This document shows, piece after piece, positions 1 through 35,564 of a DNA stretch of 35,564 bases. This DNA is from Bacilli bacterium. GTDB lineage: Bacteria > Bacillota_I > Bacilli_A > RF39 > UBA660. The DNA lies in contig JAFVEF010000050.1 of NCBI GenBank assembly GCA_017478105.1, positions 1 to 35,564 on the forward strand, read 5' to 3'. The notes beneath the pieces were generated by a model, which was not told where the DNA came from, did not search any database, and worked only from the letters and a program-made list of their open reading frames with translations. Made by a program: the position numbers and the translations under genes. Numbering within the stretch: position 1 is the first letter of the stretch; each line of letters begins with the position of its first letter.

Positions 1-16
1 ATATATAATTATTCAT

Positions 17-82
17 AGACATAGATTTATTCCTTTCAATGTTTTATTGACCAATTACATTGTATCAAATCTATGTCTTTTT
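17..82 (+). terminator. Long-loop terminator-like hairpin
   Basis: A perfect 12-bp inverted repeat (17-28 with 67-78) is followed by five T. Its 38-nt loop holds two small AT hairpins (37-40/46-49 and 52-55/59-62), so the RNA could form a three-way junction. It probably ends a gene lying left of the window. The long loop is unusual for a simple intrinsic terminator. Confidence 0.45.
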
Positions 83-143
83 AATAAATAAAAATAGTGT
101 AGTGAATTTACACTCACCAACACTATTTATAATACAACCCATA

Positions 144-170
144 AAAAAGACTTTTATAGTCTTTTTCTTT
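144..170 (+). terminator. Intrinsic terminator-like hairpin upstream of RNase J gene
   Basis: AAAAAGACT at 144-152 pairs with AGTCTTTTT at 158-166 across a 5-nt loop, and the 3' arm is the T run. Being A/T-flanked, it could work on either strand. Another inverted repeat (92-100 with 120-128) lies just before it without a T tract. Confidence 0.45.
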
Positions 171-200
171 ATAAAAGTTTTATTTTTATAGAAAAAGTGT

Positions 201-240
201 TATAATGTTAATGCTATTTATCCATAAAAAAGAAAGGAGA
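201..240 (+). promoter_or_regulatory. -10 box and ribosome binding site of the RNase J gene
   Basis: TATAAT lies at 201-206. No good -35 is visible at 17 bp. AAAGGAG at 233-239 sits 6 nt before the ATG at 246 and fixes that start. Confidence 0.6.
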
Positions 241-245
241 AAAAA

Positions 246-1898
246 ATGAGTAAAATAAAAATATTCGCATTAGGCGGATTAAACGAAAATGGAAAAAATA
301 TGTATGTAGTTAATGTTGATAATGACATATTTATATTTGATGCCGGATTAAAATATGATAACGATAGAAATTTAGGAATAGAATATATTATCCCAAATTT
401 TGATTATTTAGAAAAAAACAAGAAAAGAATAAAGGGTATATTTTTAACACACGGACATGAAGGAAATATGGGGGCAACTCCAGATATAATTGAATCAATA
501 CCTGAGATTCCAGTTTATGGAACAAAATTAACATTAGAATTTGTTGAAAGAGATATTGATCCTAAATTAAAAAATAAAATTAATCTTATTGAAATAAAGC
601 CACATAACAAAATAGATTTTGGGCCAAATTCAATTTTCCCAATTTCTGTAACACATTCCATACCAGATTCAGTATGTTATGTATTGTATACAAAAGATGG
701 TGCAATAGTTTATACAGGAGATTTTACATTTGATTCTACAATGATGGGATCTTATAAAACAGATATTGGAAAACTAGCTTATGTTGGAAAACAAGGTGTA
801 TTATGCTTACTAAGTGAATCTTTTTATGCAGATAAACCAGGACATACATCACCTCAAAATAGAGTTAGTGACTTTATGCGTGAGACAATTAATAAATCAA
901 CAGATAGGATAATCGCAACTATATTTCCTGCTCATTTCTATCGTATTCAAGAATTATTTAATGAAGTAGAAAAAACTCATCGTAAAATAGTAATAATGGG
1001 TAAAAAACTTCAAGAAGTAATTAATACTGCGATAAAAGAAGGATATTTAAAAATTGATAAAAATAAAATAGGTACACTTCAAGATTTAGAAAGTAAAAAT
1101 TCTATTGTACTTATATCAGATGAAAAAGAAAAACCATTTGCTAATCTAGAAAGAATTATTAAAGGTTTTGATAAATTTATAACTATTAAAGAAACAGATA
1201 CCATATTCATTACAGAACCATCATATCCAGGAATTGAAAAAAGAATGGCTGTGATTATGGATGAAATAGCAATGCTTGGTGCTGATGCCGTAAGCCTATC
1301 AAGTAAAAAACACTTATCACATCACGCATCACGAGAAGACTTAATGTTAATGATTAACTTAATGAATCCTAAATATTATTTTCCAGTTAAAGGAGAATAT
1401 AGAAATCAATATGCAAATGCTGAAATTGCAGAAGAATTAGGTATTCCTAAAGAAAACATTATTTTAAAATTAAATGGTGACGTATTTGAAATGGTAAATG
1501 GAGAAAATACAAATACTCTAGAACATGTTGAAACGGATGAAATACTAATAGATGGTAATAACTCAGGAGATATAGGAGATTTAGTACTAAAAGATCGTGA
1601 AATGCTAGGAGAAAGTGGTATTGTTATTATTAGTTGTACATTAGATAAGAATACTAAGAAAATAGTAGGTGGTCCAGAAATTCTTACAAGAGGATTTATC
1701 TATGTCAAAGAAAGCCAAGATCTATTAGAAGAGACAAAAAGATTATCAAAAGAAGTTATTGAATCTAATATTGAAACTAATGCAAAGAGAGTAGATTATA
1801 CAAAGATTAAAAATGTTGTAAGAGAAGTTCTTGGAAAATTCTTCTATAATCAAACAGAAGATAAACCAATGATAATAACCGTTATTCAAGAAGTATAG
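246..1898 (+). CDS. rnjB: Ribonuclease J2-type protein with degenerate catalytic site
   Basis: 550 aa, full length for RNase J: metallo-beta-lactamase core, beta-CASP domain, then the C-terminal domain with the family ending (KPMIITVIQEV). RNase J enzymes are 5' exonuclease/endonucleases of mRNA decay. The metal motif, HGHEDH in active J1 enzymes, reads HGHEGN here (residues 69-74), so the Asp and last His are lost. The PIHGEYR region reads PVKGEYR (Lys382), and the GSQGEP loop is replaced by DEKEKP. B. subtilis J2 shows the same kind of loss (HGHDEN, PVNGEYR), and phrases such as LTRGFIYVKES also resemble J2. I infer a J2-like, weakly active or structural partner of a J1 encoded elsewhere. 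The gene stands alone and is followed 16 nt later by tRNA-Arg. Confidence 0.88.
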   Translation: MSKIKIFALGGLNENGKNMYVVNVDNDIFIFDAGLKYDNDRNLGIEYIIPNFDYLEKNKKRIKGIFLTHGHEGNMGATPDIIESIPEIPVYGTKLTLEFVERDIDPKLKNKINLIEIKPHNKIDFGPNSIFPISVTHSIPDSVCYVLYTKDGAIVYTGDFTFDSTMMGSYKTDIGKLAYVGKQGVLCLLSESFYADKPGHTSPQNRVSDFMRETINKSTDRIIATIFPAHFYRIQELFNEVEKTHRKIVIMGKKLQEVINTAIKEGYLKIDKNKIGTLQDLESKNSIVLISDEKEKPFANLERIIKGFDKFITIKETDTIFITEPSYPGIEKRMAVIMDEIAMLGADAVSLSSKKHLSHHASREDLMLMINLMNPKYYFPVKGEYRNQYANAEIAEELGIPKENIILKLNGDVFEMVNGENTNTLEHVETDEILIDGNNSGDIGDLVLKDREMLGESGIVIISCTLDKNTKKIVGGPEILTRGFIYVKESQDLLEETKRLSKEVIESNIETNAKRVDYTKIKNVVREVLGKFFYNQTEDKPMIITVIQEV

Positions 1899-1914
1899 TA
1901 ATATACTTCTAAAT

Positions 1915-1991
1915 GTATCCGTAGCTCAGTAGGATAGAGCAATCGCCTCCTAAGCGGTAGGTCACGAGTTCAACTCTCGTCGGGTACACCA
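1915..1991 (+). tRNA. tRNA-Arg (anticodon CCT)
   Basis: A complete 77-nt cloverleaf with encoded CCA. Acceptor GTATCCG pairs with CGGGTAC, the D arm is GCTC/GAGC, and the anticodon loop CTCCTAA gives anticodon CCT, reading AGG. The T arm is ACGAG/CTCGT with loop TTCAACT. It is the intact left copy of a 42-bp direct repeat (1950-1991) whose right copy is at 5981-6022, so it is the likely integration site of the following element. Confidence 0.95.
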
Positions 1992-2002
1992 TATAAAAAT
2001 AT

Positions 2003-2033
2003 AAAGAATATAATTATTTGTATTCTTTTTTTT
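2003..2033 (+). terminator. Intrinsic terminator after tRNA-Arg
   Basis: AAAGAATA (2003-2010) pairs with TATTCTTT (2021-2028) over a 10-nt loop and runs into a T tract reaching 2033. If the element model is right, this terminator came in with the element. Confidence 0.7.
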
Positions 2034-2061
2034 ATGTGCTATAATTAAAATAGGATGTGAT
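2018..2061 (+). promoter_or_regulatory. Promoter and ribosome site of the large HEPN-like gene
   Basis: TTGTAT (2018-2023), 16 bp, TATAAT (2040-2045). The -35 lies inside the tRNA terminator hairpin. A GGATGTGAT stretch (2053-2061) serves as ribosome site, 4 nt before GTG 2066. Confidence 0.5.
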
Positions 2062-2065
2062 GCAC

Positions 2066-5000
2066 GTGAATAGCTCTTATATACAAAAGGAAATCGGAAC
2101 ATCTAATATGACAATTCTATATGCAAAAAAGTTACTACAAAGAGCAAGTATACTAATTGACAAAAAGAATGATACAGAAACGGATATAGATAAATTTATT
2201 TTATTAAAAACACTTTCTACAGATATTTGTTTTGCTTGTGAATTATTATTGAAAGCAATTATTAATGATTATAATGATGAACACGATTTTCATTCTTGGA
2301 AAACACATAATTTATATCAAATATATAATTATTTATCTGATGAAGATAAAAATTTTATATGCAATGAATTACAATTAAAACAATCTGAACTCGAATTAAT
2401 TCTCCAAGAAGATAATACTTCAGATGCCTTTATTAAAAGATATTTATATGAGAATAATACAGGTATACCGGATTATGGTTTTTTATGTGATTTTTCTAAT
2501 GCATTATTGAAATTAAAAAATGATAATAGTTTTTTTGATTTGAAAAGAATCAACATCTTACCAAAAGATTTTGATTATTCTTCCTTTACCTTTGATGAAA
2601 TATTAAAAAATCAAACAAAAATGATCGAAGATAAAGTTGAAATATTTAATATTACCGAAACAACAGATGAAACAGAAGAATATATTATAAAAAATATGAA
2701 ATCATGCGATTATGCTTTTTTTTCAGAATTGCGCTTTAAATACTTTGATAAAGCACAAAATCCAAAGAAGGAACATGATTTTGATAAATTATATAAAAGA
2801 TTAAATGATGCTTGTATGTTTCTAATATCCAAAAGCAGATATATGGATAGATATATGAATAGAAATTCAATAATCGATTTTAACTGGACATTACGTAGTT
2901 TAATGTATAGAGAAAACTTTAATGCAGGAGATACAGTCAGAGAACTTTTTGATGATATTAATGAAACATTTGAAAAAAGTAGGTTTTGTACAATTGACTA
3001 CTATGATAATTATTATGATGTAAAATATTTCTATGGTAGAATAAAGGATATAACAGATTTACTAATGGAAAGTGGAGAAAAAGTAAATAGAATACTAGAT
3101 AACAAAGAAAAACTTCTTGCTACATTTGGTAATGATTTTTTAATAATTATGAGTTTCACAGTAGAAGAAATGGCAAATATTGATATTAATTATTTAACTC
3201 AAATAAGTAGCTTAACTGATATAAAGAGTTGTCCGAAATCAATATTGCTAGAAACAGATGAAACAGTGAGAAATAAAGTATTTTATTTTCTAAAAAAAAT
3301 GCCAAACAAAAGCATTCCTATAAATATAAATCAAGTGATTGATGAAAATAATAATTCATATCATATTAATATGGAAAAATATGAAATTTGTGAAAAATTG
3401 AGTAGTAAAGATATTAAAGTAACAGAAAAAGAAATTGAAAAGTATTTAGAGTTATCTTATTACATAAATAATGAAGAAATACTATTGTATATTATCGCAA
3501 GTTCTTTAGATATTGATACATCAATTAAAAGATATAAGGAATTAAACGATTTGTGTCTAACAAAATTATCACACGATACAGATATTAATGTTTTTATAGA
3601 GAATGTAGGATATACATTTCTAAAAGATGGAAATTTAAATGAAATAATAAAAAAAATGAATTATTATGAATATTTTATTCAAGAATTAGTAGAAAATTGG
3701 CAAATAAATGATGAAGTTTTAAATTACCTAATAAACTATCCTATGGATAAGATAAAATCTCTATTAAAAATATATAAAGATTATGATTATCAACGCTATT
3801 TTATTTATCATATTCCATATATTTTAGAGAAAAATGAAGATGAAATAAGAAAACAACTTAGTGTTATTAAAGAAAACTCTGATATATTAGAAAAATATAT
3901 TGGCGAAACAAGTATACTTAAATGTGACTTAAATAGATTAGTTCACTATATTAAACAGTTTCCAGAACATGAATATGATTATATAAATCTAGATAATTTT
4001 ATAACAGGAAATGTAGAAAAAGCCTATGAAATCATGAAGAAAAAAGGATTAGAGATATTATGTGATGAATCAGGTTTCTTTAATAAAATAAAGGATTTAA
4101 ATATATTTTATGAGTTACTAAACAACGAGTTTTTTGAAAAAATAGAAAGCTCAAATTATGATGAGGATGATTTATCCGGTATTAAAGTATATATACAAAA
4201 AATATTTGAAAATACTAGAATAAAGGATGTATTAATTGATTTGCTTGATTTAAGAATAATTAAAGATAATCCTAAAATACTAAATGTTTTTCATCGTCAA
4301 ATAAGTACTTTGGAAAGTGTCTATCAACTAAACATATATAACACTTGGTATGAAAGAATAAAAAATAATAATATTAACTGTAATGGTAGTAAAATAAAAA
4401 TAGATGATAGTAAAAAAGAAAAAATATTGGAAGATATGGTAAATGTTATAACATACTCTTATGAAGAGGACTATACGAACAGATTTAATACTATCTTTTC
4501 AAATGCACAATTAGTAAGTAGTTTAAATAAAAAAATATTAAAAGAATATGATATAGAATTAATGAACAAGATAACATCAATTTCAAAATTTAAAGAGAAA
4601 GATTTTCCTAATTACGATTTTTTCGCAAATGTATTTGAACTTATAGATTATTATAATTTAAATGAAGATAAGGTTATAGAATTGTTTAATTGTCTTTATT
4701 CAATGAAAAAAGATCCAACTGTAATCGATTTCATAATAAAAATATGTGATACATGTAATGTAGAGAAAAAAAATATACATCTCTCGTCTTTTGATCAAAT
4801 AGATGGTGTTTTAGTAAAACATGTTGATATAATAGAAAAAAAACATAAATATATATTTAATGATAGTATACAAGAAAAAGAAATAAATAATGATTTAATT
4901 GAATATATATTATCTAAAATAAATAATTGTGATGAAGAAGAAGTAAAAAAATATATTTCTGAAATAAAAATCGAAAAACAAGAAGAAATAAATTCTGACT

Positions 5001-5260
5001 ATAATGAAGAAGGATTGAGAAATGAGTATCCATCATTATATGAGCTTATATATCCAGGTTATGATGAAAATATATCAATCGGTAGAAAAACTTTTGAAAC
5101 ATTAAGAGATAACTTAAAAAGTAGTTTTTTAGACTTGAAAAATAATATAGAAACGATTATTTCTACTAAATATTTTATAAGGAAGATTAAACAAAATGCA
5201 GAAAAATTGAAAAACAATTTTAAAAAGAAGGTAGATGAAAAATATGAACGAAAAAAATAA
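2066..5260 (+). CDS. Large helical protein with HEPN-like N-terminal domain (unknown function)
   Basis: About 1065 aa. The frame is open from GTG 2057; ATG 2060 and GTG 2066 are alternative starts, and GTG 2066 best fits the ribosome-site spacing used elsewhere here. Residues about 20-160 look HEPN-like: an ACELLLKAII helix, then KTHNLYQIYNYL, then a KRYLYEN segment, the arrangement seen in HEPN/AbiV-type proteins. I see no RX4-6H motif there, so catalytic RNase activity is not supported. The remaining 900 residues are rich in Lys, Glu, Ile and Asn, predicted mostly helical, with no signal peptide, membrane segment, Walker or protease motif. It is the only large gene between the tRNA-Arg repeats, has its own promoter and overlaps the next small gene. 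A defence or abortive-infection role is possible but unproven. Confidence 0.7.
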   Translation: MNSSYIQKEIGTSNMTILYAKKLLQRASILIDKKNDTETDIDKFILLKTLSTDICFACELLLKAIINDYNDEHDFHSWKTHNLYQIYNYLSDEDKNFICNELQLKQSELELILQEDNTSDAFIKRYLYENNTGIPDYGFLCDFSNALLKLKNDNSFFDLKRINILPKDFDYSSFTFDEILKNQTKMIEDKVEIFNITETTDETEEYIIKNMKSCDYAFFSELRFKYFDKAQNPKKEHDFDKLYKRLNDACMFLISKSRYMDRYMNRNSIIDFNWTLRSLMYRENFNAGDTVRELFDDINETFEKSRFCTIDYYDNYYDVKYFYGRIKDITDLLMESGEKVNRILDNKEKLLATFGNDFLIIMSFTVEEMANIDINYLTQISSLTDIKSCPKSILLETDETVRNKVFYFLKKMPNKSIPININQVIDENNNSYHINMEKYEICEKLSSKDIKVTEKEIEKYLELSYYINNEEILLYIIASSLDIDTSIKRYKELNDLCLTKLSHDTDINVFIENVGYTFLKDGNLNEIIKKMNYYEYFIQELVENWQINDEVLNYLINYPMDKIKSLLKIYKDYDYQRYFIYHIPYILEKNEDEIRKQLSVIKENSDILEKYIGETSILKCDLNRLVHYIKQFPEHEYDYINLDNFITGNVEKAYEIMKKKGLEILCDESGFFNKIKDLNIFYELLNNEFFEKIESSNYDEDDLSGIKVYIQKIFENTRIKDVLIDLLDLRIIKDNPKILNVFHRQISTLESVYQLNIYNTWYERIKNNNINCNGSKIKIDDSKKEKILEDMVNVITYSYEEDYTNRFNTIFSNAQLVSSLNKKILKEYDIELMNKITSISKFKEKDFPNYDFFANVFELIDYYNLNEDKVIELFNCLYSMKKDPTVIDFIIKICDTCNVEKKNIHLSSFDQIDGVLVKHVDIIEKKHKYIFNDSIQEKEINNDLIEYILSKINNCDEEEVKKYISEIKIEKQEEINSDYNEEGLRNEYPSLYELIYPGYDENISIGRKTFETLRDNLKSSFLDLKNNIETIISTKYFIRKIKQNAEKLKNNFKKKVDEKYERKK

Positions 5261-5441
5261 TAGTATAAATTATAAAAATGAAATCTACTATATAGTAAAT
5301 AAAAGAAGATACTTAGGAAATACATATCTATATGTAATCAACTGTTATGATAAGAATGATATTAAAATATTAAAATGTGCAGAAGATTTAAAAGAAGTTG
5401 ATGATATAAAAATAATAAGAAAACTTATGCTTCAGATATAA
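5244..5441 (+). CDS. Small translationally coupled protein of unknown function
   Basis: About 65 aa from ATG 5244; ATG 5235 is possible but only 3 nt from the AAGAAGG ribosome site. The start lies inside the end of the large HEPN-like gene in another frame, so translation is coupled. The sequence (YYIVNKRRYLGNTYLYVINCYD, here split as YYIVNKRRYL and GNTYLYVINCYD) recalls small beta-rich DUF1292-like proteins in which a short strand pattern precedes an acidic helix, but that likeness is weak. No signal peptide or membrane helix. Its position suggests a partner, inhibitor or immunity protein for the large protein; this is inference. Confidence 0.5.
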   Translation: MNEKNNSINYKNEIYYIVNKRRYLGNTYLYVINCYDKNDIKILKCAEDLKEVDDIKIIRKLMLQI

Positions 5442-5448
5442 TAAAAAA

Positions 5449-5607
5449 ACAAACTCTTTTGATAGAAGAGTAATTTATGTTATAAAGAATACATTGAAGG
5501 AAACTTCATAAAATAAAAAAGGGAACATTCAGTTTCGTGTGTTGAATGTCTACCTAAATTACTTTAGATTGACATTTAAGTCATAGACTTAAGTGTCATT
5601 TTTTTAT
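5449..5607 (+). ncRNA. Candidate structured RNA: four hairpins ending in a terminator
   Basis: A TATAAT at 5437-5442 would start transcription near 5449. Four hairpins then follow: 5453-5458/5466-5471; TGAAG-GAAA-CTTCA at 5495-5508 with a GNRA tetraloop; ACATTCA/TGAATGT at 5525-5531/5543-5549; and a 12-bp stem 5571-5582/5586-5597 followed by seven T. The last is a clear intrinsic terminator. The rest may be a small RNA of the element or only the 3' UTR of the upstream genes. No family was recognised. Confidence 0.35.
5571..5605 (+). terminator. Strong intrinsic terminator in the tRNA-Arg element
   Basis: GACATTTAAGTC (5571-5582) pairs with GACTTAAGTGTC (5586-5597), 12 bp with one wobble and a 3-nt loop, followed by A and seven T. 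It ends the transcript of the large HEPN-like gene and the small gene. Confidence 0.8.
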
Positions 5608-5730
5608 TACTAAAACCAGTAAGGTTAAGAGTAGTAAAATGAGTGATATGTAGCGAAGCAACTTGATGTTGTATTTATGCTTTTTCATTCTCTCAAAACC
5701 TCCTATCTATGTTGAATTGGAGGAGACACG

Positions 5731-5863
5731 ATGGCAACTAAATGTTCCTAAATTCAATGTAGCATATAAATATACATGCGTCAATCGAATAAACAACAAT
5801 AGACAAATGGACAGAAAAAAAGTGTCGCGAAAATATCGCATAATATTACAAAAAATCAAATAA
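5731..5863 (+). pseudogene. Decayed frame resembling the N-terminus of a serine recombinase
   Basis: An excellent ribosome site GGAGGA (5719-5724) precedes ATG 5731, but the frame breaks after MATKCS. Further on, in shifted frames, come YMRQSNKQQ (from 5773), NNRQMD, then KKVSRKYRIILQKIK to the stop at 5861-5863. Resolvase/invertase-type recombinases start with an aromatic-x-R-V-S-T segment, an RQ pair about ten residues later, and a KVSGKN...LQKML segment, and these pieces match in order with deletions and frameshifts. It lies about 120 bp inside the right tRNA repeat, where an integrase would be expected. Known: such recombinases mobilise elements. Inferred: this is the dead integrase. The match is short and could be chance. 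Confidence 0.38.
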
Positions 5864-5980
5864 AATTTATAATTTTTTTAAATGTTTAAAAATTTTTAAA
5901 AATAGAAAAGTTAGAAAATATATTGATTTTTAATAGTTTTAAAAATTTTGACTAGTTTTGAATTAATGCCAGTGTTTCTT
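5864..5980. other. Extremely AT-rich stretch at the right end of the element
   Basis: About 115 bp of nearly pure A/T with A-tract/T-tract runs (for example at 5893-5902 and 5936-5949) and no open frame. It is probably bendable DNA bordering the attachment site. Confidence 0.4.
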
Positions 5981-6022
5981 CTAAGCGGTAGGTCATGAGT
6001 TCGGTTCTCATCGGGTACACCA
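5981..6022 (+). repeat. tRNA-Arg 3' fragment (right attachment-site copy)
   Basis: 42 bp matching 1950-1991: 15 identical bases of anticodon arm and variable loop, then the T arm and acceptor with CCA. Five bases differ. Two of them (5996 T and 6010 A) change a C-G pair of the T stem into T-A, keeping the pairing. The T loop reads TTCGGTT and lacks the usual A58. No D arm, anticodon or 5' acceptor precedes it, so it is not a tRNA gene. On the insertion model this is the displaced original 3' end of the host tRNA. Confidence 0.85.
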
Positions 6023-6030
6023 TAAAGTAA

Positions 6031-6065
6031 AAAAAACTTCAGTTTACCAACAACTGAAGTTTTTT
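6031..6065. terminator. Bidirectional terminator after the tRNA fragment
   Basis: ACTTCAGTT (6036-6044) pairs with AACTGAAGT (6052-6060) over a 7-nt loop, with A6 before and T6 after, so it can terminate on either strand. It is probably the original terminator of the tRNA-Arg gene. Confidence 0.75.
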
Positions 6066-6107
6066 ACAAATATAATAAAATATGATACTACGTATAAAAA
6101 TGATTTA

Positions 6108-6139
6108 ATAAAAAGTAGACAATTTATACTTGTCTACTA
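6108..6139 (-). terminator. Terminator of the surface-protein gene
   Basis: AGTAGACAA (6114-6122) pairs with TTGTCTACT (6130-6138). Read on the minus strand it is followed by a T-rich tail, 12 nt after the stop codon at 6151. Confidence 0.75.
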
Positions 6140-6150
6140 TTTTATTGTAT

Positions 6151-7932
6151 TTATAAAGTTTTTTCATATTCTTTTTTTCTACTAATAAGTATACCTAAAG
6201 CTCCAACAGATCCTAATAATGACATTGAGTAAGCAAATAAATTGCTTTCATCTCCAGTATTAGGAGAAACACGTTTTACAACCTCAACTGGTGGTTCTTC
6301 TTCAACCTCAACTGGAGGTTTTTCTTCAGGTTCAACTGGAGGTTTTTCTTCAGGCTCAACTGGAGGTTTTTCAGGTTCTTCAGGTGGTGGAGTATTATCT
6401 TTCTCATTTATAACAGTTAAATAAGTTTTATAATTCTCATCATATGGATCAAACCATCTAACTCCTAACAAGTTTTGATAACTTTCACCTTCTTCAGTAA
6501 CATTCTTAGTAGAATATACATATAAGAACATATCATCAGGATGTTTTTCTTCATCACTTATTAAGTAATAGAATAGAGCAGCATACTCTTCTGGTATTTT
6601 AGTATGATTATGTGCAGACCACCAATGTTGTGCTAATTTACCTAAACCATCACCATTATCTCTATCTTCAACATATCCTTTTGGATCAGATGGATCATAT
6701 CTATAATATCTTAAGAATCTAATATCTTCATAAACAATTTTTCCATCCTCATCTCTTACAATTTTACCATTTTCATCTCTTACAGCTTGTTTTGTAGTAA
6801 CTTCTGCAGATGTATAAGTTTTAAGAGCATATTCAGTAATAAATCTAACTTCAGTTTCACTTAATTCTGGGAATAACTCACTTACTTGACTTCTATGATA
6901 AATAATATCTAATACTTTATTATATAAATCATTATTACTCATAGAAACGTCTGAATCTGGAGTAAATGTTCTTAAATTATTTTCATCAAGTACTAATCCA
7001 TCATAACTGATTCCATTAGGTTCATCCCAATTTTGATTAACACAATATACTTCGTCTTTTACACCTTCACTCTCGATGTAGTAAAGAGCAACTCCACCAT
7101 AATGCCAACATACATCATGACTATCATCATGTTGAACATTTCCAGTAATATCTTTTACTTCAACTGTAACATTAAATTCTTGATCAGCTGAAGCAATATA
7201 TCCTACAGGAGCATTCTTCTCGCGTAAAATATAACTTCCTTCAGGAAGCATACTAATATGTTCTTCTCCATTAGAAATCCATTCATCTAAAACATTACCT
7301 TCTGAATCAACAATTTGTAAAGTAGCCCCAACTAAAGGATTTCCTTCTTTATCAACCTTAGTAGTAACAACAGATACTTTATGTGGCTCATTTGTTGTTT
7401 CATTATTTTGAGCAAGTGTTCTTAAAGGAGCTTCTTCTAATACTTCCTCATTTACTTCTTCAGAAGATTCAACAACCTCATCTTGTGAATTTACTTCATT
7501 TTCTACAACTTCTTCATTAGTAACATTCTCAGTCTCTAATACTTCTTTAGATACAGTTTCAGTTTCTAAAGTTTTCTCTTCACTAACAACTTCAGGAACA
7601 GATGTAACTTCTTCAAATACTTCTTCCTCAGAAACAACTTCATTTAAAGTAACGTCCTCAGGAACTTCCTCTGAAACTACCTCATCCAAAGCAACTTCTT
7701 CTGGAATAGTTTCTAAATCAACAGTCTCTTCTTCAGGAACAGATGTTACTTCCTCGACAACAACTTCTTCAGAAACCTCTTCAACAGGCTCTTCATTTAC
7801 TACTTCTTCAATTGGCTCTTCATTCATTTCTTCCGCAAAAACTGGTTGAGCAGCAGCTATAGCATATGAACTAGATAGTGCTACTGAAAGTCCAAGAGAT
7901 GCAGCATTTACTTTTAGTTTTTTTATATTCAT
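6151..7932 (-). CDS. Cell-wall-anchored surface protein, SpaA and thioester-type domains
   Basis: 593 aa, exported. Residues 1-33 are a signal peptide ending VFAEE. Residues 34-170 are low-complexity Glu/Val-rich repeats. Residues about 185-262 form a SpaA/Cna_B prealbumin-like domain (KVDKEGNPLVGATLQI, then LREKNAPVGYIAS). About 270-480 resembles a thioester (TQXA) adhesin domain with VYCVNQ (Cys297). The C-terminus has PPVEPEEK repeats, the sortase motif SPNTGD (LPXTG variant), a hydrophobic helix and RKKEYEKTL. Sortase would link it to peptidoglycan. Odd point: the family TQxA motif reads TEYA (Glu367), so the Cys-Gln thioester may not form. The AAGGAGG ribosome site 6 nt upstream fixes the ATG at 7932. 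No sortase gene is in the window. Confidence 0.88.
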   Translation of the reverse strand: MNIKKLKVNAASLGLSVALSSSYAIAAAQPVFAEEMNEEPIEEVVNEEPVEEVSEEVVVEEVTSVPEEETVDLETIPEEVALDEVVSEEVPEDVTLNEVVSEEEVFEEVTSVPEVVSEEKTLETETVSKEVLETENVTNEEVVENEVNSQDEVVESSEEVNEEVLEEAPLRTLAQNNETTNEPHKVSVVTTKVDKEGNPLVGATLQIVDSEGNVLDEWISNGEEHISMLPEGSYILREKNAPVGYIASADQEFNVTVEVKDITGNVQHDDSHDVCWHYGGVALYYIESEGVKDEVYCVNQNWDEPNGISYDGLVLDENNLRTFTPDSDVSMSNNDLYNKVLDIIYHRSQVSELFPELSETEVRFITEYALKTYTSAEVTTKQAVRDENGKIVRDEDGKIVYEDIRFLRYYRYDPSDPKGYVEDRDNGDGLGKLAQHWWSAHNHTKIPEEYAALFYYLISDEEKHPDDMFLYVYSTKNVTEEGESYQNLLGVRWFDPYDENYKTYLTVINEKDNTPPPEEPEKPPVEPEEKPPVEPEEKPPVEVEEEPPVEVVKRVSPNTGDESNLFAYSMSLLGSVGALGILISRKKEYEKTL

Positions 7933-7975
7933 ATTTTACCTCCTTATAATATAATAAAACTACTTACATCTATGT

Positions 7976-8004
7976 ATTCTAATTGAAAAAATAATCTTTG
8001 TCAA
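7976..8004 (-). promoter_or_regulatory. Promoter of the surface-protein gene
   Basis: On the minus strand: TTGACA (7999-8004), 17 bp, TAGAAT (7976-7981). The leader is about 38 nt and carries AAGGAGG at 7939-7945. Confidence 0.8.
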
Positions 8005-8040
8005 TTTAAACTTTTTTGATACAATCAGTATGGAAGGAAT
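7998..8040 (+). promoter_or_regulatory. Promoter of the dual-HEPN gene, overlapping the divergent promoter
   Basis: TTGTCA (7998-8003), 16 bp, TACAAT (8020-8025), then GGAAGGA (8032-8038) and ATG 8047. The -35 shares five bases with the opposing TTGACA at 7999-8004, so polymerase cannot occupy both at once. Confidence 0.65.
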
Positions 8041-8046
8041 GATTAT

Positions 8047-9681
8047 ATGAAAGAGAGTAATGATCTAGTATATAAAATATTAAATGAAAACTATAACTTA
8101 ACAGAAGATGAAAAGAAACAACTAAATTTATCTATATTTTGTTTAATAAAAGAAAAGTTAATAAAAAAAGATATTCCAAACAAAAAAATATATTATGATT
8201 TAGAAGGAAAAAAGAGTTTAGAAAACATTCTAGAAATTGGAAATACTATAAAAGACCAACTAGTAAATGATGGTAAAAGTCTTGATCAAACAGTTTCAGT
8301 TGAATTATTAAATGATTATATATATCATGGTGATAAAGAAGCATTAAAAAAAGCAATCTATTATACTCATAGATTAAGAGACTGGATTGTTCATAAAGAT
8401 TCATATATCGATGGAAATAAGCTAGTAATAAAACCTTTTCAATCAGATATAAATCCTGATTCTAATTACACTATAGAACTAAATTTAGATACTATAAATA
8501 AGATGTGCAATAAAAGTAATTATGGATTAAATATTGAAGTTCAAAATAATTATTCACCTCATAGAATGATTGGTTCGTCTGGAACTGATAGTCTTTATAT
8601 GATAAGAAAAAAGGGAAGAGTATTAATAGTTAGCAAAGAAACTGGTTTCGCAACTATCGTTGATAATCATGACGATTATCGTAAAGCAATTTCTCTTATG
8701 AAAAGATTAAGTGCAAGTTATAATAATGATGGAAATCTTCCATCTCATTCTATTATTTTTGATTTTTCACAGCAATTAGAAGGAAAATTAGATGGTAATA
8801 TTATATATGAAGCTATAGCACAATATGAGCTTTTAAAAAGAAAAGGAAATAAAAAACCAGTTATCTTCAAGTTTACTAAAGAATTAACAAAAAATGAAAA
8901 ACTATTAAGAACTATGTTAGAAAAATTAGATATTGATAAAGACCAAATAAAAGAAAACAATTACTATATTGCCGCTATATATAATTATGCTTTAAATGTT
9001 TATGCTGAAAAAGATAAAAATAAACCAAACCCAAGGTATTTTGATTTAAAACAATTTAAAATATCTAAAATAGATAATAGTCAGTATAAAGAATCAAATG
9101 AAGCCATAAATAATAAAATTAATAACTTTAAAAGAGTAGTTAATAAGCAGACGAATAATCTAAAATATATAAGTAATTTATCTAAACAAAGAGAAATAAC
9201 TCTTGAATTATTTTACATTCTACTAGAATTATATTCTAAGATAGAGGCTCATCTTACTCTTCAAAAAGATTTAATCGCAACAAGTATAAGAAATAGTATA
9301 GATCATGGAAATATCAGTATTGATCCCAAAACTAAAGACATGGTTTTATATGATTCTGAAGATAATACTAAAGAAATAAATGATGATAATTGTAAAATAA
9401 AAATAGAAACAAATATAGAAGACTTATATAGACATCTAGAAGAATATAGTAACGAACCTATTAAAGATTATTCTTTTGAAGATGTAATAGAAGAACTTGA
9501 CTACATAATTCATAATAAAAAAGCAATTACAAGTCTAAAAAATAATACTAATATAGTTATTAATTTATTATTAGAAAGAAAAGTAAACTTAGAAGATATA
9601 ACTTTAAAAGAAGTATGTGAAGAAGTAAAAAATAATCTTAGAAAAGAATTAGCTTCTAATATAAAAAAATCTATAAAATAG
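8047..9681 (+). CDS. Uncharacterised protein with two RX4H (HEPN RNase) motifs
   Basis: 544 aa, cytoplasmic, no signal or membrane helix. Two HEPN-type motifs are visible: Arg111-Asp-Trp-Ile-Val-His116 and Arg415-Asn-Ser-Ile-Asp-His420. Each follows a helical stretch and is followed by a similar pattern: SYIDGNKLVIKP then TIELNLDTINKM in the first half, ISIDPKTKDMVLY then KIKIETNIEDLYRHL in the second. This suggests two HEPN domains flanking a middle region (about 170-380) that I do not recognise. HEPN proteins with RX4-6H are usually metal-independent RNases that work as dimers, in toxin, abortive-infection and CRISPR (Cas13, Csm6) contexts. Here both sites sit on one chain, as in Cas13, but the protein is too short for a known Cas13 and no CRISPR array is present. 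RNase activity is inference. Confidence 0.75.
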   Translation: MKESNDLVYKILNENYNLTEDEKKQLNLSIFCLIKEKLIKKDIPNKKIYYDLEGKKSLENILEIGNTIKDQLVNDGKSLDQTVSVELLNDYIYHGDKEALKKAIYYTHRLRDWIVHKDSYIDGNKLVIKPFQSDINPDSNYTIELNLDTINKMCNKSNYGLNIEVQNNYSPHRMIGSSGTDSLYMIRKKGRVLIVSKETGFATIVDNHDDYRKAISLMKRLSASYNNDGNLPSHSIIFDFSQQLEGKLDGNIIYEAIAQYELLKRKGNKKPVIFKFTKELTKNEKLLRTMLEKLDIDKDQIKENNYYIAAIYNYALNVYAEKDKNKPNPRYFDLKQFKISKIDNSQYKESNEAINNKINNFKRVVNKQTNNLKYISNLSKQREITLELFYILLELYSKIEAHLTLQKDLIATSIRNSIDHGNISIDPKTKDMVLYDSEDNTKEINDDNCKIKIETNIEDLYRHLEEYSNEPIKDYSFEDVIEELDYIIHNKKAITSLKNNTNIVINLLLERKVNLEDITLKEVCEEVKNNLRKELASNIKKSIK

Positions 9682-9730
9682 ATATAAAAATAATTTATAA
9701 GTAAAAAAGTGTCATTTTATTAAAAATGGT

Positions 9731-9758
9731 TTGTCAACTAATTTTATTATGTTATACT
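9731..9758 (+). promoter_or_regulatory. Promoter of the leader peptide / phosphoesterase operon
   Basis: TTGTCA (9731-9736), 16 bp, TATACT (9753-9758). Transcription would begin near 9765, upstream of a 12-codon leader. Confidence 0.6.
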
Positions 9759-9788
9759 AAATTTATAGTAGAATAAGGTAGTGATTAT

Positions 9789-9827
9789 ATGAAATTAGTA
9801 TGCAACTTTAAAATCATTATTGTTTAA
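9789..9827 (+). CDS. 12-aa leader peptide (MKLVCNFKIIIV)
   Basis: ATG 9789 follows an AAGGTAGTGAT ribosome-like stretch and ends at TAA 9825-9827. The peptide ends in three Ile codons and one Val codon. A hairpin with a T run (9833-9863) begins 6 nt later and lies directly before the ribosome site of the next gene. This is the layout of a translation-dependent attenuator. The Ile/Val run recalls branched-chain leaders, but the downstream genes are not biosynthetic. A chance ORF in a plain leader remains possible. Confidence 0.4.
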   Translation: MKLVCNFKIIIV

Positions 9828-9832
9828 GACAT

Positions 9833-9863
9833 AGGTAGTACTCTAGTAGTGCCACCTTTTTTT
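9833..9863 (+). terminator. Attenuator-like hairpin before the phosphoesterase operon
   Basis: AGGTAGTACT (9833-9842) pairs with AGTGCCACCT (9848-9857), with one A-C mismatch and one wobble, followed by seven T. The next ribosome site (GGAGG, 9866-9870) starts 3 nt later, so folding would stop transcription before the operon. Confidence 0.55.
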
Positions 9864-9874
9864 GTGGAGGATTT

Positions 9875-10900
9875 ATGAAATTTAATGAAGATACTATTAA
9901 AACATTTTTAGAATTTACTCAAAAAGAAAGAACACTAGATGCTGTTTGTAATAAGCTTGAAATGGGTGAATTAGAAGTTCTAGGATTAGTCTCTTATATT
10001 AGAAAAAAAGGTACTAATATTGCGATTAGAAATAATTTAGATAGAATATCTATGATTAACATGGGAGATAAAAAACTACATAAGAAGAAGACTAAGCAGT
10101 TTTATACAGATGAGACTAATGAAATAAAATTTATTTTAATTTCAGATACAAGATTAGGTTCTAAGTATCAACAATTATCAATATTAAATGATATTTATAA
10201 AAAAGGTTATGAAATGGGATATCATAATGTATTGTTATGTGGTAATATTTCAGCAGGATTATATAGCATAAAAGATATTTATTCAGAAACAAATTTTATA
10301 AATGATACTTATGGTCAAATAGATTATATAATTAAAAACTATCCTAAAGTAGAAGGAATGAAAACATACTTTATAACTGGAAAAGTTGATGATAAACATC
10401 TTTCTATGGAAAACATTAGTATAGGTAAAAGAATATCTGAAGTAAGAGATGATATGATTTTCTTAGGTGAGAATTCATGTGATATTAAAATTGATAACGT
10501 TACAATGAAATTATTAAGTAATAAACTAGCAAAAACTTATACAGTATCATATCGTACCCAACAACATATAGGTTCAATCAGAAGTGAAGATAAACCAGAT
10601 ATTTTCGCAAATGGAGGCTTATTACAAGCAGAAAAGTTTAAATATAGAAATGTTCATTGCCTATCTGTTCCAAGTGTTTGTGCTACAACCAAAGAAATGG
10701 ATGAAAAAAGATATGCCAACACTATAGGTGCTTGGTATATGACAATTACAGTTGATGAAAAAGGTTTATTAAAAGATTGTAGATCATTATTATCACCATA
10801 TTATGTAACTGAGGATAATGATTACTTATATTCAAAACAATTAAAAATAACAAACCAAGAAGAAGGAAAAAAATTAGTAAAGAAAGGGGGGAATAAATAA
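9875..10900 (+). CDS. Metallophosphoesterase-like pseudoenzyme
   Basis: 341 aa. It aligns along its length with the next gene: an N-terminal helical, HTH-like domain of about 75 residues, then a calcineurin-type phosphoesterase fold. Shared landmarks are SDTRLGSKYQQL, DYIIKNYPKVEGMKTYFITG and the closing GAWYMTITVDEKG. Nearly all metal-binding motifs are destroyed: DTH is DTR (Asp91, Arg93), GDLSD is GNISA, GNHD is GKVD, the His segment is SNKLA, and GHYH is GGLL. The enzyme should be inactive, and I infer a structural or regulatory partner of its active neighbour. GTGGAGG precedes ATG 9875. Its stop overlaps the next start by one base (TAATG). Confidence 0.82.
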   Translation: MKFNEDTIKTFLEFTQKERTLDAVCNKLEMGELEVLGLVSYIRKKGTNIAIRNNLDRISMINMGDKKLHKKKTKQFYTDETNEIKFILISDTRLGSKYQQLSILNDIYKKGYEMGYHNVLLCGNISAGLYSIKDIYSETNFINDTYGQIDYIIKNYPKVEGMKTYFITGKVDDKHLSMENISIGKRISEVRDDMIFLGENSCDIKIDNVTMKLLSNKLAKTYTVSYRTQQHIGSIRSEDKPDIFANGGLLQAEKFKYRNVHCLSVPSVCATTKEMDEKRYANTIGAWYMTITVDEKGLLKDCRSLLSPYYVTEDNDYLYSKQLKITNQEEGKKLVKKGGNK

Positions 10901-11913
10901 TGGATAAAAAAGATTTAAATTATAATAAAATAAATAAAATGTATGGTTATATGAAACATAATATGCCAGTAGATACTTTTATGGAAAAATTTGGTTTTAA
11001 TGAAAAAGAAGTCTATGGTTTAGTAGAAATATGTAAATCATTTGGTAAAAAAATAGAATTAGTTTATGATGGTAAAGTATTAGTCTTTTCCAAAAATAAA
11101 AAAATAATGCCATCCACCTCAAAACTACCAGTCGATAGTGAAAAACTAAATCATATCGAGTTATGTGTTATATCAGATACCCATTTAGGTAATAATCATC
11201 AGCAACTTCATTTATTAAACAACGTCTATGAAGAAGCATATAATAGGGGTATTAGAACAGTATTACATGCCGGTGATTTATCAGATGGAAACTATACAAA
11301 TAGACCAGAAAGTTATTATGAACAATTTATTCATGGCTTTGATGAACACGCTGATTATATTATTGAATGGTATCCTAAAGTAGATGGTATAAAGACATTA
11401 TTTATTTCAGGTAATCATGATTTTACAAATAATAGAAATAATGGAGCAACCTTAGGAAAATGGATTTCTGAAAAAAGAGATGACCTAGAATACCTAGGAC
11501 AAGATAATCATACGGTTGTGATCAATAAAGTAAAAATAATGTTAGATCACCCAGGAGGAGGATCTGCTAAATCAATTTCATATAAACTACAACAGAAAAT
11601 AGAAGGAATGGAATCAACACATAAACCTAATGCTTTAATTACTGGACACTATCATAAAAGTTATTACATGCTTTACAACAATGTTCACGCATTGTTAGCA
11701 CCAGCATTATGTGATTATACACCATTTCAAAAAAGAATGGGTTTATCTAACGATTTAGGTGCATATTTCATAGATATCTATGCTGACAAAAATGGTCGTA
11801 TACAATATTTTGAACCTGAAGAAATTAGGTTTGATAGAAAAGACGTTTGGGATGAAGTTGGTAAAGATAAAAGAAAAGTAAAAAAACTAGAAATAAAAAA
11901 TGGAGTATATTAA
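10900..11913 (+). CDS. Metallophosphoesterase (calcineurin-like), N-terminal HTH-like domain
   Basis: 337 aa. The di-metal phosphoesterase motifs are complete and in order: SDTH (Asp93, His95), GDLSD (Asp126), GNHD (Asn172, His173), DHPGG, and GHYH (His250, His252). Such enzymes cleave phosphomonoesters, phosphodiesters, nucleotides or DNA; the substrate cannot be read from sequence. The first 75 residues (FMEKFGFNEKEVYGLVEICK) look like a small helix-turn-helix or winged-helix module, suggesting nucleic-acid or partner binding. It is co-transcribed with the degenerate paralogue upstream (one-base overlap) and followed at once by a terminator. No signal peptide, so cytoplasmic. Confidence 0.88.
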   Translation: MDKKDLNYNKINKMYGYMKHNMPVDTFMEKFGFNEKEVYGLVEICKSFGKKIELVYDGKVLVFSKNKKIMPSTSKLPVDSEKLNHIELCVISDTHLGNNHQQLHLLNNVYEEAYNRGIRTVLHAGDLSDGNYTNRPESYYEQFIHGFDEHADYIIEWYPKVDGIKTLFISGNHDFTNNRNNGATLGKWISEKRDDLEYLGQDNHTVVINKVKIMLDHPGGGSAKSISYKLQQKIEGMESTHKPNALITGHYHKSYYMLYNNVHALLAPALCDYTPFQKRMGLSNDLGAYFIDIYADKNGRIQYFEPEEIRFDRKDVWDEVGKDKRKVKKLEIKNGVY

Positions 11914-11932
11914 AACAATGCTCTTTTTTTTT
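11903..11932 (+). terminator. Terminator of the phosphoesterase operon
   Basis: GAGTAT (11903-11908) pairs with ATGCTC (11918-11923), then nine T. The 5' arm overlaps the last codons of the gene. Confidence 0.65.
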
Positions 11933-11979
11933 AAATTCTAATTTGATATAATAATTTTAGAATAGGGTGTGTGTGTAGT

Positions 11980-13056
11980 ATGAATGAAAATGTACTAGTG
12001 AGTCTTAAAAATATAACTAAGAAATATGGCGACAAAACTATAATTAATAACATATCATTAGATATATATGAAGGAGAATTCTTAACATTATTAGGACCAA
12101 GTGGTTGTGGTAAAACAACAATTTTAAGAACAATTTCAGGACTTGAAGAATTAACAAAAGGAGAAATCTATATAGATGGAGTAAACGTAACTAATGTTGA
12201 TCCTACTTTAAGAGAAGTAAATACTATATTTCAAAGTTTTGCACTATTTCCTCATATGACAGTATGGGATAATATTAATTTCGGTTTAAAAATGAAAAAA
12301 ATAGCAAAAGAAGAAGCTACTAAAAGAATAAAAGATGCTATAAAACTTGTAAAACTAGAAGGTTTTGAAGATAGATATCCTCCTCAATTATCAGGAGGAC
12401 AGCAACAAAGAGTTGCTATCGCTAGAGGAATTGTTATGAAACATAAAGTTCTTCTATTAGATGAATCACTATGTTCTCTTGATTTAAAATTAAAAAGAGA
12501 AATGCAAATAGAATTAAAGAAACTTCAAAAACAACTAGGAATGACATTTATATACGTAACACATGATCAAGATGAAGCTTTAACTATGTCAGATAGAATT
12601 GCAATCATCAATAAAGGTAAAATAGAGCAACTAGATACTCCTAAAAATATTTATCGTTATCCAAAAACTGCTTTTATAGCTGATTTTATAGGAGAATCTA
12701 ATATCTTTAATATTGAAATCAAAGAAACAACAGACAAATATGCTCTAGCTAAAATAAATGAAGACAATAGTTTAAAAATACTAAATAATAATTACAAAGT
12801 AGGCGATAAATTAAAAATACTTCTTCGTCCAGAAACATTTGAATTAAAAAAAGAATATGTTAGAAATAGTATTAAAGGAATAGTTAAGAATTATGTTTAC
12901 GATGGACAAATAACAAAACTAGAAGTAGAAGTAAATAAAGGTTTAGTATTAAAAGTAAATATAAATGATGCTGATATATGTAGTAAAGATGATACTGTTT
13001 ATTTAAGAGTACCTGAAGAAAAAGTAGTAATAATTGGTGAACAAAATGAAGAATAA
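11980..13056 (+). CDS. potA: Spermidine/putrescine ABC transporter ATP-binding protein
   Basis: 358 aa from ATG 11980; the frame is open from GTG 11971, but ATG suits the conserved beginning. ATPase of a polyamine importer. Walker A GPSGCGKTT near residue 42, the signature LSGGQQQRVAIARG, Walker B LLLDESLCSLD with the switch region VTHDQDEAL, and a C-terminal TOBE-like domain (from about 230) that regulates import in this family. The usual Pro after the catalytic Glu is Ser. First gene of potABCD, with the following starts overlapping or abutting. TATAAT at 11947-11952 is the likely -10; the ribosome site is poor (AGGGTG). Confidence 0.93.
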   Translation: MNENVLVSLKNITKKYGDKTIINNISLDIYEGEFLTLLGPSGCGKTTILRTISGLEELTKGEIYIDGVNVTNVDPTLREVNTIFQSFALFPHMTVWDNINFGLKMKKIAKEEATKRIKDAIKLVKLEGFEDRYPPQLSGGQQQRVAIARGIVMKHKVLLLDESLCSLDLKLKREMQIELKKLQKQLGMTFIYVTHDQDEALTMSDRIAIINKGKIEQLDTPKNIYRYPKTAFIADFIGESNIFNIEIKETTDKYALAKINEDNSLKILNNNYKVGDKLKILLRPETFELKKEYVRNSIKGIVKNYVYDGQITKLEVEVNKGLVLKVNINDADICSKDDTVYLRVPEEKVVIIGEQNEE

Positions 13057-13900
13057 TAAACTATTTAAATATTTATCAACTACACCAGTCATTATCTATT
13101 CTATTAGTTTAATATTAATACCATTATTATATATACTATTTTTAAGCTTTTTAACTAATGATGCTTATGGTGGAGTAGAATATAAATTTACCCTAAGCAA
13201 CTATTTAACAGTATTTGATTATACTTACTTAAAAATACTATTTAAGTCTTCTCTAATAGCTTTAATAACAACACTAATATGTATAATTATATCTTATCCA
13301 TTCTCAATATTTTTAATGGATAAAAGTGAAAAAACGAGGAACTTTTTAATTAAAATGGTTATGATTCCATTTTTAACTAATTCACTAATTAGAACTTATG
13401 GCTGGATAGTAATATTAAGAAAAAATGGTGTCATAAATACTTTTTTAACTTCTACAAACATTATAAAAAATCCCCTTTCATTAATGTATAATTCTTTTGG
13501 AATAATAATTGGTATGGTTTATACATTATTACCATTTATGATTCTACCAATATATTCATCAGTTAGTAAGATAGATAGATCATTGATAGAAGCTGCCAAA
13601 GACTTAGGAGCTAGTAAATGGCAAGTATTTAAAAATATTTATTTACCTTTAACAATATCAGGATTATTTAATGGATCTTTAATGGTATTTATTCCTGCTA
13701 TAGGATACTTCTTTATATCAGATATTCTAGGTGGAGGAAAAATAATGATCATTGGTAATTTAATAAAAAATCAATTCCTAACTGCAAGAAATTGGCCACT
13801 AGGTTCAGCCTTATCAATATTCTTAATAATTATAACTTTCATTCTTATAAGAATATATAAGAAAATTGGTGGTAATATGGATGACTTAGGAGGTATGTAA
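13046..13900 (+). CDS. potB: Spermidine/putrescine ABC transporter permease
   Basis: 284 aa from ATG 13046. The frame extends to TTG 13034, but GGTGA at 13036-13040 serves the ATG. Six membrane helices. The EAA loop that docks on PotA is EAAKDLGASKWQVF. The first permease of the polyamine importer, it overlaps the end of potA by 11 bases and abuts potC. Confidence 0.92.
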   Translation: MKNNKLFKYLSTTPVIIYSISLILIPLLYILFLSFLTNDAYGGVEYKFTLSNYLTVFDYTYLKILFKSSLIALITTLICIIISYPFSIFLMDKSEKTRNFLIKMVMIPFLTNSLIRTYGWIVILRKNGVINTFLTSTNIIKNPLSLMYNSFGIIIGMVYTLLPFMILPIYSSVSKIDRSLIEAAKDLGASKWQVFKNIYLPLTISGLFNGSLMVFIPAIGYFFISDILGGGKIMIIGNLIKNQFLTARNWPLGSALSIFLIIITFILIRIYKKIGGNMDDLGGM

Positions 13901-13901
13901 T

Positions 13902-14696
13902 ATGAAGAAAAATAAATTAAGAAGAAATATCTTCATTATATCAGTCTTTGTATTTTTATATTTACCTATATTTATACTAGTAATTTATTCTTTTAATGCC
14001 TCTAAAATGAATATAGTATTTACTCATTTTACTTTTAAATGGTATAAAGAATTACTATCAAATACTACTTTAATAGAAGCTTTTAGAAATACAATTATAA
14101 TTGCAGTAACTAGTACAGTAATATCAACTATTCTTGGAACAATATCTGCTGTAGGTTTAAATAAATATGACTTTAAAGGGAAAAACTTTATCAATAGTCT
14201 AATATATATACCAATAGTTATACCAGAAATAGTTTTAGGTATTTCTCTATTAAGTGTATATACATTATTTCATTTAGAATTAGGAATAACATCTATAATA
14301 ATAGCCCATATAACCTTTTCAATTCCCTATGTAATAACAAGTGTTAGGTCGACATTAAATGCCTTATCTAAAGATATTGAAGAAGCTTCATATGATTTAG
14401 GTGCTAATAAGTGGAATACCTTTAGATACGTTACTCTTCCACTAATAATGCCAGGAGTTATTTCTGGTGCCACACTTGCCTTTACCTTATCTATGGATGA
14501 TGTTGTAATAAGTTATTTTACAGCAGGACCAGGAAGTAATACTTTACCACTAAATATATATTCAATGATAAAAACAGGTATTACTCCAGATGTTAATGCC
14601 TTATCAACACTTATGCTTTTAGTAGTTGTAATTGTATTAACTTCATCTGCTGTAATTCAATCTAGAAGAATTCAAAAAAGGGAGTTGTTAAGATGA
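13902..14696 (+). CDS. potC: Spermidine/putrescine ABC transporter permease
   Basis: 264 aa, six membrane helices, EAA loop EASYDLGANKWNTF and a typical MetI-like core. Second permease, forming the channel with PotB. GGAGGT lies within the end of potB, and ATG 13902 starts 1 nt after its stop. The gene ends in TGA overlapping the ATG of potD (ATGA), direct evidence that TGA is a stop in this organism. Confidence 0.92.
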   Translation: MKKNKLRRNIFIISVFVFLYLPIFILVIYSFNASKMNIVFTHFTFKWYKELLSNTTLIEAFRNTIIIAVTSTVISTILGTISAVGLNKYDFKGKNFINSLIYIPIVIPEIVLGISLLSVYTLFHLELGITSIIIAHITFSIPYVITSVRSTLNALSKDIEEASYDLGANKWNTFRYVTLPLIMPGVISGATLAFTLSMDDVVISYFTAGPGSNTLPLNIYSMIKTGITPDVNALSTLMLLVVVIVLTSSAVIQSRRIQKRELLR

Positions 14697-15694
14697 AAAA
14701 GAAACTATTATTATTACTTACAATTCTTCTTTTACTAACAGGATGTAAAAACACTAAATATAAAGGTACAGTCAATGTTTTAAATTGGACAAGTTATATT
14801 CCAGACTCCGTAATAAGAGGTTTTGAAAAAGAATATAACATCAAAGTAAATTATGGAACTTATTCTTCAAATGAAGAATTACTAGCTAAAATTACTTCCT
14901 CAAAAAAAGGGACATATGATTTGATTTTTCCAAGTGACTATATGGTAGAGTTAATGATTAAAAGAAATATCATAGAAAAAATTGATAAAGAAAAATTATC
15001 AAATATAAAAAACATAAACGAATCATTTTTAAAACAACCATTTGATAAAAACAATGATTATTCATTACCATTTTTACTTGCAACAACAACATTAGTTGTA
15101 AATAAAGATAATATAAAAGAAGATATTACTAGTTATAAACAATTATTAAATCCAAAATATAAAAATAATATAGTCTTATTAGAAGATCAAAGAATAGTAA
15201 TAGGAGCAGCTCTACAAGCCCTAGGTTATAGTATTAACGATACTGATTCTAATCACTTAGAAGAAGCTTATAATTTCTTAATAGATCTAAAGAAAAATGT
15301 TAAAGCATTTGATAGTGATAGTCCAAAAACATTTCTTATAACTAAAGAAGTAGATTTAGGACTAGTTTGGAATGCTGAAGCAATACTAGCAAAATCCGAA
15401 AATAAAAATATAGAAATAGTTTATCCAAAAGATGGATATGCTTTAAGCATGGATAATTATACTATTGTAAAGGGAAGTAAAAATAAAGAAAATGCTTATT
15501 TACTAATAGATTATCTATTAAGAGATGAAAACTGTATAAAAATTATTTCTGAATATCCTTACATAAGTACAAATAAAAATGTTGGTAATTATTCTACTGA
15601 AGAATTAGAAAGAATTATAAAGAATGGTAGTTACATCGAAAATGTCGGTGACAAAATAAAAGAAATAGATAAATTATGGGCGCGTATAAAATAG
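14693..15694 (+). CDS. potD: Spermidine/putrescine-binding lipoprotein
   Basis: 333 aa. The signal sequence ends in the lipobox LLTGC (Cys18), so it is anchored to the outer membrane face. The mature part begins like PotD/PotF proteins (VNVLNWTSYIPDSVIRGFEKEY) and has the two-lobe binding-protein layout. It would capture polyamines and deliver them to PotBC. Substrate preference (spermidine, putrescine or agmatine) cannot be told, though the agmatine genes next door make agmatine/putrescine relevant. Its start overlaps the potC stop by 4 nt, with AGGGAG upstream. No terminator is visible before the next promoter. Confidence 0.92.
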   Translation: MKKKLLLLLTILLLLTGCKNTKYKGTVNVLNWTSYIPDSVIRGFEKEYNIKVNYGTYSSNEELLAKITSSKKGTYDLIFPSDYMVELMIKRNIIEKIDKEKLSNIKNINESFLKQPFDKNNDYSLPFLLATTTLVVNKDNIKEDITSYKQLLNPKYKNNIVLLEDQRIVIGAALQALGYSINDTDSNHLEEAYNFLIDLKKNVKAFDSDSPKTFLITKEVDLGLVWNAEAILAKSENKNIEIVYPKDGYALSMDNYTIVKGSKNKENAYLLIDYLLRDENCIKIISEYPYISTNKNVGNYSTEELERIIKNGSYIENVGDKIKEIDKLWARIK

Positions 15695-15735
15695 TGTAAA
15701 CCATAAAAAAAATATTTAGCCACTAAAAATAGATG

Positions 15736-15762
15736 TGCTATACTATAAATAGAATAGGAGGA
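15736..15762 (+). promoter_or_regulatory. Extended -10 promoter of the agmatine genes
   Basis: TGC directly precedes TATACT (15739-15744), an extended -10; no good -35 is seen. GGAGG follows, and a second site (AGAGGA) lies just before ATG 15774. Confidence 0.55.
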
Positions 15763-15773
15763 ATGTAGAGGAA

Positions 15774-16757
15774 ATGAAAAAAAATTATGTAACAACGCAA
15801 GATTTTACTAAAGAGGAACTGTTAGATATTATCAATCTTAGTATCAATATTAAGAAAAATATCAAAGCAGGTTATCATCTAAATGTTTTATATCATAAAA
15901 CACTTGGTATGATATTTGAACAAGCATCAACCAGAACAAGAGTATCTTTTGAAACGGCAATGACTCAACTTGGTGGACATGCTCAATATCTTGCACCAGG
16001 ACAAATCCAATTAGGAAAACACGAAAGCATGAAAGATACAGCCATAGTATTATCAAGATTAACAGATATCCTAATGGCTAGAGTAATTGAACACAAAACA
16101 ATTGAAGAGCTTGCTCATTATGCAACTGTTCCAGTAATCAACGGAATGAGTGATTACAATCACCCAACTCAAGAGATGGGAGATATCATTACAATATTTG
16201 AACATATGCCAGAAGGCAAAAGAATCGAAGATTGTAAGGTAGTATTCGTAGGAGATTGTACACAAGTATGTGCATCACTTATGATGATGATTACTAAAAT
16301 GGGAGGACACTTCGTTCACTATGGTCCAAAGGATTTTCAATTAAAAGAAGATTACTTAAAACTAGCTGAAGAAAATTGTAAAGTAAGTGGTGGAACATAT
16401 GTAGTAACAGAAGATCCAGAAGTTGCTTTAAAAGATGCTGATTTCATCTATACAGACGTTTGGTATGGATTATATGAATCAGAATTACCAAAAGAGGAAA
16501 GAATGAAAATATTCTATCCAAAATATCAAGTAAATAGAGATATGATTAGTAAATGTAGTCCACATGTAAAATTCATGCACTGCTTACCAGCAACTCGTGG
16601 TGAAGAAGTAACTGATGAAATTATGGATGATCCTAACGTATCTATCTGCTTCGATGAAGCTGAAAACAGATTAACTGCTATGCGTGGATTACTTGTTTAT
16701 TTCATGGGAAAAATGGAAGAAACAAACGCTATATGCAAGAAAAATTTAGGTTTATAA
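15774..16757 (+). CDS. ptcA: Putrescine carbamoyltransferase
   Basis: 327 aa. It belongs to the aspartate/ornithine carbamoyltransferase family: carbamoyl-phosphate site STRTRVSFE near residue 52, HPTQEMGD in the middle, and [14 protein letters not shown] near the end. The [20 protein letters not shown] segment and YPKYQVN are typical of putrescine rather than ornithine carbamoyltransferase. In the agmatine deiminase pathway it converts N-carbamoylputrescine and phosphate to putrescine and carbamoyl phosphate. It stands 13 nt before the antiporter gene and upstream of agmatine deiminase, confirming the assignment. No carbamate kinase gene is present here. Confidence 0.93.
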
Positions 16758-16770
16758 ATGGAAGGTTTTT

Positions 16771-18177
16771 ATGGAAAAAAGTAAAAAGAAATTTAGACTA
16801 ATTGATGCCATATTAGGAACAGTTTGCTTAACCCTAGTATGTGAATCAGTTATGCCTACAGCAGCCATCGGAAACACCCAATACTTCTGGTGGTTATTCT
16901 TATTAGTTGGGTTTTGCTTACCTTATGGTATGATTACTGCTGAACTTGGAACAACATATCCGAGTGAAGGTGGAATGTATGATTGGGTAAAACGTGCTTT
17001 CGGTCCAAAATGGGCTGGTCGTGTTGCCTGGAATTATTGGGTTAATTTCCCACTTTGGATAGCATCACTTGCTGTTGCTGTTACAGATATTATTTGTGGA
17101 ATGTTTAATGTTGAATTAAATGTCTTAACATTAGTATGTATTCAATTACTATATGTTTGGATAGTTACATTCCTTGGAACTCAAAGAATTGGAGAAAGTA
17201 AATATGTTGTTAATTTAGGTACTTTCTTTAAAGTATTCTTATTACTTGGAATTGGTTTATTAGGAATTTACTCAGTTATTAAAACTGGACAAAGTGCTAA
17301 TCCAATCACAAGCTTCAAAGATTTACTACCAGATTTATCATTAAATATTGATACTGGATTACCATTCATCTCAATTATTCTATTCAATTTCATGGGATTT
17401 GAAGTTGTAGGAACTTGGGTAGATGATATGGAAAATCCTAAAAAAGATATTCCAAAAGCATTAATCATTGGTGGTTTATTAATGGCTTTATTCTATGTTT
17501 TACCAGCAACAGGATTCAATATTGCCCTAAGCCCAGATGTAGTTGCTGAAATGGATCCAGAAAATGTTGTTGAAGTATTAAAAAGCTTATTTACAGCAGT
17601 AGGAATTGGTGCTGGTTTAACAAAAGGTTTAATAATTGGTGCAGGATGTATGTTTATCTATACATTTGTTGCTAATATTGCTTCATGGTCATTTGGTGTT
17701 AATGAAGTCGCTAAATATGCAGCAGAAGATGGTTCAATGCCAAAAGTATTTGCTAAAGTAAATGATGAAGGTGTTCCATATATGGCTTCTATCATAAATG
17801 GAATAGTTGCATCTATAATAGTAATTGGTGGAGCAGTTGCTAATTCAATTTCTGAAGATTTTGGAGCAAACTTCTCATTATTCTTCTGTCTAAGTTGGAT
17901 AACACTTCTTGTAGGATATGTTCCAATGTTCTTAGCATTCTTAAAACTTAGAAAGAAAGATAAAAATATTGAAAGACCATACAAAGTACCAGTTAGTGGT
18001 GCAATGGAAAAAGTATGTGCTTACGTACCATTCGTAATTCTAATACTTGGAATTGTCTTTACTATATTTGGAGATTTCAGTATAGATTATCTTAAAGATA
18101 ATGTTCCACTATTAGTTGGTGTAGTATTATCATTTATCTGCGAAGAAGTATTAGTCGCAAGAATTAAAAAAGCATAA
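16771..18177 (+). CDS. aguD: Agmatine/putrescine antiporter, APC family
   Basis: 468 aa with about 12 membrane helices. The APC-family start (FRLIDAILGTVCLTLVCESV) is followed by a conserved TYPSEGGMYDWVKRAFGP stretch in helix 2. By context it exchanges external agmatine for internal putrescine, completing the pathway of its neighbours. GGAAGG precedes the ATG, 13 nt after ptcA. Closely related transporters move other amines or amino acids, so the substrate rests on the gene context. Confidence 0.9.
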   Translation: MEKSKKKFRLIDAILGTVCLTLVCESVMPTAAIGNTQYFWWLFLLVGFCLPYGMITAELGTTYPSEGGMYDWVKRAFGPKWAGRVAWNYWVNFPLWIASLAVAVTDIICGMFNVELNVLTLVCIQLLYVWIVTFLGTQRIGESKYVVNLGTFFKVFLLLGIGLLGIYSVIKTGQSANPITSFKDLLPDLSLNIDTGLPFISIILFNFMGFEVVGTWVDDMENPKKDIPKALIIGGLLMALFYVLPATGFNIALSPDVVAEMDPENVVEVLKSLFTAVGIGAGLTKGLIIGAGCMFIYTFVANIASWSFGVNEVAKYAAEDGSMPKVFAKVNDEGVPYMASIINGIVASIIVIGGAVANSISEDFGANFSLFFCLSWITLLVGYVPMFLAFLKLRKKDKNIERPYKVPVSGAMEKVCAYVPFVILILGIVFTIFGDFSIDYLKDNVPLLVGVVLSFICEEVLVARIKKA

Positions 18178-18192
18178 AATTAAAGAAAAAAT

Positions 18193-18214
18193 AAAAGGGC
18201 TCTAAGCCCTTTTT
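18193..18214 (+). terminator. Intercistronic hairpin between aguD and aguA
   Basis: AAAAGGGCT (18193-18201) pairs with AGCCCTTTT (18205-18213) around a CTA loop, followed by a short T run. Only 16 nt separate it from the next start, leaving no room for a promoter, so it probably acts as a partial terminator or RNA-stability element. Confidence 0.75.
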
Positions 18215-18230
18215 AGAAAGAAGGAATAAT

Positions 18231-19337
18231 TTGAAAAGATTAGAAACAACTCCAAAACAAGATGGCTTTAGAATGCCTGGAGAATTTGAACATCATGATG
18301 GATGTTATATGATATGGCCAGAAAGACCAGATAATTGGCGCTTAGGTGCAAAACCTGCTCAAGCAGTATTTGCTGAGGTTGCTAACACAATTGGAAAATA
18401 TGAACCAATTACTATGGTAGTTAGTAAGGCTCAATATTCTAATGCTAGAGGAGTTTTAAATGATTATGTTCGTGTTGTCGAAATGGCAAACGATGATTCA
18501 TGGATGAGAGATTGTGGTGCAACATTTGTTGTAAACGATAAAGATGAAGTAAGAGGCGTTGATTGGGAATTTAATGCTTGGGGAGGATTAGTAGATGGTC
18601 TATATTTCCCATGGGATAGTGATGATAAAATTGCCCAAAAAATGTGTGAATTAGAAAGATTAGATAGCTATAGAACAGATGGCTTTGTCCTAGAAGGTGG
18701 ATCTATTCATGTTGATGGTGAAGGTACTGTTATGGTAACAGAAGAATGCCTTCTTTCAGAAGGAAGAAACCCTCATATGACAAAAGAAGAAATAGGACAA
18801 AAACTATGTGAATATTTAAATTGTGAAAAAGTTTTATGGATACCAAGAGGTATTTATAATGATGAAACAAATGCTCATGTAGATAATATGGCTAATTTCG
18901 TTCGTCCAGGAGTAGTAGTTCTTGCTTGGACAGATGATGAAAATGATCCTCAATATGAAAGAAGTAAAGAAGCCTATGAGTATCTAACAAATGAAACAGA
19001 TGCTAAAGGAAGAAAACTAGAAGTACATAAAATGTATACTCCAAGCCCAATATTAATTACAAAAGAAGAAAGTGAAGGAGTAGATGCTGTAGATGGAACA
19101 CTTCCTCGTCAAGAAGGAGATCGTCTAGCTGCAAGCTACGCTAATTACTATACAGGAAATGGATTTATTGCTCTTCCAGTATTCAATGATCCTAATGATG
19201 AAAAAGCAATTAAATTACTACAACAATTATATCCAGATAGAGTAATTGAACCAATCTATGCAAGAGAAATATTACTAGGTGGAGGAAACATTCACTGTAT
19301 TACTCAACAACTTCCATCTGCATGTCCAAAAAAATAA
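18231..19337 (+). CDS. aguA: Agmatine deiminase
   Basis: 368 aa, full family length. It hydrolyses agmatine to N-carbamoylputrescine and ammonia. Family landmarks: [48 protein letters not shown] and [11 protein letters not shown] with the catalytic Cys356. The start is TTG: AAGGA at 18221-18225 sits 5 nt upstream and the conserved N-terminus ([15 protein letters not shown]) follows immediately. Expression must come by readthrough of the hairpin at 18193-18214. TTG plus this hairpin suggest lower output than the two upstream genes. Confidence 0.95.
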
Positions 19338-19358
19338 GAAGCAATTGCTTCTTTTTTT
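19337..19358 (+). terminator. Terminator of the agmatine operon
   Basis: AGAAGC (19337-19342) pairs with GCTTCT (19347-19352) over an AATT loop, then a T run. It overlaps the stop codon of aguA. Confidence 0.8.
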
Positions 19359-19405
19359 ATTGCGTAAAAGTATTAATCATTATAAAATTATAACAGGTGA
19401 GTAGA

Positions 19406-20527
19406 ATGAAAAATAATAAGAGAAAATTAAACTACCTATTAGTAATAATATTATTACTATTAGTATCTGTAGGATATGCAGTATTAAGTACTAATTTAAA
19501 TATAGTAGGATCAGGTACTATAAATAATCCAACATGGAATATACATTGGGAGAATGTCCAAGTAAAGACAGGTAGTGTGTCTGCTTCAACACCAACAATC
19601 GATACAGCAAAAACTACCGTAAACTATTCAGTAACATTAACAATCCCAGGGGATTATTATGAGTTTACAATTGATGCGGTAAATGCAGGAACTATTGATG
19701 GAATGGTATCAGTAGTATCAAATAAATTAAATGGAGTAGAAATAACTACTTTACCAAATTATTTAGAATATAAAGTAACATATGAAGATGGAGTAGATAT
19801 AGCACCTAATCATCTGCTTGCTTCTGGAACAAGTGAAAAATATAAGGTTCATGTTGGCTATAAAAAAGACATTAGTTCTACAGATATACCAAGTACTGCC
19901 CAAACACTAAATCTATCATTTTCAGTAACTTATGTCCAAAGTGATAGTAATGCGGTAGCTAAACCAGAATATATATATACAGTAAATAAATATGATTCAA
20001 ATGTAACAGAACCAAAATGGAATTCAATATGGTTAAATCAGCCATTCCCTGAAAGTATTACAAAATATCAAACGGCAAGTGAAGCTTTATCTGCCATTAA
20101 AACAGCATCAACTATAGATTTACCATTCTATTTAAAACATAAAATAGAAAATGGAATAGTAACAGAATCATATGTTGAATTTGTAGTAACACCAGAGATA
20201 GCACAGGCAAACGTCGGAATGGTTGCGGGTACCTATACATTAAGAGGAGAGAAAACATATGATGATGATACAAATACATGGTTGGTAGATGAAAATTACA
20301 TTAGTCCCTATTATGAAGCCAATAAAGAAGCAATTAAAACAGCATTTGGATATGCAACCAATCCAAGTCGCTGTATTGAATCAAGTACTGGACGCTCTTC
20401 CGACTTACTCTGCCGTGTTTCCGGATTGCCTGCTGGCTCTGGTGCGAGTGGCAATGTGGCTGCGTACGGAACCAATGGTTCAAGCTGTTACGTAAACTAT
20501 GATGGCAGCTCTTACTGCGATTGGTAG
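19406..20527 (+). CDS. Membrane-anchored surface protein with GC-rich, Cys-containing C-terminus
   Basis: 373 aa from ATG 19406 (AGGTGA upstream; the frame is open from GTG 19397). One N-terminal hydrophobic segment (LNYLLVIILLLLVSVGYAVL) acts as a signal or anchor, followed by an extracellular beta-rich domain with an NYSVTLTIPGDYYEFTIDAVNAG-like region (split NYSVTLTIPGD, YYEFTIDAVNAG) and no sortase motif. The last 50 residues differ: four Cys, many Gly and Ser (GLPAGSGASGNVAAYG, SSCYVNYDGSSYCDW). Their DNA is about 60 percent GC at 20401-20460, with many NNC codons rare elsewhere in the window. This end may be a replaceable or hypervariable cassette. Function unknown; an adhesin or pilin-like role is a guess. 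Confidence 0.7.
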   Translation: MKNNKRKLNYLLVIILLLLVSVGYAVLSTNLNIVGSGTINNPTWNIHWENVQVKTGSVSASTPTIDTAKTTVNYSVTLTIPGDYYEFTIDAVNAGTIDGMVSVVSNKLNGVEITTLPNYLEYKVTYEDGVDIAPNHLLASGTSEKYKVHVGYKKDISSTDIPSTAQTLNLSFSVTYVQSDSNAVAKPEYIYTVNKYDSNVTEPKWNSIWLNQPFPESITKYQTASEALSAIKTASTIDLPFYLKHKIENGIVTESYVEFVVTPEIAQANVGMVAGTYTLRGEKTYDDDTNTWLVDENYISPYYEANKEAIKTAFGYATNPSRCIESSTGRSSDLLCRVSGLPAGSGASGNVAAYGTNGSSCYVNYDGSSYCDW

Positions 20528-20578
20528 TAGTGGTCCGTCAGCAAAATGCTAGCTTTTCACATATCTCATAATTAAGGT

Positions 20579-20598
20579 TATCCCGATATGATGGGATA
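20579..20598. repeat. Hairpin just downstream of the GC-rich gene end
   Basis: TATCCC (20579-20584) pairs with GGGATA (20593-20598) around an 8-nt loop, flanked by GTTA and TAAC. No T run follows, so it is not a standard terminator. In diversity-generating retroelements a hairpin often follows the variable repeat; here that is only a suggestion. Confidence 0.4.
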
Positions 20599-20647
20599 GT
20601 AATAACATTTCTTGTAATAAAAGGTTTTATTTATATAGTCTCTTTTC

Positions 20648-20675
20648 TTGACAAAATAAAAAAAATCCTTATAAT
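20648..20675 (+). promoter_or_regulatory. Strong promoter of the 184-aa gene
   Basis: TTGACA (20648-20653), 16 bp, TATAAT (20670-20675), then GGGAG and ATG 20704. Both hexamers match the consensus, so the gene may be highly expressed. Confidence 0.8.
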
Positions 20676-20703
20676 ATAGACAAAAAAAGAGGGAGAGATT
20701 ACT

Positions 20704-21258
20704 ATGAAAAGCAAACCTAAATATTATGTAGTCGATAGAACAAAAAAAATATTGTCAAATAAATCACTAGATGAATTAGTAGAAACATCAAAACAAATGG
20801 TAAAAGATATTAAAAATGGAATAGAATGTTCTGATACAGTAAGACCATTTGATCTAGTAGATTACTATGAAAATACAAATCTTTCAATTAACAGTTTTAT
20901 TAAAACAGTTAAAGAATTTATTACAAATGATGAGTATAAAACATTAGTAGAATTTTATAAAAACAATCCAGATGGTAGTGGAAAATTTGACGGTAAAAAA
21001 ATAGAAGACATAATAAAGAATAAAATATATGTTGGAGTAGAATTTAAAACAACAAAAAAACTAGAACATGGTAAAGAAGTAGAACACTATGAAATAGTAA
21101 AAAATACTGGAAGAGAATTTACTGAAGAAGAAAAAATAGAAGCAATCACTTACTTAGTAGAACATGATTTACCTCTAACTTATGAAACATATAGAGCTAT
21201 GCGTAAAAGAATAATAAATGGTTATACAAAAGAATCTAATAAAGTTTTAAAGAAATAG
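20704..21258 (+). CDS. Hypothetical cytoplasmic protein, 184 aa
   Basis: I do not recognise this protein. It is soluble, without signal or membrane segment, rich in Lys and Glu. It begins KYYVVDRTKKIL, has a helical middle (SINSFIKTVKEFITNDEYKTLVEFY) and ends with a Lys-rich helical region. It has a near-consensus promoter and its own terminator, so it is a single-gene unit and possibly abundant. GGGAG lies 7-8 nt before the ATG. Confidence 0.75.
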   Translation: MKSKPKYYVVDRTKKILSNKSLDELVETSKQMVKDIKNGIECSDTVRPFDLVDYYENTNLSINSFIKTVKEFITNDEYKTLVEFYKNNPDGSGKFDGKKIEDIIKNKIYVGVEFKTTKKLEHGKEVEHYEIVKNTGREFTEEEKIEAITYLVEHDLPLTYETYRAMRKRIINGYTKESNKVLKK

Positions 21259-21279
21259 TCTTTTAAGACTATTTTTTTT
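21253..21279 (+). terminator. Terminator of the 184-aa gene
   Basis: AAATAGTCTT (21253-21262) pairs with AAGACTATTT (21265-21274), then more T. It overlaps the stop codon. Confidence 0.75.
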
Positions 21280-21326
21280 GTAAAAAAATGTAAAAACAAA
21301 ATATAATTTTGAAATATGATTTTTTT

Positions 21327-21362
21327 TATAATAAAAAACTATTAAAATTATAATAGGTGATG
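21327..21362 (+). promoter_or_regulatory. -10 boxes and ribosome site of the LtaS-like gene
   Basis: TATAAT occurs at 21327-21332 and again at 21349-21354, the second abutting AGGTGAT (21355-21361), which lies 4 nt before ATG 21366. The first is the more likely -10, because the second would start RNA inside the ribosome site. Confidence 0.45.
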
Positions 21363-21365
21363 GTT

Positions 21366-23291
21366 ATGCATAAAACTTTTATAAGATATTACTTAATATT
21401 ATTATGTGCAGAATTAATAGTTCACCTAACATGCTTTAATTCAATAAATCTAGGAACTATTCTATATGAAATTATTATAACAATTAGTGTTTCAGGTTTT
21501 TTAACAATAATTTCATCATTATTTAATGAAAAAATAAATACTTGGATAATGAGAATAATAATACTATTAACTGTAATTCTTTTTTCTTCAGAGATAGTAT
21601 ACTATAAAATATATGAATCATTCTTTAGTTTTAATGGTATCCAATTTGCTAAAGTATTAAAAGATGGTTATGACAAAATATTATTAACTATCTTTCAAAA
21701 TATACCAAGTATTTTACTACTTTTAATCCCAACTATTATAATAATAATTAAAATGCCTAAAGTATCTAGATTAAATAAAATTGATATTGCTGTTATATCA
21801 CTATTTATAGTAGTTTCAATTTCTTATTCTCACTTCATGGTACTATTCATAAATAAGGAAGATAAAAATAGTTTATATAGTTTAGTATATGAGAAAAATC
21901 TACCAGTAATGAACGTCAAAAAAATGGGATTATATCCATCAGCAGTTTTAAGTGTAAAAAGAAAACTTACTGGATTCAATCCAATATTAGTAGAAGATGA
22001 AAATATTTATGTAAACAAAAGAACATCTTTAGAAAAACAACTAGAAATTAAATATAACGTTGATTATTCCATAAATTTAGATTATTTATATCAAAATGAA
22101 AATAATCCAACTATTAAAGATATTCATAATTATTTTAATAATCAAGAACCAACAGAACAAAATAGATTTACTGGATTATTTGAAGGTAAAAATGTAATAT
22201 TTATAATGGCTGAATCTTTTGATGAAATTGCCATTGATAAAGATCTTACACCTACATTATATAAATTAAAAAATGAAGGAATAATATTTAATAATTATTT
22301 TGCTCCAAAATATCCTGCATCAACTGCAGATGGTGAATATATGTTAGAATGGGCTACATTACCAATTATTGGAGAAAATTATAGCTTAATAGATATGGTT
22401 TATAATGTTAATCCTTATATTTTACCAAGAGTATTAAAACAATATAATTATAAAACTTATGTATATCATGATTATTCAGGTTATTATAATCGTCGTCATT
22501 CATATTTCGATACATTAAATTTTGACGGATATAGATACTGTGGAGAAGGTATTGAAACAAGATGTGAATTTTTTCATGGTAGTGATATGGATATGATGGA
22601 TCAAACAATTGATGATTTTATTTCGCAAGATAAATTTTATGCATATTATATAACTCTAAGTGGACATGGTTCTTATGATCAATCAAACTTTGTTGCTCAA
22701 AAACATTTGAGTAAAGTTTCATCACTACCATATACAAGTCAAATAAAATATTATTTAGCAGCAAACATAGATTTTGACTTAGCTATGAATAAACTAATAA
22801 CTAAGCTAGAAGAGAATAATAAACTAGATGATACTGTAATAATAATATCTAGTGATCATTCACCATATTATTTATCAAATAAAGAAGTAAATAGTGTTTC
22901 TAAAATTGATAGAGATAACAAATTTGATAGAAATAGAGGCTCACTAATAATATACAATAGTGGGTATAAGGGTAATGATGTAATTGAAAAATATGCTATG
23001 AATATAGATGTACTACCAACAGTACTAAATATGTTAAACATACCATATGATTCAAGAATTATAATTGGAAAAGATATAATGGCCAATAACAATGAAGGTC
23101 TAGTTATATTTCCTGATAGAAGTTGGGTAAATGAATTTGGAAGTTTTGACAACAGTTCAAATAAATTTACAGGGTATAAAGAAAATATAGACGAAAAGTA
23201 CATAGAAAAAATGAACAATGAAGTAAATCAAAAATATAATATATCTACTACAATGCAATACAATGATTATTATAAATATATATTTCAATAA
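21366..23291 (+). CDS. LtaS-family sulfatase-fold enzyme (lipoteichoic acid synthase-like)
   Basis: 641 aa from ATG 21366. About five N-terminal membrane helices (to about residue 170) are followed by an extracellular alkaline-phosphatase/sulfatase domain. LtaS enzymes polymerise glycerol phosphate from phosphatidylglycerol onto a glycolipid anchor. Seen here: FIMAESFDE (metal Glu), PASTADGEYM with the probable nucleophile Thr320, LSGHGSYDQ, and SSDHSPYY near the end, in the LtaS order. It could instead be another phosphoglycerol or phosphoethanolamine transferase of this superfamily. An anchored protein and a patatin-like lipase follow closely; a joint envelope-lipid role is inference. Confidence 0.85.
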   Translation: MHKTFIRYYLILLCAELIVHLTCFNSINLGTILYEIIITISVSGFLTIISSLFNEKINTWIMRIIILLTVILFSSEIVYYKIYESFFSFNGIQFAKVLKDGYDKILLTIFQNIPSILLLLIPTIIIIIKMPKVSRLNKIDIAVISLFIVVSISYSHFMVLFINKEDKNSLYSLVYEKNLPVMNVKKMGLYPSAVLSVKRKLTGFNPILVEDENIYVNKRTSLEKQLEIKYNVDYSINLDYLYQNENNPTIKDIHNYFNNQEPTEQNRFTGLFEGKNVIFIMAESFDEIAIDKDLTPTLYKLKNEGIIFNNYFAPKYPASTADGEYMLEWATLPIIGENYSLIDMVYNVNPYILPRVLKQYNYKTYVYHDYSGYYNRRHSYFDTLNFDGYRYCGEGIETRCEFFHGSDMDMMDQTIDDFISQDKFYAYYITLSGHGSYDQSNFVAQKHLSKVSSLPYTSQIKYYLAANIDFDLAMNKLITKLEENNKLDDTVIIISSDHSPYYLSNKEVNSVSKIDRDNKFDRNRGSLIIYNSGYKGNDVIEKYAMNIDVLPTVLNMLNIPYDSRIIIGKDIMANNNEGLVIFPDRSWVNEFGSFDNSSNKFTGYKENIDEKYIEKMNNEVNQKYNISTTMQYNDYYKYIFQ

Positions 23292-23302
23292 GGAGTGATT
23301 AA

Positions 23303-24073
23303 ATGATTACTAATAAAAAACCAATACTAATATCCATTCTTCTATTATTAGGTTCATTTAATTTATTATCACTAGCTAGTATATATTATAAGATGGAACA
23401 AAAAATAGTAGATTATCGTTATAGTGATAAAAATGAATATTTAAATGTTGAAGAAGGAATTGATTTTATAAATAAATTACCAATTCAATTTAATATTACC
23501 AATAAGTTTTTTAGTAATTTTGATAATTTAGACCAAAAAACAAGAGAAGAAATAATATTAGGATATGTTATTAAAAATAACTATAAAATGTATCAATGTG
23601 GTAATAGCAACTACTGTATAGATAAAGAGTCATTGAAAGATCCTTTATTATTAGAAAAGTTTAATTCAAAAACTGAGTTTCAAAGTAATAATATTCAAAT
23701 ATATATAGATGACTATGGTGTTTATCAAATTAATACAACTGATCAATTATCATATTATAGATTATCTTTAAAAAACGATAATAATAATTATCGAAAATAT
23801 TCAAAGTTTTCTCATTACAAGGAAGAAAATGGTTTATATGTTTTCTATTTTTATGAAGGATATTATAAAGGAAATTGTATAAAAGATGAAGAACTAGAGT
23901 TATATGATTTTATGACAGGAAAAGTAATATATAAAGATACTTGTAATGGTAATAATGAGTTTACCGTAGAACCAACAGAAGAAATTGAAAATCTACAACT
24001 ATATAAATATGAATTAAAGAAAGATGAAAACGATAAATACTATTTATATGGATATAATCCAGTAAATGGATAA
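23303..24073 (+). CDS. Membrane-anchored extracellular protein of unknown function
   Basis: 256 aa. Residues about 7-28 (PILISILLLLGSFNLLSLAS) form one hydrophobic helix without a lipobox Cys, so it is probably anchored with its C-terminus outside. The rest is Tyr- and Asn-rich with four Cys in two near pairs (YQCGNSNYC and the CIKDE/DTCNG region), fit for extracellular disulfides. AAGGAGTGAT precedes the ATG, 11 nt after the LtaS-like gene, so they are co-transcribed. I do not recognise the family; an accessory to the LtaS-like enzyme is plausible. Confidence 0.7.
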   Translation: MITNKKPILISILLLLGSFNLLSLASIYYKMEQKIVDYRYSDKNEYLNVEEGIDFINKLPIQFNITNKFFSNFDNLDQKTREEIILGYVIKNNYKMYQCGNSNYCIDKESLKDPLLLEKFNSKTEFQSNNIQIYIDDYGVYQINTTDQLSYYRLSLKNDNNNYRKYSKFSHYKEENGLYVFYFYEGYYKGNCIKDEELELYDFMTGKVIYKDTCNGNNEFTVEPTEEIENLQLYKYELKKDENDKYYLYGYNPVNG

Positions 24074-24095
24074 TTAAAATAGAATAGGTGAGTAT

Positions 24096-24938
24096 ATGAA
24101 AACATGTTTAGTATTAGAAGGCGGGGGTCTAAGAGGTATTTATACCGCCGGTGTCTTAGATGAAATGTTAGATGATAAGATTAAGGTTGATGCCATAATA
24201 TCTGTATCAATGGGTTCTTTAATAGGAATTAATTATTTATCAAAACAAAAAGGAAGAGCCTTAAGATATAATTTAAAATATTGTAATGATAAAAGATTTA
24301 TGGGATTTCACTCTTTGATAACAACTGGTAATATTGCCAATAAAGAATTTGACTACTATGAAATACCTGATAAATTAGATCCATTTGATTATAAAGAATT
24401 TAAAAAATCTAAAACTAAGTTTTATTGTACTGTAAGTAACTTAGACACTGGAAAAGCTGAATACATTGAAATAACTGACTGCAAAAGTCAAGTAGAATAT
24501 TTACGAGCAGGAAGCTCAATGCCTGGAGTATCTAAGATAGTTAAAATAGATGGAAATAAATATTTAGATGGAGGAATTACCGACTCGATTCCAATAAAAA
24601 AAGCTCAAGAACTAGGTTATGATAAAATAATAGTAGTAACAACAAGACCAATTGAATATCGAAAGAAAAAATCTAAAATGAAAACAGTTCAAACTATCTA
24701 TCGTAATTATAGTAATTTCAAAAAAGCAATTGCTTCAAGAAACAAAAGATATAATGAAACAGTAGAAGAAATAATAAAACTAGAAAAAGATAAAAAAATA
24801 TTTGTAATTAGACCATCTAAAGCAGTTAAAATAAGTAGAGTAGAAAAAAATAAAGATAAAATTCAAGCTCAATATAATTTAGGAGTAGAAGATTATCGCA
24901 ATAAGAAAAATGAATTAAAAAAATATTTAGAGAAATAG
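24096..24938 (+). CDS. Patatin-like phospholipase
   Basis: 280 aa. Oxyanion loop EGGGLRGIYTAGVLDEM at the start, nucleophile elbow SVSMGSLIG near residue 39 (the usual first Gly of GXSXG is Ser), and the catalytic Asp in DGGITDSIP. Patatin-like enzymes are Ser-Asp dyad acyl hydrolases of membrane lipids; this one resembles the YjjU-type bacterial group. Cytoplasmic, no signal. AGGTGA upstream, 22 nt after the preceding gene, so it probably belongs to the LtaS-like operon. The C-terminus is Lys-rich and helical. Confidence 0.87.
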   Translation: MKTCLVLEGGGLRGIYTAGVLDEMLDDKIKVDAIISVSMGSLIGINYLSKQKGRALRYNLKYCNDKRFMGFHSLITTGNIANKEFDYYEIPDKLDPFDYKEFKKSKTKFYCTVSNLDTGKAEYIEITDCKSQVEYLRAGSSMPGVSKIVKIDGNKYLDGGITDSIPIKKAQELGYDKIIVVTTRPIEYRKKKSKMKTVQTIYRNYSNFKKAIASRNKRYNETVEEIIKLEKDKKIFVIRPSKAVKISRVEKNKDKIQAQYNLGVEDYRNKKNELKKYLEK

Positions 24939-24956
24939 TAAGATTATTTCTTTTTT
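24931..24956 (+). terminator. Terminator after the patatin-like gene
   Basis: AGAAATA (24931-24937) pairs with TATTTCT (24945-24951) and continues into T. It overlaps the stop codon. A TATACT -10 for the next gene lies at 24971-24976. Confidence 0.55.
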
Positions 24957-24992
24957 CTTGTATTTTTTGTTATACTAATATTAGGTGATTAT

Positions 24993-25895
24993 ATGGATAG
25001 TAACGCAATAATTGAAAGAGAAAAAGCTTTTATAGATAAAATATCAGATAAATATAATTATGATTCTAATATAAGACACTTACTATATCTTATAATCCCA
25101 GCTTTTATTATTAAATATGATTTAAATAAAGAAACTCTAGTCAAAAATACTTTTGAAAATATAAGAATTATTTCTTCAAAGAAAAAAGATGATAAAGTAA
25201 AAGCTTATTATTCTTCAATACTAAAAGAAAAGAATAATGACTATTATTCAGAAAAATACATGGTAATAAAAAACTATGAAAAAATATCTCTAATAGATTT
25301 ATTAGAAAACTTAGTACATGAATTTAATCATGCGATTAATTCATATACAAATGAAATAAAAGTATTAAAAAAAAGTATTTATTTAAGAACTGGCTTATCA
25401 TATCGTATCTATGATAAGAATACTCTCCAATTTATAAAAAAAGATAATTCCTTTATTTTAGAAGAAATAATAAATACTAAACAAACAGAAGAAATAATTA
25501 ATATCATTAAAGGATTCGATAAAAATAATAAAATAATAGAAAATACAATTTATGCTATTAACGGAGAAACATCAAAAAGTTATGAATCAAATTCCTATTT
25601 TCTTCAAAGTTATATTTGTAAAGAAATGCTAAATAATAGAACTTTTATAACAACATTAGAGAAATTACGTTTATCAGGAGATGTATATGATATTGATAAA
25701 TGGTTTGACAATATAACAGGAATAGAATTATCATATAAAAAACTAATTAATGAATTATTTGAAGTTTATAATTTAGAAATAGATTATTCAAAAAGAAAGT
25801 TTTTCAAAAAAATAACTTTAAATAAAATTAGAAATAAAGTATCGGTTATTAAAAATATAATAGATACATATAACAATAATGTAAATTATAAATAA
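24993..25895 (+). CDS. Hypothetical protein with HEXXH zinc-protease-like motif
   Basis: 300 aa, cytoplasmic. A zinc-metalloprotease-type motif HEFNH occurs at residues 109-113 in a helix (NLVHEFNHAINSYTN). A third ligand is not certain; a Glu in GETSKSYESNSYF, about 80 residues on, is a candidate. No signal peptide or membrane helix, and no family recognised. Start ATG 24993 follows AGGTGAT, with TATACT at 24971-24976. It lies just upstream of murD with a 15-nt gap, so it is likely co-transcribed, which says little about function. Confidence 0.7.
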   Translation: MDSNAIIEREKAFIDKISDKYNYDSNIRHLLYLIIPAFIIKYDLNKETLVKNTFENIRIISSKKKDDKVKAYYSSILKEKNNDYYSEKYMVIKNYEKISLIDLLENLVHEFNHAINSYTNEIKVLKKSIYLRTGLSYRIYDKNTLQFIKKDNSFILEEIINTKQTEEIINIIKGFDKNNKIIENTIYAINGETSKSYESNSYFLQSYICKEMLNNRTFITTLEKLRLSGDVYDIDKWFDNITGIELSYKKLINELFEVYNLEIDYSKRKFFKKITLNKIRNKVSVIKNIIDTYNNNVNYK

Positions 25896-25910
25896 AGTAA
25901 GGTGAATGAT

Positions 25911-27260
25911 ATGTTTGAAAACAAAAAAATATTAATATTAGGTTTTGCAAGAAGTGGTTATGAGGCTGCTAAAGTACTTATTAAAAGAGGTAATGATGTC
26001 TATTTAAATGATAGTAAACAAGAAGAAAAAGTTGATCAAGCAAAGAAAAAAGAATTAGAAGATTTAGGAGTAAAATTAATATTTGGTTCTCATCCAGATG
26101 ATTTGTTAGATGCATCATTTGATTATTTAATTAAAAATCCTGGGGTACCAATAAATCATAAATATGTATTAAAGGCTAAAGAATTAAATGTTAAAGTAAT
26201 AAATGAAGTAGAAATGGCTTATCACTTACTACCAGATAATGTAAGTATTATTGGTATTACTGGAACAAATGGTAAGACAACAACTACTACAATAACACAT
26301 GAGATAATGAAAAAAGCTTATAAAGATAAAGTTCATTTAGCCGGAAATATAGGTTATCCATTATCAAGTATAGTTAACCAAGTAAAAGAAAATGATATTA
26401 TTGTCATGGAATGCTCTTGTCAACAAGGAGAAAACTTTATAGATTTTCATCCTCATGTAGGAGTAATGACTAATTTAAGTGAAGCTCATATTGATTTTAT
26501 GAAAACATATGAACATTATAAAGATACTAAGAGTAAGATGTTTGAAAATCAAACAGAAAATGATATCGCTATATTAAATTATGATAATTCTGATGTTATG
26601 GATAGATTAAAAAATATTAAATCAGAAAAAAAATATTTTTCTACTAAAGAAGAAAAAGATTGTTATTTAAAAGATAATTATATTTATTATAAAGATGAAA
26701 AAATAATTGCATTAGATGATATTAAAATAAAAGGAATGCATAATGTAGAAAATTGTATGGCAGCCATTATGGTTGTAAAAGAATATAATGTTTCTAATGA
26801 GATTATTAAAGAAGTAATAGAGAATTTTAAAGGTGTAGAACATCGATTAGAATATGTTGATACTGTAAATGGAGTAGACTATTATAATGATACAGAAGCC
26901 ACTAATATTAAGTGTTGCCAAATAGCTCTTAATTCATTTAATAGACCAATAATTCTCTTCTTAGGAGGATTAGAAAGAGGACAAGACTTTAATGAATTAA
27001 CTCCATATATGAAAAATGTAAAAGCTGTAATTGCAATTGGACAGTGTCGTGAAAGAGTAGAAGAGTACGCTAAAAAAATAAATAAAGATGTTTATGTATT
27101 TGAACACCTTAGTGATGGATTTGATAAAACAAACGAAATAGTAGAAAAAAATGACGTAGTTCTATTATCACCAGCAAGTGCTAGTTGGGATCAATATAAA
27201 GAATGTGAAGAAAGAGGAGCGGAATTCAAGAAAAAAGTTTCCGATTTAAAACATGAATAA
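25911..27260 (+). CDS. murD: UDP-N-acetylmuramoylalanine--D-glutamate ligase
   Basis: 449 aa from ATG 25911 (AAGGTGA upstream; the frame is open from GTG 25902). It adds D-Glu to UDP-MurNAc-L-Ala in peptidoglycan synthesis. N-terminal Rossmann-like domain (ILILGFARSGYEAAK), ATP loop GITGTNGKTTTT near residue 115, GNIGYP, NLSEAHIDFM, and C-terminal HRLEYV and YYNDTEATN, all typical. It overlaps murI by 8 nt, coupling D-Glu supply (MurI) with D-Glu use (MurD). Confidence 0.96.
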   Translation: MFENKKILILGFARSGYEAAKVLIKRGNDVYLNDSKQEEKVDQAKKKELEDLGVKLIFGSHPDDLLDASFDYLIKNPGVPINHKYVLKAKELNVKVINEVEMAYHLLPDNVSIIGITGTNGKTTTTTITHEIMKKAYKDKVHLAGNIGYPLSSIVNQVKENDIIVMECSCQQGENFIDFHPHVGVMTNLSEAHIDFMKTYEHYKDTKSKMFENQTENDIAILNYDNSDVMDRLKNIKSEKKYFSTKEEKDCYLKDNYIYYKDEKIIALDDIKIKGMHNVENCMAAIMVVKEYNVSNEIIKEVIENFKGVEHRLEYVDTVNGVDYYNDTEATNIKCCQIALNSFNRPIILFLGGLERGQDFNELTPYMKNVKAVIAIGQCRERVEEYAKKINKDVYVFEHLSDGFDKTNEIVEKNDVVLLSPASASWDQYKECEERGAEFKKKVSDLKHE

Positions 27261-28005
27261 TAAAATAGGTATATTTGATTCTGGATTAGGTGGATTGACT
27301 ATATTAAAAGAACTAATAAATATACTTCCCAATGAAGATTATTATTTCATAGAAGATAGTATGAATAATCCCTATGGTGAAAAAGATGAAGAAGAACTTT
27401 TAAAAATAACTAGTGATGTAGTTGAGAATCTACTAAAAGAAAAATGTAAAATTATCGTAATAGCTTGTAATACAGCAACAACAAGTTGTATGAAAAAATT
27501 AAAAGAAAAATATAAAGATACCATTTTTGTAGGAACAGTTCCTGCCATAAAAGTAGCTTATGATAATAATTACAAAAAGACTCTTATTTTATCGACACCA
27601 TATACTATGAAATCTAAAAGAGTAAATGAATTACTAAGAGATTATAAAAATGAAGATCAAGAAATATACAATGTTTCTGGAGAAAACTTAGCTAGTTTAA
27701 TTGAAAATGATAATCAAGAAGAAATAAAAAAATTATTAGAAAAAATATTATCGCCATATAAAAATAAAATAGATTCTATAGTTTTAGGATGTACCCATTA
27801 TCCATTAGTAAAAAAACAAATTCAAGCTATTTTAAAAGATGTCGCAATAATAGATGGATCAATAGGAGTTGCTAAAGAAGTAAAACATCAACTAGAACTA
27901 AATAACTTATTAAATAGTAAAAACACAAGAGGAGATATTAAAATATTTAATAATAAATCACTTGATTTGACTAAAAGAAGTTATGATATTTTAAATAGTA
28001 AGTAA
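27253..28005 (+). CDS. murI: Glutamate racemase
   Basis: 250 aa. It interconverts L- and D-glutamate for peptidoglycan. Start IGIFDSGLGGLTI with the conserved Asp, first catalytic Cys in ACNTATTS (near residue 75), second in LGCTHYPL (near 180). It begins inside the end of murD without a separate strong ribosome site, so translation is coupled. No clear terminator follows; the tRNA-Met promoter begins 8 nt after the stop. Confidence 0.96.
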   Translation: MNNKIGIFDSGLGGLTILKELINILPNEDYYFIEDSMNNPYGEKDEEELLKITSDVVENLLKEKCKIIVIACNTATTSCMKKLKEKYKDTIFVGTVPAIKVAYDNNYKKTLILSTPYTMKSKRVNELLRDYKNEDQEIYNVSGENLASLIENDNQEEIKKLLEKILSPYKNKIDSIVLGCTHYPLVKKQIQAILKDVAIIDGSIGVAKEVKHQLELNNLLNSKNTRGDIKIFNNKSLDLTKRSYDILNSK

Positions 28006-28012
28006 AAAACAC

Positions 28013-28041
28013 TTGCAATTTCAAGTTGTATTTGATACAAT
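28013..28041 (+). promoter_or_regulatory. Promoter of tRNA-Met
   Basis: TTGCAA (28013-28018), 17 bp, TACAAT (28036-28041), 17 nt before the tRNA. Confidence 0.65.
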
Positions 28042-28058
28042 CAATATGCAACTGAAAT

Positions 28059-28135
28059 GGCGAGATAGCTCAGTTGGCTAGAGCGCTCGGTTCATACCCG
28101 AAAGGTCGTGGGTTCGACTCCCTCTCTCGCTACCA
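28059..28135 (+). tRNA. tRNA-Met (anticodon CAT), elongator type
   Basis: 77 nt with encoded CCA. Acceptor GGCGAGA/TCTCGCT (first pair G-T), D arm GCTC/GAGC, anticodon loop TTCATAC, T arm GTGGG/CCCTC-type with loop TTCGACT. It resembles Bacillus elongator tRNA-Met and lacks the three G-C pairs of an initiator anticodon stem. An elongator is favoured, but a CAT tRNA could also be modified to read AUA. Confidence 0.92.
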
Positions 28136-28145
28136 TTTGTAATAC

Positions 28146-28170
28146 ACTCTAACTTAGTTAGAGTTTTTTT
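28146..28170 (+). terminator. Terminator after tRNA-Met
   Basis: CTCTAAC (28147-28153) pairs with GTTAGAG (28157-28163) around a TTA loop, then seven T. Confidence 0.85.
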
Positions 28171-28220
28171 ATTTATAAAGCACTAAATAATAACTATGAT
28201 ATAATAATAGTGGTGATAAA

Positions 28221-28892
28221 ATGAATAAGACATTAAAACCAAAAGACTATCGAAGGATATTTTTCTTATATGGAATAGTATACGCAACAATTCCTATTAT
28301 ATTTACAGAAATAACATGGGATATTCTTGCTAATCTAAGTGGTTTAAGTGAAGGACTAATAAGAGATCTTATAGAATCATTTTTTAGGGCAGCTCTAATA
28401 GAAGAATCTTTTAAATTCTATGGCTTTATGAAAGCTAATAAAGAATATCATTTCTGTAACGAAAAAGAATATATGTTAGGTGCTGGAATGATTGGTCTTG
28501 CATATGGAATAATAGAAAAAGTTGCATCAGGGAATGCCCTAGCAATTATTCTTGGAATTATTTTTCCAATGCATATTATATGGCAAATGAATCAAGGAAG
28601 ACATTTTTATAAATACCAAAAAGCCAAAGTAGAAAATGATTCTAAAACAGCCAAAAAAGAATTATTTAAAGCAACATTTATTATTTTCTTAATACATGGA
28701 TGTTGGGATGCCTTACTAAGTTTCATTAGTTACTTTGCTAATTCATCAAAAATAGCAAATTCTGATATGATAGGTGGACTTATATTTATATTTACAATTC
28801 TATTTGGAATCATTTATATAATAATCAGTATTATTAAGATTAAAAAAGTATTAAAAGAAAATAAAGTCACAAATAAGAAAGAAAAAATATAA
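28221..28892 (+). CDS. PrsW-family intramembrane protease
   Basis: 223 aa with about six membrane helices. The PrsW (glutamic-type) signatures are seen: EESFK at residues 61-65, a GIIEK segment, FPMHIIWQMNQ with His118, and IHGCWDAL with His159. PrsW proteases cut membrane anti-sigma factors or precursors at site 1. No anti-sigma factor gene lies nearby, so the substrate is unknown. TATAAT at 28200-28205 and GTGGTGAT lie just upstream of the ATG. Confidence 0.78.
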   Translation: MNKTLKPKDYRRIFFLYGIVYATIPIIFTEITWDILANLSGLSEGLIRDLIESFFRAALIEESFKFYGFMKANKEYHFCNEKEYMLGAGMIGLAYGIIEKVASGNALAIILGIIFPMHIIWQMNQGRHFYKYQKAKVENDSKTAKKELFKATFIIFLIHGCWDALLSFISYFANSSKIANSDMIGGLIFIFTILFGIIYIIISIIKIKKVLKENKVTNKKEKI

Positions 28893-28906
28893 TGTGTTAA
28901 AAATCA

Positions 28907-28934
28907 TTGCTTGTAGCAACAATATATTTATAAT
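28907..28934 (+). promoter_or_regulatory. Promoter of the XRE regulator
   Basis: TTGCTT (28907-28912), 16 bp, TATAAT (28929-28934), then AAAGGAG before ATG 28964. Confidence 0.6.
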
Positions 28935-28963
28935 AAACTGGACTTGTTGAAAGGAGAAATAAT

Positions 28964-29470
28964 ATGTTAAAAGATAATTTAAAAACATTAAGAAAAAACA
29001 AAGGACTTTCACAAGAAGAATTAAGTATTAAGCTAAATGTAGTAAGACAAACTATTTCAAAATGGGAAACAGGATTATCTGTTCCAGATGCCGAGATGTT
29101 AGTAAAAATATCAGAACTTTTTGAAACCCCAGTTAATGAAATACTTGGAGAAAACTTAGAGGAAAAAGAAACAAATGACTTAAAAGTTATATCAGAAAAA
29201 TTAGAAGTAATAAATGATCAGTTATCTAAAATTCAAAAAGAGAAAAGAAAAAGAACTATTACTTTTTTAACCATCATAGATATATGTGTAATATCATTAT
29301 TTATATTATTAGCATTATTAAACAAACCATATAGATCTTGGGATTATAATATTATTGAATGGGCTATTTTAGGAACATTTTGGGAATCATTTGAATGGAT
29401 ATTTATGAGATTAGCTCCTATTATAGTAATAGTATTAACGACTATAATAATAATTAAAAAGAATAAATAG
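28964..29470 (+). CDS. XRE-family helix-turn-helix regulator with two membrane helices
   Basis: 168 aa. Residues 1-65 are an XRE DNA-binding domain (LRKNKGLSQEELSIKLNVVRQTISKWE, shown in part: GLSQEELSIKL, RQTISKWETG). A short helical linker with coiled-coil character (about 70-95) is followed by two membrane helices (about 100-120 and 146-165). Membrane-tethered XRE proteins of this design are common in Firmicutes and often sense envelope or drug stress; the signal here is unknown. AAAGGAG upstream. It is followed after 27 nt by the MmcQ-type gene. Confidence 0.85.
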   Translation: MLKDNLKTLRKNKGLSQEELSIKLNVVRQTISKWETGLSVPDAEMLVKISELFETPVNEILGENLEEKETNDLKVISEKLEVINDQLSKIQKEKRKRTITFLTIIDICVISLFILLALLNKPYRSWDYNIIEWAILGTFWESFEWIFMRLAPIIVIVLTTIIIIKKNK

Positions 29471-29497
29471 TGTTATAATAACTAATAGGTGATTATT

Positions 29498-30514
29498 GTG
29501 AATATAGAAAATGATATATTTAAAAGAACTAATGTAAACTTAAAAAAATTAGAAAAATATGGTTTTATTAAAGAAAAGGATACTTATACTTTTGAAAAAA
29601 ACTTTTTAAATAATGATTTTAAGGCAATAATAAATATTGATAATAAAGGACATGTTAATGGAAAAGTAATTGATTTACAAGTTGATGAAGAATATTCAAA
29701 TATCAGAACTGAAATGACTGGAGAATTTGTAAATAATGTAAGAGAAAACTATAAAAACATTTTACTCGATATTAGAAAAAATTGTTTTGAAACAAATTAT
29801 TTTATTTCAAACCAGGCCAATAGAATTAATAAATATATAAAAGATAATTATAATAATGAACCAGAATTTTTATGGGAAAAGTTTCCTGGATATGGTATTT
29901 ATAGAAATGATAAGAATAATAAATGGTATGCAATAATAATGAATTTAGATTTCTCTAAATTAGATAACTTATCTGGTGAAGTAGAAATCATAAATTTAAA
30001 ATTAGATGAAAGTGAAATTACTGAATTATTGAAAGAAAAAGGATTTTATAAAGCCTATCATATGAATAAGAATGATTGGATATCAGTAATACTAAATGAT
30101 ACTTTAAGTGATGAGAAAATAATATCTTTATTAAAAAAATCATATAATCTAATAAATGAACCAGAAGAATGGATAGTTCCTGCCAATCCTAAATATTATG
30201 ATGTTATTAATTGTTTTAATGATACTGATGAAATAATTTGGAAACAATCTAGTGCTATTCATATTAATGATATAGTTTATTTATATGTAGCTGATCCATA
30301 CTCTAAAATTATGTATAAATGTAGGGCAATAGAAGTAAACATTCCATATGAATACAGTGATAAAAATATTACTATGAAACATGTTATGAAGATTAAATTA
30401 TTAAAAAGATTAGATAGTAAGAACTATACTTTTGAATATTTAAATAATATAGGAATTAAAGCAATAAGAGGTCCTAGAAAAATAACAAAAGAAATTAGTA
30501 AAAAACTAATATAA
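29498..30514 (+). CDS. MmcQ/YjbR-family protein fused to an EVE/PUA-like domain
   Basis: 338 aa, start GTG 29498 (AGGTGAT ends 4 nt upstream; the frame is open from GTG 29489). Residues about 1-115 and 125-225 match the MmcQ/YjbR (CyaY-like) fold: EFLWEKFPGYGIYRND, KWYAIIMNLDFSKL, and SDEKIISLLKKSYNLI. From about residue 228 (EEWIVPANPKYYDVINCF, then IWKQSSAIHINDIVYLYVADP) it resembles an EVE/PUA-type beta-barrel, a fold that reads modified bases in RNA or DNA. MmcQ proteins are described as small DNA-binding-like proteins of unclear role, so any function is open. No active-site residues can be named. Confidence 0.72.
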   Translation: MNIENDIFKRTNVNLKKLEKYGFIKEKDTYTFEKNFLNNDFKAIINIDNKGHVNGKVIDLQVDEEYSNIRTEMTGEFVNNVRENYKNILLDIRKNCFETNYFISNQANRINKYIKDNYNNEPEFLWEKFPGYGIYRNDKNNKWYAIIMNLDFSKLDNLSGEVEIINLKLDESEITELLKEKGFYKAYHMNKNDWISVILNDTLSDEKIISLLKKSYNLINEPEEWIVPANPKYYDVINCFNDTDEIIWKQSSAIHINDIVYLYVADPYSKIMYKCRAIEVNIPYEYSDKNITMKHVMKIKLLKRLDSKNYTFEYLNNIGIKAIRGPRKITKEISKKLI

Positions 30515-30540
30515 ATGTTCATATAAATTATTTTTCATAT

Positions 30541-30574
30541 ACCCCCTTATTTACTTTTATTACTTGAATATAAT
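30541..30574 (+). promoter_or_regulatory. csoR promoter with candidate metal-repressor operator
   Basis: TATAAT lies at 30569-30574. A C5 tract (TACCCCCTTAT, 30539-30549) lies in the -35 region, a conspicuous run in such AT-rich DNA. CsoR/RcnR-family operators carry G/C tracts flanked by A/T, so this is a plausible autoregulatory site. Inference. Confidence 0.4.
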
Positions 30575-30597
30575 ATACTTTAAATGGTGGTGATTAA

Positions 30598-30888
30598 ATG
30601 TCAAAATGTTGTAAAAAGACTGAAAGAGATGATGAAGAAAAGAAGAAATTATTAAGTAGAATTAATAGGATATCAGGGCAGGTTAATGGTATTAAAAAAA
30701 TGATTGAGGAAGATGACTATTGCAATGATATATTGATTCAAATAATTGCTACTGAAAAATCATTAAAAAGTTTAGCAAATATAATGTTTGAAAACCACGT
30801 TTACAGATGTATTTCTAATGACTTAGAAGAAGGGAATATGGAAGTAATTGATGAATTAACAAGTTTATTTAAAAGATTTAATGATTAG
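30598..30888 (+). CDS. csoR: CsoR-family copper-sensing repressor
   Basis: 96 aa all-helical DUF156 protein. The Cu(I) ligand set is complete: Cys42 in DDYCNDIL and His67 and Cys71 in ENHVYRC. The 25- and 4-residue spacing equals that of the CsoR ligands Cys36, His61 and Cys65. The conserved RINRISGQVNGIKKMIEE helix starts the core. CsoR binds operator DNA without copper and releases it with Cu(I). A Cys-rich small gene starts 10 nt after its stop, so the pair forms a copper-responsive operon. GGTGGTGAT precedes the ATG. No CopA or CopZ is in the window. Confidence 0.9.
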   Translation: MSKCCKKTERDDEEKKKLLSRINRISGQVNGIKKMIEEDDYCNDILIQIIATEKSLKSLANIMFENHVYRCISNDLEEGNMEVIDELTSLFKRFND

Positions 30889-30898
30889 GAGGGATAAA

Positions 30899-31051
30899 AT
30901 GGAAGAAAAGAAATGTAATTGTGGTCCAGATTGTACATGTGGTTGCCAAGAAGGAAAAGAATGTACATGTGGTGGTAACTGTAATTGTGGCCCTGAATGC
31001 ACATGTGGTTGCCAAGAAGGAAAAGAATGTACATGTAATGAAAATAAATAA
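30899..31051 (+). CDS. Metallothionein-like Cys-rich protein, 50 aa
   Basis: 50 aa, 14 of them Cys, all in CxC or CxxxC clusters. It consists of two near-identical units spaced 22 residues apart: CNCGPDCTCGCQEGKECTC (from residue 6) and CNCGPECTCGCQEGKECTC (from residue 28). The DNA repeats with a 66-bp period. AGGAGG (30887-30892) overlaps the csoR stop and sits 6 nt before ATG 30899. Co-transcription with a CsoR sensor implies Cu(I) binding and storage or detoxification, like bacterial metallothioneins; which metal is bound is inference. A terminator follows at once. It is short enough to be missed by length cut-offs. Confidence 0.85.
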   Translation: MEEKKCNCGPDCTCGCQEGKECTCGGNCNCGPECTCGCQEGKECTCNENK

Positions 31052-31063
31052 TAAGTATTTTAT

Positions 31064-31092
31064 AAAAAGGAAACAAAGCTGTTTCCTTTTTT
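31064..31092 (+). terminator. Terminator of the csoR-metallothionein operon
   Basis: AAAAAGGAAAC and GTTTCCTTTTTT pair over a short AAAGCT-type loop, ending in T6. Confidence 0.85.
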
Positions 31093-31097
31093 AATTG

Positions 31098-31126
31098 TTG
31101 AGTCTTACTACATTATAGTTTATAAT
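31098..31126 (+). promoter_or_regulatory. Promoter of the lipoprotein gene
   Basis: TTGAGT (31098-31103), 17 bp, TATAAT (31121-31126), then GGAAGTGAT before ATG 31147. Confidence 0.6.
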
Positions 31127-31146
31127 ATAGAAGGAAGTGATAAGTT

Positions 31147-31686
31147 ATGAAAAAAGTAGTTTTAAGTTTAATAATTATATTATTAATTTGTATGATCTCA
31201 GGATGTAAAAGTAACGAAAAAAAAATAAAGAATAATGAAATCTTATATGATATGGCAGTAAATTATATAATTAGTAACGATGATAGTGAAGATAGAGGTA
31301 AAGAAAGATATAATATGTTTGCTGACTATATTAGGTTTGAAACAACTAAAGATAATAAATATAGATATGCTTATATGTGGATAGCAACAGAATCATATTA
31401 TGTAGCTGATAATAAAATAGTTAGCACAACAGGAAGCTCTATACCATATAAGTTTACGTTTGAAATGAAAAAAGATAAAGTAGTAAAATATGAAACCCCT
31501 GAAGATGGAAATGGATACGCTAAGTCTATTAAGAAAATGTTCCCAGACGATATTGAAAATAAAGTAATAAATTATAAATACTCAAGCGATAAAATTATTA
31601 GAGATGTAAAAGATTTTTATAGAGACATAAGTGATCAAGAAATTTATACATATACTGGCGAAGAATATATTAAACTAAATAAATAA
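31147..31686 (+). CDS. Lipoprotein of unknown function
   Basis: 179 aa. The signal sequence ends in a lipobox (ISGC, Cys20), so it is a membrane-anchored exported lipoprotein. The mature part is rich in Lys, Asp and Tyr, has no further Cys and no family I recognise. Own promoter, and a terminator downstream (31717-31744). Not evidently tied to the copper genes upstream, since a terminator separates them. Confidence 0.75.
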   Translation: MKKVVLSLIIILLICMISGCKSNEKKIKNNEILYDMAVNYIISNDDSEDRGKERYNMFADYIRFETTKDNKYRYAYMWIATESYYVADNKIVSTTGSSIPYKFTFEMKKDKVVKYETPEDGNGYAKSIKKMFPDDIENKVINYKYSSDKIIRDVKDFYRDISDQEIYTYTGEEYIKLNK

Positions 31687-31716
31687 AATGTAAATAAGAT
31701 TTTGTATTAATTAAGG

Positions 31717-31744
31717 GAAAAGCAAATAATAGCTTTTCTTTTAA
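31717..31744 (+). terminator. Terminator of the lipoprotein gene
   Basis: GAAAAGC (31717-31723) pairs with GCTTTTC (31732-31738) over an 8-nt loop, then T-rich sequence. Confidence 0.7.
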
Positions 31745-31784
31745 TTGCTATTTAAAAAAAGATGAGTTAAAATAAATTAGAGAT

Positions 31785-31859
31785 TGCCCCATAGCCAAGC
31801 GGTAAGGCAGTGGACTCTGACTCCATTACGCGTTAGTTCGAATCTAACTGGGGCAGCCA
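31785..31859 (+). tRNA. tRNA-Gln (anticodon CTG)
   Basis: 75 nt with encoded CCA. Acceptor TGCCCCA/TGGGGCA, discriminator G, AGCC D arm, anticodon loop CTCTGAC giving CTG (reads CAG), T loop TTCGAAT. The body strongly resembles Bacillus tRNA-Gln. CAG is rare in the genes here, so a dedicated CTG isoacceptor is mildly surprising; a TTG partner is presumably elsewhere. Confidence 0.94.
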
Positions 31860-31868
31860 TGTAGATAG

Positions 31869-31889
31869 AAAGGCCTAAGGCCTTTTTTT
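31869..31889 (+). terminator. Terminator after tRNA-Gln
   Basis: AAAGGCC (31869-31875) and GGCCTTT (31879-31885) around a TAA loop, then T run. Confidence 0.85.
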
Positions 31890-32015
31890 GTTTTGTCTGA
31901 ATATTTTAATAATAAAAAAGTCATAATAATAGTAGTTGAAAATGAAAAATTAGTAAAAAAACCATCTTAAAAAAGCAAAATTCGGCTTAAAATCAACACA
32001 AAAATAAAAAAATCA

Positions 32016-32100
32016 TTGACAAATAATGAAGATTGCATTAGGATAGTAAGCCAAATTAGGGATGTTCTGTGCTTTCATAATGAACAAAAGATGGGGGAGA
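32016..32100 (+). promoter_or_regulatory. Promoter and leader of the vWA adhesin
   Basis: TTGACA (32016-32021), exactly 17 bp, TAGGAT (32039-32044). The leader is about 55 nt and ends with GGGGGAG before ATG 32106, longer than most leaders here. The stretch 31890-32015 holds no gene I can support. Confidence 0.8.
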
Positions 32101-32105
32101 AGAAA

Positions 32106-35100
32106 ATGAAAAAAGAAAAATTTAAAAACATTTCTAAAAACAAAAAAGTAGGAATAATATCTTCATTATTATTGATATTTATTACTACAATATTCGCGTT
32201 TGACTTTATGGGGGTAAAAAGCTTAGTTACCAGTAAGTTAGGCTTTTTTGCATCTGGAGATGTTCCAGCCCATACAAAAGGTCTTACAGAAAATGGTGAT
32301 GGTACATATAAGCTATCACTAGACGTAACAGGAGATGCTGAAAAGAAACAGCAAAAAGTTAACGTCATAGTTATCGTTGATAGATCAGGAAGTATGGATG
32401 ATGACAGTGGAACATCAACTGTAACCTATACACCATCAAACGATAATGGAAATCCAAGATATGGTCTAATTGATGGCCAATATGTCCTATTAACAAGATC
32501 TGGATATTATGGTAATAGAACTTATTGGTATAACGGAGAACAATATACTGGGCAACGTTATATTAGAACAGAAGCAGGCCAAAATAGAATGGAGGCAACA
32601 AGAACAGCAGTAAATAACCTAGCTGAATCGCTTCTATCAAATAACGGAAAAGATGGAAATCCAAATGATACTGTTGAAATGGCACTTGTGTCATTTGCAA
32701 CAAGTGCAAGAACTGATGTTGCTAAAACTACATCATATTCTACATTCAGTGGAGCAGTAAACGGATTAAATCCAAATGGTGGTACAAACTGGGAAGCTGC
32801 CTTACAACAAGCAAATGGTATCAGTTTTGGAGACGAAGATCCAACATATGTGATATTTTTCTCAGACGGAGCTCCAACTTTCCATTCATCAAATGGTGGA
32901 TATGGTAACTATAATAGAGACTATGGAGTATATGGTTCTGGATATGAAGAAGAACCAAATATGGGACGCAGTTATGATCAAGCAAAAGATGATGCTGCAA
33001 CACTAGCAACAAAAGTTGGAAAAGATAGATTCTATACAATATTTGCCTATGGTGCTAATTATGGTGCAACTTATATGAGCAACTTAACAACAGCTGCTGG
33101 TGCACCATCAACAAATAATTATTCAGCATCAAACTCAGCTGCCTTACAACAAGCATTTGCTGAAATATTAGAAAAAATCGAAATGTCAGGTATCGGTAGT
33201 GTAAAAATCGAAGATGGAACTACTGAAGCTGTAAAAATTGAAACTACAGATGAAAATGGTTTACTTGTAGTAGACAGTAATTCATTTAAGTATTCAGTAA
33301 CTTTACCAATAGATGAAAATGGAAAAGTTAAAATAAGAGGACAAGAAGCTACCTTATCAGGAAATACTTTAACTTGGGGAGATAAATCAGTTACTGGAAC
33401 TGTTGAAGGAAGTAACTTTATCTATGACTGGACAGATAAAAACGATTTAACAGGTATTGCTCCACCACCAGCAGAAGATCAAAATGGTAAAGTTGTTTGG
33501 GATTTAACAGATGCTGGAGTATTAATTAACGAAGCAACTTATAGAGTTACATTTGATGCTTGGCCAAGTCAAGAAACATATGACTTAATTGCAGATTTAA
33601 AAAATGGCACTAAGAAGTATTCTGACTTACCACAAAATGTAAAAGACTATTTAGGTGAAGACTATAAATTAAAAACAAATACAACAGCTACTTTATCATA
33701 TAATGATACAAGAAATACTGATGGAACACAAACAAGTGAATATAAAAACCCAAATCCAGTTGCAACTAATTCATCAACTATTTCTATCAAAAAGGAATGG
33801 GAAAATGAACTTGATAGTAGAAAAGATAGACCAGTTACTGTTTCCCTTAATAGAGATGGATCAAACTTTATAACAATTAATTTAGATGGTGAAAAAGATG
33901 ATGAATGGGAAAGTGCACCATGGGAAGCAACAAATATTACTATTGCTACTGGTTTAGCAAGATTATCAGATGATGGAAAATTACAAATTTTAGACAATGG
34001 ACATGATTATAGATTTTCAGAATTAGGTTCTGAAGCATATAACTGGGAACTAGAAACTGAAACAGTTCACCCAATGTTAATAAATGGAAGTCTAAAAAAA
34101 CTAATCCTTGTTGAAAATACAAGTGAAGTACCTGCGGGTATGGGTGATAAAGACTATTATGATGGATATTATAAATTAGCAAACGGTAAAGTTTATAAAG
34201 ATGCCGGAACTAGCCCATCTATAAAAGCAAAAAATCACCGTAGAAGTAACCTTAATATTAAAAAAGTTGTAAATGGAGAAAATGCTAATCCAAATGACAC
34301 ATTTGAATTTACAATCAATGTAACTCAAAAAGATGAAAAAGGACAAGCACTTCCAAGTACAGATACAGAAAATTATAATGATTATCTATGGTTCTCTGTA
34401 TATGGTAAAGATGGAAATACAAGATTAACTCCAACACCAAATGATTGGACAGAATATAAAGATCCAAAAACAGGTGAATATTATTACCATGCACTTAATG
34501 GAACAGATTTAGTAGTTAAATTAAAAGATGGAGACAACTTGCGTTTCACAAACTTAGTATCTAATACAGACTTTAGTGTAGTTGAAGGAAATACAACTAA
34601 TTATTCATTAGAAAGTATTACAACTCCAGAAGGATTTACTGGAAAAAAAGACAGTAAAACTATTACTGAAAGTTCTAAGACTATCACAGGTCATATAGGA
34701 GAAAATAATACTTCTTATCAAATCGAATATAAGAACAAAAATGATGTTCCTGAGACTGTAAATGTTCCAGTAGAAAAAATTTGGGACGATGTTGAAGATG
34801 GAGTAAGACCAGAAAGTGTAGAAGTACAATTACTAGCAGGTGGAGAAGCATACGGAGACCCTGTAGTAATTAAAGTAGACGAAAACGGATGGAAATATAC
34901 ATTTGAAGGTCTACCTAAATATGTAAATGGTGAAGAAGTATCTTACACAGTAAAAGAAAATACAGATAAAGACAACATCAAAGATCACTATGATACTAAA
35001 ATTACTGGAAGTATGTCTGAAGGATATAAAATTACAAATACAAGAAAAGATACAGATAAAACAGTAAATGTAAAAGTAGAAAAAGTATGGGACGATATTG

Positions 35101-35564
35101 AAGATGGTGTACAACCAAAATCAGTAACTGTAACATTATTAGCTAATGGTGAAAAGGCAACAGTGTCAGATGCTGAAGTAACTCTTCAAGCAGATGCACA
35201 AGGAAACTGGGCATATGAATGGAAAGAATTAGCTAAGTATATTGAAGGTCAAGAAGTAACATATACAGTAAGTGAAAATACAGATAAAGATAACATCAAA
35301 GATCACTATGATACTGAAATTACTGGAAGTATGACTGAAGGATATACAATCACAAATACAAGAAAAAATACAGATAAAACAGTAAATGTAAAAGTAGAAA
35401 AAGTATGGAACGATATTGAAGATGGTGTACAACCAAAATCAGTAACTGTAACATTATTAGCTAATGGTGAAAAGGCGAATGTAGAAGATGCTGAAGTAAC
35501 TCTTCAAGCAGATGCACAAGGAAACTGGGCATATGAATGGAAAGAATTAGCTAAGTATATTGAA
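32106..35564 (+). CDS. von Willebrand A / Cna_B repeat adhesin, runs off the window (partial)
   Basis: 1153 codons, open to the last base, so the C-terminus is missing. N-terminal hydrophobic signal (about 17-35). The vWA domain (about 85-360) has a full metal-ion adhesion site: DRSGSM (Asp92, Ser94, Ser96), Thr227 in GGTNWEAA, and Asp254 in FFSDGAPT. A long beta-rich stalk follows, then Cna_B modules with KIWDD/KVWDD starts and YTVKEN/YTVSEN ends (Lys and Glu for isopeptide bonds), repeating from 34758, 35064 and 35382. This is the plan of pilus-tip or surface adhesins of Gram-positives. A sortase motif is expected beyond the window. Start fixed by GGGGGAG before ATG 32106. Confidence 0.88.
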   Translation, partial: MKKEKFKNISKNKKVGIISSLLLIFITTIFAFDFMGVKSLVTSKLGFFASGDVPAHTKGLTENGDGTYKLSLDVTGDAEKKQQKVNVIVIVDRSGSMDDDSGTSTVTYTPSNDNGNPRYGLIDGQYVLLTRSGYYGNRTYWYNGEQYTGQRYIRTEAGQNRMEATRTAVNNLAESLLSNNGKDGNPNDTVEMALVSFATSARTDVAKTTSYSTFSGAVNGLNPNGGTNWEAALQQANGISFGDEDPTYVIFFSDGAPTFHSSNGGYGNYNRDYGVYGSGYEEEPNMGRSYDQAKDDAATLATKVGKDRFYTIFAYGANYGATYMSNLTTAAGAPSTNNYSASNSAALQQAFAEILEKIEMSGIGSVKIEDGTTEAVKIETTDENGLLVVDSNSFKYSVTLPIDENGKVKIRGQEATLSGNTLTWGDKSVTGTVEGSNFIYDWTDKNDLTGIAPPPAEDQNGKVVWDLTDAGVLINEATYRVTFDAWPSQETYDLIADLKNGTKKYSDLPQNVKDYLGEDYKLKTNTTATLSYNDTRNTDGTQTSEYKNPNPVATNSSTISIKKEWENELDSRKDRPVTVSLNRDGSNFITINLDGEKDDEWESAPWEATNITIATGLARLSDDGKLQILDNGHDYRFSELGSEAYNWELETETVHPMLINGSLKKLILVENTSEVPAGMGDKDYYDGYYKLANGKVYKDAGTSPSIKAKNHRRSNLNIKKVVNGENANPNDTFEFTINVTQKDEKGQALPSTDTENYNDYLWFSVYGKDGNTRLTPTPNDWTEYKDPKTGEYYYHALNGTDLVVKLKDGDNLRFTNLVSNTDFSVVEGNTTNYSLESITTPEGFTGKKDSKTITESSKTITGHIGENNTSYQIEYKNKNDVPETVNVPVEKIWDDVEDGVRPESVEVQLLAGGEAYGDPVVIKVDENGWKYTFEGLPKYVNGEEVSYTVKENTDKDNIKDHYDTKITGSMSEGYKITNTRKDTDKTVNVKVEKVWDDIEDGVQPKSVTVTLLANGEKATVSDAEVTLQADAQGNWAYEWKELAKYIEGQEVTYTVSENTDKDNIKDHYDTEITGSMTEGYTITNTRKNTDKTVNVKVEKVWNDIEDGVQPKSVTVTLLANGEKANVEDAEVTLQADAQGNWAYEWKELAKYIE
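34758..35564 (+). repeat. Tandem Cna_B coding repeats
   Basis: Three copies start at 34758, 35064 and 35382 (periods 306 and 318 bp). Over the 183 bp present, the second and third differ at only about 7 positions, clustered where the text reads KATVSDAEV versus KANVEDAEV. The first copy is much more diverged. The near identity implies recent duplication or gene conversion. Confidence 0.85.

Follow-up and report, generated by a model that had tools for sequence, protein, structure and literature searches.

An integrase-less island in a Bacilli tRNA-Arg gene, with a predicted toxin-antitoxin module beside its attachment end

Results

Organization of the tRNA-Arg locus

The window analysed here is a stretch of 35,564 nucleotides that makes up an entire contig (C10) of the draft genome of an uncultured gut Bacilli bacterium, which is 86% complete and divided over 61 contigs. 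Both ARAGORN and Rfam call a tRNA-Arg(CCU) gene near its left end, 17 bp downstream of an RNase J gene, and the two genes are adjacent in most of the genus. Inspection of the DNA that follows confirms the 42-bp gapless direct repeat of the tRNA 3′ half reported in the initial annotation, with 37 of 42 positions identical and five mismatches. This similarity is far beyond chance, as the next best match in the window carries 19 mismatches and shuffled sequences give 19-21. Neither an integrase nor an integrase fragment lies between the two repeat copies, in agreement with the earlier remark that no intact integrase is present. The interval does hold several features absent from the earlier list: a 1067-aa open reading frame (ORF), a 63-aa ORF, a predicted toxin-antitoxin (TA) module at 5474-5800 and an attachment end (Table 1).

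Table 1. Positions of features at the tRNA-Arg island in the window.
Feature	Position	Strand	Basis
tRNA-Arg(CCU), host 5′ half with 3′ half most likely supplied by the element (attL)	1915-1991	+	ARAGORN, Rfam, RNase J adjacency
Left repeat copy, tRNA 3′ half most likely brought by the element	1950-1991	+	Repeat and comparison with relatives' tRNA
Terminator-like stem with T-run past the tRNA (element side)	2003-2033	+	Read from the sequence
1067-aa orphan cargo ORF	2057-5260	+	ORF call
63-aa ORF overlapping the end of the cargo gene	5250-5441	+	ORF call
Promoter-like site of antitoxin RNA	about 5459-5486	+	Sequence conserved in alignment
Predicted antitoxin RNA, with terminator 5570-5598 at its end	~5490-5605	+	Fold z -4.1, terminator prediction
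Predicted type I toxin, 30 aa, MKKHKYNIKLLRYISLILLLLTLLVLVIKK, with AGGAGG ribosome site	5688-5596	-	Intact in most copies
Predicted toxin mRNA, 5′-3′ long-range pairing, masked ribosome site	5755-5510	-	Fold z -6.05
Promoter-like site of toxin mRNA	5784-5756	-	Promoter prediction
Integrase-type attR arm, common to integrase-bearing elements	5803-5980	+	Sequence matches
Arm-type repeat GTCGCGAA and decayed second copy ATCGCATA	5824-5839	+	11 bp apart, about -153/-142 from core
Right repeat copy, displaced original tRNA 3′ half (attR core)	5981-6022	+	Repeat and tRNA comparison
Likely old tRNA terminator	6031-6065		Terminator prediction

The paired T-stem change described earlier is likewise present, with ACGAG/CTCGT in the left copy and ATGAG/CTCAT in the right. 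The right copy differs by one mismatch from the tRNA-Arg genes found beside RNase J in three relatives (G022, G014 and G010), and the left copy by four. Joining 1915-1949 to the right copy yields a perfect tRNA-Arg that is one base off the G022 gene over 77 bases, and the tRNA now in place is four bases off. Because the relatives' tRNA is closer to the right copy, that copy is read as the displaced original end, as the initial annotation had proposed, and the left copy was most likely supplied by the element. Terminator prediction also supports the second terminator noted beyond the right copy, which is likely the old terminator of the tRNA. The locus has the arrangement of a tRNA-gene island, with an intact tRNA followed downstream by a displaced 3′ fragment in the same orientation, and we consider it virtually certain that ~4.0 kb of foreign DNA was inserted in the tRNA-Arg(CCU) gene. 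Further right, the genes at 9875-11913 and 24096-25895 are located downstream of the same tRNA in relatives. A surface-protein gene at 6151-7932 was considered as a marker of the old flank and dropped, as relatives carry it elsewhere or in the opposite orientation.

Cargo genes and the predicted toxin-antitoxin module

The 1067-aa protein has no homologue in Pfam, NCBIfam, PHROGs, PADLOC, PDB, phages or plasmids, and none was found in pattern scans of GTDB and IMG/VR or in 394 other genomes of the class. One match, in G053 (E 7.7e-4), was rejected since it spans just 72 C-terminal residues, and an AlphaFold model made without an alignment was uninformative (pLDDT 35). The 63-aa ORF has no family match. 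None of the island proteins matches a PHROG, and the phage regulatory, replication or packaging genes that characterize phage satellites (PICI-like) are absent from the island.

The TA module occupies ~320 bp between the cargo and the attR arm, and copies are also dispersed elsewhere in the genus. Its predicted toxin is hydrophobic, ends in KK and is largely kept across copies, with a pN/pS of about 0.48. A hydrophobic peptide of fewer than 60 aa with a charged C-terminus and a ribosome site is what is expected of a type I toxin, and small size, hydrophobicity and a C-terminus rich in lysine are typical of the type I toxins found on mobile elements in Clostridia (PMC6563280). A plus-strand RNA is predicted from the sequence to overlap the toxin message. 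Over 19 copies, the 5′ end of this message pairs with its 3′ end in 98.8% of cells, and the masking of GGAGG by CCUCC is 100% paired. Covariation is modest, with 14 cells changed on both sides, a count that 0 of 500 shuffles reach; since a slide by one column gives a similar count, the evidence is conservation of pairing and not covariation. These features make the module a probable type I TA system of par-like layout.

As in par/Fst systems (PMC7472228), the predicted organization involves convergent transcripts, antisense overlap of the toxin message, a masked ribosome site and a small hydrophobic peptide. The Fst/Ldr signature consists of a PXXXG-type motif and a conserved tryptophan, which is valine in the FstpAD1 prototype (PMC7472228); in contrast, the toxin described here has neither the PXXXG motif nor the conserved tryptophan. 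Members of its peptide family are present in 47 of the 193 bacterial-family genomes sampled (41 genera). The family scores above threshold against no model in Pfam, NCBIfam, PHROGs or Rfam, and with a loosened threshold Rfam returned nothing beyond chance-level matches. The host carries a second chromosomal copy of the module on contig C44, with a 93%-like toxin, which could neutralise addiction. In several genomes, copies of the predicted module follow tRNA-Ala, -Leu, -Met and -Arg genes at a distance of ~30-120 bp (L114, L119, L124, L127 and L028).

The attR arm and its integrase family

The 178 bp to the left of the right repeat copy match DNA that separates tRNA-Arg 3′ halves from a tyrosine integrase gene in G027 and G013. 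The integrase adjoining the matching arm is a protein of ~590 aa from gut Bacilli, and the genes beside the arm in G027 and G013 are both frame-broken. When GTDB genomes were scanned with an alignment built on this integrase, 19 close loci emerged, at 47-100% identity and labelled Bacilli or neighbouring Firmicutes; the named records are mostly gut Bacilli metagenome genomes. A CTCCTAA core is located 194-334 bp past the integrase stop in 13 of the 19 loci; the tRNA 3′ half accompanies it in 12 of these, and the contig of the remaining one (L193) ends within the core. Core variants were also observed, namely CTCCGAA in L203 and L204 and another variant in L205. Eleven of the 13 loci with the CTCCTAA core contain a GTCGC repeat with 11-bp spacing at about -155/-144 from the core. 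The same arm repeat is found in the integrase-less ends, where one of its two copies is decayed in the island and in L058; the pentamer occurs six times in the whole window, counting both strands.

Taken together, the arm and core suggest that a tyrosine integrase of this conjugative-element-linked family very probably acted at the site, a family of which one member (in G028) adjoins a type IV secretion system (T4SS) coupling protein gene. In the island, one core base is altered (TCTTCTAAG for TCTCCTAAG), as is the second arm repeat, changes that may have left this copy unable to excise. The host genome, at 86% completeness, contains no close member of the integrase family (best E 3e-9), and one could be located in the missing part. 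Global-alignment identities are inflated for so short and AT-rich an arm (shuffles reach 68-79%), so only the identity to G023 given below and BLAST E-values were used.

Two related loci bear mention. In G027, two tandem attR sites (L039, 1453 and 15143) each follow an integrase gene, one of which is frame-broken and the other fused to an XRE domain. In G028, a tRNA-Arg 5′ half whose 3′ half is broken (L062, about 2260-2360; C8:3303) shares its contig with an ICE-type integrase ~41 kb away.

Occupied and empty sites in relatives

Among the 39 genomes of the genus that were searched, no other has the 4-kb cargo, so the island is not vertically shared. The initial annotation had held that possession of the same 4 kb by all relatives, with vertical similarity, would speak against an insertion, and this pattern is not what we find. 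It had also predicted an empty site in related genomes. A sister element in this tRNA gene bears the prediction out; for the island itself, no empty site with its own right flank was found among the genomes compared. In G015 the tRNA is followed by a 1.2-kb segment and then by a 48-bp exact repeat, and in G034 the tRNA is joined straight to a right flank corresponding to that of G015. The two genomes are 91.0% identical over 199 bp to the right of the repeat or core and 91.5% identical upstream, versus 76.9% beyond the left copy, which is background (shuffled range 68-83%).

At the same RNase J-tRNA-Arg locus, G023 contains an element with 8.0 kb between its repeat copies. There the host tRNA-Arg differs in sequence, and the two repeat copies agree with it, being identical over 44 bp; in sequence terms, the repeat cores follow the host tRNA. 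The G023 element (L058, 3126-5012) carries a large serine recombinase, which indicates that some members of the family do carry recombinases.

A shared TA and attR end with differing cargo

The TA module and the attR arm form one contiguous block in five species (the host of the island, G015, G002, G025 and G023), and a search of the 19 loci with an integrase found no TA module. Between the island and G023, the block is 90.9% identical and the attR arm alone 96%, versus 78.2% for RNase J. Identities this far above that of RNase J indicate that the TA and attR end probably moved horizontally. The cargo differs among the island, G015 and G023, the three cases in which both boundaries are visible; the left sides of the G002 and G025 elements are hidden by contig ends. 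None of the five elements contains an integrase fragment.

Discussion

The sequence and its comparison with relatives show that DNA was inserted, that the original tRNA end was displaced and that the attachment arm is related to those of integrase-bearing elements. In the proposed mechanism, a tyrosine integrase would cleave tRNA-Arg(CCU) inside its anticodon loop (CTCCTAAG) and insert a circle of ~4.03 kb, such that the element supplies a new tRNA 3′ half as the left copy and the original half is pushed to the position of the right copy. The TA module, situated between the cargo and attR, would penalise loss of the element. The element would belong to a non-autonomous lineage that retains one TA and attR end, picks up varied cargo and moves with the aid of a related integrase, such as one carried by an ICE.

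Our best reading, to which we assign a probability of roughly 0.65, is a CIME-like, non-autonomous tRNA-Arg element that possibly moved in trans; for spread in trans taken by itself, we see the odds as even. The choice between a satellite-like and a decayed element posed by the initial annotation proves to be the appropriate one, and the shared TA-attR end tilts the balance towards a non-autonomous lineage over decay, short of proof. The opposing account, which we regard as less likely, is a dead remnant, in which the integrase and transfer genes of an inserted ICE or IME decayed on the spot, leaving the cargo and both att sites (a CIME by decay). Such decay would accord with the match of the arm to integrase-bearing ends, the T4SS coupling protein gene next to the related G028 integrase, the broken reading frames of the integrases beside the arm in G027 and G013, and the altered core and second arm repeat of the island itself. 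However, the island keeps no trace of an integrase gene, and the junction found in five species would demand either that the integrase was lost once and the product then spread, or that the same loss happened several times. Given the same TA/attR block, the differing cargo and the lack of integrase fragments, one integrase loss followed by spread helped in trans is the account that requires the least effort, with repeated decay of an ancestor that had both integrase and module as a less likely alternative.

Explanations that involve no mobile element are far less probable. A duplication of the tRNA, tandem or partial, followed by divergence could place a tRNA fragment beside a tRNA, but a conserved integrase-type arm precedes the fragment, which begins at the anticodon loop, is closer to the intact tRNA of relatives than the local tRNA is, and marks a site that is occupied or empty in sister species; we consider this origin very improbable. 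An assembly chimera deserves mention as the window is a whole contig of a fragmented metagenome-assembled genome, yet we give it slightly less credence still, as the RNase J-tRNA-Arg locus of G023 contains the right end too, at 91% identity, and the genes on either side are the expected neighbours.

The non-autonomous element favoured here is of a kind that is itself well known. Its anatomy fits the definition of a CIME (cis-mobilizable element; PMC5704250), as both att sites are kept, integration and transfer genes are lacking and the target is a tRNA gene. A CIME also derives from an ICE or IME and moves in cis with an accreted element; the homology of the attR arm to integrase-bearing elements and the coupling protein gene next to the G028 integrase bear on the first point, and the tandem att sites of the genus (G027) on the second. 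The difference lies in the single TA and attR block with cargo that varies across species, which points to the spread of a lineage. As in tRNA islands of the Islander kind (PMC4383910), the target is regenerated by the island, the displaced 3′ fragment lies downstream in the same orientation and the site is of the anticodon-centred type, whereas Islander requires an integrase inside and this island is without one. SGI1 and NBU1, which are IMEs with TA modules (PMC5704250), share site-specific insertion and a likely stabilising module; IMEs encode their own integrase and the island encodes none, which sets it apart from that class.

What is new is the conserved TA end common to integrase-less elements with different cargo, together with a toxin-like family not filed in databases. 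More tentatively, and with rather less than even odds, these elements may constitute a minimal-cassette family (tRNA-Arg attL, any cargo, TA and attR) that dropped its integrase once and borrows that of resident ICEs to move between species of gut Bacilli. Island finders that require an integrase, such as Islander, miss such elements. If the shared end does mark a trans-mobile lineage, searching for this end alone would offer a route to the cargo islands of uncultured gut bacteria, and would bring to light a type I toxin-like family, not filed in databases, that occurs in about a quarter of the bacterial-family genomes sampled.

Other features of the window

Beside the island, a 544-aa ORF (8047-9681) has no family match and a single 43% relative in the genus, located at another place in G033. 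Further along the window (28059-31859), the distance from tRNA-Met to tRNA-Gln is 3.7 kb, versus 1.0 kb in G017. This stretch includes an XRE regulator (28964-29470) that is 91% identical to the XRE part fused to the C-terminus of an integrase in G027 (L039, 2-1207).
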